From assembly GCF_902170305.1 (NCBI RefSeq), contig NZ_CABHWW010000033.1, positions 62,001 through 126,000 on the forward strand: DNA of 64,000 nucleotides, read 5' to 3'. The notes under the pieces are model-generated. The model ran no database searches. It was not told the origin of the DNA and was given only the letters and a program-made list of their open reading frames with translations. Origin of the DNA: Yersinia alsatica (GTDB lineage: Bacteria; Pseudomonadota; Gammaproteobacteria; Enterobacterales; Enterobacteriaceae). A program made the translations under genes and the position numbers. Positions 1 to 64,000 of this stretch are shown one piece after another (position 1 is the first letter of the stretch; each line of letters starts with the position of its first letter).

Positions 1-50
1 TATAAGAAGCGCAAAGAAACTGACGTTGGCTTTGTCTGACAGGGGCATTT

Positions 51-1097
51 ATGAAAAAGAATACATTTTTCCATCTCGACGGCACCATCTCCGGCTTGTT
101 GGGTATTTGCTGTCTGGCAACACTGGCTTTCAGTCTGGCAATGCCCGGTCGTTTCTTTACTGAAAATACCTTTTTGAGTATCGCTTTCCAGCTACCGGAA
201 CTGGGGCTGCTGACCTTTGCCATGTTCGTCCCGATGCTCAGTGGCGGGCTAAACCTCTCCATCATTGGCACCGCTAACTTGACCGGCCTGTTTATGGCCT
301 GGCTGCTTATCCAATATGTTCCGGCGGATGCCAGTACCACCACACAGCTGATGTGGCTGGTGCTGGCCCTGCTGGGCGCGGCAGTGATTGCCGTCATTAT
401 CGGCACCTTGACTGGGCTGATGATCTCCCGCATTGGTGCTCACCCCATTCTGGTAACACTGGGTAGTATGACCATTATTAGCGGTATTGGGGTTTATCTG
501 ACGAAAGGGGCGGCACTCAGCGGCATGCCGCCCATCGTGCGCAGCATGGGGTCAGAGGTGGTGATGGGCATTCCTATTCCGATGATTATTTTTATCGTCG
601 CCTCACTCGTCCTGGCACTGTTACTTGGGAAAACACGGCTGGGTAAAACCATCTATATGTGCGGCAGCAATATCAATGCCACTTGGTTCAGCGGCATTCG
701 CACGGATCGGGTGATGATAGCCATCTACTCCATCTCCAGCCTGTTATGTGTGCTGGCGGGCCTGATCATGATGTCGCGCTTTAACTCTGCGCGCATGGGA
801 TATGGCGACTCTTATCTATTACTTACCGTACTGGCCATTGTGCTGGGTGGCACCAATCCGTTCGGCGGTGTTGGGAAAGTCAGCCATGTGTTTTGTGCGC
901 TGCTGGTATTACAGGTCATCGCCACCGGCCTAAGCCTCTTGGGTGTCAGTTTGCACTTCAATCTGGCGGTCTGGGGTATCACGCTTATCTTCGCTCTGGC
1001 CTTTAAGTTCTTCAAAGAGAAATGGAAATCCAAGCGAGCTATGAGAAATAACCGATTGAAACACTTGAATGCGATTGCAACAGGGAGAGCCAAATGA
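51..1097 (+). CDS. Sugar ABC transporter permease (RbsC/XylH family)
   Basis: Inner-membrane permease of a carbohydrate ABC importer of the BPD_transp_2 (RbsC/XylH/LsrC) family. The 348-residue protein is almost wholly hydrophobic, with about eight to ten membrane segments, the family signature HPILVTLGSMTI near residue 135 and a glycine-rich GGTNPFGGVG loop near residue 270. It starts at ATG after an AGGGG-type ribosome-binding site. Its end overlaps the epimerase start by 4 bp (ATGA), so it is translationally coupled to a pentulose pathway. The partner ATPase and binding protein are presumably left of the window. The substrate is inferred to be a pentose or pentulose from the two genes downstream. 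Confidence 0.85.
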   Translation: MKKNTFFHLDGTISGLLGICCLATLAFSLAMPGRFFTENTFLSIAFQLPELGLLTFAMFVPMLSGGLNLSIIGTANLTGLFMAWLLIQYVPADASTTTQLMWLVLALLGAAVIAVIIGTLTGLMISRIGAHPILVTLGSMTIISGIGVYLTKGAALSGMPPIVRSMGSEVVMGIPIPMIIFIVASLVLALLLGKTRLGKTIYMCGSNINATWFSGIRTDRVMIAIYSISSLLCVLAGLIMMSRFNSARMGYGDSYLLLTVLAIVLGGTNPFGGVGKVSHVFCALLVLQVIATGLSLLGVSLHFNLAVWGITLIFALAFKFFKEKWKSKRAMRNNRLKHLNAIATGRAK

Positions 1098-1978
1098 CGC
1101 GAATTCATCCTTTGGGAATATATGAAAAAGCACTGCCTGCGGGAATCAGTTGGGTTGAAAAGCTGGCTGTAGCGAAATCCTGTGGCTTTGATTTTGTCGA
1201 GATGTCGGTGGATGAAAGCGACCAGCGGCTGGCACGTCTGGAATGGAGCCGCGAGGAGCGAATGGCCGTGATTAATGCTATCCAGCAGACGGGAGTCAGA
1301 ATCCCCACCTTATGTCTGTCGGCACATCGTCGCTATCCCTTTGGTAGCCGTGACGCCGCCACCCGTGAGCAAGCGCGCACTATCATGTTGCAAGCTATTC
1401 GGCTGGCACAAGATCTGGGGATTCGGACCATTCAATTGGCGGGATATGACGTTTATTACGAACCACAAGATAGCGACACCATCAGCCGCTTTGAAGCAGG
1501 TATGGCGTGGGCCGCACAACAAGCCGCAGCAGCCCAAGTGATGTGCGCAGTAGAAATCATGGATACCCAGTTTATGAATTCCATCAGTAAGTGGAAAGCT
1601 TTGGACCGCAAAATTGGCTCGCCGTGGTTTACCGTATATCCCGACATCGGCAATCTTACTGCATGGGGCAATGAAGTCGATTCCGAGCTGGCAAGTGGTA
1701 TCGATCGCATTGCCGCCATCCACCTGAAAGACACTTATGCCGTCACCGCCGATTGCCCGGGGCAATTTCGTGATGTGCCATTCGGTGAAGGCTGCGTCGA
1801 CTTTGTTAATCTGTTTAAGACCTTGCGGCGTCTGAACTATCGCGGCACATTCTTGATAGAGATGTGGACCGAAAAATCAGCCGAGCCTTTGCTAGAAATC
1901 ATCCATGCCCGCCACTGGATTGAAGACAAAATGCGTCTGGCTGGCTGGGGTAACGATGTTCTGCGAGCGGTACGCTAA
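1094..1978 (+). CDS. L-ribulose-5-phosphate 3-epimerase-like protein (UlaE/SgbU family)
   Basis: TIM-barrel sugar-phosphate epimerase, 294 residues, matching the UlaE/SgbU length. The UlaE-type metal ligands are visible: Glu in VEIMDTQ (about 154), Asp in YPDIGN (184), His in IHLKDT (210) and Glu in LIEMW (256). The family interconverts L-xylulose-5-P/L-ribulose-5-P-type ketopentose phosphates. It overlaps the permease by 4 bp and is followed 9 bp later by a sugar kinase, so kinase and epimerase together would feed an imported pentulose towards the pentose phosphate pathway. The family assignment is firm, but the exact substrate (L-xylulose-5-P or a related sugar) is inferred. Confidence 0.8.
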   Translation: MTRIHPLGIYEKALPAGISWVEKLAVAKSCGFDFVEMSVDESDQRLARLEWSREERMAVINAIQQTGVRIPTLCLSAHRRYPFGSRDAATREQARTIMLQAIRLAQDLGIRTIQLAGYDVYYEPQDSDTISRFEAGMAWAAQQAAAAQVMCAVEIMDTQFMNSISKWKALDRKIGSPWFTVYPDIGNLTAWGNEVDSELASGIDRIAAIHLKDTYAVTADCPGQFRDVPFGEGCVDFVNLFKTLRRLNYRGTFLIEMWTEKSAEPLLEIIHARHWIEDKMRLAGWGNDVLRAVR

Positions 1979-1987
1979 GGAGCCATA

Positions 1988-3478
1988 ATGAGCCACTATT
2001 TTCTCGGCATTGACCTTGGCGGCACGGTGACCAAAGCCGGGATTTACACCGCCGAAGGACGTGAAATTGCAGTTACTGAGCAGCCTTTGCCGGTGTTCAG
2101 CCCTCAAGCTGGGTTTTGTGAACGTGATATGGAGGCTTTATGGCAGGCGACTTGCCGGGTGATTCGCCAGACAATCAATGAGGCTCAACAACAGTCAGGG
2201 GTGCTGGCGGAACAAATCCGTGGTGTTAGTTTCTCCGCCCACGGCAAAGGGTTATATCTGGTGGATAAACAAGGCCAGCCGGTACGCCACGGCATTGTCT
2301 CCTCTGATTCCCGCGCGCTGGACTTAGTGAGCCGCTGGCAAAAAGAGGGCAAAGCCACTCAAGCTTATGCACTCAGTCTGCAACAACTGTGGCCGTCGCA
2401 TCCGGCGGCCCTACTGCGCTGGCTCAAAGAGAATGAACCGGATAACTATCAGCGCAGCGGTTATGTGCTCATGGCCCATGACTATATTCGCTATCGCTTA
2501 ACCGATGAGTTCACCATTGAAGAAACCAATATCTCCGGCAGCAATCTCTATAATCAATACAGTGGCGGCTTTGACCCACAACTGATGAAGATTTTCGCCA
2601 TTGAAGAAGTAGCAGAGAAAACAGCACCCATCATCGGCTCTGCTGATTTAGCCGGTTATATCAGCGAACTGGCGGCGGATGCCTGTGGCTTAAAAGCGGG
2701 CACACCGGTATTCGGCGGCATGTTTGATGTGGTAGGTGCAGCATTAACCTCCGGTTTACATGACAGCCACCAGCTCAGTGCGGTGGCCGGAACCTGGTCA
2801 ATTGCCACCCGGGTATTCGAGGCAGTGCAGCCGTCCGATTATCCTTATGTGTGGGGGAAATATTGCATCCCCGGCACTTATTTCGTCCACGAAGGCAGCC
2901 CTACATCAGCCAGTAATCTGGCTTGGTTTGTGAAACAATTTCTGCCAGATATTGCCGGTGGCTATCAAACCCTCAACCACTGGGCAGCATTGGGCTATGA
3001 AAAATCGCAAGATATTCTGTTCTTCCCGTGGCTGTATGGTTCTAATCACAGTGCCAATCTCAGTGGCGGCCTGCTAGGCCTCAGTGGCCACCATACTCTG
3101 GAGGATATTGTCTATGCGATTTATCAGGGGATTGTCTTTTCGCACCTGCTGCATCAGGACAAGATCCTCGCGTTAGAGCCGGGCACCGACTGCCTTCGCT
3201 TTACCGGTGGCCCAACCCACTCAACCATCTGGATGCAAATGTTCTGCGACGCCAGTAATTTACCATTGGAAATAGTCGATATTCAGCAATCTGGTTGCCG
3301 GGCCGCCGCCCTGTGCGCAGCTGTAGGAAGTGGTTATTACAGCGGATTTTCAGAGGCGATTCTTGCCAGCCCACCGCCGATGACTCGCTTGTTACCTAAT
3401 GCTGAAAAGCATCAGATACTCAGAGCCCGTTTTGACAAATTCAAGCGCATCGCCGAAGCCTTAAGCACGGTAATGTAG
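1988..3478 (+). CDS. lyxK: FGGY-family sugar kinase, L-xylulose kinase-like
   Basis: FGGY carbohydrate kinase of 496 residues. The N-terminal phosphate-binding motif GIDLGGTVTKAG (residues about 7-18) and the C-terminal adenosine motif FTGGPTHSTIWMQM (about 405-418) are intact. The sequence pattern (ERDMEALW, SAHGKGLYL, GTWSIAT, VHEGSPTSASNLAWF) resembles E. coli LyxK more than XylB or AraB. It starts at ATG 7 nt after AGGAG, following the epimerase. It would phosphorylate the imported ketopentose before epimerisation. L-xylulose is the best guess for the substrate; another pentulose or a pentitol-derived sugar is possible. Confidence 0.7.
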   Translation: MSHYFLGIDLGGTVTKAGIYTAEGREIAVTEQPLPVFSPQAGFCERDMEALWQATCRVIRQTINEAQQQSGVLAEQIRGVSFSAHGKGLYLVDKQGQPVRHGIVSSDSRALDLVSRWQKEGKATQAYALSLQQLWPSHPAALLRWLKENEPDNYQRSGYVLMAHDYIRYRLTDEFTIEETNISGSNLYNQYSGGFDPQLMKIFAIEEVAEKTAPIIGSADLAGYISELAADACGLKAGTPVFGGMFDVVGAALTSGLHDSHQLSAVAGTWSIATRVFEAVQPSDYPYVWGKYCIPGTYFVHEGSPTSASNLAWFVKQFLPDIAGGYQTLNHWAALGYEKSQDILFFPWLYGSNHSANLSGGLLGLSGHHTLEDIVYAIYQGIVFSHLLHQDKILALEPGTDCLRFTGGPTHSTIWMQMFCDASNLPLEIVDIQQSGCRAAALCAAVGSGYYSGFSEAILASPPPMTRLLPNAEKHQILRARFDKFKRIAEALSTVM

Positions 3479-3598
3479 CAGTTTAATATGCAGGATTTAG
3501 CGGTAAGAAGCCCGCTTACAGCAGAGTTATCTGCTGGCGGTCGGCCAGTGTCCCACCATCATGCTGTCAGAGCCATCGATAAGTGCGGAAAATGAGAT

Positions 3599-3620
3599 CC
3601 ACCCTTTATAAAGAGGGTGG
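3599..3620. terminator. Hairpin, possible terminator of the pentulose operon
   Basis: Inverted repeat CCACCCT / AGGGTGG with an AT-rich, self-complementary centre (TTTATAAA), 120 bp after the kinase stop. No T-run follows, so it may stabilise an mRNA end rather than be a classical intrinsic terminator. Confidence 0.4.
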
Positions 3621-3685
3621 GGCCGTCGCTTAAGTCAGACAATCTATAGTAAAATCATCGTTAAAAATAGATAGGCTGGATTTGC

Positions 3686-3783
3686 TATACCCAGAATAAT
3701 TCGAATTGCAGGAAAGCGGCAAGCGCAGGCCCGAAGGGTGATTGAGTGCAGCCAACGCCCATGCAGTTGGTGTATGAAGGGTA
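3686..3783. repeat. ERIC element, internally deleted (about 98 bp)
   Basis: Begins TATACCCAGAATAATTCGAA and ends in the GTATGAAGGGTA-type terminus. It shares the GCGGCAAGC and GCAGCCAACGC blocks with the full-length ERIC at 25610-25735. The central block with the GAGCTTAC/GTAAGTGA arms is missing, leaving it about 28 bp shorter. It lies just upstream of fumA and could be transcribed as part of the leader. Confidence 0.8.
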
Positions 3784-3841
3784 AAATGCTTGTTTCTGTT
3801 ATCGAACGCTTTCGCTAACTGCTGTTGAATGTGAGAAAAAT

Positions 3842-5485
3842 ATGTCAAACAAACCGTTCCACTATCAGGATCCCTTCCCGCTAAAGGAAGACGATACTGA
3901 GTATTACCTTGTCAGTAATAATCATGTCTCGGTTGCACAGTTTGAAGGCCACGACATTCTCAAAGTCGAGCCAGAAGCCCTGACTCTCCTTGCCCAACAT
4001 GCTTTCCACGACGCCTCATTCCTGCTCCGCCCCGCCCATCAAAAGCAAGTCGCCGCTATTTTGGATGACCCGGAAGCGAGCGAAAACGACAAATATGTGG
4101 CTCTGCAATTCCTGCGCAATTCCGAAATCTCTGCCAAGGGGATTTTACCGACCTGTCAGGATACCGGCACTGCCATTATTGTAGGCAAAAAAGGTCAGCG
4201 CGTTTGGACCGGCGGGAATGATGCTGAGGCACTGTCTCGCGGCGTGTATAACACCTTTATTGAAGATAACCTGCGCTATTCGCAAAATGCCGCGCTGGAT
4301 ATGTATAAAGAGGTGAACACCGGCACCAACCTGCCAGCACAGATTGATTTGTACAGTACCGAAGGTGAGGATTACAAATTCCTGTTCGTCACCAAAGGCG
4401 GCGGCTCCGCTAACAAAACCTATCTGTATCAAGAAACCAAGGCGCTGCTGTCACCGGGTAAGTTGAAAGACTATCTGGTTGAGAAAATGCGCACCTTGGG
4501 TACCGCGGCCTGCCCGCCATACCACATCGCCTTTGTTATTGGCGGCACCTCCGCTGAAAGCACCCTGAAAACAGTGAAGCTGGCCTCAACCAAGTATTAC
4601 GATGGTTTGCCAACTGAGGGGAATGAGCACGGGCAAGCTTTCCGTGACATTCAACTGGAGCAAGAATTGCTGGCAGCCGCACAAGACTTAGGTCTGGGCG
4701 CGCAGTTCGGCGGCAAATACTTTGCTCATGATGTCCGAGTGGTGCGGCTACCTCGCCATGGCGCTTCTTGCCCGGTGGGGATGGGGGTTTCCTGCTCAGC
4801 CGACCGCAATATCAAAGGCAAAATCAACCGCAAAGGTATCTGGCTGGAAAAACTGGAGCAAAATCCGGGGAAATATATTCCTGAGCATTTGCGCCACAGC
4901 ACAGAAGGCAAAGTGGTTAAAATCGACCTTAACCGCCCAATGCCAGAGATTTTAAAAGAGCTGTCGCAGTATCCGGTATCTACCCGGCTGTCACTGAGCG
5001 GCACTATTATTGTTGGCCGTGATATTGCCCATGCCAAATTGAAAGAGCGGCTGGACAACGGCGAAGGACTGCCGCAGTACATTAAAGACCATCCAATCTA
5101 CTATGCTGGCCCGGCCAAAACCCCTGAAGGTTATGCTTCTGGTTCGCTCGGGCCAACCACGGCGGGTCGTATGGATTCTTACGTGGACCTGCTGCAATCC
5201 CACGGCGGCAGCATGATCATGCTGGCAAAAGGTAACCGTAGCCAACAAGTGACCGACGCCTGTCACAAACACGGCGGCTTCTATCTGGGCAGTATCGGTG
5301 GTCCGGCCGCAGTATTGGCGCAAAACAGCATTAAGAGCCTGGAATGTGTGGAATATCCTGAACTGGGGATGGAAGCCATCTGGAAGATTGAAGTAGAAGA
5401 TTTCCCGGCCTTTATCTTGGTTGATGATAAAGGTAATGATTTCTTCCAACAGATTCAGGCAGCAAAATGTAATCGCTGCGGTTAA
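3842..5485 (+). CDS. fumA: Fumarate hydratase class I
   Basis: Oxygen-sensitive iron-sulfur fumarase that interconverts fumarate and malate in the TCA cycle in the cytoplasm. The protein is 547 residues, the normal length for FumA/FumB. The three 4Fe-4S cysteines fall at 105 (CQDTG), 224 (AACPPYH) and 318 (GVSCSADRN), the positions known for E. coli FumA. The C-terminal domain contains the conserved [14 protein letters not shown] stretch. It is a single-gene unit with ERIC DNA upstream and an intrinsic terminator just downstream. FumA versus FumB cannot be separated from sequence alone; fumA is used as the usual single class I name. Confidence 0.95.
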
Positions 5486-5498
5486 CTTCGTTTTTCAG

Positions 5499-5520
5499 CC
5501 CCGGTGACACCACCGGGGTC
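5499..5520 (+). terminator. Intrinsic terminator after fumA
   Basis: CCCCGGTG (5499-5506) pairs perfectly with CACCGGGG (5511-5518) around a 4-nt loop, 13 bp after the fumA stop. The T-run is poor. Confidence 0.7.
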
Positions 5521-5798
5521 TGTTATCTGCTAAATTCTGTCTCGCTGCGGTGTTTTTCATCCTTTATTGCTGAATGGTTTTTAAGCACTCTGCTGGTGCA
5601 ATTTATTAACCTCGCCACAAGATTGTGGTGGGAGTCTTTCCATTATCCTGCTAAAAATCTCCGCTTTATTATTACTCATCAATAGTTAGCCGTTGCGGTC
5701 TGGCGTCAGATAAATGGGCCATTTTCGTGCAATGAAAAGCCCTAATTTAGTGCAATGATTTTCAGTTTTACTATTTGATTTTTATTGAAAATTCTTCG

Positions 5799-5828
5799 TT
5801 GACAATCAGTCCGAATGCTTTTTATAGT
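5799..5828 (+). promoter_or_regulatory. Sigma70 promoter of the amide/urea operon
   Basis: Perfect -35 TTGACA (5799-5804), 18-bp spacer, and -10 TATAGT (5823-5828). The predicted start near 5835 gives a leader of about 140 nt ahead of the binding-protein gene. Confidence 0.65.
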
Positions 5829-5849
5829 GACCCTGACTTCTCCGCAAGA

Positions 5850-5888
5850 ACGCCAACGTTGTCGGCTTGTGGTTATGGCAATAGAGCC
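5850..5888 (+). promoter_or_regulatory. Candidate AmiR/ANTAR antiterminator hairpins in the leader RNA
   Basis: ANTAR proteins bind two small hairpins with hexanucleotide loops (A at loop position 1, G at position 4), the second overlapping the terminator. Here GGC (5877-5879), loop AATAGA (5880-5885), GCC (5886-5888) overlaps the 5' arm of the terminator. Upstream, an AACGTT loop (A1, G4) lies in an imperfect stem around 5850-5866. The P2 loop has G at position 5 rather than 4 and the P1 stem is weak, so this is a prediction supported mainly by the amiR gene in the same cluster. Confidence 0.45.
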
Positions 5889-5926
5889 CTCGCAAATGTC
5901 ATCTGACTTTGCTGGGCTTTTTTTTT
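5885..5926 (+). terminator. Leader terminator (attenuator) before the amide/urea operon
   Basis: AGCCC (5885-5889) and GCAAA (5892-5896) pair with TTTGC (5908-5912) and GGGCT (5914-5918), with a small internal loop, followed by nine T residues. It lies between the promoter and the first gene, as expected for transcription attenuation rather than for ending the previous gene. Confidence 0.75.
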
Positions 5927-5975
5927 GGCTTTTTTTCAGACCCACTTTTTTAACCAATGCCAGGGGTATTCACTT

Positions 5976-7238
5976 ATGTCTAGAATAAAATGGTCCAGAA
6001 TAAAATGTCATTCCACCGCGCTCTCTATCGCGTTGAGCGCTGCACTTGCCGTGAGCTATTCAGGAATGGCGACAGCGGCAGAAAAACCAGTGAAAATTGG
6101 CTTGCTGGAAGATGCATCCGGTAATTTTGCTTTGCCGGTTATCCCCAAGATTCATGCAACAGAGCTGGCTGTAGAAGAAATTAATGCTAAAGGTGGCATA
6201 CTCGGACGCCCCATCGAGCTGGTCAAATACGATACGCAATCCGATAACACCCGCTTCCAACAAATGGCTCGGCGCTTAATTAAAAATGACAAAGTGGATG
6301 TGATATTCGGGGCTTTCTCCAGTGCCTCGCGTGAAGCTATCCGCCCAATTATGGATCGCGAAAAGCAGCTCTATTGGTATAACAATCAGTATGAAGGCGG
6401 CGTGTGTGACTCTAATGTTTTCGTCACTGGCGCAGTCCCTGAGCAGCAGTTCTCAACCTTGATTCCGTGGATGATGGAGAAGTACGGCAAAAAAGTTTAC
6501 ACCATTGCCGCCGACTATAACTTCGGGCAAATCTCTGCCGAATGGGTACGCAAAATTGTTGAAGAGCATGGCGGCACCATGGTGGGCGAAGAGTTTATCC
6601 CACTGAGTGTTTCGCAATTCGGTCAAACCATTCAAAACATCCAGAAAGCCAAACCTGACTTCGTGATGACCTTGCTGGTCGGGGCAAACCAATCCTCCTA
6701 TTACGAGCAGCAAGCCGCGGCCAAACTGAACTTGCCAATGGGCAGTTCGGTCAATGTCGGCCAAGCTTATGAGCACAAACGCTTCAAAGCACCGGCACTG
6801 AAAGATATGTATATCACCGCTAACTACATCGAAGAAGTAGATAGCCCAGCCAGTAATGATTTCAAACAGCGTTTCCACGCTAAATTCCCGAACGAGCCTT
6901 ACATTAATCAGGAAGCCGCCAATGCCTATGATGCCGTCTATCTGTACAAAGCGGCGGTCGAGAAAGCGGGTAGCACTGATATGGATGCTGTACGTAAGTC
7001 ACTGGAAAGCGGCGACATCTGCACCGATGGCCCCTCTGGCAAAGTCTGTATTGATCCGAAAAGTCACCATTTGAGCCACACCATCTATCTGGCGCATGTG
7101 AAAGATGACCACTCAATCGAGATCCCCAAAGTGTGGAGCGATATCAAGCCTTATTGGTTAGGTGAAGCCGGCTGCGATTTACCGGTTAAACCTGATAACA
7201 GCCAATACACCCCTTCTTCACCACCGAAAAAAGCCTAA
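5976..7238 (+). CDS. Amide/urea ABC transporter substrate-binding protein (UrtA/FmdD type)
   Basis: Periplasmic type I binding protein (Peripla_BP_6), 420 residues from ATG 5976, with AGGGG 9 nt upstream; an earlier in-frame codon lacks a site. The N-terminus is basic then hydrophobic and ends ATAAEK, a signal peptide. The mature protein starts VKIGLLEDASG and contains DTQSDNTRFQ and YNNQYEGG, which resemble AmiC and the FmdD/UrtA group. It heads an urtABCDE-like set followed by an amidase and AmiC/AmiR, so the ligand is probably a short-chain amide or urea. No urease genes occur here, which favours amides. Confidence 0.85.
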   Translation: MSRIKWSRIKCHSTALSIALSAALAVSYSGMATAAEKPVKIGLLEDASGNFALPVIPKIHATELAVEEINAKGGILGRPIELVKYDTQSDNTRFQQMARRLIKNDKVDVIFGAFSSASREAIRPIMDREKQLYWYNNQYEGGVCDSNVFVTGAVPEQQFSTLIPWMMEKYGKKVYTIAADYNFGQISAEWVRKIVEEHGGTMVGEEFIPLSVSQFGQTIQNIQKAKPDFVMTLLVGANQSSYYEQQAAAKLNLPMGSSVNVGQAYEHKRFKAPALKDMYITANYIEEVDSPASNDFKQRFHAKFPNEPYINQEAANAYDAVYLYKAAVEKAGSTDMDAVRKSLESGDICTDGPSGKVCIDPKSHHLSHTIYLAHVKDDHSIEIPKVWSDIKPYWLGEAGCDLPVKPDNSQYTPSSPPKKA

Positions 7239-7253
7239 ATCGAGCTTCTTGGT

Positions 7254-7284
7254 AGGGAAGTGACCGTCAGTGGCGGGCTTCCCT
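7254..7284 (+). other. Intercistronic hairpin between binding protein and permease genes
   Basis: AGGGAAG (7254-7260) pairs with CTTCCCT (7278-7284) over a 17-nt loop with no T-run. Such stems commonly protect the 3' end of a highly expressed binding-protein mRNA. Confidence 0.4.
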
Positions 7285-7335
7285 GTGTTATCCATTTTCA
7301 ATGGTGTCAATCAGGACACCGGGGATTGCCAAACG

Positions 7336-8205
7336 ATGTTAACGCTATCCTTTCTCTATTCGGTGATTTATCAGTTTGGCGATAACTTCGCCTATCTGGT
7401 GCTGGCAGCACTGGGACTGGCGGTTATCTTTGGCATGATGGGCGTGATAAATCTGGCACATGGCGAGTTCATTATGTGTGGGGCTTACGTCACCATTCTG
7501 ATGAATAAAGCAGGTTTGCCACTGCCCTTTGCCATGCTAGCCGGTACCTTGGCTGCCGCATTCTTCGGCGGGGTGGTGGAGCGCTTGGTAGTGCGCCATC
7601 TATATGGTCGCTTATATGATTCAGTGGTGGCTACTTGGGCTATCAGCCTGATTGTGCAGCAAAGTATGCTGCTGATCGCCGGGCCGTCACTGGAAGGGTT
7701 GTCGACGCCTTTCGGCTCTTTCATTCTCGGCGAATACTCGTTTGCCACCTATCGCGCACTGCTGCCTTTCTTCGCAATTGCCATCTTAATGGTGCTCTAT
7801 TGGCTGTTCTTCCACACCAATTATGGTGTCTGCGCCAGAGCCACGATTCAAAACGCTCGCATGGCATCCTGTTTGGGACTGGAAACGGACCGCATTTACA
7901 CACTGACATTTGCACTGGGTGCCGGGCTGGCCGGACTGGCGGGGGCAATTTATGCCCCAACATTGACCGCCGTCCCCACCATGGGCAGCAGTTTTATTGT
8001 GCAAGCCTTTGTTTCTGTGGTTGTCGGTGGCGCAAATGTTCTGGTTGGCACTATTCCTGCAGCAATTGCACTGGGTGCCATACAAACCGGGCTGAACTCT
8101 TGGTATGGGCAACTGGCCGGGCAAATTGGTTTGCTGGTCACCGCCGTACTGGTTATTCGCTTGCTGCCGAATGGTGTTGGCAGCCTGTTTACCCGTAACC
8201 GCTAG
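7336..8205 (+). CDS. Amide/urea ABC transporter permease (UrtB/LivH type)
   Basis: Branched-chain-amino-acid-type permease of 289 residues from ATG 7336, with about eight membrane segments. The LivH/UrtB hallmark GMMGVINLAHGEF is at residues about 34-46, and a glycine-rich segment near residue 230 (SVVVGGANVLVGT) contacts the ATPase. It lacks the long N-terminal extension seen in many urease-linked UrtB proteins, so it is closer to LivH or Fmd-type permeases. It follows the binding-protein gene by 97 bp and precedes the second permease. Confidence 0.85.
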   Translation: MLTLSFLYSVIYQFGDNFAYLVLAALGLAVIFGMMGVINLAHGEFIMCGAYVTILMNKAGLPLPFAMLAGTLAAAFFGGVVERLVVRHLYGRLYDSVVATWAISLIVQQSMLLIAGPSLEGLSTPFGSFILGEYSFATYRALLPFFAIAILMVLYWLFFHTNYGVCARATIQNARMASCLGLETDRIYTLTFALGAGLAGLAGAIYAPTLTAVPTMGSSFIVQAFVSVVVGGANVLVGTIPAAIALGAIQTGLNSWYGQLAGQIGLLVTAVLVIRLLPNGVGSLFTRNR

Positions 8206-8214
8206 GAGCCGCAT

Positions 8215-9279
8215 GTGACAATGACTTCTCTTAATCTATCGACGGCGAGCGCCAAAAAAGGCCCGCCATCCACTACTCGACGGGTCGCACTGTTGGTGAT
8301 TGTGGGCGCACTGGCCCTGCCGCTGGTAGTCGATAGCGCCATGATCGGCGACTTTTCTTACTTCTTGTTATGGACATTCTGCGCCATCGGGTTAGCGGCA
8401 ATGTGGGGGCATGGCGGCATTTTATCGTTCGGCCAGACCGCGTTCTTTGGCCTTGCCGGCTACACCTACGGCGTGATGACCCTGAATTTTGGTGATGGGG
8501 TGCTCTCCACGTGGTCTGGCTTAATAGTGGCGCTGCTGGTGGCCGCCGCCGTAGCTGCCGCACTGGGTTATTTGATGTTTTACGGCGGGGTAACCGGCAT
8601 TTTCATCGGCATCGTGACCTTGTCTTTCACTCTGGTGCTGGAAACCTTTATGTCACAAACCGCAGGCCCGCACTGGGCTATCGGTAGCGCGCGACTGAAT
8701 GGTTTTAATGGCATGTCAGGGATGCCGCCCCTGTCTCTCCCTGGGTTTGGTGGCGAACGGCTGACACTGGAGGGCAATGCATTCTATTACCTGATTATCG
8801 TGCTGCTGGCCGGGGTTTATTGGGGAGTGCGGCGCTTATTGCGCTCTAATTTTGGTCTGACGCTGGCCTCTATTCGTGAGAACCCACGGCGGGCCGAAAT
8901 GCTGGGGATTGATATCCGCCGCTACCAATTACTGGTGTTCGTGCTCGGCGGCGTGCTCTCCGGGTTATCCGGCGCACTTTATACCCTGTGGGGCTCTTAC
9001 ATCACGCCATCGTCCATGGGGCTGACCGCGGCGGCAATGCCGGTTATCTGGGTGGCAACCGCCGGGCGTAAAAATATTTTTGGCACCGTGGTCATCACGG
9101 CGCTGCTGGTGTGGTTATCCCAATGGTTGGCTATTTATGGCAGCGAATACGCCATGATTTTACTCGGTGCCATTCTGCTGTTTGTGGTACTGGCCGCACC
9201 TAATGGCTTATTGCCGTGGTTGGCGGAGAAAATCACCCGCTTGGCTGCAGCACGCCAGAAGCGAGGAGAGCCACTATGA
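8215..9279 (+). CDS. Amide/urea ABC transporter permease (UrtC/LivM type)
   Basis: Second inner-membrane permease, 354 residues, LivM/UrtC family. It contains GHGGILSFGQTAFFGLAGY near residue 62 and the ENPRRAEMLGID coupling motif near residue 222. The GTG at 8215, 6 nt after AGGAG, fits better than the ATG at 8221. The gene overlaps the next ATPase gene by 4 bp (ATGA). UrtB-like and UrtC-like subunits normally form a heterodimeric channel. Confidence 0.85.
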   Translation: MTMTSLNLSTASAKKGPPSTTRRVALLVIVGALALPLVVDSAMIGDFSYFLLWTFCAIGLAAMWGHGGILSFGQTAFFGLAGYTYGVMTLNFGDGVLSTWSGLIVALLVAAAVAAALGYLMFYGGVTGIFIGIVTLSFTLVLETFMSQTAGPHWAIGSARLNGFNGMSGMPPLSLPGFGGERLTLEGNAFYYLIIVLLAGVYWGVRRLLRSNFGLTLASIRENPRRAEMLGIDIRRYQLLVFVLGGVLSGLSGALYTLWGSYITPSSMGLTAAAMPVIWVATAGRKNIFGTVVITALLVWLSQWLAIYGSEYAMILLGAILLFVVLAAPNGLLPWLAEKITRLAAARQKRGEPL

Positions 9280-10010
9280 ATCAGCTATCAGAAGAATTGA
9301 TCCTCGAAACCCGTGGGTTAAGCAAACGCTTTGGTGGCATTCAGGTTATCAATCAGGTGGATTTGCAAATTCGTCGTGGCGAGGTGCGCTGTGTTATTGG
9401 CCCTAACGGGGCCGGTAAAAGTACCTTTTTCAAATTGCTCACCGGTGAACATACCCCCAGCGCTGGAGATATTCGTTTCTTCAATCAACGGCTGAATACA
9501 TTAGCTCCTTTCCAGCGTATTCGGATGGGCATGAGCATTAAATTTCAGATTCCCGGCATCTTTCCAGAACTGACGGTTGAGCAGCATTTGCAACTGTCTC
9601 TCAGCCACTTACGCCCGGAGGTTCGTTCACAGGCGGCCAGTGTCGATGAGTTATTAGAGCGCTTTAAGCTCACCACTGAATACCATCAGTTGGCCGGTAA
9701 CTTGTCTCACGGCAAGAAACAGTGGCTGGAAATTGCTATGGCGGTGTCACTTCGCCCTACCCTGCTGATGCTTGATGAACCAGTGGCCGGTTTATCTATC
9801 GACGAAACCTATCTGACGGGTGAGCTAATCAAACAGATGCAAAGCGACGGTTTGACACTGATGGTGGTGGAGCACGACATGACATTTGTGCGCCAGATTG
9901 CCTCGCAGGTCACGGTGCTGCATGGCGGGCATGTTTTTGCTGATGGCCATGCCGCCGAAGTGCTGGCGCGCGAGGATGTGGCGGATATCTATTTGGGGAA
10001 AGCGGTATGA
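9276..10010 (+). CDS. Amide/urea ABC transporter ATP-binding protein (UrtD/LivG type)
   Basis: Cytoplasmic ATPase, 244 residues from ATG 9276, which overlaps the upstream stop and has GCGAGGAG ahead of it. The Walker A GPNGAGKST (about 40-48), an unusual signature NLSHGKKQW in place of LSGGQ, Walker B LLMLDEPVAGL and the switch His in VVEHDM are visible. The SHGKKQWLEI signature is typical of UrtD, which supports the Urt-type assignment over LivG. Confidence 0.88.
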   Translation: MNQLSEELILETRGLSKRFGGIQVINQVDLQIRRGEVRCVIGPNGAGKSTFFKLLTGEHTPSAGDIRFFNQRLNTLAPFQRIRMGMSIKFQIPGIFPELTVEQHLQLSLSHLRPEVRSQAASVDELLERFKLTTEYHQLAGNLSHGKKQWLEIAMAVSLRPTLLMLDEPVAGLSIDETYLTGELIKQMQSDGLTLMVVEHDMTFVRQIASQVTVLHGGHVFADGHAAEVLAREDVADIYLGKAV

Positions 10011-10726
10011 CTAGCGTGGTGTTACAAATAGACGGCCTGACTGGCGGTTACGGCGGCGGGCAAGTGCTCAATGGCGTCACATTGCAGCTGCATGCGGCAG
10101 AAGTTTTGGGCTTGATTGGCCGAAATGGCGTGGGCAAAACCACCTTGATGCGCACCTTAATTGGGGCGGTGCCTGCCAAACAAGGCAGCATTTTGTTAGG
10201 CGAAATTGACATCACAAATGCATCACCGCAGCGCCGTGCTCGCCTAGGTATTGGCTATGTGCCACAAGGGCGTGAAGTGTTCGCGGGCCTGACTGTGGCC
10301 GAGAACCTGCAAGTCGGAATGCAGTTTGTGCGTGAGCACCGCGAGTTCGCCAAAGACTTGCTTGAGCGAGTGCTGGATTACTTCCCGATTTTACGCCAAA
10401 GACTCAAACAAAAAGCCGGCACCATGAGTGGTGGCGAGCAGCAACAGCTGGCTATCGCCAGAGCTTTGGTAGGATCGCCCAAAGTATTACTGCTGGATGA
10501 ACCCTCTGAAGGTGTTCAGCCCTCAATCGTCAACATCATCGCCGATACCTTGGTACGAATTGCTCGCGAGCTGCATGTGGCGGTGATTCTGGTGGAACAG
10601 GATATCGCGATGATCCAGCGAGCCGCGCAACGTTGCAGCGTAATGGATAAGGGTCAGGTGGTCGACACCCTGACACAACAACAGCTTTCCGATGATCTTT
10701 TAATGCGCCGCCATCTGGCACTGTAA
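10007..10726 (+). CDS. Amide/urea ABC transporter ATP-binding protein (UrtE/LivF type)
   Basis: Second ATPase of the importer, 239 residues, overlapping the first by 4 bp. Walker A GRNGVGKTT (about 38-46), signature MSGGEQQQLAIARAL, Walker B VLLLDEPSEG and switch His replaced by Gln in LVEQDI are visible; the last is common in UrtE/LivF. The cluster order (binding protein, two permeases, two ATPases) is the classic urt/liv order. Confidence 0.88.
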   Translation: MTSVVLQIDGLTGGYGGGQVLNGVTLQLHAAEVLGLIGRNGVGKTTLMRTLIGAVPAKQGSILLGEIDITNASPQRRARLGIGYVPQGREVFAGLTVAENLQVGMQFVREHREFAKDLLERVLDYFPILRQRLKQKAGTMSGGEQQQLAIARALVGSPKVLLLDEPSEGVQPSIVNIIADTLVRIARELHVAVILVEQDIAMIQRAAQRCSVMDKGQVVDTLTQQQLSDDLLMRRHLAL

Positions 10727-10774
10727 CCAGATGCCACGACTGCGCAGCTACCCTTACGACATGGAGAATTGCTA

Positions 10775-11764
10775 ATGAAATGGCTGGAAGAATCAATCAT
10801 GGTCAAACGTGGTGTGGGTGCCGGACGTAAACCGGTGACTCACCATCTGACGGAAGAGATGCAGAAAGAGTTCCATTACACCATCGGCCCTTACTCAACC
10901 CCGGTATTGACCATTGAACCCGGAGACCGAGTCATTGTGGACACCCGCGACGCCTTCGAAGGGGCCATCAACTCAGAGCAAGATATTCCGAGCCAACTGT
11001 TAAAAATGCCATTTCTCAACCCACAAAATGGCCCCATTATGGTCAATGGTGCCGAAAAAGGGGATGTGATTGCGGTATATATCGAATCCATGCTGCCGCG
11101 TGGCGTCAATCCGCACGGCATCTGCGCCATGATCCCGCATTTTGGTGGGCTGACCGGAACAGACCTGACCGCCATGCTGAATGACCCACTGCCAGAAAAA
11201 GTACGCATGATTAAGCTCGATAGCGAAAAGGTCTACTGGAGCGAGCGCCATACCCTGCCCTACAAACCCCATATTGGCACGTTGAGTGTCTCGCCAGAGA
11301 TTGACTCCATCAACTCGCTGACCCCGGATAACCATGGCGGAAATATGGACGTGCCGGATATCGGGCCGGGCAGTATTACTTATCTGCCGGTACGCGCCCC
11401 CGGCGGCCGCCTATTTATTGGTGATGCCCATGCTTGCCAAGGGGACGGGGAAATCTGTGGCACCGCGGTGGAGTTCGCCTCCATAACCACCATCAAAGTG
11501 GATTTGATTAAGAACTGGCAGCTCTCCTGGCCACGGATGGAAAACGCAGAAACCATCATGAGCATTGGCAGCGCACGCCCATTGGAAGATGCCACCCGCA
11601 TTGCTTACCGTGACCTGATTTACTGGCTGGTGGCCGATTTTGGCTTTGAGCAATGGGATGCCTACATGCTACTAAGCCAGTGCGGCAAAGTGCGGTTGGG
11701 TAATATGGTTGACCCGAAATACACCGTCGGCGCCATGCTAAATAAAGAACTGTTAGCGCAATAA
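10775..11764 (+). CDS. Acetamidase/formamidase family amidase
   Basis: Hydrolase of the FmdA_AmdA family, which cleaves short aliphatic amides such as formamide or acetamide to ammonia and the acid. It has 329 residues from ATG 10775, 8 nt after GGAG; a TTG two codons earlier is less likely. The family stretch GDAHACQGDGEICGTAVE (about 212-229) is present. It is shorter than the about 400-residue Methylophilus FmdA and closer to the compact acetamidase subgroup. It follows the transporter ATPase by 48 bp and is closed by a terminator, so uptake and hydrolysis are co-transcribed. Confidence 0.82.
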   Translation: MKWLEESIMVKRGVGAGRKPVTHHLTEEMQKEFHYTIGPYSTPVLTIEPGDRVIVDTRDAFEGAINSEQDIPSQLLKMPFLNPQNGPIMVNGAEKGDVIAVYIESMLPRGVNPHGICAMIPHFGGLTGTDLTAMLNDPLPEKVRMIKLDSEKVYWSERHTLPYKPHIGTLSVSPEIDSINSLTPDNHGGNMDVPDIGPGSITYLPVRAPGGRLFIGDAHACQGDGEICGTAVEFASITTIKVDLIKNWQLSWPRMENAETIMSIGSARPLEDATRIAYRDLIYWLVADFGFEQWDAYMLLSQCGKVRLGNMVDPKYTVGAMLNKELLAQ

Positions 11765-11770
11765 TTCTTG

Positions 11771-11796
11771 CCCCCGGCGCAGGTCGGGGTGTTTTT
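11771..11796 (+). terminator. Intrinsic terminator after the amidase gene
   Basis: CCCCG (11772-11776) pairs with CGGGG (11785-11789), followed by TGTTTTT. It separates the transporter-amidase unit from the regulators amiC and amiR, which may be read partly by read-through. Confidence 0.7.
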
Positions 11797-11841
11797 CGCG
11801 TTCGCTCAATCGCCATATTCAAATGGCATAAGCAGGTGCAT

Positions 11842-13008
11842 ATGGATTCAGAGACACCCGTCAATATTGGCTTACTGTACTCCTTCAGTGGCGTGACAGC
11901 GGCACAAGAACTGTCGCAATGGCGCGGAGCGACACAGGCTATTGCTGAAATTAACCAAAATGGCGGTATCAACGGTAGGTTGCTGAATGCTATCCATTTT
12001 GATCCACAATCCGACGATGCCCAGTTCCGTGCACTGGCTGAGCAATTGATTGTTGAACATGAAGTTAATGTGATTTTTGGCGGTTACACTTCCAGTAGCC
12101 GCAAAGCTATGTCACCGGTGGTGGAAAAATATCGTCGGCTGCTGTTCTACTCGCAACTGTATGAAGGTTTTGAGTTTTCCGAGAATATTTTCTATGGCGG
12201 TGCAGCCCCTAATCAGAACTGCGTACAGTTGGCTGACTATCTTACGGGTCAGTTTGGTGCGCGGGTTTATCTGATTGGCTCTCGCTACATTTACCCTTAT
12301 GAATGCAATCGCAATATGCAGGAGTTGATTCTGCAACGCCACGATGGCGCAGTAATTGGCGAGCGCTATCTTGATCTGAATGCGCCTTATGAAGCTTTCC
12401 TTCCGATCATTGAGGAGATCGCGAAAAAGCAGCCAGACTTTATTTTCAGTACCGTGGTCGGGCAAACCGTGCCCTTTTTGTATCAAGCTTATCAAGCCGC
12501 GGGCTTAGATCCCGCCCGTATGCCGATTGGTAGCCTGAATACCTCAGAAACCGAGGTTGCCATTATGGGGGCGGAAGTGGCACAGGGCCATTTCAGTTCC
12601 GCGCCCTATTTCCAAAGCATTGCCAGTAAAGCGAATCAGTCGGCACTCAAGCAATTCCACCAACAATTCGGGCCGGAATTCACCACCGATATGAATTGGG
12701 AAGCCACTTACAGTCAGGTGCATCTGTTCGCCAAAGCCATGGCAGAATGTGGCAGTGACCACATCTATCCACTGTCAGCCGCCCTGCGCGGCAGCCAGTT
12801 TGATGCCCCACAAGGCCGCATTCGTATTGACCCACTGAATCAACATACCGGGCTATATCCACGCATTGGTATGGCGAATGAAAGTGGGCAATTTACCATC
12901 ATGCAGGAATCTCGCCGTATCGTCGAACCCGACCCTTACATGACTAATCAGATTCAAGGCGATTGGGTCACCAAACTCACGACAGTGGGGTATCCACATG
13001 CGACCTAG
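11842..13008 (+). CDS. amiC: AmiC-like cytoplasmic amide sensor
   Basis: Binding-protein-fold regulator, 388 residues from ATG 11842 with AGG 5 nt upstream; a GTG two codons earlier is possible. It has no signal peptide, as expected for AmiC, which stays in the cytoplasm and holds AmiR inactive until an amide binds. Clear AmiC matches are GLLYSFSGVTA, LYEGFEFSENI, YGGAAPNQN, SRYIYPYECN, FSTVVGQT, DAPQGRIRI and EPDPYM near the C-terminus. It overlaps amiR by 11 bp. It also resembles the transporter binding protein, consistent with both sensing the same ligand class. Confidence 0.88.
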   Translation: MDSETPVNIGLLYSFSGVTAAQELSQWRGATQAIAEINQNGGINGRLLNAIHFDPQSDDAQFRALAEQLIVEHEVNVIFGGYTSSSRKAMSPVVEKYRRLLFYSQLYEGFEFSENIFYGGAAPNQNCVQLADYLTGQFGARVYLIGSRYIYPYECNRNMQELILQRHDGAVIGERYLDLNAPYEAFLPIIEEIAKKQPDFIFSTVVGQTVPFLYQAYQAAGLDPARMPIGSLNTSETEVAIMGAEVAQGHFSSAPYFQSIASKANQSALKQFHQQFGPEFTTDMNWEATYSQVHLFAKAMAECGSDHIYPLSAALRGSQFDAPQGRIRIDPLNQHTGLYPRIGMANESGQFTIMQESRRIVEPDPYMTNQIQGDWVTKLTTVGYPHAT

Positions 13009-13636
13009 CGATAGCCGAATCAGTGCGACGGCCCTGTTACTGAGTCGCGGGGTCCGCTGTGTGGTGTTACACCCTGATGATGACGACGGTGAAACACTGA
13101 CGAATCATTTACGCCGTATGGGCTTTAAAGTTCAGGCTTTCTGGCCAATCCCCGAACAACTGCCTGCAGATACTGACCTGATTTTCTATGCGTTACAGTC
13201 AGATAACCCCGAGCCGGACGTGTCATGGCTCGACCACCATAAGCATGCCCTGATCGCCGTGATTGCTTATGAGAACCCGACATTCATTGATCAGGCTCTT
13301 AACATGGGGGCCGGTAGCACCATCACCACCCCCATCCGAGCCTCAGGTTTGCTGTCAGCCATGGTGCTTGCTTTGCATCATGCCCAACAGCAGCGGCAGA
13401 TGAGCGCCCAAATTGAGCGGCTGGAAAAAAAAGTGCTGGGGATCCGCCAAGTCAGTGAAGCTAAAGCCATTCTGATGCGAATGCACAGCATTGGCGAAGA
13501 GCAGGCCTATGAGATTTTGCGCCATCAGGCGATGGATAAACGTATTACCGTCGAAGAGATCTCATGCGCATTGATTCAGGCCAATGACATTCTTTCCTGG
13601 ACGACACCGACAGCAGCCAATAACCGGAAGAACTGA
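12998..13636 (+). CDS. amiR: AmiR-like ANTAR-domain transcription antiterminator
   Basis: RNA-binding antiterminator of 212 residues. The N-terminal half is a degenerate receiver domain (VVLHPDDDDGETLTNHLRRMG), a central coiled coil begins near residue 132 (QIERLEKKVLGIRQ), and the C-terminus is an ANTAR three-helix domain (EAKAILMRMHSIGEEQAYEI, then MDKRITVEEISCALI). The ATG lies 7 nt after GGGG and overlaps amiC. In Pseudomonas aeruginosa AmiR prevents termination in the amiE leader. The terminator-bearing leader at 5835-5926 is the obvious target here. Confidence 0.88.
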   Translation: MRPSDSRISATALLLSRGVRCVVLHPDDDDGETLTNHLRRMGFKVQAFWPIPEQLPADTDLIFYALQSDNPEPDVSWLDHHKHALIAVIAYENPTFIDQALNMGAGSTITTPIRASGLLSAMVLALHHAQQQRQMSAQIERLEKKVLGIRQVSEAKAILMRMHSIGEEQAYEILRHQAMDKRITVEEISCALIQANDILSWTTPTAANNRKN

Positions 13637-13692
13637 ATTTTAATTGCCGAGGAACCCTTCGAGCATAACAGTCATTATTTGTGAGGATAATC

Positions 13693-15426
13693 ATGCCAAT
13701 AGCTCCCTTTCTTGCCGCCGCAGTTCAGTTTGAACCCTTGATGTTTGCCAAAGAGGCCAATGTGCGTCAGTTACTGACATTAGTTGAGCAAGCGGCACAA
13801 AAAGGGGCGCGCCTGATTACCACACCAGAAATGGCCACCACGGGTTACTGCTGGTTTGACCGGCAGGAAATCGCCCCCATGGTAGAAACCGTCCCCGGTG
13901 ATAGCACCGCTCGCTTTGCTGAACTGGCGCAACGTTATCAATGTTATATCGTGTTGGGGATGCCAGAAGTGGACCCGCAAACCGGCCTCTATTACAACAG
14001 TGCCGTATTAATCGGGCCACAGGGTGTGATTGGCTGCCATCGCAAAAGCCATCCCTATATTTCAGAACCTAAATGGGCTGCCGCCGGTGATGTCGGGCAT
14101 CAGGTTTTTGATACCCCACTGGGGCGCATTGGCATGCTGGTCTGTATGGATATTCACTTCCCCGAAACCGCCCGTTTACTGGCGCTGGAGGGGGTTGATG
14201 TCATTTGTCACATCAGTAACTGGCTGGCCGAGCGCACGCCCGCCCCTTACTGGATCAGCCGGGCGATGGAAAATGGCTGCTACCTGCTGGAAAGCAATCG
14301 CTGGGGGCTAGAGCGAGGTGTGCAATTCAGTGGCGGCAGTTGCGTTATTGAACCTGATGGCAATATTGCTGCCGTCGTCGATGGCGGAGATGGTATTGCC
14401 TATGCCGAGATTGATATCAGCCGGAGCCGACAACGTCAGGTGCTGGGTGAGCCGGTGTTTGAACAACGCCGACCTGACTATTATCACTCACTCTTGAGTG
14501 ACAGTTTTTTATGGAATCCACAAGATTTCTTTGGGCTTTACGGGCAACAACCTTTACCACCGGGCAAACAGAGTCGTATCACCGTCGCGCAATTCTCCTC
14601 CACTGAGCGGATGGATGACAATTTGGCGACCATAATGGCTATGACCGAAGAAGCCGTGCTTCAGCAAGGCAGTGAATTTATTGTGTTCCCTGAATTAGCG
14701 CTAACTGGCTACCTCGCAGGTGCGGCACATGCGCAAACACTGGAAAGCCCCGCAGTACAGGCATTAACTCGTTTATCCATGAAATTGCGCGTGTATCTGG
14801 TGGTAGGTATGGCCGAGAAACAGCCGGATAAAAACTATAACACTCAGGTTCTGTTTGGCCCGGAGGGAATCATTGGCAGCTATCGGCAAATACATCTTTC
14901 TCAGACCCAGCAACAGTGGGCCAGTGCTGGGGAGCAGTGGCGGGTATTTGATACAGCACTGGGGCGAGTTGGATTGCTGTCAGGCCATGATGCCATACTG
15001 CCGGAATCAGCACGGATTCTGGCACTGATGGGATGCGATATTATTGCCTGCTCAGCCGCTGTAGCTGCGGGCTTTACTGGCGCGCATCAGGGCAGCACGG
15101 TGTTGCAAAATTACCCCATCCCGACCGGAGCTGATCCGCTTCACTGGCACTTATTCAGAACCCGTGCAGGGGAAAATAACCTGTATCTGGCTTTTGCCAA
15201 TGCCGTCGATAGCACTCATGAGCAGGGGGGATACAGCGGCATATTCGGGCCTGAAACTTTCGCCTTCCCACGACAAGAACAGTTGCTATGGCAAGAATCC
15301 CAAACAGTGACGCAAACCATTGATACCCGTTCTCTGGTGGGCAGTCCTTACCCCACCAATGTCGTGCGCCGTAAAGATCTGGTCAGCATGCGCCAGCCGC
15401 ATCACTACAAACCACTACTGAATTAA
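13693..15426 (+). CDS. Tandem nitrilase-superfamily protein with degenerate second domain
   Basis: Two carbon-nitrogen hydrolase domains in one chain, 577 residues from ATG 13693 (GAGG 6 nt upstream). A single nitrilase domain is about 270-300 residues. Domain 1 (about 5-270) keeps the catalytic triad: Glu46 in PEMATTGY, Lys118 in HRKSHPY and Cys151 in VCMDIHFPE. Domain 2 (about 295-570) keeps Glu334 in PELALTGY, but the lysine position is Gln399 (YRQIHL) and the nucleophile position is Gly431 (LSGHDAILPE), so it should be inactive. The gene lies 56 bp after amiR and probably hydrolyses an amide or nitrile handled by this island. Its substrate is unknown. Confidence 0.85.
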   Translation: MPIAPFLAAAVQFEPLMFAKEANVRQLLTLVEQAAQKGARLITTPEMATTGYCWFDRQEIAPMVETVPGDSTARFAELAQRYQCYIVLGMPEVDPQTGLYYNSAVLIGPQGVIGCHRKSHPYISEPKWAAAGDVGHQVFDTPLGRIGMLVCMDIHFPETARLLALEGVDVICHISNWLAERTPAPYWISRAMENGCYLLESNRWGLERGVQFSGGSCVIEPDGNIAAVVDGGDGIAYAEIDISRSRQRQVLGEPVFEQRRPDYYHSLLSDSFLWNPQDFFGLYGQQPLPPGKQSRITVAQFSSTERMDDNLATIMAMTEEAVLQQGSEFIVFPELALTGYLAGAAHAQTLESPAVQALTRLSMKLRVYLVVGMAEKQPDKNYNTQVLFGPEGIIGSYRQIHLSQTQQQWASAGEQWRVFDTALGRVGLLSGHDAILPESARILALMGCDIIACSAAVAAGFTGAHQGSTVLQNYPIPTGADPLHWHLFRTRAGENNLYLAFANAVDSTHEQGGYSGIFGPETFAFPRQEQLLWQESQTVTQTIDTRSLVGSPYPTNVVRRKDLVSMRQPHHYKPLLN

Positions 15427-15438
15427 TCCCCGCCCCCT

Positions 15439-15472
15439 GATATAACCCGGTCAAATAGGGCCGGATTATATC
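15439..15472 (+). terminator. Terminator-like hairpin after the nitrilase gene
   Basis: GATATAA (15439-15445) pairs with TTATATC (15466-15472), with an inner CCGG/CCGG pairing. Only two T follow, so it is a hairpin with uncertain terminator strength. Confidence 0.45.
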
Positions 15473-15488
15473 TTCCACACCACATTTC

Positions 15489-15502
15489 TGCACATATGTG
15501 CA
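15489..15502. promoter_or_regulatory. SorC-type operator, copy 1
   Basis: Perfect 14-bp palindrome TGCACATATGTGCA, the first of three related sites upstream of sorC. Confidence 0.6.
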
Positions 15503-15625
15503 AAACCCACATTATCACGCAAAATAAAAATGTGATCGAAATCCAAAATTTGTCCTGAATAAAGTGGGTTAACACAAAAACCACTTTTCTATTTATTTAA
15601 TACAAATCAAACCATTAAAGATATA

Positions 15626-15639
15626 TGCACACTTGTGCG
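15626..15639. promoter_or_regulatory. SorC-type operator, copy 2
   Basis: TGCACACTTGTGCG, the same motif with one outer mismatch, 137 bp from copy 1 and 144 bp from copy 3, so looping between sites is possible. Confidence 0.5.
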
Positions 15640-15768
15640 TTATCTACGGTTAATTTCGACGTGGGAATTAGATGATTATGACAGAATGGCGAGCTGATTC
15701 ATTATTTCGTGCTTTTGACTTAAAAAATGGAAAGTGATTATATCAAGCCATAGATAATTTAATGACAT

Positions 15769-15784
15769 TTGCACAAATGTGCAA
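15769..15784. promoter_or_regulatory. SorC-type operator, copy 3, abutting the sorC ribosome-binding site
   Basis: Palindrome TTGCACAAATGTGCAA. It touches the AGAGG ribosome-binding site of the regulator, suggesting autoregulation. Confidence 0.6.
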
Positions 15785-15793
15785 GAGGCTGAA

Positions 15794-16753
15794 ATGGAAA
15801 AGAACGATGACCTACGCCTGATGGTGAAAATTGCACAAATGTATTACGAGCAAAATTTCACCCAAGCAGAAATAGCGCGGGCACTGGGAATTTACCGAAC
15901 CAGTATCAGCCGGATGCTAAAAAAAGTGCGCGAACAAGGTATTGTCACTATTTCAATCAACTACAACTATAACGAGAATTTGTTGCTGGAGCAGCAGTTG
16001 AAATCGCGCTTTAAATTACGTGAAGCAATTGTGGTTTCTTCAGAACAAGACCAATCGCCAGAACATCAACTGATTTTAATGGCAAAACAGTGTGGCGCAC
16101 TGCTTAATCGAATTATTGAAAATGGCGATATTCTGGGTTTCTCTTGGGGCAGTGCTATCGCCACGCTGGTTGAGCAAATGGATACATCACCAGTGTCGCG
16201 CCAACTGACTTGTATCCCGATGGTTGGCGGCCCGTCAGGGAAATTAGAAAGCCGCTTTCATGTCAATACTCTGGTCTACAGCGCCGCCATGAAATTAAAA
16301 GGAGAGTCACTGCTGATCGATTTCCCGGCCATTCTGGAAGAGAGTGCTATCCGTGATGGTATTGTGCAATCTCAGCATTATCAGGCCATTGCAGACTATT
16401 GGCAGCGGCTGGATATCGCCATATTCGGCATTGGTTCACCGAATATTTCGGGCAACTCTACCTGGCGAGCTTTTTACGGCAGTGATGTAATTGAGCACTT
16501 TAATGACCGACAGGTTGCAGGTGATATTTGCTCACGTTTTTATGATTTACAGGGTAATCCGGTGGAAACCTATATCTCGGATAAAACGATTACCATTCAA
16601 TTAGACAAAATTAAGCAAGCTCGTTATTCCATTGGAATTGCCCACTCCCACGAAAAAATCAGCGGGATTATTGGCGCCATCAAAGGAAAATATATTAATA
16701 GCCTGGTGACCACCAAAGAGACAGCTGAGGAGATACTTAAAATAACGGCATAA
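15794..16753 (+). CDS. sorC: SorC-family regulator of the L-sorbose operon
   Basis: Sugar-responsive DNA-binding regulator of 319 residues, ATG 15794 with AGAGG 5 nt upstream. The helix-turn-helix is at about 20-45 (FTQAEIARALGIYRTSISRM). The rest is the SorC sugar-binding domain with VGGPSGKLESRFHVNTL near residue 150, very close to Klebsiella SorC as I recall it. It precedes PTS genes in the same direction, as in sorCDFBAME. It probably recognises the three TGCACA-type palindromes upstream and controls its own operon. Confidence 0.85.
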   Translation: MEKNDDLRLMVKIAQMYYEQNFTQAEIARALGIYRTSISRMLKKVREQGIVTISINYNYNENLLLEQQLKSRFKLREAIVVSSEQDQSPEHQLILMAKQCGALLNRIIENGDILGFSWGSAIATLVEQMDTSPVSRQLTCIPMVGGPSGKLESRFHVNTLVYSAAMKLKGESLLIDFPAILEESAIRDGIVQSQHYQAIADYWQRLDIAIFGIGSPNISGNSTWRAFYGSDVIEHFNDRQVAGDICSRFYDLQGNPVETYISDKTITIQLDKIKQARYSIGIAHSHEKISGIIGAIKGKYINSLVTTKETAEEILKITA

Positions 16754-16787
16754 ACCATAAATGAGTATCAATGACTAGATAAGATGT

Positions 16788-16823
16788 GGGTAAGATTATT
16801 TCAATAAAAAACTAATTTTACCC
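16788..16823 (+). other. Hairpin in the sorC-PTS gap
   Basis: GGGTAAGATT pairs with AATTTTACCC (one G-T pair). The 168-bp gap where sorD lies in other sor operons contains this hairpin and no trace of a dehydrogenase gene. There is no T-run; it may be a processing or partial termination site. Confidence 0.35.
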
Positions 16824-16921
16824 TGATATCAAATAACAGTTTACGAAATCACACGTTGCAGTGTGTGGCTGAGTATTATCCAAATTTAGATAGACAGGGA
16901 AATGTAATAACAGGAGGCAAA

Positions 16922-17344
16922 ATGGTTAAGGTTATTTTTTGTGCTCACGGTGATTTAGCCGTTTCAATGCTGAACTCCGTCAATATGGTGTATGGCGAAA
17001 CACAGAATATTACTCCGCTGCTATTTAATCGTGGTGAAAATGCCGAGAACTTAGTCGAGAAAATGCAAGATGTGATGGCAAAGAGTGACAATAGTTCTTG
17101 GTTAATTGCAGTGGATTTACAAGGTGGTAGTCCTTATAACGCTGCGGCTCGCCTGGCATTCGGTAACAACCATATTCAGGTCATCAGTGGGTTATCACTG
17201 CCATTGGCGCTAGAAATTGCCGATAACCAACAAACTATGGCGGCGGAAGAACTCACGGATTATTTACTCGACATTGGTACACAGTGCGTGCAGTCATTCC
17301 GACACCAACAATGCAATGAAGAAGAAGAGGCCGACTTTATATGA
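16922..17344 (+). CDS. sorF: PTS mannose/sorbose-family IIA component
   Basis: Cytoplasmic phosphocarrier, 140 residues from ATG 16922 behind a perfect GGAGG. The family motif VIFCAHGDLA places the phosphorylated histidine at residue 9; the LQGGSPYNAA loop near residue 65 is also typical. It accepts phosphate from HPr and passes it to the IIB gene, which starts within its stop codon. The sorF name comes from sor-operon synteny. N-acetylgalactosamine-type systems share the fold but not the SorC and SorE neighbours. Confidence 0.82.
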   Translation: MVKVIFCAHGDLAVSMLNSVNMVYGETQNITPLLFNRGENAENLVEKMQDVMAKSDNSSWLIAVDLQGGSPYNAAARLAFGNNHIQVISGLSLPLALEIADNQQTMAAEELTDYLLDIGTQCVQSFRHQQCNEEEEADFI

Positions 17345-17832
17345 AAATCAATCTGGCAAGAATTGACGACCGGCTGATTCATGGTCAGGTCACCACGGTA
17401 TGGGCGAAAGAAGCCAAAGCCGGACGTATTATCATCTGTAGCGATGAAGTTTATAACGATGAAATCCGAAAAACGTTATTAAAACAAGCTGCGCCACCGG
17501 GAATTAAAGTGAATGTCGTTAATATAGAAAAAGCTGTGGCGGTTTATCACAACCCGAACTATGCCAATGACACTGTATTTTATTTATTTACTAACCCGAC
17601 AGACGTTTTACGCTTGGTCGACCAAGGGGTAAAAATTGATGTCATTAATATTGGCGGCATGGCCTTTAAACAAGGGAAAACGCAATTAACCAAAGCGGTT
17701 TCGGTTGATCAGGACGATATTAATGCTTTTTATGCATTAGGTGAACGTGGCGTTCATTTAGATTTACGGGTAGTCACTTCTGACCCTCAGGTGGATGTGA
17801 TTAAAAAATTACGCGAGCTGGAGTCTAAATAA
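17341..17832 (+). CDS. sorB: PTS mannose/sorbose-family IIB component
   Basis: Cytoplasmic IIB of the SorB family, 163 residues, overlapping IIA by 4 bp. The active-site motif IDDRLIHGQV puts the phosphorylated histidine at residue 14. The NIGGMAFKQGKTQLTKAVSV stretch (about 102-121) is a family hallmark. It transfers phosphate to sugar entering through the IIC/IID pair encoded next. Confidence 0.88.
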   Translation: MKINLARIDDRLIHGQVTTVWAKEAKAGRIIICSDEVYNDEIRKTLLKQAAPPGIKVNVVNIEKAVAVYHNPNYANDTVFYLFTNPTDVLRLVDQGVKIDVINIGGMAFKQGKTQLTKAVSVDQDDINAFYALGERGVHLDLRVVTSDPQVDVIKKLRELESK

Positions 17833-17964
17833 CGACACCTAACTTGATAAATAAATAATAACCCAGGCTTTATTAAACATTTAAATCCGATTACTTAACC
17901 TGGACAGAAAACCATTCTTATCGCGCACAACGTGAGAGGTTTTATATCGTCCAAAGAGGTCACC

Positions 17965-18762
17965 ATGGAAATAAGTTTAGTACAGATAATCTTAATATTT
18001 ATTTTCGCCTGTATTGCCGGTATGGGAAGTGTGCTGGATGAGTTTCAAACTCACCGGCCATTAATCGCCTGTACTATCACCGGGTTGATCCTCGGTGATA
18101 TGACCACTGGCGTTATTCTCGGCGGTACGTTGGAGTTAATCGCCTTGGGCTGGATGAACGTCGGGGCCGCGCAATCCCCAGACTCCGCGCTCGCCAGTAT
18201 TATTTCCACCATTCTGGTCATTGTCGGCCATCAAAATATTGCCACAGGTATTGCCATTGCCCTACCTGTCGCGGCGGCAGGCCAAGTACTGACCGTCTTT
18301 GCCCGTACTATCACCGTCGTTTTCCAACATGCCGCAGATAAGTACGCAGAAAAAGCCAATTTTGCCATGATCGATTTAATGCATGTTTCGGCATTACTGG
18401 TTCAGGCATTGCGGGTAGCCATACCGGTACTGATTGTCTCCATCTTTGTCAGCGCCGATACCGTCAGCCATATGCTCAGTGCCATCCCTACCGTCGTCAC
18501 CCATGGGTTACAAATTGCCGGTGGATTTATCGTGGTCGTCGGTTACGCCATGGTGCTCAACATGATGGGCGTGAAGTACCTGATGCCCTTCTTCTTCCTC
18601 GGTTTTATTGTCGGGGGTTACCTCGGTTTCAGCCTACTCGCCTTCGGTGGCATCGGCCTGATTATTGCCCTGCTGTATATCCAGTTAAACCCGCTTTATC
18701 AGAAACCGGCGGCTCCTGTAGCGCAGGCCAGCCAAGCCAAACTCGATGAATTAGAAGATTAG
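17965..18762 (+). CDS. sorA: PTS mannose/sorbose-family IIC component
   Basis: Membrane channel subunit, 265 residues from ATG 17965 (AAAGAGGT upstream). It has several hydrophobic segments, and the family pattern GTLELIALGWMNVGAAQSPD near residue 55 is intact. It lies 132 bp after IIB, a wider gap than elsewhere in the operon, and 11 bp before IID. IIC and IID together form the translocation path. Confidence 0.88.
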   Translation: MEISLVQIILIFIFACIAGMGSVLDEFQTHRPLIACTITGLILGDMTTGVILGGTLELIALGWMNVGAAQSPDSALASIISTILVIVGHQNIATGIAIALPVAAAGQVLTVFARTITVVFQHAADKYAEKANFAMIDLMHVSALLVQALRVAIPVLIVSIFVSADTVSHMLSAIPTVVTHGLQIAGGFIVVVGYAMVLNMMGVKYLMPFFFLGFIVGGYLGFSLLAFGGIGLIIALLYIQLNPLYQKPAAPVAQASQAKLDELED

Positions 18763-18773
18763 GAGACGCCGAA

Positions 18774-19604
18774 ATGACCAAATTAAACAAACAATTAACC
18801 CGGTCTGATCTGTTTAAAATGTTTTTACGCAGTAACTTGCAGCAGGCCTCTTTTAACTATGAACGTATCCATGGCCTTGGTTTCTGCTATGACATGGTGC
18901 CAGCAATTAAGCGCTTATATCCGCTGAAAGAAGATCAAATTGCCGCCTTAAAACGTCATTTAGTGTTCTTCAACACCACCCCTGCCGTTTGTGGCCCGGT
19001 TATCGGTGTGACGGCGGCGATGGAAGAGGCGCGCGCCAATGGCGCTGATATTGATGAAGGGGCGATCAATAGCCTGAAAGTCGGGCTGATGGGGCCACTG
19101 GCTGGGGTCGGTGATCCGCTAATTTGGGGAACCTTGCGCCCAATCACCGCCGCCTTGGGCGCATCGCTGGCACTGAATGGCAATGTGCTGGGGCCGATTC
19201 TATTCTTCCTGTCATTTAACTCTGTCCGTCTGGCGCTGAAATGGTTCGGCCTGCAATACGGTTTCGTTAAAGGGATCAATATCGTCAAAGATCTTGGCGG
19301 TAACTTACTGCAAAAACTGACCGAAGGCGCTTCGATTCTGGGCTTGTTTATCATGGGGGTTTTGGTCACCAAATGGACCAGCATCAATGTGCCGCTGGTG
19401 ATATCAAAAACACCGGGCCACGACGGTGCCACCGTGACGATGACGGTACAAAACATTCTTGATCAACTGTGCCCCGGCCTACTGGCACTGGGATTAACCC
19501 TGCTAATGATGCGCTTGCTCAAGCGAAAAATTAATCCTATCTGGCTCATTTTCTCCCTGTTTGGCCTCGGAATTGTAGGCTCATGGCTTGGCATTCTGGC
19601 TTGA
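18774..19604 (+). CDS. sorM: PTS mannose/sorbose-family IID component
   Basis: Membrane subunit unique to the mannose PTS superfamily, 276 residues. Visible family features are LRSNLQQASFNYERIHGLGFCYDM near the N-terminus (about 18-41), NTTPAVCGPVIGV (about 65-77) and a GVGDPLIWGTLRP loop (about 113-125). Its stop codon sits in the loop of a small terminator, which may reduce transcription into sorE. Confidence 0.88.
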   Translation: MTKLNKQLTRSDLFKMFLRSNLQQASFNYERIHGLGFCYDMVPAIKRLYPLKEDQIAALKRHLVFFNTTPAVCGPVIGVTAAMEEARANGADIDEGAINSLKVGLMGPLAGVGDPLIWGTLRPITAALGASLALNGNVLGPILFFLSFNSVRLALKWFGLQYGFVKGINIVKDLGGNLLQKLTEGASILGLFIMGVLVTKWTSINVPLVISKTPGHDGATVTMTVQNILDQLCPGLLALGLTLLMMRLLKRKINPIWLIFSLFGLGIVGSWLGILA

Positions 19605-19626
19605 TTTAATGCCAGGGAGTTTTTTT
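19596..19626 (+). terminator. Intra-operon terminator between the IID gene and sorE
   Basis: CTGGC (19596-19600) pairs with GCCAG (19611-19615), extended by T-G pairs, followed by GGAG and seven T. The IID stop codon lies in the loop. Confidence 0.6.
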
Positions 19627-19673
19627 ATTCGACCGGCTGTTTTTATATTTAAAAAATATTGAGGTGGTTCCGC

Positions 19674-20924
19674 ATGAAAACTAAAGCACTACGTTTATAT
19701 GGCAAAAATGACCTGCGTCTGGAAAGTTTCACCTTACCGGAAATAGGCGACGATGAAATTCTGGCAACCGTCGTGACTGACAGTATTTGCCTCTCTTCAT
19801 GGAAAGAAGCCAATCTGGGGGCGGAACATAAAAAAGTGCCCGATAATGTGGCGGAGAATCCCATTATTATTGGTCATGAATTTTGCGGCGATATCCTGCA
19901 AGTGGGTAAGAAATGGCAGCATAAATTTAAACCCGGTAGCCGTTATGTGATTCAGGCCAATTTGCAATTACCTGACCGCCCTGACTGCCCCGGATATTCT
20001 TTCCCTTATGTCGGGGGAGAAGCCACCCATGTGGTTATTCCTAACGAAGTGATGGAGCAAGACTGTTTGCTGCCATATGAAGGTGAAAGCTATTTCGAAG
20101 GATCGCTGGTAGAACCGCTTTCTTGTGTTATCGGCGCATTTAATGCCAACTACCATCTGGTTCCTGGCACTTATCAACACAAAATGGGTATCAAGCCCGG
20201 CGGTCATGTATTAATCCTTGGCGGTACCGGCCCGATGGGATTATTAGCCATTGATTATGCTCTGCATGGGCCAGTTAATCCGCAATTGTTGGTCATTACC
20301 GATCGTCACCAACAGAAACTGGATTATGCTGCACGCCTCTATCCAAGCGAGCCGCACACCCAGGTACATTATCTTAATACCAAACAAACTGACGATCAGT
20401 TTGAACGTTTAATGGCACTGACTGAGGGCAAGGGTTATGACGATATCTTTGTTTTTGTGCCTTCCGCGGAATTAGTGACATTGGCTTCAAGCCTATTAGC
20501 ACCAGATGGCTGTTTTAACTTCTTTGCTGGCCCGCAGGATAAGAATTTTATGGCGTCGGTTAATTTCTACGATATCCATTATTCGTTCACCCATTATGTC
20601 GGCACCTCCGGAGGAAATACTGACGATATGCGTGAAGCAGTGAAGTTAATTGAAGAAAAGAAAGTGAATGCCGGGAAAGTGGTCTCTCATATTTTAGGAC
20701 TGAATGATGCAGCAGCAACCACATTGAATTTGCCGCAAATTATCGGTGGTAAAAAGTTGGTTTATACCGGGAAAAATATACCGCTGACCTCCTTAAGTGA
20801 GTTAATGGAGCAACCACAAGATTTGCCGTTATTGCTGGAACTGCAAACGATCTTGCGTAAAACCGACGGATTGTGGTCAAAAGAAGCGGAAGATTATGTT
20901 TTGACCCACGCCGAAGAGATTTAA
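19674..20924 (+). CDS. sorE: L-sorbose-1-phosphate reductase
   Basis: Zinc-type alcohol dehydrogenase superfamily member, 416 residues from ATG 19674 with GAGG 9 nt upstream. A GHEFCGD motif lies near residue 67 and the Rossmann motif LGGTGPMG near 183-190. SorE reduces L-sorbose-1-P to D-glucitol-6-P. It ends the operon before a strong hairpin. The usual next enzyme, D-glucitol-6-P dehydrogenase (SorD), is not in the window; a srlD product elsewhere could supply it. Confidence 0.82.
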   Translation: MKTKALRLYGKNDLRLESFTLPEIGDDEILATVVTDSICLSSWKEANLGAEHKKVPDNVAENPIIIGHEFCGDILQVGKKWQHKFKPGSRYVIQANLQLPDRPDCPGYSFPYVGGEATHVVIPNEVMEQDCLLPYEGESYFEGSLVEPLSCVIGAFNANYHLVPGTYQHKMGIKPGGHVLILGGTGPMGLLAIDYALHGPVNPQLLVITDRHQQKLDYAARLYPSEPHTQVHYLNTKQTDDQFERLMALTEGKGYDDIFVFVPSAELVTLASSLLAPDGCFNFFAGPQDKNFMASVNFYDIHYSFTHYVGTSGGNTDDMREAVKLIEEKKVNAGKVVSHILGLNDAAATTLNLPQIIGGKKLVYTGKNIPLTSLSELMEQPQDLPLLLELQTILRKTDGLWSKEAEDYVLTHAEEI

Positions 20925-20955
20925 TGATTCACGGCGTCGATAACCTTATGAATCT

Positions 20956-20992
20956 CACCGGCGAAGATGCCCATCTCGCCGGTGATTTTATT
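20956..20992 (+). terminator. Terminator of the sorbose operon
   Basis: CACCGGCGA (20956-20964) pairs perfectly with TCGCCGGTG (20976-20984), followed by ATTTTATT. The remaining DNA up to 21220 has no gene; an overlapping short frame there is unsupported. Confidence 0.7.
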
Positions 20993-21220
20993 GATCAGAT
21001 GCGAGCAAGTGATTCATCACTATTGGCAGCGCACAAAAATTCACAACTCTGTGTGAAAGGTTATTTTTACTGACTTTGATTATTTATTTTAAATTTCAAT
21101 AAATTAAGTTCAAATCCTCTTTTTTCCCCGTTATAAAGTTTGTGATATCAGTCATCTCAATGTTAAGCACAAAACCTAACAATAGAGTCAATTAAATACG
21201 CTGTTGCAGGAGAGGTTGAG

Positions 21221-22489
21221 ATGTCTATCCAACTTGGCGTGATTGCCGATGACTTTACTGGCGCTACCGACATCGCCAGTTTCATGTCAGATAACGGCTG
21301 GAAAGTGGTACAAATTATCGGTGAACCGTCAATTGATGCGGTATGCCCCGCTGATGTAGATGCTGTAGTTATCTCATTGAAAAGTCGGTCTATTCCGGTT
21401 GAAATCGCCGTAAAACAGTCACTAGCCTGTTTGCGGTGGTTAAAAGAAACGGCGCAAGCACGGCAGATTTATTTTAAATATTGTTCCACTTTTGATTCCA
21501 CAGCAGCAGGCAATATCGGCCAGGTCAGTGATGCGCTGATGGCGGCATGTGGAGCCCAGCAAGTCGTGCATTGCCCGGCACTGCCACAGAATTTTCGCAC
21601 AGTTATTCATGCTCATCTGTTTGTGAATGGCCGACTATTGAATCAGTCTGGAATGGAAAACCACCCGATTAATCCAATGCGTGATGCTAATTTATGTCAG
21701 GTATTGGCACCGCAAGTGAAAGGCTATGTCGGATCACTCAATTTGGCCGTGATCCAACAAGGTGCCGCGGCGATCACTCAGCGACTCGCTGTGCTGGCTG
21801 GGCAAGGGATAAACCATGTTATCGCCGACACACTGACCGTTCACGATCTAGACCATCTGGCGCAAGCATTAGTGCAACAGCCACTGCTTGCCGGTGGTTC
21901 CGGTTTAGCAGGTTCGCTGGCGAAATACTTGCCTTCACAAACCACAGCCGCAGCGCGCGCCCTCACTTTCCCCACCCAGAAAAAAGCCGTGGTGCTTTCC
22001 GGTAGTTGCTCAGTGATGACCAATCGGCAGGTCGCGAATTACCGCCAGTTTGCCGCACATTTTGCACTGGATGTTGAGCGCTGCATTGCGGCAGACCCGG
22101 CTTATATCCGTCAAATTGCCGACTGGGTCGAACAGCACCTTGCCGACAGCTTTGCACCATTGGTTTCTGCCACCCAACCGCCAGCAGAAATTTCAGTCAT
22201 CCAGCAACAATATGGCGAACAACGCGCCAGTCTGGCCGTCGAAGAGACCTTTGCCCAGCTCACTCGCCAGTTACTGGAGCGCAGTGTCAATATCTTCATC
22301 GTGGCTGGCGGAGAAACCTCCGGCACCGTGGTAAACCAGCTTGGAGTGAATATATTGGAGATCGGCAAATCGATAGCGCCGGGGGTGCCATGGGTGCGAG
22401 ATGCACAACTCGGGCTGATGATGGCACTTAAATCTGGCAACTTTGGTAATGAAGACTTTTTCTGTCTGGCGCAGGAGTATTCCGCATGA
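21221..22489 (+). CDS. otnK: 3-oxo-tetronate kinase (DUF1537 four-carbon acid sugar kinase)
   Basis: Kinase of the former DUF1537 family, which phosphorylates 3-oxo-tetronate at O-4. The 422 residues include the N-terminal signature GVIADDFTGATDIASF (6-21), KYCSTFDSTAAGNIG (about 84-98), GGSGLAG (about 226) and the C-terminal VAGGETSGTVV (about 363) nucleotide-binding motif. ATG follows GGAGAGG. It overlaps otnC by 4 bp. OtnK, OtnC and OtnI together convert a 2-oxo-tetronate to dihydroxyacetone phosphate. Confidence 0.88.
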   Translation: MSIQLGVIADDFTGATDIASFMSDNGWKVVQIIGEPSIDAVCPADVDAVVISLKSRSIPVEIAVKQSLACLRWLKETAQARQIYFKYCSTFDSTAAGNIGQVSDALMAACGAQQVVHCPALPQNFRTVIHAHLFVNGRLLNQSGMENHPINPMRDANLCQVLAPQVKGYVGSLNLAVIQQGAAAITQRLAVLAGQGINHVIADTLTVHDLDHLAQALVQQPLLAGGSGLAGSLAKYLPSQTTAAARALTFPTQKKAVVLSGSCSVMTNRQVANYRQFAAHFALDVERCIAADPAYIRQIADWVEQHLADSFAPLVSATQPPAEISVIQQQYGEQRASLAVEETFAQLTRQLLERSVNIFIVAGGETSGTVVNQLGVNILEIGKSIAPGVPWVRDAQLGLMMALKSGNFGNEDFFCLAQEYSA

Positions 22490-23145
22490 ACACAATGCCA
22501 CTATCTGAACAACAACTGCGCGACGATTTGGTGAACTATGGCCGCTCGCTGTTTCAGCGCGGATTGAGCAGCGGCGGCTCTGGCAATATCAGTGCGAAGT
22601 TGCCCGACGGCGGTTTTTTGGTAACACCAACCAACTCTTGCCTGGGTGAACTGGATAGCCAGACCTTAAGTAAACTGGATGCCGAAGGTCATTATCTCAG
22701 CGGTGATAAACCGTCCAAAGAGGTGCCAATGCACTTGGCGATGTATCAATCGCGGCCACAGTGTGGCGCGGTAGTCCATCTTCATTCTCCTTATCTGACG
22801 GCGCTCTCATGCCTGACAGATATTGACCAAACGAATTGTTTGCCGTCAATTACACCATACTATGTTATGCGTATCGGCCAGCTTCCTTTATTGCCTTATA
22901 TGAAACCGGGCGATCCGGCCATTGCGAGTGCATTGGCGGAGTCCGCGCTGAGCCACAACGCCGCACTGCTCGCCAATCACGGCCCAGTGGTCAGCGGCTC
23001 GACCCTGCGCGAAGCTGTATTTAATGCCGAAGAACTTGAAGATACGGCCCGGCTGTATTTTCTGTTGAAACCTTATGCTTACACCCAACTCAGCGCATCA
23101 GATATCGATGAGTTACGTCAGGTGTATCGCAATAAAATTGGGTGA
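22486..23145 (+). CDS. otnC: 3-oxo-tetronate 4-phosphate decarboxylase (class II aldolase family)
   Basis: Class II aldolase/adducin-fold enzyme, 219 residues. Metal-binding histidines are visible in VVHLHSPY (near 91-98) and further on in ANHGPVVSG (about 165-173); SGGSGNISAKLPDG near the N-terminus is typical. It decarboxylates 3-oxo-tetronate-4-P to DHAP and CO2. It overlaps the kinase upstream by 4 bp, and its stop codon overlaps a possible GTG start of the regulator. Confidence 0.85.
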   Translation: MNTMPLSEQQLRDDLVNYGRSLFQRGLSSGGSGNISAKLPDGGFLVTPTNSCLGELDSQTLSKLDAEGHYLSGDKPSKEVPMHLAMYQSRPQCGAVVHLHSPYLTALSCLTDIDQTNCLPSITPYYVMRIGQLPLLPYMKPGDPAIASALAESALSHNAALLANHGPVVSGSTLREAVFNAEELEDTARLYFLLKPYAYTQLSASDIDELRQVYRNKIG

Positions 23146-23150
23146 ACGCC

Positions 23151-23960
23151 ATGCTCCCTGAACAGCGTCGTGATTTTATCTATCGCTATGTGCATGAACA
23201 GAATGTCGCGTCGTTTAAAGATCTTGCCGACATCATGAATGTATCGCACATGACTGTGCGCCGAGATATTCAGGTGCTGGAGGCCGAGGGCAAGGTGGTG
23301 GCGATTAATGGCGGCGTCAAACTGAATAACATGCTGAAGCTGGAGCTGGCCTACAGCGAAAAAGCCTCGCTGAATCATGGGTTAAAGCAAAACATCGGCG
23401 CGTTGGCTGCAATGCTAATCGAACCGGGACAGACGCTGTATTTGGATGCTGGCACTACCCTGTTTGAAGTCGCTAAAGCCATTGCTGCCAGTAACTGCTT
23501 TAATCTGACCGTGGTGACCAATGACTTCACTATCAGCAGTTATTTAATGGATATGCCGCATATTGCGCTGTATCACACCGGAGGACTGGTCGATCGCCGC
23601 AATCGCTCTTGTCTGGGTAATAGTGCTGCCAATTTCTTTAATGCAATCAACATTGATGTTGCGTTTCTGAGCAGCAGTTCATGGGAGTTGGAGCGCGGAA
23701 TGTCAACGCCGAGTGAAGGTAAAGCGATGGTCAAAGCGGCGGTCATGCGGGCCTCCCGGCGCAACATACTGGTATCGGACAGCAGTAAGTATGGCAAGTA
23801 CGGCATGTTCCATATCTGCAACTTGCAGCAGTTGAGCGACATTATTTCTGATGTGCATCTGCCGTCTGACGCGCAACAGCAGATTGGTGAGCTCGGGGTA
23901 AGGTTGCATCTGGTTAATACAGAAGTGAGGACATCATGCTCAAATTCGCAGCCAACCTAA
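23151..23960 (+). CDS. DeoR-family transcriptional regulator
   Basis: DeoR/GlpR-type repressor, 269 residues from ATG 23151; a GTG at 23142 would add three residues. The N-terminal winged helix-turn-helix (FKDLADIMNVSHMTVRRDIQ, about 21-40) is followed by the sugar-phosphate-sensing domain with LDAGTTLFEVA (about 98-108). It lies inside the acid-sugar operon, overlapping otnI by 25 bp, so it is co-expressed with its probable targets. The effector is unknown. Confidence 0.88.
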   Translation: MLPEQRRDFIYRYVHEQNVASFKDLADIMNVSHMTVRRDIQVLEAEGKVVAINGGVKLNNMLKLELAYSEKASLNHGLKQNIGALAAMLIEPGQTLYLDAGTTLFEVAKAIAASNCFNLTVVTNDFTISSYLMDMPHIALYHTGGLVDRRNRSCLGNSAANFFNAINIDVAFLSSSSWELERGMSTPSEGKAMVKAAVMRASRRNILVSDSSKYGKYGMFHICNLQQLSDIISDVHLPSDAQQQIGELGVRLHLVNTEVRTSCSNSQPT

Positions 23961-24721
23961 GCTGGCTATTTAACGAAGTTCCGCTGATTGAGCGCTTCAG
24001 TCAAGCTGCCGCCGCCGGATTTCAGGGTACAGAGTGTCTGTTTCCCTATCAGGAGCCGATTGATAGTTTAGTCAGCGCTCAGCGCAACAGCGGCCTGCCG
24101 GTGGTACTGATTAATGCGCCGCCGGGAAGGTGGGATCAAGGTGAGCGAGGACTGGCCTCATTGCCCAAACGTGAAGAAGAGTTCAGGCAAAGTCTGCAAC
24201 AAGCTCGGGAATATGCACTGGCATTAGGATGTAAACAGATACATATAATGGCCGGAAACAGAAATAGCAGCATCACCGAACAACAACAATACGATATTCT
24301 AGTAAAAAGACTACGTTATGCAGCAGATTATTTATTAGCGGACAACATCAGGGTTCTCATCGAACCATTAAATACTGAAGATATGCCCGGTTATTTCATT
24401 TCAACATTTACGCGGGCAATACAATTAATTAAAGAGTGTAACAAAGAAAATATCTTTCTCCAGTTCGACATTTATCATTGTCAGAAAATTCAAGGGAATA
24501 TTTCGCGTAGTCTGCAACATTACTGGCCATTAATTTCACATTTACAAATTGCCTCGGTGCCCAATAGAAACGAACCCGATGGCGGAGAAATAAATTACCC
24601 ATGGCTATTTAATTATCTGGCGTCGCATCATTATTCGGGGTGGATTGGCTGTGAATATCAGCCACAAACTACCACGCGAGAAGGATTAGATTGGTTTACT
24701 CATTATAAAACAATTAATTAA
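23936..24721 (+). CDS. otnI: 2-oxo-tetronate isomerase (hydroxypyruvate isomerase-like)
   Basis: TIM-barrel isomerase of the Hyi/OtnI family, 261 residues, ATG after GAGG. The opening KFAANLSWLFNEVPLIERF is characteristic of Hyi/OtnI. Metal-ligand positions appear in LIEPLNTED (about 141), FDIYHCQ (about 178) and GCEYQP (near 242). OtnI converts 2-oxo-tetronate to 3-oxo-tetronate for OtnK. Synteny favours OtnI over hydroxypyruvate isomerase. Confidence 0.85.
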   Translation: MLKFAANLSWLFNEVPLIERFSQAAAAGFQGTECLFPYQEPIDSLVSAQRNSGLPVVLINAPPGRWDQGERGLASLPKREEEFRQSLQQAREYALALGCKQIHIMAGNRNSSITEQQQYDILVKRLRYAADYLLADNIRVLIEPLNTEDMPGYFISTFTRAIQLIKECNKENIFLQFDIYHCQKIQGNISRSLQHYWPLISHLQIASVPNRNEPDGGEINYPWLFNYLASHHYSGWIGCEYQPQTTTREGLDWFTHYKTIN

Positions 24722-24774
24722 TAACCTACGCCCAAAATATCTCTGTATGGCGGGTCATATTTAGGAATTCAATT

Positions 24775-25587
24775 ATGTCTAATCACGTTATTATTTCGCT
24801 AGCACCAGTAGCCGCAGATTCGACCCGAGTAGAGCCCGCAGAGGTAGCGCAGGATATTTTAGCCTGTGCCAATGCTGGTGCCGCCGTCGTTCATCTTCAT
24901 GTTCGTGATCGGCACGGCAAGCTCACCCCGGATGTCAGTGATTTTGCTGCCACCATCGCGCCGGTTCTCAGTCAGACCGAGATGATCGTTCAGGCCTCAA
25001 CTGGGGGCGTCTCCACAATGAACATTGAGCAGCGCTGCGCACCACTGCAATGCAAAGGTGTTGGCATGGCCTCACTTAACGTCGGCTCAGTGAATCTGGG
25101 TGACAGTGTTTATCTCAACCCGACGCCAGACGTGGAGTATTGTTCGCGCCTGATTGTAGAGAAAAATATCATTCCTGAATTTGAAGTATTTGAAATCGGG
25201 ATGATTAATAACATTCTTCTGCTGCAGGAGAAAATAAAATTCAAACAACCGCTGCTGTTTAATATTGTATTGGGTCATCGCGGTTCCACCCCCGCGACCA
25301 TTGATGCATTAATTGCTATGCGGCAATTTATTCCCCGCGACGCATTATGGGCAATTACGCATTTTGGCCGTCGTGACTTTTCATTGATTGCTGCTGCAGT
25401 AGGTATGGGGGCCGCAGAGGTCAGAATTGGTTTTGAAGACAGTCGATATATTAATGCCACTGATACCGTGGAATCTAATCTGCCATTGGTGAAAAAATTG
25501 GCCAACATTATTACCAGCATGGATAAACAGGTCGCTACACCTGAGCAGGCGAGAAAAATGCTGAATATCGATATTAACAATCGCTAA
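24775..25587 (+). CDS. Beta-keto acid cleavage enzyme (BKACE, DUF849 family)
   Basis: Zinc-dependent enzyme of the family typified by 3-keto-5-aminohexanoate cleavage enzyme, which condenses a beta-keto acid with acetyl-CoA to give acetoacetate and a new acyl-CoA. The 270 residues carry the metal motif VVHLHVRDRHG (His about 40 and 42) and the C-terminal EVRIGFEDS (Glu near 217-224). AGGA lies 8 nt before ATG. It is 53 bp after otnI in the same direction. BKACE genes are not a standard part of otn clusters, so the substrate here is uncertain. Confidence 0.82.
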   Translation: MSNHVIISLAPVAADSTRVEPAEVAQDILACANAGAAVVHLHVRDRHGKLTPDVSDFAATIAPVLSQTEMIVQASTGGVSTMNIEQRCAPLQCKGVGMASLNVGSVNLGDSVYLNPTPDVEYCSRLIVEKNIIPEFEVFEIGMINNILLLQEKIKFKQPLLFNIVLGHRGSTPATIDALIAMRQFIPRDALWAITHFGRRDFSLIAAAVGMGAAEVRIGFEDSRYINATDTVESNLPLVKKLANIITSMDKQVATPEQARKMLNIDINNR

Positions 25588-25609
25588 TTTAATTATCTAT
25601 TTACCCTAC

Positions 25610-25735
25610 TATACCAAAATAATTCGAGTTTCAGGAAGGCGGCAAGCGAGATAGTCCCGACGAGCTTACTGTAGTAAGTGATTCGGGTTATTGAATGTAG
25701 CCAACGCACATGCAACTTGAAGTATGACGGGTATA
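25610..25735. repeat. ERIC element, full length (126 bp)
   Basis: Starts TATACCAAAATAATTCGAGT and ends with the ATGACGGGTATA terminus, with GAGCTTACTGTAGTAAGTGA in the middle: the known ERIC architecture and length. It sits between the BKACE and transporter genes, so if they form one operon the repeat is within the transcript, where ERIC hairpins can alter mRNA stability. Confidence 0.9.
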
Positions 25736-25742
25736 TTTAATA

Positions 25743-25765
25743 TGTCGCATTCTGATTATGCGACA
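25743..25765. promoter_or_regulatory. Perfect inverted repeat ahead of the transporter gene
   Basis: TGTCGCAT (25743-25750) and ATGCGACA (25758-25765) separated by 7 bp, directly before the ribosome-binding site. It could be an operator or an RNA hairpin masking the start region; no T-run follows. Confidence 0.45.
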
Positions 25766-25778
25766 AGTGAGGTTTATT

Positions 25779-27125
25779 ATGGCTATCAGCACGTCTGTCT
25801 ATAAAGCCGGATTACTGATTTCTGCAGCGGGCGTTATTATCTCCCTTGCTGGAATGGTGATGCAATCCACTGGCTTATGGCACCCAGGATTAGTGATATT
25901 TATTACTGGTTTTGCCATTGGTGCCGGGTATTGGCCTGGATTACGCAGTTATCAATTCACTCTATGGATTATTGCCGGTTTTGTCGCGGCAATGATCTAC
26001 TCCAAGGAGCTGATTATCTGGGGTGGTTTCAATATCACCCATAAATGGATCGTCTTTTTAGTGATTCAAGCCACCATGTTCAGCATGGGAACCAAACTCA
26101 CTATCAAAGACTTTGCTGATGTGGCGAAAATGCCGTGGGCGGTGTTTGTCGGTACCTTCTGTCACTTCTTAATCATGCCACTGCTCGGCTATGCCCTGAC
26201 ACAAATTTTCAGTTTCCCACCTGAAGTCGCGGTTGGCATTATTCTGATCGGCTCATGTTCCAGCGGCCTGTCATCGACGGTGATGGTCTATATCGCCAAT
26301 GCCAATCTGGCGCTGGCAATCTCCGTGACGGCGGTTTCAACCTTGGTCGCCACAGTAATGACGCCATTGTGGGTCAATATTTTGGCCGGTTCGCTGATTG
26401 AGGTGAAATTGCTGTCGATGGTGATGGATGTCATCAAAATTGTGATGATCCCGATTGGGGCCGCCATTCTGCACGATTACCTGAAAACCTATGCGGGTCA
26501 ACAAGGCCGACGTGTGGTCCAAACCATCGCCGCAGGTTGTGCGGCATGGCTGCTGTTTATGATCTTTGGTGGCTGGGATCGCTTGTTCGAAACCGCATCA
26601 GAAGATGCACAAATGCTAGCAGTCGTCGCTAATTTCTTCGCGGGCGGCATCATCTGGAGCCTGTTCTACAACTGGCTAACCACCAAATCTGACAAAGTTC
26701 TGCTGGCGATGCCAAGGATTTCCATGATGGGCATCATCTTCTTCACCACCACTGCCGCCGCTGCTGGGCGCGATAACCTGATGCAAGTCGGTATTTTACT
26801 CTGCGTCGCGATGCTGATTCATAACTGCGGCGGATTCCTGATCGGCTACTGCATGAGTCGCTGGGTATTCCGTCTGGATATCGAATCATCGCGCACTATC
26901 GCTTTTGAGGTCGGTTTACAGAATGGCGGCATGGCATCTGGCTTGGCGGCAGCGATGGGCAAACTGGCAACAGTCGGGCTGGCATCGGCGGTAATGACAC
27001 CGCTGGGTAACGTCACCGGCTCACTGCTGGCCAACTACTGGCGCAGAAAAGATCTGGCGAAGCAGCGCACTCGAACTGGCACCACTAAACCTGACTCATC
27101 ACTTTCTGAAACTCACTCTGCATAG
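25779..27125 (+). CDS. Bile acid:sodium symporter (BASS)-family transporter
   Basis: Inner-membrane transporter, 448 residues from ATG 25779 (GTGAGG 6 nt upstream), with about ten membrane segments. Family-like features are SMGTKLTIKDFADVAK (about 106-121) and the helix-crossing motif SCSSGLSSTVMVYIANANLALA (roughly 165-185), plus a late EVGLQNGGMASGLA (about 377-390), both typical of sodium/bile-acid symporters. It has a longer C-terminal tail than most. Its position suggests uptake of the carboxylic acid degraded by the otn/BKACE enzymes; this is inference. Confidence 0.8.
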   Translation: MAISTSVYKAGLLISAAGVIISLAGMVMQSTGLWHPGLVIFITGFAIGAGYWPGLRSYQFTLWIIAGFVAAMIYSKELIIWGGFNITHKWIVFLVIQATMFSMGTKLTIKDFADVAKMPWAVFVGTFCHFLIMPLLGYALTQIFSFPPEVAVGIILIGSCSSGLSSTVMVYIANANLALAISVTAVSTLVATVMTPLWVNILAGSLIEVKLLSMVMDVIKIVMIPIGAAILHDYLKTYAGQQGRRVVQTIAAGCAAWLLFMIFGGWDRLFETASEDAQMLAVVANFFAGGIIWSLFYNWLTTKSDKVLLAMPRISMMGIIFFTTTAAAAGRDNLMQVGILLCVAMLIHNCGGFLIGYCMSRWVFRLDIESSRTIAFEVGLQNGGMASGLAAAMGKLATVGLASAVMTPLGNVTGSLLANYWRRKDLAKQRTRTGTTKPDSSLSETHSA

Positions 27126-27133
27126 GAGGCTGT

Positions 27134-27553
27134 ATGCTAACGCAACTTACATTGGATACTGCGCAACAGGCCGTCAGCCATGCGCTGAATCTGGCAAAGA
27201 ATGACTATGACAACCGGCCGCTGAGTGTTGCCGTTTGCGACCGACAAGGATTTTTGCTGGCGTTTGCCCGGATGGATGCCGCAAAGTTACTGACTATCGA
27301 ACTGACGCAGCGCAAGGCTTATACCAGCAGCCAACTGGGTGCCACCACCGACGCCTTTTTGCAACGACTGCAAAATGAACAGTTAGATATCGGCTACTTT
27401 GGTGATGCACGGTTTACTGCCCTACCCGGAGGGATTCCGTTGCTGGATACGCATAAACAGTGCGTCGGTGCTGTCGCCGTGGGCGGATTATCTGCCAAAG
27501 AAGATCATGAAGCGGCAGCCAAAGTCGCCCAGTTTATGCATGAACTAGCGTAA
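27134..27553 (+). CDS. GlcG/HbpS-family protein (DUF336)
   Basis: Small protein of 139 residues in the GlcG/HbpS/PduO-C fold family, recognised from RKAYTSSQLGATTD (about 56-69), the GGIPL loop and GAVAVGGLSAKEDHEAA near the C-terminus. Such proteins often accompany glycolate and diol catabolism genes; some bind haem or cobalamin. GGAGG precedes ATG, and the gene is 8 bp after the transporter stop. No specific role can be assigned. Confidence 0.78.
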   Translation: MLTQLTLDTAQQAVSHALNLAKNDYDNRPLSVAVCDRQGFLLAFARMDAAKLLTIELTQRKAYTSSQLGATTDAFLQRLQNEQLDIGYFGDARFTALPGGIPLLDTHKQCVGAVAVGGLSAKEDHEAAAKVAQFMHELA

Positions 27554-27590
27554 CCTTTTAGCCGCAGAACCATCTGTGAAGGATAACAAA

Positions 27591-28250
27591 ATGAAAAAAA
27601 TTGCCCTATTTCACACCAGTGCTGCCACGCTCGGCATGATGCAAACACTGATTGCCGAGCATATGCCGCAAGCCGAAGTGATGCACATCATTGAAGATTC
27701 GATGATTAAACAGGTGATGAAGCACGGCGGTGTCAGCCCTGAAATCAGCGCTCGCATCGCCGGTTATATCAATAATGCCGAGAAAGCGGGCTGTGAGATC
27801 TTTATGACCGCGTGTTCATCCATTGGCGGCGCAGTGGAACAGTGCCAGTTTATGACCACGTTACAGCTGACGCGCATTGATTCTGCCATGGTCGATGAGG
27901 CGATTGCTCTTGGCGGGCGGATTTCTGTGCTGGCTACCGTCGCCACTACTTTGGAACCCACGTTGGAATTTGTGCGGCGTAAAGCCGCAGCAGCCGGTAA
28001 AAATCTAGACATTGTGCCAATGCTGATGCCGGAGGCATTCATCGCACTGTTAGATGGCGACAACACCACTCATGACCGCATCGTGGCCGAAGGGCTACAA
28101 AAGGCACTCGCCAGTAGCGACGTGGTGATGCTGGCGCAGGCGTCAATGGCCAGAGTGCTAACCACCCTGCCGACACCGCCATCTATTCCAGTACTGACAT
28201 CGCCAGAACGCGGCATTCTTTGGCTGAAACAGCTCGCCGCAGCGGTATAG
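27591..28250 (+). CDS. Asp/Glu/hydantoin racemase-family protein
   Basis: Protein of 219 residues, ATG 27591 with AAGGA upstream. The first active-site cysteine of the Asp/Glu racemase superfamily is present at residue 75 (FMTACSSIGG). The second is replaced in VVMLAQASMAR, where racemases have a Cys, so a two-base racemase mechanism is unlikely. A lyase, isomerase or decarboxylase role, as known for other superfamily members, is possible. It closes the acid-sugar cluster before a long hairpin. Confidence 0.75.
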   Translation: MKKIALFHTSAATLGMMQTLIAEHMPQAEVMHIIEDSMIKQVMKHGGVSPEISARIAGYINNAEKAGCEIFMTACSSIGGAVEQCQFMTTLQLTRIDSAMVDEAIALGGRISVLATVATTLEPTLEFVRRKAAAAGKNLDIVPMLMPEAFIALLDGDNTTHDRIVAEGLQKALASSDVVMLAQASMARVLTTLPTPPSIPVLTSPERGILWLKQLAAAV

Positions 28251-28271
28251 GCTGACCTGGCATCAATAGCA

Positions 28272-28296
28272 AACAGCGGAGAATCTCTCCGCTGTT
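28272..28296. terminator. Hairpin between the convergent racemase-family and arsR-family genes
   Basis: AACAGCGGAGA (28272-28282) pairs perfectly with TCTCCGCTGTT (28286-28296) around a 3-nt loop. It lies between genes that converge, so it can serve both. There is no real T-run on either side. Confidence 0.55.
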
Positions 28297-28326
28297 ATGC
28301 CGCCTCTTCCGCTGCGCGCATCGAGG

Positions 28327-28680
28327 CTATGATTCACTCTCCGACAGATGCTTTGCCGTCGACTCATCGGTGGTAGAGTCATTTTCCACCGCATTCAGCA
28401 GCACATCCAGCAAGCCGGGAAAACGGGCATCAATATCATCGCGTCGCAGTGATAACAAGCTCTCCCGCCCGCAGGGACGTTGCCAGATAACCCCACTTTC
28501 ACGTAGCACACGCCAATGATGGGTCAGAGTCGATTTGGACAACCCGTGCACCAACGTGCCACATGCATGTTCGCCCCCCGCCGCCAGCCTACGCACCACA
28601 GCCAGCCGCAGTGGATTACCTAAAGCCGTCAGCACATTTTCCAAACGTATCTGCTCACGCTCAGGGTGATTTGCAATCAT
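28327..28680 (-). CDS. ArsR-family transcriptional regulator
   Basis: Winged-helix regulator, 117 residues from the ATG at 28680 (AGGA 5 nt upstream); a longer frame to 28740 lacks support. The DNA-binding part includes LTALGNPLRLAVVRRLA (about 15-31) and STLTHHWRVLRESGVIWQR (about 51-69). No CxC metal-binding pair is seen, only a single Cys in HACGTLV and one in RPCGRES, so it is probably not a classical arsenic/metal sensor. It is divergent from a solitary EF-G gene and likely regulates it or itself through the palindromes between them. Confidence 0.8.
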   Translation of the reverse strand: MIANHPEREQIRLENVLTALGNPLRLAVVRRLAAGGEHACGTLVHGLSKSTLTHHWRVLRESGVIWQRPCGRESLLSLRRDDIDARFPGLLDVLLNAVENDSTTDESTAKHLSESES

Positions 28681-29014
28681 AGTGTTCCTATTGATAAACG
28701 ACAGCCCACGACCAGACTGCCTGATTTGGCCATACATCACCGGCCCTTAGCCGGCGGCAATATAGCCTATACTCCATGTCGGCCCTACTAATAAATCCAG
28801 TGTCAGGGCGAATACCCTGCCAACCATTGCTGCTAGCTATTATTGCACAGTTTCAGAACAAATAATTAAATTGTACGTGTATATTCGAACAATGGGACTA
28901 TACTGATCGCGATCACCTGTTGATCAACAGTAATGTACAACTTAAACCAACAACTTCCCGGCAGAGCAGCAAATTGCCCGCCCCGAAATTGCCATCATCT
29001 TTTAAGGACTTAAT
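28681..29014. other. Divergent regulatory region between arsR-family and EF-G genes
   Basis: No gene in 334 bp. It contains a -10-like TATACT (28899-28904) for the EF-G gene, without a good -35, and two adjacent perfect palindromes immediately downstream. Confidence 0.6.
28904..28930. promoter_or_regulatory. Tandem perfect palindromes, candidate operator
   Basis: TGATCGCGATCA (28904-28915) and CTGTTGATCAACAG (28917-28930) both centre on GATC-containing half-sites and overlap the likely transcription start of the EF-G gene. A repressor here, such as the ArsR-family product, would block initiation. Confidence 0.5.
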
Positions 29015-31123
29015 ATGGCACGTAAAACTCCTATCGAGCGCTATCGCAACATCGGTATCTCAGCCCACATCGACGCCGGTAAAACAACCACTACCGAGCG
29101 TATTCTGTTCTACACCGGCGTCAGTCATAAGCTGGGTGAAGTGCATGATGGCGGCGCGACTACTGATTGGATGGCACAGGAGCAGGAACGTGGCATTACC
29201 ATTACATCGGCTGCCGTGACCTGCTTCTGGAAAGGTATGGACAGAACCCTACCGGAGCACCGCATTAACATTATCGACACCCCAGGGCATGTGGATTTCA
29301 CCATTGAGGTGGAACGATCCATGCGGGTACTCGACGGTGCAGTCATGGTGTATGACGCAGTCGGTGGCGTACAGCCGCAGTCAGAAACTGTCTGGCGTCA
29401 GGCCAATAAATACCGTGTACCACGGTTGGCGTTCGTCAATAAAATGGACCGCCCAGGCGCTGATTTCTTCCGCGTACGGCAGATGATGATTGACCGCCTG
29501 AAAGCCAATCCGGTGCCGATTGTGATTCCAATCGGCAGTGAAGAGCACTTCACCGGCGTGGTGGATTTGCGGCTGATGCGCGCCATTATCTGGGACGAAG
29601 CTTCTCAGGGGATGACATTCAGTTATGAGCCAATCCCAGAAAATTTACTGGCGACGGCTAATGAATGGCGCGAGAAAATGGTCTCCGAGGCAGCAGAAGC
29701 CTCTGAGGCACTGATGACAGAATATCTGGAAACCGGCGACCTGACGGTGGATGAAATTACCCAAGGTCTGCGTATCCGCACCATTGCCGGTGAAATTCAG
29801 CCGATGATGTGCGGCAGTGCCTTCAAGAACAAAGGCGTGCAACGGATGTTGGATGCGGTGGTTGAACTGATGCCATCGCCGGTGGATATTCCACCGGTCA
29901 GTGGTACCGATGAAAACGGTAACGAAGTGAGCCGCAGGGCCGATGATAATGAAAAATTCTCGGCGCTGGCATTCAAGTTGATGACCGACCCCTATGTGGG
30001 TCAGCTGACTTTCGTGCGGGTTTACTCCGGCGTGCTGAGCAAAGGCGACAGTGTTTATAACCCAATTCGGGGCAAGAAAGAGCGCATTGGCCGTATCGTT
30101 CAGATGCACGCCAATAACCGGATTGAAGTGGATGAAATTCGCGCCGGTGATATCGCCGCCTGTGTGGGCTTAAAGGATGTCACCACCGGGGAAACACTGT
30201 GTGACCCGGATGCCGTCATTACGCTGGTGCGCATGGAATTCCCTGAGCCGGTGATTTCGCAAGCCATTGAGCCGAAGACCAAGGCCGATCAGGAGAAAAT
30301 GGGGCTAGCGCTACAGCGGCTGGCATCGGAAGATCCGTCGTTCCGTATCCGTACGGACGAAGAGTCCGGCCAGACCATTATCTCCGGCATGGGTGAATTG
30401 CATCTGGAGATCATTGTTGACCGTATGAAGCGCGAATTTGGTGTGGAAGCCAATATTGGTAAACCACAGGTGACTTACCGCGAAACCGTGCGCAAAACAG
30501 TGACAGATGTCGAAGGCAAATTTGTCCGTCAGTCCGGTGGTAAAGGGCAATATGGCCATGTGGTCTTTACTCTGGAGCCGCAGGAGCCGGGCAGTGGTGT
30601 AGCCTTTGTTGATGCCACTAAAGGCGGCGTAGTTCCGCGTGAATTTATCGGGGCGGTAGAGAAAGGAGTGATCGAAGCCACTAATACCGGGGTTCTGGCC
30701 GGTTATCCGGTGGTGGATGTGAAAGTCACCTTGACGTTCGGTTCCTACCACGAAGTGGATTCATCCGAACTGGCGTTTAAAATGGCGGCCATCTTTGGCT
30801 TCAAAGAAGCGGCTAAGCGCGCGTCACCGGTGATTTTGGAACCGGTCATGAGTGTCGAGGTGGAAACTCCGGAAGAGTATGCCGGTAACGTGATGGGCGA
30901 CCTTTCCTCTCGCCGTGGCCTGGTGCAAGGCATGGAAGAGATGATTGGTGGCGGGAAGATTATTCGGGCAGAAGTGCCGTTATCTGAAATGTTTGGCTAC
31001 TCGACCGTGTTACGTTCCATGTCACAAGGCCGGGCGACCTACACGATGGAGTTCAAACACTACGCCGAAGCACCACGGAATGTTGCTGACGCGATTATCG
31101 CCGCGCGGGGAACCAAAAGCTAA
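29015..31123 (+). CDS. Elongation factor G, stand-alone paralogue
   Basis: Complete translational GTPase of 702 residues. The G1 motif AHIDAGKTT (about 17-25), switch [12 protein letters not shown]3 DTPGHVD (about 88-94), G4 NKMD (about 142-145), domain IV with [13 protein letters not shown] and a normal C-terminus are intact. It is not in the rpsL-rpsG-fusA-tuf context, so it is an additional EF-G. The sequence ([29 protein letters not shown]) reminds me more of betaproteobacterial EF-G than of E. coli FusA, suggesting transfer. AAGGA is 7 nt before ATG. Possible roles are antibiotic-tolerant or condition-specific EF-G; none is proven. Confidence 0.88.
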
Positions 31124-31143
31124 CCCGCTGAAATAAAACTATA

Positions 31144-31177
31144 AAGCCGCCAGTTGATTTTAGCTGGCGGCTTTTTT
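31144..31177. terminator. Strong terminator between EF-G and kup (bidirectional)
   Basis: GCCGCCAG (31146-31153) pairs with CTGGCGGC (31164-31171), followed by six T on the plus strand and an AT-rich run on the minus strand. It separates convergent genes. Confidence 0.85.
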
Positions 31178-31200
31178 ATTGAGCTTGATGCCAGGAGCCG

Positions 31201-33093
31201 TTAGATAGCTACCCGCCGACTAATCTCTACCACCTGATCACTGGGCAGATGATAGTAATTGGTGACATGAGTGCAGTTTCTGACCATAAACGCAAAGCTG
31301 CTGCGCTGCCATGACGCCAATCCATAACCATCCTCGCGCCCGACAATAGTTTCATGGCCCAAATAGTAGGTTACATCTTCAAGCTGGAATTGGCAGTTCA
31401 TGCCAACAATACTCTGCAATAACTCGGGGATATGCGGCCGCTCCATAAAGCCGTATTGAGCAACACCGCGCCAATAATCCGCCGCCTGTTCAGTAATCAC
31501 CAATCGCTCTGCCGGATCCACGCGAGGAACATTTAGAATATTAATGGTGAGAGATAGGACTTTCTGCTGTAAGGCGCGATTACGCGCGACATGCCAGCGC
31601 ATGACCGGTGGAATATCATTCTGAGTCCGGGTCAGAAATACCGCAGAGCCCGGCACCCGAGGGATATTTTTCTCCCGGATTTTAGTAAAGAACTCATCGA
31701 TACCCATCACCTTCTCGCTAATAGCTTGCGAGGTTGCTTTCACCCCACGGTGCCACACCAGCATCACCGTACAGACCACCGCCGCCAATAGCAGAGGAAT
31801 ATAACCGCCCTCCAGCACTTTAATCAGATTGGCGATAAGGAAGCTGGCGTCAATAACTAAAAATCCCCCAGCCACTAAAGCACTCGCCAATAAATTCCAT
31901 CGCCATATTTTGCGCATCGCCACAAATAACAACCCGGAAGTCATTAGCATAGTGAGCGACACCGCAATACCGTAGGCAGCGGCAAGGTTCTCAGAGGATT
32001 TAAAGAATACCGCCAGACAGACCGTCACTATCATTAATAGCCAATTGATGGTGCCGATATAAATTTGCCCGTAGCTCTCGGCCGCCGTCTGTTTTATTCG
32101 CAAGCGGGGCAGCCATCCCAACTGAATTGCCTGCCGGGTCATAGAAAAAGCACCGGTAATAATCGCCTGACTGGCAATAATCGTGGCTAATGTTGCCAGA
32201 ATAACCAGCGGGATTTGCATGATCGGTGGGCAGAGGCGGAAGAAAACATTATGTGTAATATCCGCGCCAGCCAAAATCAATGCAGATTGTCCGGCATAAT
32301 TAAGCAATAAGCTGGGGAAGACTAAACCGAACCACGCCATCCAAATCGGCTTCTTACCAAAATGCCCCATATCAGCATATAAAGCCTCTGCCCCGGTGAC
32401 GCAAAGGAAAACGCCGCCTAATACCAGAAAACTGGCAAAGCCATTAGAGAACAAAAAGTTGATGCCATAGTATGGGTTAATTGCCAGTAATACCGCCGGG
32501 TGCTGAATTATCCCCCAAATACCCAGTGCGGCAATAGCAAAAAACCACAGCGCCATTATTGGGCCAAAAACTTTACCTATTTTAGCGGTACCAAAAGGCT
32601 GAATAGCAAATAGTGCCACCAAAATAATGACCGTGGCTGGCAGGATATAAGGGTGTGCGGCAGGAAGAACAATGTTCAAACCTTCAAGGGCGGAAAGCAC
32701 CGATATCGCCGGTGTAATAGCGCCGTCACCGTAAATTAGCGCGGCACCAAGCAAGGCAGAAAAAATAACCCACTTATTTCCCTTTCCCTTGCGCACCAGC
32801 AGTGACATCAGGGCCATAATGCCCCCTTCGCCATTATTATCAATGCGCATGGCAAACACGGCATATTTAACTGAAGTCACCAGAATCAGTGTCCAGATAA
32901 TGAGCGATAACAGGCCTAAAATAACTGCCGGAGTCGGATTATTTCCTGATAACAATAGGACGGTTTTCAGCGTGTAGAGTGGACTGGTCCCAATATCACC
33001 GAACACCACGCCAAGCGCACCACCAGCCAGTATAATTCCCGGCGGCGATTTTTGAGCGGCTACCCCATTGGCAGCCAGTGCCATATTGTTCAT
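31201..33093 (-). CDS. kup: Low-affinity potassium transporter
   Basis: KUP/HAK/KT-family K+ uptake protein in the inner membrane, 630 residues. Family features are GVVFGDIGTSPLYTLKT (about 28-44), MRIDNNGEGGIMALMSL (82-98), GDGAITPAISVLSA and GAEALYADMGHFGK, with about 12 membrane segments and a soluble C-terminal domain of about 190 residues containing the conserved FLTRTQNDIPPVM. It starts at 33093, preceded by AAAGGGA. It is flanked by a terminator downstream and appears to be a single-gene unit. Confidence 0.92.
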   Translation of the reverse strand: MNNMALAANGVAAQKSPPGIILAGGALGVVFGDIGTSPLYTLKTVLLLSGNNPTPAVILGLLSLIIWTLILVTSVKYAVFAMRIDNNGEGGIMALMSLLVRKGKGNKWVIFSALLGAALIYGDGAITPAISVLSALEGLNIVLPAAHPYILPATVIILVALFAIQPFGTAKIGKVFGPIMALWFFAIAALGIWGIIQHPAVLLAINPYYGINFLFSNGFASFLVLGGVFLCVTGAEALYADMGHFGKKPIWMAWFGLVFPSLLLNYAGQSALILAGADITHNVFFRLCPPIMQIPLVILATLATIIASQAIITGAFSMTRQAIQLGWLPRLRIKQTAAESYGQIYIGTINWLLMIVTVCLAVFFKSSENLAAAYGIAVSLTMLMTSGLLFVAMRKIWRWNLLASALVAGGFLVIDASFLIANLIKVLEGGYIPLLLAAVVCTVMLVWHRGVKATSQAISEKVMGIDEFFTKIREKNIPRVPGSAVFLTRTQNDIPPVMRWHVARNRALQQKVLSLTINILNVPRVDPAERLVITEQAADYWRGVAQYGFMERPHIPELLQSIVGMNCQFQLEDVTYYLGHETIVGREDGYGLASWQRSSFAFMVRNCTHVTNYYHLPSDQVVEISRRVAI

Positions 33094-33237
33094 GACAATA
33101 TCCCTTTATCGGTTCACCCCGTTTTTGCACGGTGATTTGTTGACGTTCCTCTAAAACAATATAGACATAAACATATAAAAATGTAGTGCCATGCATGACT
33201 GCTAGCAGCATTAATGGCGAATAAAATAAAGAGCGGC

Positions 33238-33828
33238 TTAGAATGTTACCGGTGTATTCACCCACAGCACTTTTGCGGCTGACTCACCAATATTACGGTA
33301 ACCGTGCGGGACATTACTGGGGAAATAAAACGAATCGCCCACACTGAGGGTGTATGTCTCCTCACCGAGATACAGCGCAATCTCGCCCTCAAGGACATAG
33401 CCCATCTCCTCGCCATGATGTTCTATCTGCCCATCGCTGGCGACACCCGGCTCGATAATATGAATATTCCCCTGCAATAACCCTCCCTTATGATGGTGAG
33501 TCAGGTTTTCCAGCGCAATGCCCCCTTTTTTATTGCGATGGACAAAGCGCTTACGCACCCGCTGTTCGGGTTTCAGCACCGGTGAATCAGCGACCCAACT
33601 CTCAGCCATCAAATCTGAAATATTGGTTTCCAATGCACTGGCTAGCCGGTGCAACATGGCAAGTGAGGGGGACGCCACTTCATTTTCCAACTTGGACAAT
33701 AAACTCTCTGAGCATCCCACTTTCAGTGCCAGCTGCTTTAGCGTGATGTCCTGCGCCAAACGAGCATGACGTAAACGCATCCCTAAATCAGATAAAACAA
33801 AACCGCCGTTATCGCCGTTTTTTTTCAT
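33238..33828 (-). CDS. XRE-family regulator with C-terminal cupin domain
   Basis: Regulator of 196 residues from ATG 33828; the ribosome-binding site is weak and an upstream TTG is possible. The N-terminal helix-turn-helix (about 15-70) includes ITLKQLALKVGCSESLLSKLE. The C-terminal cupin (about 120-190) includes EMGYVLEGEIALYLGEE and FYFPSNVPHGYRN. This PuuR-like architecture usually senses an amino acid or polyamine. It lies directly downstream of the amidase-DUF1989 ABC operon on the same strand and is the obvious candidate to control it. Confidence 0.85.
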   Translation of the reverse strand: MKKNGDNGGFVLSDLGMRLRHARLAQDITLKQLALKVGCSESLLSKLENEVASPSLAMLHRLASALETNISDLMAESWVADSPVLKPEQRVRKRFVHRNKKGGIALENLTHHHKGGLLQGNIHIIEPGVASDGQIEHHGEEMGYVLEGEIALYLGEETYTLSVGDSFYFPSNVPHGYRNIGESAAKVLWVNTPVTF

Positions 33829-33861
33829 AAATTGATATCTGCTGCTCAAAGAGACTCAAAC

Positions 33862-33883
33862 GCCCGGCGTATCCATGCCGGGC
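33862..33883 (-). other. Hairpin between amidase-DUF1989 and XRE-cupin genes
   Basis: GCCCGGC and GCCGGGC arms of 7 bp with an 8-nt loop. A weak T-rich stretch follows on the minus strand, so it may terminate part of the operon transcription. Confidence 0.45.
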
Positions 33884-33935
33884 AACATTTTGCTACAGGG
33901 CATGACTGGTGCATCATTCACATGGTCACTGCCCA

Positions 33936-34634
33936 TTATTCCGTAACAGTAAAATGCACATCCTGCGGGTTACAACCATTGATTGGGACAATATCTTGCG
34001 GACAGGCCGACATCACGACAATAGAATCCAATTCAGCGCGGATCTCGACGTAGTCGCCAGCTTTGCTCACTGTCGGTAACCAGGAAATGGTGTAATCCGG
34101 ATTTACTGGTGTATTCATCCACAAATTCAATGGTTGTGGCACTTCTTTAGCTCTCAATCCGATAGCATTCAGCGCCAGACGCATATTATCCGCACAGCTA
34201 TCGTGATATTCAGTGATCCCCATATTGCTATAGCGATAAAGGTCGCAAGCTGCAATCAGGGTATCGTGTACGCCCGGCGAAGTATCGGTCAGTAATGTTC
34301 CGATGGCGCGGCGCTGATTAGTCACTAATGCATCACCCGGCTGAGGAATGATTTTATCAATAAATGCGCGAGTATGTTCCATTGATGAAAACTCACTCAG
34401 ATCGGCACTATTGAATAACCAGGTATCACACACCTGACTACCGTGGGTATTGGTGATACGAATAACCTGCCCTTTGCTCAACCGCACTGCCCGGCCACAA
34501 CGGGCGGGTACGGTATAGACTTCACCCAGTACCGGAGTGCCATCGGCAGAGATTGGCGAGGATAACGTGGCATTGGTGCCCAACGCGCTACCGTTGTCTT
34601 TTTCACAGCAAGCGGGATAAGTGTGGGTGCTCAT
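33936..34634 (-). CDS. Possible internal start: free DUF1989 domain protein
   Basis: Alternative product of 232 residues beginning MSTHTYPACCEKDNG. The ATG at 34634 has a textbook AGGAG (34640-34644) 5 nt upstream, as if this were an independent gene overlapping the amidase end. DUF1989 proteins normally occur alone at about this length. Whether the cell makes the fusion, the free domain or both cannot be read from sequence. Confidence 0.5.
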   Translation of the reverse strand: MSTHTYPACCEKDNGSALGTNATLSSPISADGTPVLGEVYTVPARCGRAVRLSKGQVIRITNTHGSQVCDTWLFNSADLSEFSSMEHTRAFIDKIIPQPGDALVTNQRRAIGTLLTDTSPGVHDTLIAACDLYRYSNMGITEYHDSCADNMRLALNAIGLRAKEVPQPLNLWMNTPVNPDYTISWLPTVSKAGDYVEIRAELDSIVVMSACPQDIVPINGCNPQDVHFTVTE

Positions 34635-35885
34635 GGTAACTCCTATGGGTTGATTTGCCAGCTCTGTCAGGCAACAGGCTAATGCCTTGGCGCCAAAGTA
34701 CAGATACTGAGGGTCTGTATATTCAGCCGGGTTATGGCTGATGCCGTTATGGCTAGGAACAAAAAACATACTGGTAGGACAATGGCTGGCCAGATGCATC
34801 GCATCGTGAAATGCACCGGACGTTAGGGTTGCGGTCTCAATCTGTAGCGCCTGAGCGCAAGCATATTGTTGCGCCAGTAGTTCGCGATTAAATGCCACTG
34901 GCGCGTGGCTGAACAGGCATTCGACCACCACGTTACGCGCAGAAATTTGCTGCATCCAATCATCAAACTGCGCTAATACCACGGGGTCAGCATGACGGAA
35001 ATCGAGGGTAAAAGTAGCGCGCCCGGCAATGGTATTAATGGCATTGGGCTCAATCTCCCAGCGGCCAAAAGTTAGGCGCAATTGATCCGCTGGCAGTGTG
35101 GCGCTCAGTTGCTCCAACTGATGTGCGGTTTGGCGCGCCAGCGACATCGCATCTTGGCGAGCCGCCATCGGGGTGGTACCGGCATGAGCGGACTGCCCCA
35201 AACACGTCACTTGATACCAGCGCACCCCTTGAATACCTTGCACCACAGCCAAAGGTTGGTTGGCTTGTTCCAGCACCGGTCCTTGCTCAATATGCAGTTC
35301 GACAAACGCCGCCATTGGCACAGTGGCACGGCGTGGCAACTGCGGAAAACGTTGATGACAGCCCGCCAGTGCCTGTGCCAGCGTCACTCCGTTAGCATCC
35401 TGATGATGTAAATAACCGGTCAGGCGCTGTGGCTGGACAAAAACGCTGGAACCCATGGCACCGGGAGAGAAACGGCTCCCCTCTTCGTTCATCCATACCG
35501 CCACTTCGATTGGGCGCAATGTACTGATGCCCGCCTGAGCCAATGCACTCAAACACTCCATACCGGCAATCACGCCATAGCAGCCATCAAGATTACCGCC
35601 GCACGGCTGAGTATCAATATGGCTGCCGGTAACCACCGGGGGTAAATCCTCACGACCGGCTCGACGGATAAACAGATTTGCACCATCGTCGGTCATCACT
35701 TCGCAGCCCAAGGTATAAGCCCAGTCAATTAACCAAGCTCTGGCATCTAATTCCTCACTGGATAGAGCCTGCCGATTAACGCCGCCATGCTCCAATGCCC
35801 CAAAACGGGCTAATTGGGCCAATTTATCCATTAATCGCTGTTGGCTGATATAACCGGCTAATTGCACCCCCGCAGAATTAAGCAT
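33936..35885 (-). CDS. Fused M20 amidase/carbamoylase and DUF1989 protein
   Basis: One uninterrupted frame of 649 residues from ATG 35885, which overlaps the ATPase stop by 8 bp and has GGAGG 6 nt upstream. Residues 1-417 are an M20 Zn-dependent amidase of the N-carbamoyl-L-amino acid hydrolase/allantoate amidohydrolase type: TGSHIDTQPCGGNLDG, NEEGSRF, ELHIEQGPVLE, HAGTTPM and FHDAMHLAS. Residues 418-649 are a complete DUF1989 (urea-carboxylase-associated) domain ending SACPQDIVPINGCNP. The junction contains AGGAG, 5 nt, ATG (34634), and an out-of-frame TAG (34643-34645), so two genes appear to have merged. It follows a polar amino acid ABC transporter, suggesting breakdown of an imported ureido or N-acyl amino acid. 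Confidence 0.85.
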   Translation of the reverse strand: MLNSAGVQLAGYISQQRLMDKLAQLARFGALEHGGVNRQALSSEELDARAWLIDWAYTLGCEVMTDDGANLFIRRAGREDLPPVVTGSHIDTQPCGGNLDGCYGVIAGMECLSALAQAGISTLRPIEVAVWMNEEGSRFSPGAMGSSVFVQPQRLTGYLHHQDANGVTLAQALAGCHQRFPQLPRRATVPMAAFVELHIEQGPVLEQANQPLAVVQGIQGVRWYQVTCLGQSAHAGTTPMAARQDAMSLARQTAHQLEQLSATLPADQLRLTFGRWEIEPNAINTIAGRATFTLDFRHADPVVLAQFDDWMQQISARNVVVECLFSHAPVAFNRELLAQQYACAQALQIETATLTSGAFHDAMHLASHCPTSMFFVPSHNGISHNPAEYTDPQYLYFGAKALACCLTELANQPIGVTMSTHTYPACCEKDNGSALGTNATLSSPISADGTPVLGEVYTVPARCGRAVRLSKGQVIRITNTHGSQVCDTWLFNSADLSEFSSMEHTRAFIDKIIPQPGDALVTNQRRAIGTLLTDTSPGVHDTLIAACDLYRYSNMGITEYHDSCADNMRLALNAIGLRAKEVPQPLNLWMNTPVNPDYTISWLPTVSKAGDYVEIRAELDSIVVMSACPQDIVPINGCNPQDVHFTVTE

Positions 35886-36690
35886 GTCCGGCCTCCGGCT
35901 CATCCAGTTGCAGTGGGCGTTTAAACCACGGGGCCAGAAACGACCGCAAGCGCTCGGTTTGTGGCTGGCGGAATAACGTCGCGGGCGCGCCGGTTTCAAT
36001 AATTGAACCTTCCGCCATAAACACCACGCGGGAGGATATTTTGGCGGCGAATGACATTTCGTGCGTCACCATCACCATAGTCATCCCGTCATTTGCCAGC
36101 ACTTTAATCACGTCCAACACCTCCTCTACCCGCTCAGGATCAAGGGCCGATGTCGGCTCATCCAGCAGCAGCAATTCCGGTCCCAGAGCTAAAGCCCTGG
36201 CAATACCCACCCGCTGCTGTTGACCGCCAGATAGTTTTGCCGGACGAGCGTCTGCTTTGTCTGACATCCCCACCTGCGCCAACGCCGCTGCCGCTTTTTT
36301 ACGTGCCGCATCGCGAGGCAGTTTTTTCCCCAGAATCAACGGCGCGCTGACATTTTCCAGCACCGTCATATGCGGCCACAGATTAAATTGCTGGAAAACC
36401 ATCGCCAGCGGACGGCGTACTTCGGCAATTAATGCCGCGCTGTCGCGATGCTTCGGCTCTCGCCCGGCACTGCTATAACCCAATAATTGCCCCTTAATCA
36501 GCACTTCCCCTTCGTCATAGGCCTCAAGAAAATTCATGCAACGTAATGCTGTAGTTTTCCCTGAACCGGAGGGGCCGATTAAGGTGACAATTTCACCGGC
36601 ATTCACCGTCAGATTTATCCCGCTAAGTACCCGATTGGCAGCAAAAGATTTGCCCAAGTTGCGTAATTCAATAATGGGTCCGGTACTCAT
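35878..36690 (-). CDS. Polar amino acid ABC transporter ATP-binding protein
   Basis: Cytoplasmic ATPase of the HisP/GlnQ class, 270 residues. Walker A GPSGSGKTTA (about 38-47), [16 protein letters not shown] signature, Walker B LLLLDEPTSALDPE and switch His in VTHEM are intact. An AGGG site precedes ATG 36690. The stop codon overlaps the amidase start by 8 bp, tying transport and hydrolysis together. Confidence 0.9.
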   Translation of the reverse strand: MSTGPIIELRNLGKSFAANRVLSGINLTVNAGEIVTLIGPSGSGKTTALRCMNFLEAYDEGEVLIKGQLLGYSSAGREPKHRDSAALIAEVRRPLAMVFQQFNLWPHMTVLENVSAPLILGKKLPRDAARKKAAAALAQVGMSDKADARPAKLSGGQQQRVGIARALALGPELLLLDEPTSALDPERVEEVLDVIKVLANDGMTMVMVTHEMSFAAKISSRVVFMAEGSIIETGAPATLFRQPQTERLRSFLAPWFKRPLQLDEPEAGHA

Positions 36691-36694
36691 GATG

Positions 36695-37333
36695 TTATCC
36701 CTCTATGGCCTGACGGCTGAGTATGCGCACACCGACACTAACCCCTTGCGCCAGCAGCCAATAACTGAGGATTAACAAGGTATAAGGCACAATGTAGGTA
36801 TAGGTATTCGCGACTATCTGCCCCGTCGTCATGGTCAGTTCAGGCACCGTGATAATCGATGCCACGGCGCTCTCTTTAATGGTTAAAATAAATTGGTTAC
36901 CCAGCAGCGGTAGACTAAAGCGCAAAGCTTGCGGGGTTTGGATGTACCAAAAGCTCTTCCAGGCTGAAATATCATGTACTTGAGCCGCTTCCAGTTGCCC
37001 AGACCCAATGCTTTTCCATGCCGTACGGAAGATTTCACCGAAATAGGCAGAGCTATAAATCGCCAGTGATAACACCGTGGCTTCGATGGCGCTTAGCGTG
37101 ATGCCAATAGCCGGCAGGCCGAAATAGAACACCGCCAATTGGGCCAAATAAGGCGTGCCACGAATCAGCCATACATAAGTGCGCCACGGCCAGAACAACC
37201 AGCGGCTATTGCGGCATACCGCCTGTAACATGAACCCGGCGAAAGCCCCGATGACCGCTGCACTCATACTGATAGCCAGCGTGACACCCAATGCACGGGC
37301 AAAGTCCGGCAGATAAAGCAAAAAATCGTTCAT
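36695..37333 (-). CDS. Polar amino acid ABC transporter permease
   Basis: HisMQ-type permease, 212 residues with about five membrane segments. The RGTPYLAQL motif (about 58-66) and EAA-type loop around EAAQVHDISAWKSFWYIQTPQ (115-134) are present. GGAGAGCC precedes ATG; it overlaps the other permease gene by 4 bp and lies 4 bp ahead of the ATPase gene. The two permeases probably form a heterodimer. Confidence 0.88.
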   Translation of the reverse strand: MNDFLLYLPDFARALGVTLAISMSAAVIGAFAGFMLQAVCRNSRWLFWPWRTYVWLIRGTPYLAQLAVFYFGLPAIGITLSAIEATVLSLAIYSSAYFGEIFRTAWKSIGSGQLEAAQVHDISAWKSFWYIQTPQALRFSLPLLGNQFILTIKESAVASIITVPELTMTTGQIVANTYTYIVPYTLLILSYWLLAQGVSVGVRILSRQAIEG

Positions 37334-37989
37334 CGGCTCTCCTTATGCCAGCGCCGTTCAACATAACTGCCTAGCAGAGCCAGCAGGCTGGTCAGCACTA
37401 AGTAAGACAAAGCAATCGCCACATACACTTCGAGTGGGCGGTAGGTTGCCGATGCCAGTTGCTGCCCTACCCGCATCAAATCGGTAATGGCAATCACCGA
37501 CACCACCGCCGAGGCTTTAATTACATCAATTAATTCTGAAATTAGTGATGGCATAGTGATGCGCAGCACTTGGGGGATCTGGATATGCCACAGTGCCTGA
37601 CGCGGGCTTAGCCCACACATGGCAGCGGCCTCCAACTGCCCCGGTGGAATGGCATTAAAGCCACTGCGTAAAATTTGCGATTGATAGGCGGCGGTATTGA
37701 GTGTCAGCGCCAACACCGCCGCCAGATAACCGGGCAGTGACAGCCCTAATTCTCCCGGCAGGTAAAAGCACAATAAAACCTGTGCCAGAACTGGGGTGCC
37801 ACGGAACAGACTGATATAGACACGGGCGAATCCTCGGCCCACTCGTGAGCGGCCGCTTTCCATCAGGTAGATAACCACGCCGATAAAAAAACCGGCAACT
37901 ATGGCCACAATACACAGCGAAGCCGTTGTCAGCGCGCCATCTATCAACATCGGCAGCCAGGCCGTCAACAATTGGAAAAATTCCCCCAT
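37330..37989 (-). CDS. Polar amino acid ABC transporter permease
   Basis: Second HisMQ-type permease, 219 residues from ATG 37989 (AGAGG 7 nt upstream; a TTG two codons earlier is less likely). RGTPVLAQV near residue 63 and the EAAAMCGLSPRQALWHIQIPQ coupling loop (about 125-145) are present. It begins 11 bp after the binding-protein stop. Confidence 0.88.
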   Translation of the reverse strand: MGEFFQLLTAWLPMLIDGALTTASLCIVAIVAGFFIGVVIYLMESGRSRVGRGFARVYISLFRGTPVLAQVLLCFYLPGELGLSLPGYLAAVLALTLNTAAYQSQILRSGFNAIPPGQLEAAAMCGLSPRQALWHIQIPQVLRITMPSLISELIDVIKASAVVSVIAITDLMRVGQQLASATYRPLEVYVAIALSYLVLTSLLALLGSYVERRWHKESR

Positions 37990-38000
37990 AATCAATCCTC

Positions 38001-38858
38001 TTACAAGCTTGGCGCAGGCATTTGGTCAGCCGGAACATCCATCACGAAACCGAACCATTTCTGCTGCAATGCTTTCATGGTGCCGTCACGGTTGGCTTCA
38101 CTGATGCCGTCGCTGAACAGTTTTACCAAGCTTGCGCTGTCATCGCCCTTACGCCCGACCCAGCCAAAATAGGTGGTTGGCCCCAACATCGGTTTCAATG
38201 TGGTAAAAACTCCCGGACGGGTTTTGATTAATGGGCCCAGATTCGCCAGTGATTGGGCGACGCCATCCAGTCGTTTATTCGCTAAATCGGCATAGGCCTC
38301 GTCGAAAGAGACATACTGTTTGATCTCTTTGATACCCGGCTTGCCGCTGGCTTTCAGTTTTTCATTAAATTCTTGCAGCACCTGAAGCTGACCAGAACCG
38401 GCTTGAGATCCCACCACTTTGCCACTCAAGTCATCTAAGGTGCTGATAGAATTGTCGTTATCCCGCTTGAGCAGCGCGACGGTGGATTCGGCAATCGGGA
38501 CGGTAAATGCAAAATGGTCCATGCGCTGTTTATTCACCGTCACCGCGGTGACGACAAAATCGAATTTCTTGGCATCAAGACCGGGCAATATGCCCTGGAA
38601 TGGCAAATCAAGCTGCTTGACCTCAACACCCGGTAGGCTTTTCTGCAAAATATGATTCATTAAATCAACGTCATAGCCCACAATCTTGCCATTCTCTACC
38701 GACTCAAATGGCGCATAACGCGCTTCTGTGGCGATGGTTATCGCCTTATTGGCTTTAATACTGTCCAGCAAGTCTGCGCTATGCGCGGTCGCAGAAAATA
38801 CGCTGGCAGCACACAGCATTGCCCAGCACAAAGGTATTGCTTGTTTACGTCGAGTCAT
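38001..38858 (-). CDS. Polar amino acid ABC transporter substrate-binding protein
   Basis: Periplasmic SBP_bac_3 protein, 285 residues from ATG 38858; an upstream in-frame ATG would add 28 residues that do not look like a signal peptide. The start MTRRKQ, a hydrophobic stretch and ATAHSADL form a signal peptide with cleavage near residue 28. The mature part has ARYAPFESVENGKIVGYDVDL and FDFVVTAVTVNKQR, typical of amino-acid binders. It is the first gene of the operon ending in the amidase-DUF1989 fusion. The ligand is not predictable; a modified amino acid is likely. Confidence 0.87.
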   Translation of the reverse strand: MTRRKQAIPLCWAMLCAASVFSATAHSADLLDSIKANKAITIATEARYAPFESVENGKIVGYDVDLMNHILQKSLPGVEVKQLDLPFQGILPGLDAKKFDFVVTAVTVNKQRMDHFAFTVPIAESTVALLKRDNDNSISTLDDLSGKVVGSQAGSGQLQVLQEFNEKLKASGKPGIKEIKQYVSFDEAYADLANKRLDGVAQSLANLGPLIKTRPGVFTTLKPMLGPTTYFGWVGRKGDDSASLVKLFSDGISEANRDGTMKALQQKWFGFVMDVPADQMPAPSL

Positions 38859-39076
38859 GATTGCCGCCCATTTAAAGTAGTGTGAAGTGTATTCAAGTGA
38901 CTTGAATGTAATGACATAAGCATGAACTATGCCAGTGGGCATAAAGTGAAAAAATAAATGGCGGGAAGTAACGTAACTATATGTAATTAAATTAGTATTT
39001 TTCTGTTATTGGTTGATGGCTAAAACTTGCAGGACAGCAAGGGAAGAGGAAAGTTATCGTTCAATACACACCCGGC

Positions 39077-39112
39077 GCACAGAAAAAGTGCAAATTTGCG
39101 CTTTTTCTGTGC
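39077..39112. repeat. 36-bp near-perfect palindrome
   Basis: Arms of 18 bp beginning GCACAGAAAAAG and meeting at AAATTT, with a single mismatch (T against C at the thirteenth position). It lies between divergent operons. As RNA it would form a long stem with an A-tract opposite a T-tract; as DNA it could be an operator or bidirectional terminator. Confidence 0.6.
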
Positions 39113-39250
39113 ATCACATGAGAATCCAAAACATTTCTGCTGCACCTCCTTTCCTGCTGAATATCTGGCGCAATATAAATAGAGATTATCCTTTTAAATT
39201 CAATAATCTTATCCAGATCGACATTTTGCGAACACAGTATTGAGTCGCCT

Positions 39251-39274
39251 CGCTATATAGTGTTTTATATATCG
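39251..39274 (+). promoter_or_regulatory. ModE-type molybdate operator
   Basis: CGCTATATA (39251-39259), 6-bp spacer, TATATATCG (39266-39274): one mismatch from the inverted-repeat ModE consensus. It lies 37 bp before the modA-like start and contains -10-like TATATA, so ModE-molybdate would repress the operon. Confidence 0.75.
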
Positions 39275-39311
39275 ATTGTTATTCAATCACTCATCTGAAT
39301 CAGGAGCAAAC

Positions 39312-40082
39312 ATGCTATTTAACAGGATGCGATTAGCTGTTTTAGCCACTCTTCTTACCGTCGCTGCATCAGCCAGTTATGCCGACCCGCTTCATCTGTA
39401 TGCCGGAGCGGGCCTGCGTCTTCCGGTGGAAGATATCATTACGCAATTTGAAGCCAATACCGGGCACAAAGTTACCGTGGAGTATGGAGGTTCCGGCCAA
39501 ATACTCACCCGTTACCAATTAACGAATGAGGGCGATCTTTTCTTGCCCGGCTCGGCTGATTATGTAGAAAAACTGAGTAAAGAGGGCAAGTTCACCGCTT
39601 CTTACCCCTTGGTCCGGCATACCGCAGTCATGGCTGTTCGTCGCGATAAAGCCGGTGATATTAAGGATCTTGCCGATTTAGCCAACAGCCCACTACGGTT
39701 GGGGATGGGAGATGCCAAAGCCATTGCACTGGGGGCCAGCGGAGAAAAAATGCTGGAAATGTCCGGCCATGGTGAACAGTTGCGTGCAAAAGTCATTGTG
39801 CGAGCCGCTACTATCAAACAGCTGCTGATGTACTTACTCAATGGTGATGTTGACGCTGCGGTGATTGGGCGCTCTGACGCGGTAAAAAATGCGCAAACAT
39901 TAGTCATTTTACCAACTCCAGCGGGGGTACCGGAAGATGAAGTCACTATCGCCGCCCTGAAAACCAGCCATTCACCCGCAGCGGCCCAACAACTGGCTGA
40001 CTATTTTGCGTCAGAGAAAGGAATTGCGACATTTACTGCTCACGGTTTCCTGCCACTGGTCAAGCAGGATAAAGCACTCTAG
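39312..40082 (+). CDS. modA: ModA-like molybdate-binding protein
   Basis: Periplasmic oxyanion-binding protein, 256 residues from ATG 39312 (AGGAG 6 nt upstream). A signal peptide ends ASASYADP near residue 25. The mature sequence LYAGAGLRLPVEDI and YGGSGQ resemble ModA/WtpA. It heads a four-gene modABCD operon behind a ModE box, which supports molybdate (or tungstate). It diverges from E. coli ModA, so it is probably a second system. Confidence 0.78.
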   Translation: MLFNRMRLAVLATLLTVAASASYADPLHLYAGAGLRLPVEDIITQFEANTGHKVTVEYGGSGQILTRYQLTNEGDLFLPGSADYVEKLSKEGKFTASYPLVRHTAVMAVRRDKAGDIKDLADLANSPLRLGMGDAKAIALGASGEKMLEMSGHGEQLRAKVIVRAATIKQLLMYLLNGDVDAAVIGRSDAVKNAQTLVILPTPAGVPEDEVTIAALKTSHSPAAAQQLADYFASEKGIATFTAHGFLPLVKQDKAL

Positions 40083-40870
40083 TGGTTAAGTTAACGCTGG
40101 TACCACTAGGATTATTATTGTCGCTGGTAATCGGTTCTCTTTGTGCACTGATTTTCCAACTTGATTTCCCAGTGTTGCTCTCGGTACTGAAAGATCCAGA
40201 GCTTCATTTTGCTCTTTTTCTCTCGTTAGCCACTGCATTTGTTTCATTATTGCTGTCATTAATTATTGGTATTCCAGCGGCTTGGGCCATGGCGCGCATT
40301 CAATTTTCTGGTAAATATATCGCAAATATATTGCTGGATTTACCTCTGGTAACTCCACCGCTGGTGGTGGGTATTGGTTTACTGTTATTACTTGGCCACC
40401 AAGGCCCGCTATCAGGTATTTTACCGCAGTTAACTTCAATGCTGTTTTCCCCAATCGGAGTGGTGATTGCGCAAACCTACGTAGCCAGCGCCATTATTTT
40501 TCGCACCGCCAATGCCGCATTTTTAGCAATAGATCCAGCGTATATCAGCACAGGACAAAATCTGGGGTTAACCCCGCTGCAAACCCTTTGTCTGGTTGAA
40601 ATTCCGCTCTGCTGGCAAGCATTACTGAGTGGGGCGATTCTGGCATTAGCGCGTGCCTTGGGTGAATTTGGTGCCACGCTGATGTTAGCTGGTGCCGTAC
40701 GGCTCAAAACAGAAACTCTGCCCATCGCCATTTACTTGAATATTGCCAGTGGCGATTTCTCGTTGGCCATTGGTTGTGCGCTGCTACTGATGCTGCTGGC
40801 TTGCGTGCTGCTGATAGCACTGCGCCTGTTTACCCGCAGAGATAAGGAAGATGGCTATGCTGCAAATTAA
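40082..40870 (+). CDS. modB: ModB-like molybdate ABC transporter permease
   Basis: Inner-membrane permease of 262 residues, GTG start overlapping the modA stop by 1 nt. The ModB/CysT-type motif GIPAAWAMARIQFSGK near residue 63, LPLVTPPLVVGIGLLLLLG and the coupling loop ALARALGEFGATLMLAGA (about 187-204) are present. About six membrane segments are visible. It overlaps modC by 14 bp. Confidence 0.85.
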   Translation: MVKLTLVPLGLLLSLVIGSLCALIFQLDFPVLLSVLKDPELHFALFLSLATAFVSLLLSLIIGIPAAWAMARIQFSGKYIANILLDLPLVTPPLVVGIGLLLLLGHQGPLSGILPQLTSMLFSPIGVVIAQTYVASAIIFRTANAAFLAIDPAYISTGQNLGLTPLQTLCLVEIPLCWQALLSGAILALARALGEFGATLMLAGAVRLKTETLPIAIYLNIASGDFSLAIGCALLLMLLACVLLIALRLFTRRDKEDGYAAN

Positions 40871-41498
40871 TAATTTGAGCGCAGGCATTTTACAGGGGAT
40901 TAATTTCCATGTTGCCAAAGGCAGTTTGACCGCGATTTGCGGCCCTTCCGGCTGTGGTAAAACGACCTTATTGAATGCTATTGCTGGCAATATTCCGGCC
41001 CAGGGTGAGCTTAAGATTGACCAGATATTAATGTCCAGCACACCCCCCTGGCTGCGGCCTTGTCGCTATCTAAACCAGCGCCTATATCTTTTCCCTTATC
41101 TCACACTGTCTGGCAATTTGCAGTTAGCCCAGTATGCCGCCGGGTTAAAGCGGGATATAAAACAGCGCATAGCATGGCTGGAGAAAATGGGTATTGCCCA
41201 TTTAGCCCATCGCTACCCACGGCAAATTTCCGGTGGCGAGCAGCAACGAGCGGCTTTGGCGCGGGCTTTGATTTCACAACCCAAACTGTTGTTACTGGAT
41301 GAGCCCTTCGCCAACCTTGACTGGCAGACCCGTCGGCATCTTTGGGACGTAATTCGCCAGCTCCATACGGATGAGATTACTCTGGTGCTGGTCACCCATG
41401 AACCCCGCGAAGCAGAAGCACTGGCCGATCAGCGCTGGGTATTTTCTCAAGGGCAAGTGGTTTTACTTAAGGAGAATGGAGATGATTTATCTTTCTGA
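40857..41498 (+). CDS. modC: ModC-like molybdate ABC transporter ATPase (short form)
   Basis: ATPase of 213 residues from ATG 40857 (AAGGA 8 nt upstream; ATG 40851 is too close). Walker A GPSGCGKTT (about 30-38), SGGEQQRAALARAL, Walker B LLLLDEPFANLD and VTHEP are intact. At this length it lacks the C-terminal TOBE/MOP molybdate-binding domain of E. coli ModC (about 350 residues). It overlaps modD by 17 bp. Confidence 0.85.
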   Translation: MLQINNLSAGILQGINFHVAKGSLTAICGPSGCGKTTLLNAIAGNIPAQGELKIDQILMSSTPPWLRPCRYLNQRLYLFPYLTLSGNLQLAQYAAGLKRDIKQRIAWLEKMGIAHLAHRYPRQISGGEQQRAALARALISQPKLLLLDEPFANLDWQTRRHLWDVIRQLHTDEITLVLVTHEPREAEALADQRWVFSQGQVVLLKENGDDLSF

Positions 41499-42330
41499 TG
41501 CTGATTTAGATCGATTGCTATTGGAAGATATCCAGTATGGCGACCTCACCACTCGCTCACTGCATATTGGGCAGCAAGAGGGGCGCATGACCCTAACTCG
41601 CAAGCATGGAGGGAAAGTCAGTGGTATTGAGGTTACACGCCGCCTACTACAACGCCTTGAGTTACAAGTAGAAAGTCATGTACAAGATGGTTCGGTGGTA
41701 GCGGAAGGAACACTGTTGCTCACCGCTGTGGGTAAAGCATCCCAGCTGCATCAAGGCTGGAAAGTGGCACAAAATATCCTTGAATGGTGCTGCGGTGTCG
41801 CCGATTACACCCACCAATTGTTAGTGGCAGGAAGAGCCATCTCACCCGCCTTGCAAGTTGCCTGTACCCGCAAAAGTATCCCTGGCACCAAGATGCTGGC
41901 AGTGGCGGCTATTTTGGATGGTGGCGGTTTGATCCATCGAGCCGGTACCGCCGAGACGATATTGCTCTTTGCCAATCATCGGCGCTTTTTGGCCCAACCG
42001 GATGACTGGGTCAGCCATGTGACACTGCTCCGCAACAGTGCCCCAGAAAAAGCCATTGTCGTGGAAGCCGATACTCCGGAAGAAGCGCTGGCTATCCTAC
42101 CGGCCCGGCCCGATATCATCCAATTGGATAAATTCAGCCCCGCGCAAATCAGCGCATTATTGCCGCAGGCAAAAGCTTATGCACCTTTTTGCCATTTAGC
42201 AGCAACCGGTGGCGTCACAACAGCCAATATAGCGGAGTATGCCGCAACAGGAATTGATTTGGTGATTACATCCGCCCCTTACTACAGCCAACCCGCTGAT
42301 ATTAAAGTCCGGCTTTTCCCCAATAACTGA
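41482..42330 (+). CDS. modD: ModD, nicotinate-nucleotide pyrophosphorylase-like protein
   Basis: NadC-fold protein, 282 residues from ATG 41482 (GGAG upstream). ModD proteins begin like LLLEDIQYGDLTT, as here, and retain KSIPGTKMLAV and the DIIQLDKFSP strand. The family is related to quinolinate phosphoribosyltransferase but is coupled to modABC, as in Rhodobacter modABCD; its function in molybdenum uptake is not settled. It is the last gene before a bidirectional terminator. Confidence 0.85.
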   Translation: MIYLSDADLDRLLLEDIQYGDLTTRSLHIGQQEGRMTLTRKHGGKVSGIEVTRRLLQRLELQVESHVQDGSVVAEGTLLLTAVGKASQLHQGWKVAQNILEWCCGVADYTHQLLVAGRAISPALQVACTRKSIPGTKMLAVAAILDGGGLIHRAGTAETILLFANHRRFLAQPDDWVSHVTLLRNSAPEKAIVVEADTPEEALAILPARPDIIQLDKFSPAQISALLPQAKAYAPFCHLAATGGVTTANIAEYAATGIDLVITSAPYYSQPADIKVRLFPNN

Positions 42331-42343
42331 CGGTTACCCGGCA

Positions 42344-42378
42344 TAAAAAAACGGGGCAGAAATTTAGCCCCGCTTTTT
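42344..42378. terminator. Bidirectional terminator between modD and dsdA
   Basis: CGGGGC (42352-42357) pairs with GCCCCG (42367-42372), flanked by seven A on the left and CTTTTT on the right, so both convergent transcripts end in T-runs. Confidence 0.85.
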
Positions 42379-42400
42379 ATACTGTTATCCAGTTATGGCA

Positions 42401-43732
42401 TTAAATCTTTGCCGTCGCCAGATACTTTTTCATCTCTTCAGCAGGCACCATCCCACCGCCGGTTGCCCACACCAGATGGGTGGCATTTTGCATTCTCTCA
42501 GCACTAAAGTGATTGCTCTGCAAATAATCGTGACTACCACTAACCCGCGCCGGGCCAGGCATCCCCGCCAGTGCCGAAGGCTCCAACTGAATACCTTCAT
42601 GCCGATTAAGCAAGCCCAGCAAACCATACATTTCGGCATCACTTAAGGTATAGAAGCCGTCCAGCAAACGCTCCATGGCCCGACCAACAAATCCGGATGC
42701 CCGCCCTACCGCCAAGCCATCTGCGGCAGTAATATTATCGATACCAATATCCTGCACAGAAATATCATCATGCAAACCGGTATAGACGCCCAATAACATA
42801 CAAGGTGAATGCGTCGGCTCGGCAAAAATACAGTGGACATGGTCACCAAATGCCAATTTCAAGCCGAAAGCTACACCACCGGGGCCACCGCCCACGCCAC
42901 AAGGGAGATAGACAAACAGTGGATGATTTTCATCGACCAAGATCTGCTGCTCAGCAAACTGCTTTTTCAAGCGGCTGCCCGCCACCGAATAACCGAGGAA
43001 CAAGGTTGGCGAGTTTTCATCGTCAATAAAGAAGCAATTTGGATCAGATTCTGCCTGCTTGCGCCCCTGCGCAACCGCCACGCCATAGTCCTGCTCATAC
43101 TCAACCACATTGACACCGTGCTCGCGCAGTTTGCGTTTTTTCCATTCACGGGCATCCGCGGACATATGCACACTGACACTGAATCCTAACTTGGCACTCA
43201 TAATGCCAATCGACATCCCCAGATTACCGGTGGACCCCACAGCAATGCGGTACTGGCTAAAGAACTGGCGGAAATCATCTGAAAATAGCTGGCTGTAATC
43301 ATCAGTTTCAGTCAGTAACCCGGCTTGTAGCGCCAGTTTTTCCGCATGAGTCAAAACTTCATAAATGCCACCGCGAGCTTTAATCGAACCGGAAATCGGC
43401 AAGTGGCTATCTTTCTTGAGCAGTAAGCGGCCCGTGATTTCAACCCCGTAGCGCTGTTGCAGCACTTGCTGCATCGCCGGGATAGCCACAATATCGGACT
43501 CAATAATGCCCTGTGTTTTTTGTGTTTCAGGGAATGCCTGACACAAATAAGGGGCAAAGCGCAGCAACCGAGCTTCAGCATCAGCAACATCCTGTTGCGT
43601 CAGCCCGACATAAGGCAGCCCTTTTTCAAGGGTGGTCGCCTGCGGGTTAAACCACGTGACTTCCTCCAAATTGATAAGCTTTTTGACCAAAGGGTAGTCG
43701 GTAATTAATTTATCAATTTCAGTGCTTTTCAT
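42401..43732 (-). CDS. dsdA: D-serine ammonia-lyase
   Basis: PLP enzyme that converts D-serine to pyruvate and ammonia, 443 residues (E. coli DsdA has 442). The PLP lysine motif is SGSIKARGG (about 112-120), and the glycine-rich phosphate cup [14 protein letters not shown] is near residue 280. ATG 43732 is chosen over a start seven codons upstream. It lies 17 bp after dsdX in a dsdXA unit divergent from dsdC, the order known from enteric bacteria. Confidence 0.95.
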
Positions 43733-43749
43733 AGAATGTCTCTTTTCGA

Positions 43750-45087
43750 TCATATGATGTAAGAAAGTAGGAAAGTGGTGCCTAATGCAATCACCGACGC
43801 GATAAAGGTCGCGGTGGTGTAATATTTAAATGTCTCACTCAACGTCGCACCGCAATATTGTTTTACCAGCCAGAATAGCGAGTCAGTGACGATGGTGAAA
43901 CCAATAGCACCGGAGCCAATAGCCAGAGTAATAATTTCCGGGCTGACATTGGGGTACATCGGCAATATAGGTGAAACAATGGCGGTTGCTCCCATCATTG
44001 CCACAGTCGCCGAGCCAACCGCAGCATGTAGAATCAGCGCCACCAGCCACGCCAATAGAATGGGGTGCATATCCAGATTAGATAAAATCACCGCCAACGC
44101 ATCCGCCAACCCACTGGCTTTTAATATTCCGTTAAATGCGCCACCAGCACCGATGATCAACAGAATATTGGCAATAGAAGCAAAACTATCTTCGGTTTTC
44201 GCCAGTAGCGTACTCATCCCCATATTTTGCCGGATACCCAGCGTGTAATAGGCAACAAAGGCGGCAATAAACATGGCGGTAATAGGATTACCGATAAACT
44301 CTAAGAGTAAATAGAGACTGGTGCCCTTCTCCATATTCAGTTCTGCGGCGGTTTTTGCCAGCATCAGAATAATCGGCAGCAGCACGGTAAATAAGGTGGC
44401 CCCCAATGACGGCAGCTCATCTTCATTGCGTACTTTAATTTCAGAGAATGCTTGCGGCACGGTTTTAAATGGCAGGCGTTTGCCCACAATACGCAGGAAG
44501 AGTGGCCCGCCAATTAATGATGCCGCCAACCCGACCACCAGCCCGTAAACAATCACTTTGCCAATATCAGCCCCTAATGCATTGGTGACGTACATAGCAG
44601 CCGGATGCGGTGGCACCACGCAGTGGACCGCCATCAAAGCAGTACACAGCGGGATAGCTAACTTCAGCAATGAGGTATTGGTCTTTTTGGCGATGGAAAA
44701 TGCCAATGGAATCAGTAAGACAACCCCCACCTCAACAAACAGAGTGATGCCGCAGATTAACCCGACCAACACCATCGTGACATCCGGTGATAGCCAGCGG
44801 CAGCGTTGTAAGGTAATACCGATGCGCTCTGCGGCACCGGATATTTCCATCATTTTACCTAAAATAGTCCCTAGCCCAATCACTGCGGCTAAAAAGCCCA
44901 GTGTGCCGCCAATTCCGCCTTCAATGGAATTCACCATTTCCAGCGGATTCATGCCCATTAATAACCCGACATAGAAACTCGCTAATAACAGCGCCAGAAA
45001 GGGATGTATTTTTAGTTTTACAATGGTGAAAATAATAATAATGATGCTCGTTAATAACGTCCCCACTACCCATATTTGTGAGTCCAT
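43750..45087 (-). CDS. dsdX: D-serine transporter DsdX (GntP family)
   Basis: GntP-family inner-membrane permease, 445 residues, the same length as E. coli DsdX, from ATG 45087 with AGAGG 6 nt upstream. About 12 membrane segments; family motifs [23 protein letters not shown] and [16 protein letters not shown] are visible. It imports D-serine for dsdA. Confidence 0.92.
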
Positions 45088-45316
45088 AGCCAACCTCTTC
45101 TAATAATAAGTTCTGCCCTCATTGAATAAGAATTGGCCGGTACTGACAAATGATAAAAAATGGCTTTCAGATGAACTGGATTGAACCAAAAGTGCAATAT
45201 TGGTCAAGGTTTTACTATTAACTCAGATTTGCATCACATTAGATAACCCTAATCACTGCTTTGGTGGGTCATTGCGGTATACTATTTCAACAAAAAAGAT
45301 TGCCGGAGAAGCCACC
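45088..45316. promoter_or_regulatory. Divergent dsdX-dsdC promoter region
   Basis: 229 bp between divergent starts, AT-rich, where DsdC would bind to activate dsdXA in response to D-serine. I cannot single out the binding site with confidence. Confidence 0.5.
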
Positions 45317-46258
45317 ATGTACCCAGAAAAAAGCTATATCACCCGCAATAAATTACTGAATGGCTATCAGCTATCGAAACTCTATACCTTCGAAGTTGCT
45401 GCACGACACTGCTCATTTGCACTGGCGGCTGATGAGTTATCTATCAGCCCCAGCGCAGTCAGTCATCGAATTAATAGCCTGGAAGAAGAGTTAGGTTTCA
45501 AACTGTTCCAGCGCTTTCACCGCAAAGTGGAACTCACCGCTGAAGGGGAACGGGTATTTTGGGTGCTGAAATCGTCACTGGAATATCTGAATCAGGAAAT
45601 CCTAGAAATAAAGAATCAGGAACTCTCCGGCACACTGACCCTCTATTCTCGCCCTTCCATTGCCCAGTGCTGGTTAGTCCCGAAACTGGCTGATTTTGCC
45701 CATCACTACCCTGCCATCAGCTTGAATATTCTGACTGGCAATGAAAACGTCAATTTCCAAGGTGGCGGTATTGATTTAGCCATTTATTTTGATGATAAAA
45801 CGCCGGAGAAGCTCTCCTATCAGCACTTAATGGATGAATCTATGGTGCCGGTCTGTAGCCCGGAATATGCCGAAAAACATCAGCTTAATGGCAACCTTAT
45901 CAATTTACGGCAATGTACCTTGCTGCATGACCGCCAAGCCTGGAGTTATGATTCTGATATCAGTGAGTGGAATACCTGGGGCCAGCAAGTGGGTTTTGAT
46001 ATTGACTCCACACAGCGCAGTATGGGTTTCGACCGCTCAGATTTGGCGATTATCGCCGCCATGAATCATGTCGGTGTCGCCATGGGGCGTAAGAAACTGG
46101 TGACCAAACGGCTGGAAAACCAAGAGCTCATCATGCCCTTCCCCAATCTTGAAGTCAGGTGCGAGCAGCGCTATTACATTTCGACCCTGTCAGACCGGCA
46201 GTGGCCAAAGATTAATGCCTTTATTCAGTGGTTAAAAAAGATGGCGGATGAGTCCTAA
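45317..46258 (+). CDS. dsdC: LysR-family activator of the dsd operon
   Basis: LysR-type regulator, 313 residues (E. coli DsdC 311) from ATG 45317, GGAG 7 nt upstream. Winged helix-turn-helix at about 15-75 (FALAADELSISPSAVSHRINSLEEELGFKLF), then the effector domain with GTLTLYSRPSIAQCWLVPKL. It is divergent from dsdXA, the standard layout, and should activate those genes with D-serine. Confidence 0.92.
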   Translation: MYPEKSYITRNKLLNGYQLSKLYTFEVAARHCSFALAADELSISPSAVSHRINSLEEELGFKLFQRFHRKVELTAEGERVFWVLKSSLEYLNQEILEIKNQELSGTLTLYSRPSIAQCWLVPKLADFAHHYPAISLNILTGNENVNFQGGGIDLAIYFDDKTPEKLSYQHLMDESMVPVCSPEYAEKHQLNGNLINLRQCTLLHDRQAWSYDSDISEWNTWGQQVGFDIDSTQRSMGFDRSDLAIIAAMNHVGVAMGRKKLVTKRLENQELIMPFPNLEVRCEQRYYISTLSDRQWPKINAFIQWLKKMADES

Positions 46259-46289
46259 AAAACAGGCACTTATGCCATATAAGCGCCTG
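46257..46289 (-). terminator. Terminator of the Opp-type ABC operon (minus strand)
   Basis: CAGGC-A-CTTAT (46263-46273) pairs with ATAAG-C-GCCTG (46279-46289) with one mismatch; on the minus strand it is followed by six T (46257-46262 as A on the plus strand). It also lies just after the dsdC stop. Confidence 0.7.
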
Positions 46290-46295
46290 AATAAA

Positions 46296-47087
46296 TCATG
46301 ACATTGCAGCCGCTTTCTGCGCCAAATCACGGCTGTACTGCCGGCTGGCATCCACCAGCATATGGGTATAGGCGGTTTTTTCGCAGTCGGTGGTTAAATC
46401 CTCGGTATTCAGCGTTTCCAGTATTCGGCCATGTTGCATCACCGCCACACGATGGCACAGATGCGCGATGACCCCTAGATCGTGTGTCACCAGCAGATAA
46501 GTGAGCTTCTCGCGCTGTTGTAATTCCGCCAGCAGATTGAGAATTTCGGCTTGTACCGACACATCCAGCGCCGAGGTCGGTTCATCCAGCAGCAAGACGC
46601 GCGGCTCAAGAATTAGCGCCCGTGCAATGGCCACCCGCTGGCGCTGACCGCCCGAGAGCTGGTGCGGATAGCGCTGGCGAAACAGCCGATTCAAACCCAC
46701 TTTTTCCAAGATGGTATCAATGCGCTGGTCGCGGTCACCCATGCCGTGAATGGCAAGCGGCTCGGAAAGAATGTATTCAATAGTATGACGTGGATGCAGT
46801 GATCCATAAGGGTCTTGAAACACCATCTGCACATGGCGGCAGCGATCGCGCTCGATCCGGTGTGCCAGCGGCATTTGGTTCAGTGTGAGCTGCCCTGTCC
46901 AGTGATTAAATAACCCCGCCAGACATTTCAGCACCGTGGTTTTGCCCGAACCGGACTCCCCCACTAAACCAAAAATTTCACCATTGTTAACCGCCAGATT
47001 CACATCAAACAGTACCTGATTCTGCTGGCTACCTTCGCCAAAAATAAGGTTAAGGTTATTAATTTCAATCATCGCATTTGCAGACAT
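46296..47087 (-). CDS. Oligopeptide/nickel-type ABC transporter ATPase (DppF/OppF-like)
   Basis: ATPase of 263 residues with Walker A GESGSGKTT (about 40-48), VFQDPYGSLHPR Q-loop, QLSGGQRQRVAIARAL, VLLLDEPTSALDVS and VTHDL. It lacks most of the usual C-terminal oligopeptide extension. It is the last gene of a five-gene transporter following an enolase-superfamily gene, so the substrate may be an acid sugar or other organic acid rather than a peptide. Confidence 0.87.
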   Translation of the reverse strand: MSANAMIEINNLNLIFGEGSQQNQVLFDVNLAVNNGEIFGLVGESGSGKTTVLKCLAGLFNHWTGQLTLNQMPLAHRIERDRCRHVQMVFQDPYGSLHPRHTIEYILSEPLAIHGMGDRDQRIDTILEKVGLNRLFRQRYPHQLSGGQRQRVAIARALILEPRVLLLDEPTSALDVSVQAEILNLLAELQQREKLTYLLVTHDLGVIAHLCHRVAVMQHGRILETLNTEDLTTDCEKTAYTHMLVDASRQYSRDLAQKAAAMS

Positions 47088-47097
47088 AACAGGCTCC

Positions 47098-47973
47098 TTA
47101 ACCTTTCATCCAGGCTGGATCACGCACCATCACTGGCAAGCGATCACGGCGGTTATTCAGATCAGGCAGTGCATTGAGCAGGCCGCGAGTATAGGGGTGC
47201 TGCGCACTATCAAGATCACCAGCAGCAATGGACTCCACCACTCGCCCGGCATACATCACCAACACCCGATCGCAAAAGCTGCGCACCAGATTGATGTCAT
47301 GACTGATAAAAATCAGCCCCAAGCCGCGCTCTTGAACTAAATCATCCAGCATCGCCAACACCTGCAACCGCACAGACACATCCAGTGCCGAAGTGGGTTC
47401 ATCGGCGATCACCATTTCTGGCCCAGTGATCAGCATCATGGCTATCATGATCCGCTGCCCCTGACCGCCAGAAACTTCATGCGGATACAGGCGATACACC
47501 CGCTGAGGCTGGCGAATACGCACCACTTCAAACATTGATAGCACCCGCTCCCGCGCCTCCTGACGCGACACTTTATGGTGTGCCAGATAAGCTTCCGCCA
47601 CCTGATCGCCGACGCACACCACCGGATTCAAGGAGTATTTCGGGTCTTGCATAATCATCGACATCCGCTTGCCGCGCACTTCGCGCATTTTGGCTTCATT
47701 GGCGCGCAATAAATCCACTTCAGCAAAGCGCAAGGTGTTGGCATGGATTTGTGCACTGGCGGGATGCAGTTTCAGCAGTGCGCGCCCTACTGTGGATTTG
47801 CCTGAGCCGGACTCACCGACAATCGCCAGTTTCTCTTTGCCCAGCGCAAATGAAACGCCGCGCACCGCGTCAGTCACCTGTTTGCCATTAACGAAGCTCA
47901 CCCGCAGGTCATCCACTTCCAGCAAAGGCACTGATTTACTCTGTTCTGGGATCGAGAATGTCACGTAGGCCAT
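47098..47973 (-). CDS. Oligopeptide/nickel-type ABC transporter ATPase (DppD/OppD-like)
   Basis: ATPase of 291 residues with Walker A GESGSGKST, MIMQDPKYSLNPV, VSGGQGQRIMIAMML (a slightly diverged signature) and VIADEPTSALDVS. The C-terminal PYTRGLLNALPDL is the OppD/DppD oligopeptide motif. The listed ATG nearly touches GGAG; a GTG three codons later (47964) has better 9-nt spacing and may be the true start. The gene overlaps the upstream permease by about 30-38 bp. Confidence 0.85.
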   Translation of the reverse strand: MAYVTFSIPEQSKSVPLLEVDDLRVSFVNGKQVTDAVRGVSFALGKEKLAIVGESGSGKSTVGRALLKLHPASAQIHANTLRFAEVDLLRANEAKMREVRGKRMSMIMQDPKYSLNPVVCVGDQVAEAYLAHHKVSRQEARERVLSMFEVVRIRQPQRVYRLYPHEVSGGQGQRIMIAMMLITGPEMVIADEPTSALDVSVRLQVLAMLDDLVQERGLGLIFISHDINLVRSFCDRVLVMYAGRVVESIAAGDLDSAQHPYTRGLLNALPDLNNRRDRLPVMVRDPAWMKG

Positions 47974-48844
47974 CTCCTAAGAAGTTAAACGCCAGACTGT
48001 TTAGCAGGATCGCCAACCCAGGGATCGTCACCAGCCACCAGCACTCCATCATGTAACGGCGACCGCTGGAGATCATCGCCCCCCACTCAGGATCCGGTGG
48101 CTGAGCCCCCAAACCCAGGAAGCCCAAGCCCGCGGCGGTCAAAATAATACCGGCCATATTCATGGTGATACGGATAATCACCGACGGCAGACACAGCGGC
48201 ACGATGTGACGCAGCAAAATACGCAGCGGCGATGCGCCCTGCAATTTCACCGCCGAGACAAAATCGGCATTGCGTAGCGAGAGAGTTTCGGCTCGCGCCA
48301 GACGGGCAATCGGCGGCCAGGCGGTCAGTGTTATCGCGATAACCACATGCTCCAGACCGGGGCCCAAAGCTGCGACGAATGCCAGTGCCAGCACCAAACT
48401 CGGGAACGAGATAAAAATATCGGTAATACGCATTAAGATGCTATCGACCTTGCCACCGAAGTAACCAGCGACCACGCCAAGTAACAGCCCGATAGGCCCG
48501 ACCGTCACCGACACCAGTGCCACAATGTACAAAGTAGTACGCGCACCATAAATCAGGCGGCTGTATTGATCCCGGCCAAATTCATCAGTACCAAACCAAT
48601 GCTGGCTACCGGGAGCCTGTAATGCATTACCGAGATCTTGTGCCAGCGGATCATGGGTTGCTAGCCACGGCGCAAAAAAGGCCACCACCAACAACAAGCC
48701 AATAATGGAAACACCAATGGCAGTAAGCGGGTTTCTCATTAAAGTGTGGAAGAAGCTAACTACCCGCCGTAGCCCGCGCTTCCAACCCTGATTTTTCATT
48801 TCAGGGCGTGCCACGACATTATCGGGTTCAGAGGAAAGCATCAT
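47936..48844 (-). CDS. Oligopeptide/nickel-type ABC transporter permease (DppC-like)
   Basis: Inner-membrane permease, 302 residues, with an N-terminal cytoplasmic segment then about six membrane helices. Family marks are HWFGTDEFGRDQYSRLIYGAR (near 80-100) and the coupling loop ARAETLSLRNADFVSAVKLQG (about 183-203). It overlaps the partner permease by 4 bp. Confidence 0.88.
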   Translation of the reverse strand: MMLSSEPDNVVARPEMKNQGWKRGLRRVVSFFHTLMRNPLTAIGVSIIGLLLVVAFFAPWLATHDPLAQDLGNALQAPGSQHWFGTDEFGRDQYSRLIYGARTTLYIVALVSVTVGPIGLLLGVVAGYFGGKVDSILMRITDIFISFPSLVLALAFVAALGPGLEHVVIAITLTAWPPIARLARAETLSLRNADFVSAVKLQGASPLRILLRHIVPLCLPSVIIRITMNMAGIILTAAGLGFLGLGAQPPDPEWGAMISSGRRYMMECWWLVTIPGLAILLNSLAFNFLGDGLRDILDPRTE

Positions 48845-49881
48845 TGATTCGTCCTCGGGTCAAAGATCTGATACAGCATGTCAGACAGTAAATTCAGTGA
48901 AACGAAGATCAAGCCAACCAGCAGCACGCAGCCCATCACCGCATTCATGTCGCCGAGCAATAAGCTGCCTGTCAAATACGAACCAAAACCGGGCCAAGAG
49001 AAGACGGTCTCAATCAATACCGCCCCTTCCAATAATGAGCCGTAAGCCAGCGCGACAACCGTCAGTAATTGCACCAGAATATTGCGAAAAGCATGGCCCC
49101 ACAGCACTTGAAACTCAGACAAGCCTTTCACTTTGGCGGTAATGATGTATTCCTGCGATAGCTGCGCCAGCATAAAACTGCGGGTCATACGACTGATATA
49201 AGCCAATGAGTGGAAGCCAAGAATGGTGGCCGGCAACAGCAAGTGATTGACCGCACTGCGGAATACTTCCCACTCGCCCGCCAGTGCCGAGTCAATCAGC
49301 AGTAAGCCAGTGCGCCGGTCAACTAAACCGTCATAGGCCATATCGACCCGCCCGGCACCGCCCACCCAATTTAACCAAGCATAGAACACTAATAGCCCCA
49401 TCATCCCGACCCAAAAAATCGGGGTTGAATAGCCCGCCAGGCTGATAAAGCGCACCACATAATCAGCAAATTTGCCATGGCGTGCTGCCGCCATAACCCC
49501 CAGAGGAATGCCCAGACCGGCTCCCACCAAAATAGCCATAGTGGCCAGTTCAATGGTTGCGGGGAACACACGAATGATGTCATCAACCACTGGGCGACCC
49601 GTGAGCAAAGCATTGCCGAGATCACCGTGGATAAGTGAATTAAAGTAGATAAAGAACTGTGTCCAAAGCGGCTTATCAAGCCCCAGTTGCAGATAAACCT
49701 GCTGATAGGTACTTTGATCGGCATCCTGACCGACTATCGCCAAAACCGGGTCAATCGGCATGACCCGGCCGATAATAAACGTCAGGATCAATAAACCGAA
49801 TAGAGTCACGGCTACCTGAAAAAGGCGCTTTGATAAACGCCGCGCGATGCCATGCGGTGCAAACCAGTCTGAAACCTTCAT
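48841..49881 (-). CDS. Oligopeptide/nickel-type ABC transporter permease (DppB-like)
   Basis: Inner-membrane permease, 346 residues from ATG 49881 (GAGGA upstream). The DppB/OppB coupling loop RSFMLAQLSQEYIITAKVKG (about 227-246) and the ending ETVFSWPGFGSYLTGSLLLGD are visible. A 30-residue acidic/polar insert near residue 180-200 is longer than in E. coli DppB. Confidence 0.87.
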   Translation of the reverse strand: MKVSDWFAPHGIARRLSKRLFQVAVTLFGLLILTFIIGRVMPIDPVLAIVGQDADQSTYQQVYLQLGLDKPLWTQFFIYFNSLIHGDLGNALLTGRPVVDDIIRVFPATIELATMAILVGAGLGIPLGVMAAARHGKFADYVVRFISLAGYSTPIFWVGMMGLLVFYAWLNWVGGAGRVDMAYDGLVDRRTGLLLIDSALAGEWEVFRSAVNHLLLPATILGFHSLAYISRMTRSFMLAQLSQEYIITAKVKGLSEFQVLWGHAFRNILVQLLTVVALAYGSLLEGAVLIETVFSWPGFGSYLTGSLLLGDMNAVMGCVLLVGLIFVSLNLLSDMLYQIFDPRTNQ

Positions 49882-49947
49882 GCTATCCTCCCGATACGGG
49901 CAAAACACACGGGTGCCTTGCCCTAGGTTTAGGTTGCTTGCCGTGAA

Positions 49948-51558
49948 TTATCGCTGCTTATACACCTGTAGCAGGCGGGTTGTGGTGGATGGATGCGGGA
50001 CGTAATCAACTACGTCTTTGCGCAGCACGACGGAATCAACCATTTGTGAAATCGGTAAGATGGCCGGGAATAGCGCGTCGTAGCGCTCCTGTACTGCCAC
50101 GTACATTTGCTTTTGCTTGGCCGGATCTTTCTCGATAAGCGCGTTATCAATTAATTCATTCAGCTGTTTATCGTAGAAAGAGGTGCGCCAGCCCTGGAAG
50201 TTGGTCAGCTTGGCGGCATCACTGTTATCCGGGTTATAGGCAATTGAGCGCAAGCTAGAATGAGGATGAGGATCAACGCCGCCACCGCCACGGCCCACCA
50301 GCATATCGAACTGGCGATCCCGCATGGCACCATAGACCTGATTACCGGTGCCGGTCAGAATTTTGGCTTGGATTCCGGCTTGAGCCAGTGTGGATTGAAC
50401 CGCAGTGGCGACGTTGATAAATGGCGGATCAGACAGCACCCGCAGGGTGGTGGTGAAACCCTCGGGATAACCCGCTTCCGCTAGCAGCGCCTTGGCTTTC
50501 GCCACATCAAGTTTATAGCCGGGATCGGGCAGTGTGACATCCATCCCTTTCTGGATCGGGCGTTGATGGAAGATCCCATAGCCCGGCATGATAGTTTTAT
50601 TAATCCCATCATAATCAATTAAATACCGCACCGCTTCGCGCACCTTAGGATTGGCGAAATGCGGCTCTTTCAGGCTCATAGCAACATAATAAATGGTGCC
50701 GCGCTGAACTTCATCGACTTGAATTTCCGGGTTATTTTTCAGTGCATTAATATCGGGCACCGACATGCCACTGGCAATATCAATATCCCCTTTTTCAATC
50801 ATTAACCGTAGCGCTTGCGACTCCGTCATATGGCGGAATATCACCCGCTTCATTTTGGCGTCACCTTGCCAGTAATTATCCACCCGGCTGATACGCAACA
50901 CATCTTTTGCCTGCCAAACATCCAGCTTGAATGGCCCTGAACCCGCTTCATTGGTGGTCAGCCAACCATTGCCCCAATCACCATTTTTCTCATGTTGCAT
51001 CACCGTGGCGCGATCAAGAATCGAGCCACTGCCCAAGGTTGCCAGCGAATAAATCACCAGCTTCGGGTCGGTCGGCTTAGGTAGCTCAATCTCCACCGTG
51101 AGGGGATCTTTAGCGCGGATCAACTGCTCCACGTTATCGGCAGTAAAGCCGTAGGATTTCCAAGTCGTGGCTTGCGCCAGATTCAGATGCATCAGGCGAT
51201 TCATTGACCAGGCAAAATCGGCAGCCGTCACCGGATTGCCAGAGTGGAATTTCATTCCCTCACGCAAGGTAAAGGTGATTAACTTGCCGTCGTCACTGAT
51301 TTGCCACTCAGTGGCCGCACCGGGCAGAACTTTGCTCGGCGTGTGTGGGTCCAATTCCACCAAGGAGTCATACAGATTAACAATGATAGAAACGGCATCA
51401 TTGCCAGTCATGGCGGCCGGATCGAGTGACAGCAGGTTGTTCATATTCATGCCAACAATCAGTTGGTCATTGGGTGTTTTAGCCATACTGACGCCAGCCG
51501 ACGTCAGGGTAATCAGTAGGGTAAGGAGGAGTGTTCTGACTATTATTATCGCGTTCAT
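49948..51558 (-). CDS. Oligopeptide/nickel-type ABC transporter substrate-binding protein
   Basis: Periplasmic SBP_bac_5 protein of 536 residues. A signal peptide ends GVSMAKTP near residue 26. Typical features are LSLDPAAMTGNDA, LPGAATEWQISDDGKLITFTLR and GSGPFKLDVW. It is the first transporter gene after the enolase-superfamily gene (93 bp gap). The ligand could be a peptide, opine or sugar acid; neighbours favour an organic acid. Confidence 0.87.
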   Translation of the reverse strand: MNAIIIVRTLLLTLLITLTSAGVSMAKTPNDQLIVGMNMNNLLSLDPAAMTGNDAVSIIVNLYDSLVELDPHTPSKVLPGAATEWQISDDGKLITFTLREGMKFHSGNPVTAADFAWSMNRLMHLNLAQATTWKSYGFTADNVEQLIRAKDPLTVEIELPKPTDPKLVIYSLATLGSGSILDRATVMQHEKNGDWGNGWLTTNEAGSGPFKLDVWQAKDVLRISRVDNYWQGDAKMKRVIFRHMTESQALRLMIEKGDIDIASGMSVPDINALKNNPEIQVDEVQRGTIYYVAMSLKEPHFANPKVREAVRYLIDYDGINKTIMPGYGIFHQRPIQKGMDVTLPDPGYKLDVAKAKALLAEAGYPEGFTTTLRVLSDPPFINVATAVQSTLAQAGIQAKILTGTGNQVYGAMRDRQFDMLVGRGGGGVDPHPHSSLRSIAYNPDNSDAAKLTNFQGWRTSFYDKQLNELIDNALIEKDPAKQKQMYVAVQERYDALFPAILPISQMVDSVVLRKDVVDYVPHPSTTTRLLQVYKQR

Positions 51559-51650
51559 GGACCATTCTCCGGTAAGAAAAGGCGAGATCTGAATGCTTGT
51601 TTTTATAGGTCGAAATAATTTTTAAGCCGCGAAGAAATTATTCAATGGCC

Positions 51651-52802
51651 TCAAGAACGCAGGGTATTGGCTGCGATATAGTCGAAGTTAATATCCTCGC
51701 CTAATCCTGGGCGCGTCGGTAACGAGACATAACCGTCACTGTCCATCGGGTCGATGATGCTGTTGAGGTAAGCAGCGGGCTCATCGTAATCAAGGAATGG
51801 ATGCAGTAACCCACGCTCATACCAGCGGCAGTTACGGATGGCACCGACAACCGCCAGATTTGGCGCGCCATTACCGTGAATCTCACAATCCATGCCGAAG
51901 GATTCCGCTAAATGGGCCACTTTCAAGCAAGGCGTGATGCCGCCTACGCCCTGAACACCGGCACGTAAAATATCGCAGGCACCGGCTTTCACCCAATCTG
52001 CACGGCTGAAGTATTTCCCCGCCAGACTTTCAGGCCCGATGATGTCTATCTGTAGGTTTTCCCGCAGCCAGCAATAAGAAGCCATGCTCTGCTCTTCCAT
52101 CGGCTCTTCAAACCAGCTGAAATTCAGTTTTTGCAGTTCGCGGCCAATATAGAGGGCATCACTACGGCTGTACCAATGGTAGCCATCCAGCATCAAAGCA
52201 ATATCTGGCCCGACGGCTTCACGTACCGCAGCACAGGCGCGGACATCCATTTGTGGACTTGGCGCAAAGGAGACTGGCGGCATCCAAGTATGCAACTTAA
52301 TGCCCTTATAGCCTCTGGCGACCAATTGCTCGGCAAAACGCGCATACTCATCCGGGGTGGATAGCCCACCCGCGAGCTCATCACCGCACATGGTGCTGCC
52401 GTAGGCCAATACTTTGTCGCGATAACCGCCCAGCAATTTATAGACTGGCTGACCCAATTTGCGCCCCAGCAGATCCCAAATAGCCTGCTCAGCGATAGCC
52501 AGTGCCCGGTCGGTTAACTGATTGGCGCTGCCGCGCTGCCAGTGGACTAAGTCATTCCACAGCCGCTCGCGGTCAAACGGGTTCTGCCCGATCAACACTT
52601 TCTTAAAGAAGCTGTCGATGATGTGCGGACGAATCACTTCCGGTGGGGCGAATGCATAGCCACAGTCACCTTCGTCAGTGGTCAAGGTCAGCATGGCCAT
52701 TTTTGCCAGTGATTCCTCACCGGGGTGCGAATGCCCAGCGGTATCAGAAACACGCCGGGTGGGATAAGAAAATACAGTGACGTCTACGGATATTATTTTC
52801 AC
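51651..52802 (-). CDS. Mandelate racemase/muconate lactonizing enzyme-family protein
   Basis: Enolase-superfamily enzyme, 383 residues from GTG 52802 (AGG 7 nt upstream). The (beta/alpha)7-beta barrel carries a KLH motif (GYKGIKLHTW, about 170), metal ligands Asp in LMLDGYHWY, Glu in FEEPMEE and Glu in GPESLAG, and a C-terminal His in EIHGNGAP. The catalytic Lys pair of KxK epimerases is not present, so an acid-sugar dehydratase is more likely than a dipeptide epimerase. It precedes an Opp-type transporter that may import its substrate. Confidence 0.8.
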   Translation of the reverse strand: MKIISVDVTVFSYPTRRVSDTAGHSHPGEESLAKMAMLTLTTDEGDCGYAFAPPEVIRPHIIDSFFKKVLIGQNPFDRERLWNDLVHWQRGSANQLTDRALAIAEQAIWDLLGRKLGQPVYKLLGGYRDKVLAYGSTMCGDELAGGLSTPDEYARFAEQLVARGYKGIKLHTWMPPVSFAPSPQMDVRACAAVREAVGPDIALMLDGYHWYSRSDALYIGRELQKLNFSWFEEPMEEQSMASYCWLRENLQIDIIGPESLAGKYFSRADWVKAGACDILRAGVQGVGGITPCLKVAHLAESFGMDCEIHGNGAPNLAVVGAIRNCRWYERGLLHPFLDYDEPAAYLNSIIDPMDSDGYVSLPTRPGLGEDINFDYIAANTLRS

Positions 52803-53433
52803 CTGATTACCTGCCTTTAGAGTTCATTTCGTTTTCAGTCGGAACAGTGATTGCCTCGCTGATATCTCCTGACTAAATGGCCGCTATCCCTGTGAGCTCA
52901 AATCGTTAATCCCTTATTTTTAATGATGATTTATTCACGCTTAATATTAAAACGACGGATCTTTTAAAATGGAATTACATTTCACTTAACCAGTATTGGA
53001 GATAACTGTCGATTAGTCATTAGGAAATTGGCTGCAAAAAAGACAATAAAGGCAGGGTTTTTTGGGCAAATGCATAAATTATTGTGAGCCCCATCACGAT
53101 GAAATAGGGGAAAAGTGTCCGACATCACAAAATGCGCGGGAGGGGCGTGGGTCACCATCCTTATTCATGCTGCTGCCCAGCGCCAAATTTGCTTTTTTTT
53201 CAATCAATAGACAAAGGCTATCTCAACGATAGGCAAAGCTGCCCCACTAGCTTGATAAAGGTCAACCATCACTCAGCACAGCCCAGAGATAATCCCACTC
53301 AATAAATAAGGTTATTGACAGGATAAAAACCCTATACCCAACATTATTGGCATTGCAGTTCGGTAGCAGCCAATACGAAGGGGATAAATGTGAAAGTGAC
53401 TTATCACTTTCCACACAACAAAGGAGTGCTGCT
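52803..53433. other. Divergent intergenic region upstream of ccp
   Basis: 631 bp without a credible gene. Apart from the FNR promoter near 53252-53300, I see only AT-rich sequence with no repeat or insertion-sequence end. Confidence 0.6.
53252..53300 (+). promoter_or_regulatory. FNR-dependent class II promoter of ccp
   Basis: FNR box TTGATAAAGGTCAA (53252-53265) differs from TTGAT-N4-ATCAA at one base. A -10 GATAAT lies at 53288-53293; the distance from box centre to -10 is exactly that of FNR centred at -41.5, predicting a start near 53300. Confidence 0.75.
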
Positions 53434-54858
53434 GTGATAAGAAAATGGCTAATTGGCGGAGGTATATTAATAGTTGCAGGTTATCTGGGTGTAGCTGGCT
53501 ATATCTACATGACGGATAACGCGCGCAGTAAGGCATTAATCAGCGAGGAAAAACTAATAACCAACGATGCAATCCCCTCTGTGAACAACACCACACTAAC
53601 CAACCAACAAGTCAGTAATTTGTTTTATCAAAAGGGCTGTGATTATTGCCATACAAGCAGTGCATCCCTGCCGTTTTATGCTGTTATTCCGGGCGTGAAG
53701 CAATTAATGGATTACGATATTCAACAAGGCAGTCAATATTTTTCATTGGAACCGACCTTATTGGCTATTAAAGAAAATAGAGCCTTACCAGAGGCTGATT
53801 TAGCTAAAATCGAATCGGCCATTGCCCGCGAACAAATGCCACCACAACGTTTTGAAGTTTTGCACTGGTCTTCTGGCATCAATGCCGAGGAACGTAATCA
53901 AATTCTGGATTGGGTAAAATCACACCGGGCAGAGCATTTCCCTTCAAACAGCAGCAGTGACATGAAGCACCTGACATTGCAGCCTCTGCCGGATGCCCTG
54001 CCAGTAGACAGTAAAAAAGTCGCACTAGGTTCGCGTCTCTTCCACGACCCAAGACTCTCCAGTGATAACACCGTCTCCTGCGCTAGTTGTCATTTGCTAA
54101 CAAAAGGTGGGGTTGATAATCTGGCAACCTCGACTGGGGTTGGCGGTCAGAAAGGCGGAATTAATGCCCCAACAGTCTTCAATGCCGTATTTAATGTTAA
54201 TCAATTCTGGGATGGCCGCGCCGTTGATTTACAACAGCAGGCTGGCGGGCCACCACTTAACCCGGTAGAAATGGCCTCAGCTTCATGGGATGAAATCATT
54301 AATAAGCTGCAACAAGATACTCAGTTGACTCAAGAATTTGTTCAGGTTTATCCGCAAGGTTATTCCGAACAAACAATTACTGATGCCATCGCTGAATTTG
54401 AGAAAACCTTAACCACACCAAATAGTCCTTTTGACCGCTATTTGCGAGGGGATACGAATGCCTTAACTGCCAGTCAGAAAAATGGCTTGGCGTTATTCCA
54501 GAAAAATAAATGCGATACCTGCCACGTCGGTAAAAATCTTGGCGGGCAGTCTTATGATCTGATGGGATTAGCGGGTAATTACTTCGCTGATCGACCAAGA
54601 GAGCTGACTGCTGATGACCATGGGCGTTTTAATGTCACCAAAGATCCCCGTGATATGCACCGCTTTAAAACACCGGGTCTGCGTAATATTGCACTGACAG
54701 CCCCTTATTTCCACGATGCTCAAGCCGAAGATCTAACTCAAGCGGTCGAGATGATGTTGAAATATCAGGTCGGTACTAATCTGCCACCACAGGATGTTCT
54801 AGATATCGTCGCGTTCCTCGAAAGTCTGACCGGGGAATATACGCCTTATAAAGAATAA
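53434..54858 (+). CDS. ccp: Tri-haem cytochrome c peroxidase (YhjA-type)
   Basis: Periplasm-facing, membrane-anchored peroxidase that reduces hydrogen peroxide with quinol- or cytochrome-derived electrons. It has 474 residues from GTG 53434 (AAGGAG 7 nt upstream); upstream in-frame codons lack a site. One N-terminal transmembrane segment (IGGGILIVAGYLGVAGYIY), then three CxxCH haem sites: CDYCH (about 69), CASCH (about 217) and CDTCH (about 362). E. coli YhjA has the same three-haem layout. The FNR promoter fits anaerobic or microaerobic expression. Confidence 0.92.
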   Translation: MIRKWLIGGGILIVAGYLGVAGYIYMTDNARSKALISEEKLITNDAIPSVNNTTLTNQQVSNLFYQKGCDYCHTSSASLPFYAVIPGVKQLMDYDIQQGSQYFSLEPTLLAIKENRALPEADLAKIESAIAREQMPPQRFEVLHWSSGINAEERNQILDWVKSHRAEHFPSNSSSDMKHLTLQPLPDALPVDSKKVALGSRLFHDPRLSSDNTVSCASCHLLTKGGVDNLATSTGVGGQKGGINAPTVFNAVFNVNQFWDGRAVDLQQQAGGPPLNPVEMASASWDEIINKLQQDTQLTQEFVQVYPQGYSEQTITDAIAEFEKTLTTPNSPFDRYLRGDTNALTASQKNGLALFQKNKCDTCHVGKNLGGQSYDLMGLAGNYFADRPRELTADDHGRFNVTKDPRDMHRFKTPGLRNIALTAPYFHDAQAEDLTQAVEMMLKYQVGTNLPPQDVLDIVAFLESLTGEYTPYKE

Positions 54859-54874
54859 GTATTAATATCAAAAG

Positions 54875-54902
54875 TATCCGCAGAGTGGTTTATCTGCGGA
54901 TA
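54875..54902 (+). terminator. Hairpin terminator after ccp
   Basis: TATCCGCAGA (54875-54884) pairs perfectly with TCTGCGGATA (54893-54902), loop of 8 nt, 17 bp after the stop; weak T content follows. Confidence 0.6.
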
Positions 54903-55114
54903 TCCTTCCAGTGACTCCATACCTTCCTCACACATATTCAGCATTAACTGCCAAAGTTAGTCTCAATCAATTTAGAATAGATAGGAATTTTCTTGTAAGT
55001 GACTGGTAAAAAATGAGTTTACGATAAAAGACGTTGCCTAAAAATAAGACCTCAGGCTATTCTCATCCTTACTTATAACAAAATGTAACAGAGATTACCC
55101 AAGGGAAATTAAGT

Positions 55115-56278
55115 ATGGATCGCCGTACACTTTTAAAATCATCAGGTTTATTACTGGGTGGATTAACGTTAGGTAGCTTTATTCCTAGTGCTCAGGCAAA
55201 AAACACTAAAATAGCTTCACAAGTACTGATACCCAGCGAGCAGCAACCACTATTACTTAATTTTAATGAAAACTCGTTGGGAATGTCGCCTAAAGCACAT
55301 CAGGCGATTATTGATGCTCTGCCCACCGCATTCCGCTATCCCGATGCAGCCCGCGAAAAATTGATTACCAACATCGCGACAGAATACCAACTTAAAGACG
55401 AAAACATCTCTCTGGGAAATGGCTCTTCAGAGACTATTCAGGCGGTAATTCAGGCAGTTATTCGTCAGGCTGAGCAAGATAATATACCGATTCAACTCGT
55501 GGTACCGGACCCAACGTTTAACTATGCCGAGCTCTACGCCAAACCTTTTGGTATCCCGATAGAGAAAGTGGTTTTAACCCAAGAAATGGCATTCGATCTA
55601 CCGGCAATGCAAAAGAAAGTCGCTGATTTTAATGGCCGTTCGATTGTCTATCTGTGTAATCCTAATAATCCGACAGCCACTATCACCCCATCAAATCTTA
55701 TTGACGACTGGGTTAAAAATGCCACACCGGAAACACTGTTTATTATTGATGAAGCTTATGCCGAATTTGTAAGTGATCCAGCGTTTCGCAGCGCCATTGC
55801 ATTAGTTCAAGCAGGCCACAAGAATCTCTTGGTGACTCGAACATTCTCGAAAATATTCGCGCTGGCGGGCCTAAGGATTGGATATGGTATTGCACATCCG
55901 CAGCTGATCGCAGCAATAGAAAACTTTGTCTCACTGGATAACACCAATACCGCAGGGGCCGTTGCAGCGTTAGCCTCGTTGCAGGATAAACCTTTTGTGA
56001 TACAAAGCCGCCAGTCAGCTGATCTAGCTCGCCGCATAGTGACTCAGGCACTTGACCAATTAAAATTGGCTTATTTACCCTCTCAGGCTAACTTTATCTT
56101 CCACCAAGTGCCCGGAGATGTAAAAACCTACCAAAAACGAATGAAACAATATCATGTCTTTGTTGGGCGTGAATTTCCCCCTGCAGTTGGTTGGAATCGC
56201 CTTACATTAGGGACACCAGAAGAAATGACGGCCTTTGTCTCCGTACTGAGAATGTTCCGGGCTAACGATTGGGTATAA
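55115..56278 (+). CDS. Tat-exported PLP aminotransferase (HisC-like class I/II)
   Basis: Fold-type I aminotransferase of 387 residues with histidinol-phosphate aminotransferase-like features: NENSLGMSP, GNGSSETIQ, YLCNPNNPT, IIDEAYAEF and the PLP lysine at residue 246 (TFSKIFALAGLRIGY). It begins DRRTLLKSSG, a twin-arginine motif, followed by a hydrophobic stretch and AQAK, a Tat signal peptide with likely cleavage near residue 28. Biosynthetic HisC has no signal peptide, so this enzyme should work in the periplasm. It is followed 93 bp later by pheC, whose product makes phenylpyruvate or phenylalanine in the periplasm. Confidence 0.85.
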   Translation: MDRRTLLKSSGLLLGGLTLGSFIPSAQAKNTKIASQVLIPSEQQPLLLNFNENSLGMSPKAHQAIIDALPTAFRYPDAAREKLITNIATEYQLKDENISLGNGSSETIQAVIQAVIRQAEQDNIPIQLVVPDPTFNYAELYAKPFGIPIEKVVLTQEMAFDLPAMQKKVADFNGRSIVYLCNPNNPTATITPSNLIDDWVKNATPETLFIIDEAYAEFVSDPAFRSAIALVQAGHKNLLVTRTFSKIFALAGLRIGYGIAHPQLIAAIENFVSLDNTNTAGAVAALASLQDKPFVIQSRQSADLARRIVTQALDQLKLAYLPSQANFIFHQVPGDVKTYQKRMKQYHVFVGREFPPAVGWNRLTLGTPEEMTAFVSVLRMFRANDWV

Positions 56279-56371
56279 CCGCCATTATTTCGTGTTATTA
56301 ATGGATAAAGGGGAGGCTATTTCCTCCTCAATCACCCTACAAATGCTTTTATAAAAATAACAGGAATAAAA

Positions 56372-57136
56372 ATGAAGAAATTATCTCTGGGCATCATGAT
56401 CGTGGCATTACTCAGCAGCCAACAAGTCTTGGCAAAAAGCTGGCAAGAAATAAAACAGAGCGGGGAATTGCGTATTGGTGTTCCCGGTGACTATGCCCCT
56501 CTGGCATTTCACGATAAGCAAGGGCAACTCGTTGGTTACGATATTGATATGGCAAACTCTTTGGGTGAGAGTCTAAAACTTAAAGTTAATTTTGTGCCAA
56601 GTAGCTGGCCAACACTGTCGGAGGATTTAGCGGCCGACAAATTTGATATTGCCATGGGCGGGGTGACAGAAACGCCTGGCCGTGCCGCGCAATTTGCATT
56701 ATCCAGTCCGGTGGTCAAAAACGGCAAAATTGCCTTAGCCAACTGCCAACAAGCTAAAAAATTCCCCACACTCGATGCTATCGATAATGAAGCAGTGAAA
56801 GTCATTGTGAATCCCGGTGGCACTAACCAATCTTTTGTCGATGCTAATATCAAGAAAGCACAAATCATCCGCACCAAAGATAACGTCGCCAATTTGCAGG
56901 GTGTCCGAGATCAGAGCGCCGATATTATGTTCACTGATTTAATTGAAGGGGATTATTACCAGAGCAAAGAGCCGGGGATATTTTGTGTCGCCACACCGGA
57001 AATATTGCCCGGCACCGGCAGCTATAAAGTGTATATGATGGCAAAAGATAATCAGCCACTTCTTAGCGCAGTTAACCAGTGGTTGAGTGGCGAGACAAAA
57101 TCCACCTTAGCCCACCAGTGGAATATTTCCGAATAG
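56372..57136 (+). CDS. pheC: Periplasmic cyclohexadienyl dehydratase (PheC-like)
   Basis: Solute-binding-protein fold of 254 residues with a Sec signal peptide (cleavage near VLAKS, residue 21). It aligns with Pseudomonas PheC as I recall it at GDYAPLAF, GYDIDMA, SSWPTLSEDLAADKFDIAM, VNPGGTNQSF, DNVANLQ and MFTDLIEGDY, the last including the Glu thought to be the catalytic acid. PheC converts prephenate to phenylpyruvate or arogenate to phenylalanine. No permease or ATPase genes lie nearby, which argues against a plain transport protein. Confidence 0.8.
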   Translation: MKKLSLGIMIVALLSSQQVLAKSWQEIKQSGELRIGVPGDYAPLAFHDKQGQLVGYDIDMANSLGESLKLKVNFVPSSWPTLSEDLAADKFDIAMGGVTETPGRAAQFALSSPVVKNGKIALANCQQAKKFPTLDAIDNEAVKVIVNPGGTNQSFVDANIKKAQIIRTKDNVANLQGVRDQSADIMFTDLIEGDYYQSKEPGIFCVATPEILPGTGSYKVYMMAKDNQPLLSAVNQWLSGETKSTLAHQWNISE

Positions 57137-57174
57137 GCGGCCATTAATTACCCGCTATTTTTATCTTAAAATCA

Positions 57175-57221
57175 TTGAAGCTACAGGTAGGCAGTCAGTA
57201 AATTCAACCCTGTAGCTTCAA
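57175..57221. terminator. Long hairpin between convergent pheC and ketoreductase genes
   Basis: TTGAAGCTACAGG (57175-57187) pairs perfectly over 13 bp with CCTGTAGCTTCAA (57209-57221), 21-nt loop. It can end transcription from both sides, although T-runs are modest. Confidence 0.65.
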
Positions 57222-57232
57222 GTAATTTGGGT

Positions 57233-57967
57233 TTAAGCCGTTAATCCGCCATCTAGCACTACTGCCTGCCCCGTCATATAACGGCTATCATTGCCTATCA
57301 TAAAGGCACTGACTCGAGCGACTTCTTGTGCGTCACCTAAACGCCGCAATGGGATCTGCTTACGTAATCCTTTTAAGGCATCGGCAGGCATATTGCGCGT
57401 CATATCACTGTCGATTATCCCCGGCAGCAAGCAGTTTACCCGAATACCAAAGCGGCCCATCTCAAGTGCCAGTGAGCGGCCAAGGCCAATCATTGCCGCC
57501 TTACTGGCCCCATAAGCACTCTGTCCGATATTGCCTTTGATGGCGGTGACCGAAGACATCAGCAACACGGCACCCTCTCCCTGCATCATCATGGGCGGCA
57601 AGAGGTGCTTATTCCAGTAGAAAATGGCATTCAAATTGGTATCCATGACATTACGCCAGTTATCACCATTCTGCTGAATATGTAAGCTATCGCCAGTAAT
57701 GCCAGCATTATGGATAACAGCACCGGGCGGGCCATATTTTTCTAACAATTGTGGGGCCAACGCATCAACATCGGCTTCATTGCTGCCGTCACAACGATAG
57801 CCAGTCACCCGACCGGGTAATCCTTCACAACTTTCGATGACATCGTGACTCTGCTGTTCACCCTGACGCCAGGTAAAAACAACATCCCACTCTTTGGCTA
57901 GCTCTTCAACCAATGCCCGGCCAATGCCACGGCTGCCGCCAGTAATTAACACCCATTGCCTGCTCAT
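57233..57967 (-). CDS. 3-oxoacyl-ACP reductase (FabG-like SDR)
   Basis: Short-chain dehydrogenase of 244 residues. NADPH-binding motif TGGSRGIG (about 9-16), NAGIT (about 87), catalytic Ser in LLMSSVTAIKG and YGASK (Tyr/Lys about 150-154), with the FabG-type ending GQAVVLDGGLTA. It is the last gene of the MacAB-ketosynthase operon, 4 bp after the ACP gene, and would reduce the 3-oxoacyl product of the ketosynthase. Confidence 0.88.
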   Translation of the reverse strand: MSRQWVLITGGSRGIGRALVEELAKEWDVVFTWRQGEQQSHDVIESCEGLPGRVTGYRCDGSNEADVDALAPQLLEKYGPPGAVIHNAGITGDSLHIQQNGDNWRNVMDTNLNAIFYWNKHLLPPMMMQGEGAVLLMSSVTAIKGNIGQSAYGASKAAMIGLGRSLALEMGRFGIRVNCLLPGIIDSDMTRNMPADALKGLRKQIPLRRLGDAQEVARVSAFMIGNDSRYMTGQAVVLDGGLTA

Positions 57968-57971
57968 AATA

Positions 57972-58220
57972 TTACTTCTTCTGCTCAGCCAGCTTCTGAC
58001 AAAGCTCGCCTAAAGTCATGTCCGGGCTTTCCATAAACATTTCGGCATTCAGCGTGGCACCGAATTCGCGTTTTGCCAGCACCATCAATTCAACATAATC
58101 CAGACTGTCGAGTTTTAACTGATGCAGTGGCATTTCAGGTGACAGTGCCGACATTTCCAAGTCTTTGGCGTCACACAACATTTCACATACGGTGTCATAA
58201 ACGTGTTGATACTTTTCCAT
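57972..58220 (-). CDS. Acyl carrier protein
   Basis: Small acidic carrier protein, 82 residues from ATG 58220 (AGGA 7 nt upstream; a longer frame to 58256 is not favoured). The phosphopantetheine attachment serine is in LKLDSLDYVEL (about 36). It differs from housekeeping AcpP (no IGVDSLDTVEL context), so it is a dedicated carrier for this operon. Confidence 0.9.
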   Translation of the reverse strand: MEKYQHVYDTVCEMLCDAKDLEMSALSPEMPLHQLKLDSLDYVELMVLAKREFGATLNAEMFMESPDMTLGELCQKLAEQKK

Positions 58221-58234
58221 GGTCTTATCCTTTT

Positions 58235-59065
58235 TTAATGCGCGGCTAATGGCCACGTTTTTAATGTTACAGCGGTGGTAATTAATGGCCCGATGTCGGT
58301 CCAGGCCTGAATAGCCGAGCGCAATATCCAGCCATCTTCAGTATTGCCGACCACCAGTGTCGGCTCGATGGCATAGTGCAGTGCGCTGCGGACAAATAAA
58401 TTCGGCTGGTTGATGCGCAGTAGATCAGCACTGAAATGCACATCATGATGTGTCTGAATAACTGGCACATGCTTAAAAACATCAATCAAGGTTTCGGCCT
58501 GAATTCCAGGTAACACCTGTTTGGCCGTTGCCAGTGTTTGCGGAGCAGCAACCAACAATTTAAACAGCAGTGCATCGAAAAATGCCCAGCACTCAGCCGG
58601 TTGTGAGGTGTCACCGGGGAATTGCTGGCTGAGTTGATGAACCTCGTTCGCAGACAAAGAACTCCATTGCTCGCAGTCAGTCTGTACCAACGCAGGTGCA
58701 CTGCGTAGCTTGCCGTTAAAGCAACTTTCGCCATTATCACTGTCGAACAAATTGCCACTCACTTGCCCCTGCGCCTGACTCAATTGCAACTGATACGGCG
58801 TATGACATAGCACCGGTTGGCGCAAGCGCGCGTTAAAACGCAGAAAATCCGTGTCGGGCAATGCGGTTAATAACGCAGCACTGAGCTGATATTTAATATC
58901 CAGCATGGCGCGCATTCCGTGGACGGTGAGTTGCTTCTGGCCTAACTGCTGCGCATGTTGCAGATCAAAGTGGATCGGGTTGTAGTCACCAGAAAACTCG
59001 GCCCAACGTTCGGCATCACTGAGGTTGTAGTTGTAATTAAACGACGAGTTAAAAGTCATGGTCAT
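58235..59065 (-). CDS. MaoC-like hydroxyacyl dehydratase with extra C-terminal domain
   Basis: Protein of 276 residues. The N-terminal hot-dog domain has the hydratase motif SGDYNPIHFD with Asp27 and His32 and a QLTVHGM helix. MaoC domains are about 130-150 residues; the remaining C-terminal half (about 150-276) has no motif I recognise and may be a degenerate second hot-dog fold. It likely dehydrates 3-hydroxyacyl-ACP. Start ATGs at 59065 and 59059 are both possible; the first overlaps the ketosynthase stop by 4 bp. Confidence 0.78.
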   Translation of the reverse strand: MTMTFNSSFNYNYNLSDAERWAEFSGDYNPIHFDLQHAQQLGQKQLTVHGMRAMLDIKYQLSAALLTALPDTDFLRFNARLRQPVLCHTPYQLQLSQAQGQVSGNLFDSDNGESCFNGKLRSAPALVQTDCEQWSSLSANEVHQLSQQFPGDTSQPAECWAFFDALLFKLLVAAPQTLATAKQVLPGIQAETLIDVFKHVPVIQTHHDVHFSADLLRINQPNLFVRSALHYAIEPTLVVGNTEDGWILRSAIQAWTDIGPLITTAVTLKTWPLAAH

Positions 59066-60312
59066 TCCAGCCCAATAACCAAGGCGGCATTCGCTCCGCC
59101 AAAACCAAAGCTCAGGTTCAGAGTGTTACGTAATACCGCGGAACGATGCCCTTCGCTGATGTAATCAAGGTCACATTGCGGGTCGGCATTTTTCAGGTTG
59201 CAGGTAGCAGGCATCATCTGATGTTGCAAAGCTTGCAAGCAGATAATGGATTCAAAGCTGCCTGCTGCTGCAATCAAATGACCCGAATAGGATTTGGTGC
59301 TGGATAACGGCGTGGTATAAGCCGCATCACCAAATGCTTGTTTGATGGCTTGAGTTTCATTCAGATCGTTAAGCTGAGTAGAGGTGCCATGCAGGTTAAC
59401 GTAATCAATGTCATCGGCGCTCAACCCTGCCTGCTGCAAGGCATGCTGGATAGTTTTGACGCGAGCGACTTTATCTTCTGCCGGTGCGGTGAAATCAAAG
59501 GCATCGGAGTAGTTACCGTAACCTTTTATCTCGCCAAGGATATGAGCGCCACGGGCAATCGCCCCTTCCCGCTCTTCCAGACACAGCACCGCCGCCCCTT
59601 CAGACAGTACAAAACCATTACGATCTAAACTAAACGGGCAACTGGCTTTGCTGGCATCTTCCTGCTCGCGTGCCAGTGCGCCCAAGATATCGATATTCCA
59701 GACGGCGGCATCACTGCGCAGTGATTCCCCCGCCCCGGCTAGCATCATAGAAGCTCGTCCACTGCGGATGATTTCAAAAGCATCACCAATGGCAATAGTG
59801 CCGGTGGCGCAAGCGGCGATCGGTGAGTTTTGATAACCACGCAATCCCCAATACAAGCTACAAGCTGCTGTCCCGGCATTCGGCATCGACAGGAAACAGC
59901 CGAAAGGTGTGCCCAGCCCGGTTTCTAAATAACCTTCATAGTTATCATGGGTTTCATCCTGACCCGCCCAGCCACTGCCGATGATGGTGCCGCAATCGAG
60001 TAAATCGTAATACTCCGCCGGAGATTTCTCGGCAAATGCCATCGCCATGGCTTCTCGTGCAGCAGCCAGCGCTAATCGGGCATAGCGCGGCAGGCGGCGG
60101 CGTATCGCGGCAGGTACCGCTTTCAAATTAGGTTCCGCATCAAGCAGGCCAAAAAATCGCGATTTAATGCCCTGCTCGGATTTATCGTAATAACGGTAAC
60201 CTAATTGGTAATCCATAATGGCCGCCCAACTCTGCTGCGCGGTCATGCCCATTGGGGTCACACTGCCATAACCGGTTACTACAACCCGGCGCTGCTTAAC
60301 GGTATTTGTCAT
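59062..60312 (-). CDS. Beta-ketoacyl-ACP synthase (FabF/FabB-like)
   Basis: Ketosynthase of 416 residues with an intact Cys-His-His set: Cys in AACATGTIA (about 169), His in NLHGTST (about 306) and His in KSYSGHLIAAAG (about 342). The opening RRVVVTGYGSVTPMG is FabF-like. It would condense malonyl-ACP with an acyl primer. It overlaps the outer-membrane-protein gene by 4 bp, an unusual coupling of acyl synthesis and export. Confidence 0.88.
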   Translation of the reverse strand: MTNTVKQRRVVVTGYGSVTPMGMTAQQSWAAIMDYQLGYRYYDKSEQGIKSRFFGLLDAEPNLKAVPAAIRRRLPRYARLALAAAREAMAMAFAEKSPAEYYDLLDCGTIIGSGWAGQDETHDNYEGYLETGLGTPFGCFLSMPNAGTAACSLYWGLRGYQNSPIAACATGTIAIGDAFEIIRSGRASMMLAGAGESLRSDAAVWNIDILGALAREQEDASKASCPFSLDRNGFVLSEGAAVLCLEEREGAIARGAHILGEIKGYGNYSDAFDFTAPAEDKVARVKTIQHALQQAGLSADDIDYVNLHGTSTQLNDLNETQAIKQAFGDAAYTTPLSSTKSYSGHLIAAAGSFESIICLQALQHQMMPATCNLKNADPQCDLDYISEGHRSAVLRNTLNLSFGFGGANAALVIGLE

Positions 60313-61706
60313 GATTTAATTCCTTTACTGTCCCTGCTGTTATCCACACCGCCGCCTAAGGCTAGCCATAATTTCATGGTGGCATTCAGGTAGTTATATT
60401 GAAATTCGAGCAAACTGGTTTCACTGGTCAGCAGAGCGTCCTGCGCATCCAATAAGGTCTGAAATGAGACGGCACCTGCCTGATATTGGCTGTTAGCCAA
60501 GCTCAGCCGACGTTGGCTGAGTTGCAGGTTCTGCCACTGATTCTGTTTTTGTTGCTGATAACTCAGCCGTTGGGTCATTGCGTCATCAACATCTTTCAGT
60601 GCGCTGTAGACCTTGCTGCGAAAATCGACTGCCGCCAATTGCACCTCCAGCTTTGACTGGTCAATGGTGAGCTGCACGGTATTCCACTGTAAGAAAGGCA
60701 GTGCGCTGTTAACACTCAGTGTCCGGCTTGGGTTGCTGAACCATTGTGAAAATACCGAGCTACCGGCATCCAGCGTGGCGCCCAATGAAAGTGTCGGGTA
60801 GAAATTCAGTTTGGCGACATCCGAACCGGCTAATGCCGCACGTAAACGCCACTCGGCCGCCTGTACATCGGGGCGCTGGGCAATCACCTGTAATGGCAGA
60901 CTTGTGGCGATCGGCACCTGTTGTTGTAAATCCAATGACTGGCGCTCGGTCTGACGATAATCGGGCGCGCGGTTAAACAGCAATGCCATGGCATTGCGTG
61001 CGGCCTCCCGCTGCTGCTCAAGACTGTGATACTGATTTTGACGATCCAGTAATGTCTGTTGCGCCTGTAATAGCTCGATTTCACCAGCATCACCCGCCGC
61101 CATACGCGAGCTCACGATTTTGAGGGTATCTTGCGCAATAGCCACCGCCGCCTGCTGGTAGCCCAACTGTTGATTGAATTTAGCAATCTGCCAGTAGAGA
61201 TCCGCCGTGGTGCCAATCAATGAAAGTGCCGTTTCCTGCCGATCTTGCTCGGTTGCATTGACTAGCCAAGCCGATTGCTCACGGGCACGGGCTAATTTAC
61301 CCCACAGATCCAGCTCGTAGCTCAAGCCGAATGAGGTGCTGTAGTTTTCTCGCGGCTGAGTATTTTCATGCAATGACCGAGTATTGCTGCCAGTACCCGT
61401 CAATGTGACCTCGGGATGCAAATTAGTATTCGTCAGCCCCGCCGTTAGGCGCGCCTGCTGCAATTTCAGCCCCGCAGTCGCGAGGTCATTATTGCTGATC
61501 AACATGCGGCTGATGTTTTCTGACAGTTGCGGGTCATCGAAATTTTCCCACCAGTGCACACTGTGGTGTAGGTAGCCGCCGCCGCTATCTTTGACTCGCC
61601 ACTCATCAGGCACTGACAACATTGGCCGCTGATAATCACTTTTCAGTAAAGAGCCGCAACCGGTCAGCAGCAGAGTGAGAATCCCGGCATTAATTAATTT
61701 CATCAT
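60309..61706 (-). CDS. Outer membrane efflux lipoprotein (NodT/TolC family)
   Basis: TolC-like channel of 465 residues with a lipoprotein signal (TLLLTGCGS, lipid Cys at about 17). Two OEP repeats, with long alpha-helical stretches such as NDLATAGLKLQQARLTAGL and LLQAQQTLLDRQNQYHSLEQQ. It forms the outer-membrane exit for the MacAB-type pump encoded just upstream (4-bp overlap). Confidence 0.9.
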   Translation of the reverse strand: MMKLINAGILTLLLTGCGSLLKSDYQRPMLSVPDEWRVKDSGGGYLHHSVHWWENFDDPQLSENISRMLISNNDLATAGLKLQQARLTAGLTNTNLHPEVTLTGTGSNTRSLHENTQPRENYSTSFGLSYELDLWGKLARAREQSAWLVNATEQDRQETALSLIGTTADLYWQIAKFNQQLGYQQAAVAIAQDTLKIVSSRMAAGDAGEIELLQAQQTLLDRQNQYHSLEQQREAARNAMALLFNRAPDYRQTERQSLDLQQQVPIATSLPLQVIAQRPDVQAAEWRLRAALAGSDVAKLNFYPTLSLGATLDAGSSVFSQWFSNPSRTLSVNSALPFLQWNTVQLTIDQSKLEVQLAAVDFRSKVYSALKDVDDAMTQRLSYQQQKQNQWQNLQLSQRRLSLANSQYQAGAVSFQTLLDAQDALLTSETSLLEFQYNYLNATMKLWLALGGGVDNSRDSKGIKS

Positions 61707-63679
61707 TCTCGTGCCAGCGCCTCGGTTGGATGCAAACGAGCAGCATTGCGCGCCGGGAAAAAGCCAAATCCCAACCCGATAAGCGCGGAGAAACTACAGG
61801 CCAACACTAACGGCGGCCAAGTGAAAATTAGGGTAAAGGTCTGGGTAACCCAAGAGAAAATCACCCCAGCCAGTGCGGAACCAACAATGCCAATCAAGCC
61901 GCCGAGGGTGCAGATGACCACCGCCTCAATCAGGAACTGAAGCATGATGTCGCTCGGACGTGCGCCCACAGAGAGACGAATCCCAATTTCATGGGTGCGC
62001 TCAGTCACCGACACCAGCATGATATTCATCACGCCCACCCCGCCCACCAGCAGAGAAATAGCGGCAATAGAGGTGATCAGCAGTGTCATGGAGTCAGATG
62101 TTTTCTGAATCGCTTTGCTCATCTGGTCATTACTCAGAATGAAAAAGTCCCGCTGACCGTGGGCTTGCTCCAGCAGCTTCTCGACATCTTGTTGCACGTC
62201 ATTCAGCGAATAGCCTTCACGAACCCGCACCGAGATTGACTCCAGCGGGATATCGCCCGAAATCCGCTCGGTCAGCGAGGTATAAGGCATCCAGGCAGCT
62301 AATAAGCCACCGAATGATGAACTGCTCCTCTTGGCAACACCTATAACGCGCAGTGGGATGCCATCTAACTGCACAATGGCGCCAATCGGATTTTCTCCGG
62401 CAGCAAACAGAGTATCGCTGAGCTCAGGTTGCAGAATGACCACCGGCTCACGGGCATTCACATGACTCTGGGTAAAACCCTCCCCGGCCATAAAATTCAG
62501 CCCTTTGACCTGAAAGAAGCCGTCACTGACGCCAGAGAGCGCCACCATCACTTGTTTTTCACCCCGCACCGCAGCCACCATTTTGCTCACTACCGGCGAC
62601 AAGCTATCGACATAGGGTTGATGGCGAAGCAGCTCAACATCTGCTTGTGAAAGTGCGCGTTCAAAATCAGGGCGCGGTTTATCCCAGCCCAGCCCTGGGC
62701 GAACATCCAGATTACTGGTACCCAGTTGGCTGATTTCATTTAGGATTTCCTGACGAGCGCCTTCTCCCACCGCCATGGAGGACACCACGGAAGAGATGCC
62801 GATAATAATGCCGAGCATGGATAAAAAAGCCCGAATGCGGTGCCCAAGCAGGGAGCGCCAGGCCATTTTTATCGCCTCTCTGACACTCAACCACCAGTGG
62901 GGGCGGCCGGTGGCAACCGTGGTCGGCAGCGCCGCATTAACTATTGCAGCACCGGTTGCCTCATTATTGCGATCAGAGATAATTTCACCGTCACTGATCT
63001 CGATAATACGCTGCGCCTGATTAGCAATATTGCGGTCATGGGTCACGATGATAATGGTGTGGCCGGACTGATGCAGGCCGTGCAAAATCCCCATCAGTTC
63101 CTGCCCACTGGCGCGATCGAGCGCACCGGTCGGCTCATCGGCCAAAATAATACCGGCACCATTCATCAGAGCACGGGCGATACTCACCCGCTGCTGTTGC
63201 CCACCGGAGAGTTGCGCCGGTTTGTGCAACAAATGCTGACCCAGACCTAAACGACGCAGCAAATAAGTGGCACGTTCCTGACGCTCGGCGGTGCTCATCG
63301 CGGTGTAAAGTGCCGGGATAACCACATTCTCGGTCGCCGTTAAGTACGGCATTAAGTGGTAGCGCTGAAAAATAAAACCGATGTACTGGCTGCGTAATTG
63401 TGCCAGTTGCTCGCTGCTGGCCTGCCGCGTCGGGATGTTATGAATCGACATTTCACCCTGCGTCGGCTTATCCAGACAGCCGATAATGTTCATCAGTGTT
63501 GATTTACCGGAGCCAGAAGCACCAATAATCGCCACCATTTCGCCGCGATGAATCGACAATGAGATATTCTTGAGTACCGCAACCGACGCGCTACCTGACG
63601 AGAAATGGCGATAGATTCCATCGAGTTGGATCAACGGGGCACGGTTAGCGTCATCACGATGAACAGTATTAATGTCCAT
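61703..63679 (-). CDS. macB: MacB-like ABC exporter (ATPase-permease)
   Basis: Single-chain MacB of 658 residues: N-terminal ATPase with GASGSGKST (about 53-61), [16 protein letters not shown] and [12 protein letters not shown], then a transmembrane helix (about 283-305), a large periplasmic domain, and three C-terminal helices including [24 protein letters not shown]. MacAB-TolC pumps export macrolides, toxins, siderophores or lipids from the periplasm. Here it shares an operon with acyl-synthesis genes, so a lipid-like or polyketide-like cargo is likely. MacA is translated from the overlapping upstream gene. Confidence 0.9.
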
Positions 63680-64000
63680 TATTCACTCCCGACGGCACAC
63701 CGATCAGTGCAACCTGCTCACCCTGCTCTAGCCCCTCTTTTACTTCAGCATATTGACCATCACGCAGGCCAATAGCGACCCAGCGCTCGGCAGTCTGTTG
63801 GCCTTTGATGACTTGAACTCGATAGCGTTTGTCGGCTTTGGGGTCTAAAGCCGATTGCTGTTCACCTAAAGCAGACAGTGGCACGCGCAGCACATTTTTA
63901 GCCTGTGCAGTAATGATGAAGACCTGCGCCGTCATTGAGGTGCGCAATAGCCGCTCATGGTTGGCAATGCTAAAGAGGCCGTTGTAATAAACTGCGGAAG
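63669..64000 (-). CDS. macA: MacA-like periplasmic adaptor (partial, runs off the right edge)
   Basis: C-terminal about 110 residues of a membrane-fusion protein; the frame is open to the window edge and the start lies beyond it. Typical MacA C-terminal sequence: FYYNGLFSI, LLRTSMTAQVFIITAQAKNVLRVPLSAL and VTGLRDGQYAEV-like GLRDGQYAEVKEGLEQGEQV. It overlaps macB by 11 bp and is the most 5' gene of the operon seen here. Confidence 0.85.
   Translation of the reverse strand, partial: SAVYYNGLFSIANHERLLRTSMTAQVFIITAQAKNVLRVPLSALGEQQSALDPKADKRYRVQVIKGQQTAERWVAIGLRDGQYAEVKEGLEQGEQVALIGVPSGVNNGH

Follow-up and report, generated by a model that had tools for sequence, protein, structure and literature searches.

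A predicted Tat-exported aminotransferase beside a secreted PheC: probably two separately acting periplasmic enzymes in a variable locus

Jensen's hidden overflow pathway is a periplasmic route to phenylalanine. Two of its proposed parts, exported chorismate mutase and PheC, came to light decades ago, yet there is still no agreement on what they do. In the stretch of DNA analyzed here (64,000 nucleotides, hereafter the window), a gene for a HisC-like aminotransferase (AT) stands directly ahead of a gene for PheC, and an earlier note on the sequence had suggested that the pair supplies the transaminase and dehydratase of this route. Does it? We estimate a probability of about 60% for a different answer, namely that these are two separately acting periplasmic enzymes in a variable locus: a genuine PheC and a PtaA-like orphan AT whose substrate is probably not aromatic. 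The question matters because a 2023 paper, in its available part, goes no further than a "maybe even" on the production of an exported aromatic aminotransferase by P. aeruginosa (PMC10520331). Our literature search found no gene for such an enzyme, with most subscription papers outside its coverage. Three predicted exported enzymes encoded in one genome, with gene coordinates, make the route idea directly testable.

The dehydratase and the aminotransferase

Both reading frames are uninterrupted on the + strand, and they lie at the coordinates of the earlier note. The second (56372..57136, 254 aa) encodes a secreted PheC whose residues mark it as a genuine cyclohexadienyl dehydratase, with the activity predicted from those residues. 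Its best PDB matches were cyclohexadienyl dehydratases, including ancestral reconstructions (5jos, E 3e-58; 6wup, E 6e-58; 3kbr, E 4e-46). All nine active-site residues that the available part of PMC10520331 gives for PaCDT, the enzyme of P. aeruginosa, were present (Y41, W79, K119, N147, T151, N152, N171, T188, and E192), and they were complete in 19/19 aligned close PheC rows, 7 of them from the window's genus; our family draw had 19 genomes with PheC, and this alignment leaves out five of them (G023, G173, G183, G214, and G262). The description of a secreted PheC-like protein with dehydratase motifs thus held up, and the catalytic Glu, whose loss had been named in advance as the result that would speak against it, is present as Glu192, the equivalent of Glu173 in PaCDT. 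The N-terminus was Sec-type as judged by eye, and one of the two disulfide cysteines aligned, with the other one residue off in the alignment. PaCDT (3kbr) shares with the window's PheC these nine residues and its export (PMC10520331, available in part), but it is a distant homolog and forms a separate, long branch in an unrooted tree.

The same tree placed PaCDT between the PheC group and a more distant PheC-like group in the family (31-39% identity), which formed its own branch. Matches in this range (32 of 51 genomes, 11 aligned) were not counted as PheC. The proteins of loci L073-L083 (34-39% identity) retained 8/9 dehydratase residues and carried Pro at the Asn128 column in 11/11 aligned sequences; this group possibly has a different activity.

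The first gene (55115..56278, + strand, 387 aa) encodes AT, a predicted Tat-exported HisC/PtaA-like PLP aminotransferase with PLP Lys246 and the Arg pair R352/R362. It matched Pfam Aminotran_1_2 (E 6e-43), and its best PDB match was 3ly1, a "putative histidinol-phosphate aminotransferase" (E 9e-94). The next was 4r2n, the M. tuberculosis aromatic transaminase Rv3772 (E 6e-36), which is also the nearest PDB relative with published aromatic activity (PMC4703992, available in part). Among NCBIfam models, PRK09105 (NF006580) gave the best match and covered the signal region as well, yet AT scored below its curated cut-off (251.4 vs 444 bits), as it did for the HisC equivalog TIGR01141 (231.4 vs 276.55 bits) and the PtaA model NF051461 (207.3 vs 500 bits, E 3e-61), and 10/10 further relatives scanned likewise fell under all three cut-offs. 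We therefore treat AT as a member of what appears to be an unnamed subfamily. The term HisC-like is correct for fold and family, but we rejected HisC itself as the identity of AT because the equivalog score is not reached.

Relatives of 52-66% identity came from Proteus, Providencia, Morganella, Edwardsiella, Limnobaculum, Citrobacter, Ursidibacter, Helicobacter, and Psychrobacter. No characterization of this set of Tat-signal transaminases appeared in our literature search, whose coverage left out most subscription papers. In plasmid records, the two best matches (60%) were 4-Mb Proteus records and the best plasmid-sized match reached 41% (Serratia), while the best match in phage records had only 32% identity. 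Three alphaproteobacterial contigs (L204, L212, and L213, two of them Emcibacteraceae) carried at least 3 to 5 AT-like genes in tandem.

The AT N-terminus (MDRRTLLKSSGLLLGGLTLG...AQA) carries the twin-arginine motif DRRTLLK at residues 2-8 (55118..55138, + strand) and satisfies a TATFIND-like rule, on which the predicted signal is based. The rule singled out AT among the 59 ORFs of the window; of the 776 non-AT ORFs at other loci, a single one satisfied it. It was also satisfied by 24/30 AT rows; in 2 of the others the uncharged stretch was one residue too short, and 4 were start-cut. Twin arginines were present in 22 of the 23 aligned AT sequences (the alignment took in 23 of the 30 collected), and the remaining row was start-cut, with RR one residue upstream. 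The start MDRRTLLKSS occurred in 20/26 close rows and variants of it in the other six. The window's genome also encodes TatC. The claim of a HisC-like PLP enzyme with a twin-arginine signal is therefore borne out by the Aminotran_1_2 match, the motif, and the rule, and Tat export is upheld as a sequence prediction.

A conserved pocket and the likely substrate

The catalytic Lys246 and the Arg352/Arg362 pair, which correspond to the PLP Lys and Arg-switch pair of I-beta aromatic aminotransferases, were invariant in 23/23 aligned AT rows. In the M. tuberculosis enzymes the alpha-carboxylate as well as the dicarboxylate partner is held by this arginine pair (PMC4703992, available in part), and AT keeps it. 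AT thus shares with Rv3772 the subfamily I-beta fold, the PLP Lys, the Arg-switch pair, and a Phe on PLP. It differs at 3/4 positions of the hydrophobic pocket and in its predicted signal, as the available part of PMC4703992 does not mention a signal peptide for Rv3772.

The same source, as far as available, distinguishes the M. tuberculosis aromatic enzyme from HisC at four pocket positions, V86/F110/L112/F246 in the former and N103/Y127/M129/Y261 in the latter (PMC4703992). The AT equivalents, S105/F135/Y137/D275, were invariant in 19/19 close rows. By these rules, which derive from one enzyme pair and are read off an alignment that is gap-free against 4r2n from Lys246 to Asp275, AT is aromatic-like at 1/4 positions (F135) and HisC-like at 0/4, so the hydrophobic tetrad of the I-beta aromatic aminotransferase mArAT is absent. 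Phe135 should stack on PLP, and at this position AT resembles the aromatic transaminase, as HisC has Tyr. Ser105 alone says little because the Val86 position is polar in other homologs aligned in the available part of PMC4703992, and the sequence argument for a non-aromatic pocket is carried by Tyr137 and above all by Asp275. A group of AT relatives with 42-46% identity differs at F135, Y137, and D275.

These residues are weak evidence that AT may be a transaminase that depends on glutamate and whose side-chain pocket is conserved yet not of the aromatic type. Because the pocket is invariant, polar, and acidic, neither phenylalanine nor phenylpyruvate is likely to be the main substrate. Our guess is a polar or cationic amino acid, either free or within a secreted metabolite. 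The constancy of the pocket in 19 aligned close rows, together with the breadth of the relatives, would point to a recurring, uncharacterized periplasmic transamination.

Under our preferred reading of two separately acting enzymes, PheC would convert prephenate or arogenate to phenylpyruvate or phenylalanine in the periplasm. AT would fold with PLP in the cytoplasm and be exported by Tat through the signal observed. Once in the periplasm, it would transaminate an amino acid or 2-oxo acid, probably paired with glutamate/2-oxoglutarate since the arginine pair is conserved. AT would then represent a sporadic orphan subfamily with an invariant polar pocket, to which the adjacent protomer is expected, from the equivalent residues, to contribute Asp275, and it would act in the manner of PtaA, a periplasmic transaminase that pseudomonads export by Tat. 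Three observations stand against this reading: Phe135, a raw co-occurrence of AT and PheC above expectation, and adjacency in the same order in seven genomes of the window's genus.

PtaA is also the basis of the alternative that fared best, in which AT tailors a secreted small molecule, a siderophore or similar, in the periplasm. PtaA of Pseudomonas fluorescens resembles AT as a PLP transaminase with a Tat signal and acts in the periplasm; in pseudomonads it is exported through Tat with its PLP and transaminates pyoverdine there, and it also occurs in species without pyoverdine, hence its general name (PMC6206403, available in part). The Tat-type signal expected of PtaA (NF051461) is found in AT by the motif rule, and the PtaA model covers most of AT. 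However, AT lies far under the cut-off of that model, and no recurring pathway or biosynthetic neighbor was seen beside AT across lineages, where most neighbors are unannotated. As far as sequence tells, AT is PtaA-like in location and chemistry but not a PtaA member by score, and we consider tailoring of a secreted molecule possible though rather unlikely. The family draw held eight different AT locus contexts, with neighbors including BamD-, Mfd-, and UvrB-like genes (by eye), and AT looks like an orphan gene.

Do AT, PheC, and AroQ travel together?

The other alternative of substance is the one from which we started, that secreted AroQ, PheC, and AT form a periplasmic chorismate-to-phenylalanine pathway in which AT is the missing transaminase. 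In its favor, all three genes and TatC occur in the window's genome. A profile search found three AroQ-type chorismate mutase domains there. Two are near each other, in reading frames some 390 residues long, and by length and place we infer these to be PheA and TyrA. The third belongs to a 179-residue ORF elsewhere in the genome that scored 130 bits against a cut-off of 74 with the AroQ gamma-class model and has a secretion-type start by eye. Exported CM-CDT fusion enzymes resemble this set in joining an exported chorismate mutase to dehydratase chemistry, but in the window's genome the activities are on separate genes and are accompanied by a predicted exported transaminase; the role of the fusion enzymes is also disputed (PMC10520331, available in part). 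Also in favor of the route is that 4r2n is the nearest PDB relative with published aromatic activity. The pocket, aromatic-like at a single position, speaks against it.

We then compared gene distributions. Among 25 genomes of the window's genus, 9 had an intact AT and 1 a partial one, 16 had PheC, and 7 had both, leaving AT alone in 2 and PheC alone in 9 (Fisher p 0.26). In all 7 genomes with both intact genes, the two were adjacent and in the same order, which also speaks for the route. Among the loci examined, this adjacency was confined to the genus, so we rejected the idea of an AT-PheC operon conserved beyond it. Neither PheC nor AroQ was found (E 1e-6) in the fetched flanks of 105 AT loci outside the genus, a set in which some genomes appear twice and some flanks end at contig ends.

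Across 246 family genomes, AT (23 genomes) and PheC (19 genomes) occurred together in 9 vs 1.8 expected (Fisher p 6e-6), using identity cut-offs of 58% for AT and 59% for PheC that were chosen after a gap was visible in the match lists, and in a draw rich in reduced symbiont genomes, which inflates co-occurrence. Counted by genus, the overlap was 6/154 vs 1.0 expected (p 7e-5). This raw co-occurrence favors a link between the two genes. Counted by AT locus lineage, as grouped by eye from flanking genes, the overlap was 3/8 (binomial p 0.02-0.06), or 2/7 without the window's genus (p 0.10-0.20). Of the 8 genomes with both genes besides the window's, 5 had them separated by 206-304 kb and 3 had them on different contigs. 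Four genera (g12, g54, g68, and g151) shared one common AT locus, and the five of their genomes with fetched PheC flanks shared one PheC locus. Their five PheC sequences also formed one supported tree branch, and AT and PheC in these genera therefore look like one inheritance. In a class-wide draw of 350 genomes, AT (E 1e-70) and PheC (E 1e-45) were found only in the window's own genome.

Secreted AroQ fitted less well. It accompanied AT in 2 of the 23 AT genomes vs 4.4 expected, a shortfall that is not significant (p 0.14), and accompanied PheC in 5 vs 3.6 expected in the family draw. The pair had been expected to co-occur with secreted AroQ across genomes; all three were indeed found in the window's genome and in an Edwardsiella genome (G157), but in just these 2 of 246. 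PheC was also absent at E 1e-30 from 24 of 29 searched genomes drawn from 80 named AT loci, with the other five comprising three that had PheC of at least 56% identity (Edwardsiella, Limnobaculum, and Gilliamella) and two that had weak matches (35-37%). Joint inheritance of secreted AroQ, PheC, and AT was thus not seen, either in the AT-AroQ counts or in the 105 loci outside the genus, with the AT-PheC count as the contrary observation.

Taken together, the proposal that the pair supplies both activities survives for the dehydratase. For AT as the aromatic transaminase it is not supported, given the 3/4 pocket differences, adjacency (among the loci examined) in one genus where each gene also occurs alone, the AT genomes without PheC, and no enrichment with AroQ. 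That phenylalanine is made entirely outside the cytoplasm is possible, though support for such a full route is poor, and we regard AT as its missing transaminase as unlikely. The narrower version, in which the locus gives the window's genus and Edwardsiella the long-missing periplasmic aromatic transaminase and so completes the route from chorismate with secreted AroQ and PheC, the polar, acidic pocket being broad in specificity or suited to prephenate/arogenate, strikes us as doubtful to the same degree. Finally, the histidinol-phosphate transaminase names borne by AT relatives would suit a cytoplasmic HisC paralog whose N-terminus is no signal, but the aligned homologs carry a twin-arginine, hydrophobic start ahead of their catalytic domain and the HisC cut-off is missed, making this very improbable indeed.

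A variable slot and its neighbors

The 93-bp gap between AT and PheC (56279..56371, + strand) contains a hairpin with a 7-bp stem and a 6-nt loop. Hairpins of differing sequence also occurred in 2 other adjacent AT-PheC gaps examined (of 6 others), and whole-gap z values for the three were -1.36, -2.45, and -2.22. No terminator-like site was found on the + strand of the AT-PheC gap, and the promoter/terminator scan performed near chance.

Upstream of AT, profile matches identified a MauG/MbnH-like di-heme protein with an extra heme-binding domain (53347..54858, + strand). Within the window's genus its gene is found both in genomes that have AT and in genomes that lack it; it is a neighbor in a variable slot, not a proven AT partner. 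The slot lies between a fatty-acid-like cluster (from 57233) and a racemase-like gene, and across genomes it also holds differing combinations with the di-heme gene or a gene that by eye is autotransporter-like. GC content was 44.7-46.0% for AT, PheC, and the di-heme gene and 51-54% for the five flanking genes measured (three downstream and two upstream). From these gene mixes and the lower GC, we therefore read the slot as a variable island.

The downstream cluster (57233-63947, - strand) comprises a ketoreductase, an acyl carrier protein, a MaoC-like protein, a ketosynthase, an outer-membrane efflux protein, a MacB-type ABC exporter, and a MacA-like fragment (by eye), and it looks like a source of a small exported fatty-acid/polyketide-type product. 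We considered this SDR/ketosynthase/MacAB cluster as an AT partner and rejected it: it was present in 7/8 other fetched loci of the genus, with AT in 4 and without it in 3, and AT is located elsewhere in other genera.

The autotransporter-like ORF, recognized by eye, spans 617-791 aa (for example, L115:9782-12157, - strand). In L115, L128, and L129 it precedes PheC in the position that AT has in the window, being split in two ORFs in the last, and in L017 it lies upstream of AT. Elsewhere in the window (42401-46258), family matches marked a LysR regulator, a GntP permease, and a PALP enzyme, which we take to resemble the D-serine dsdC-dsdX-dsdA set.
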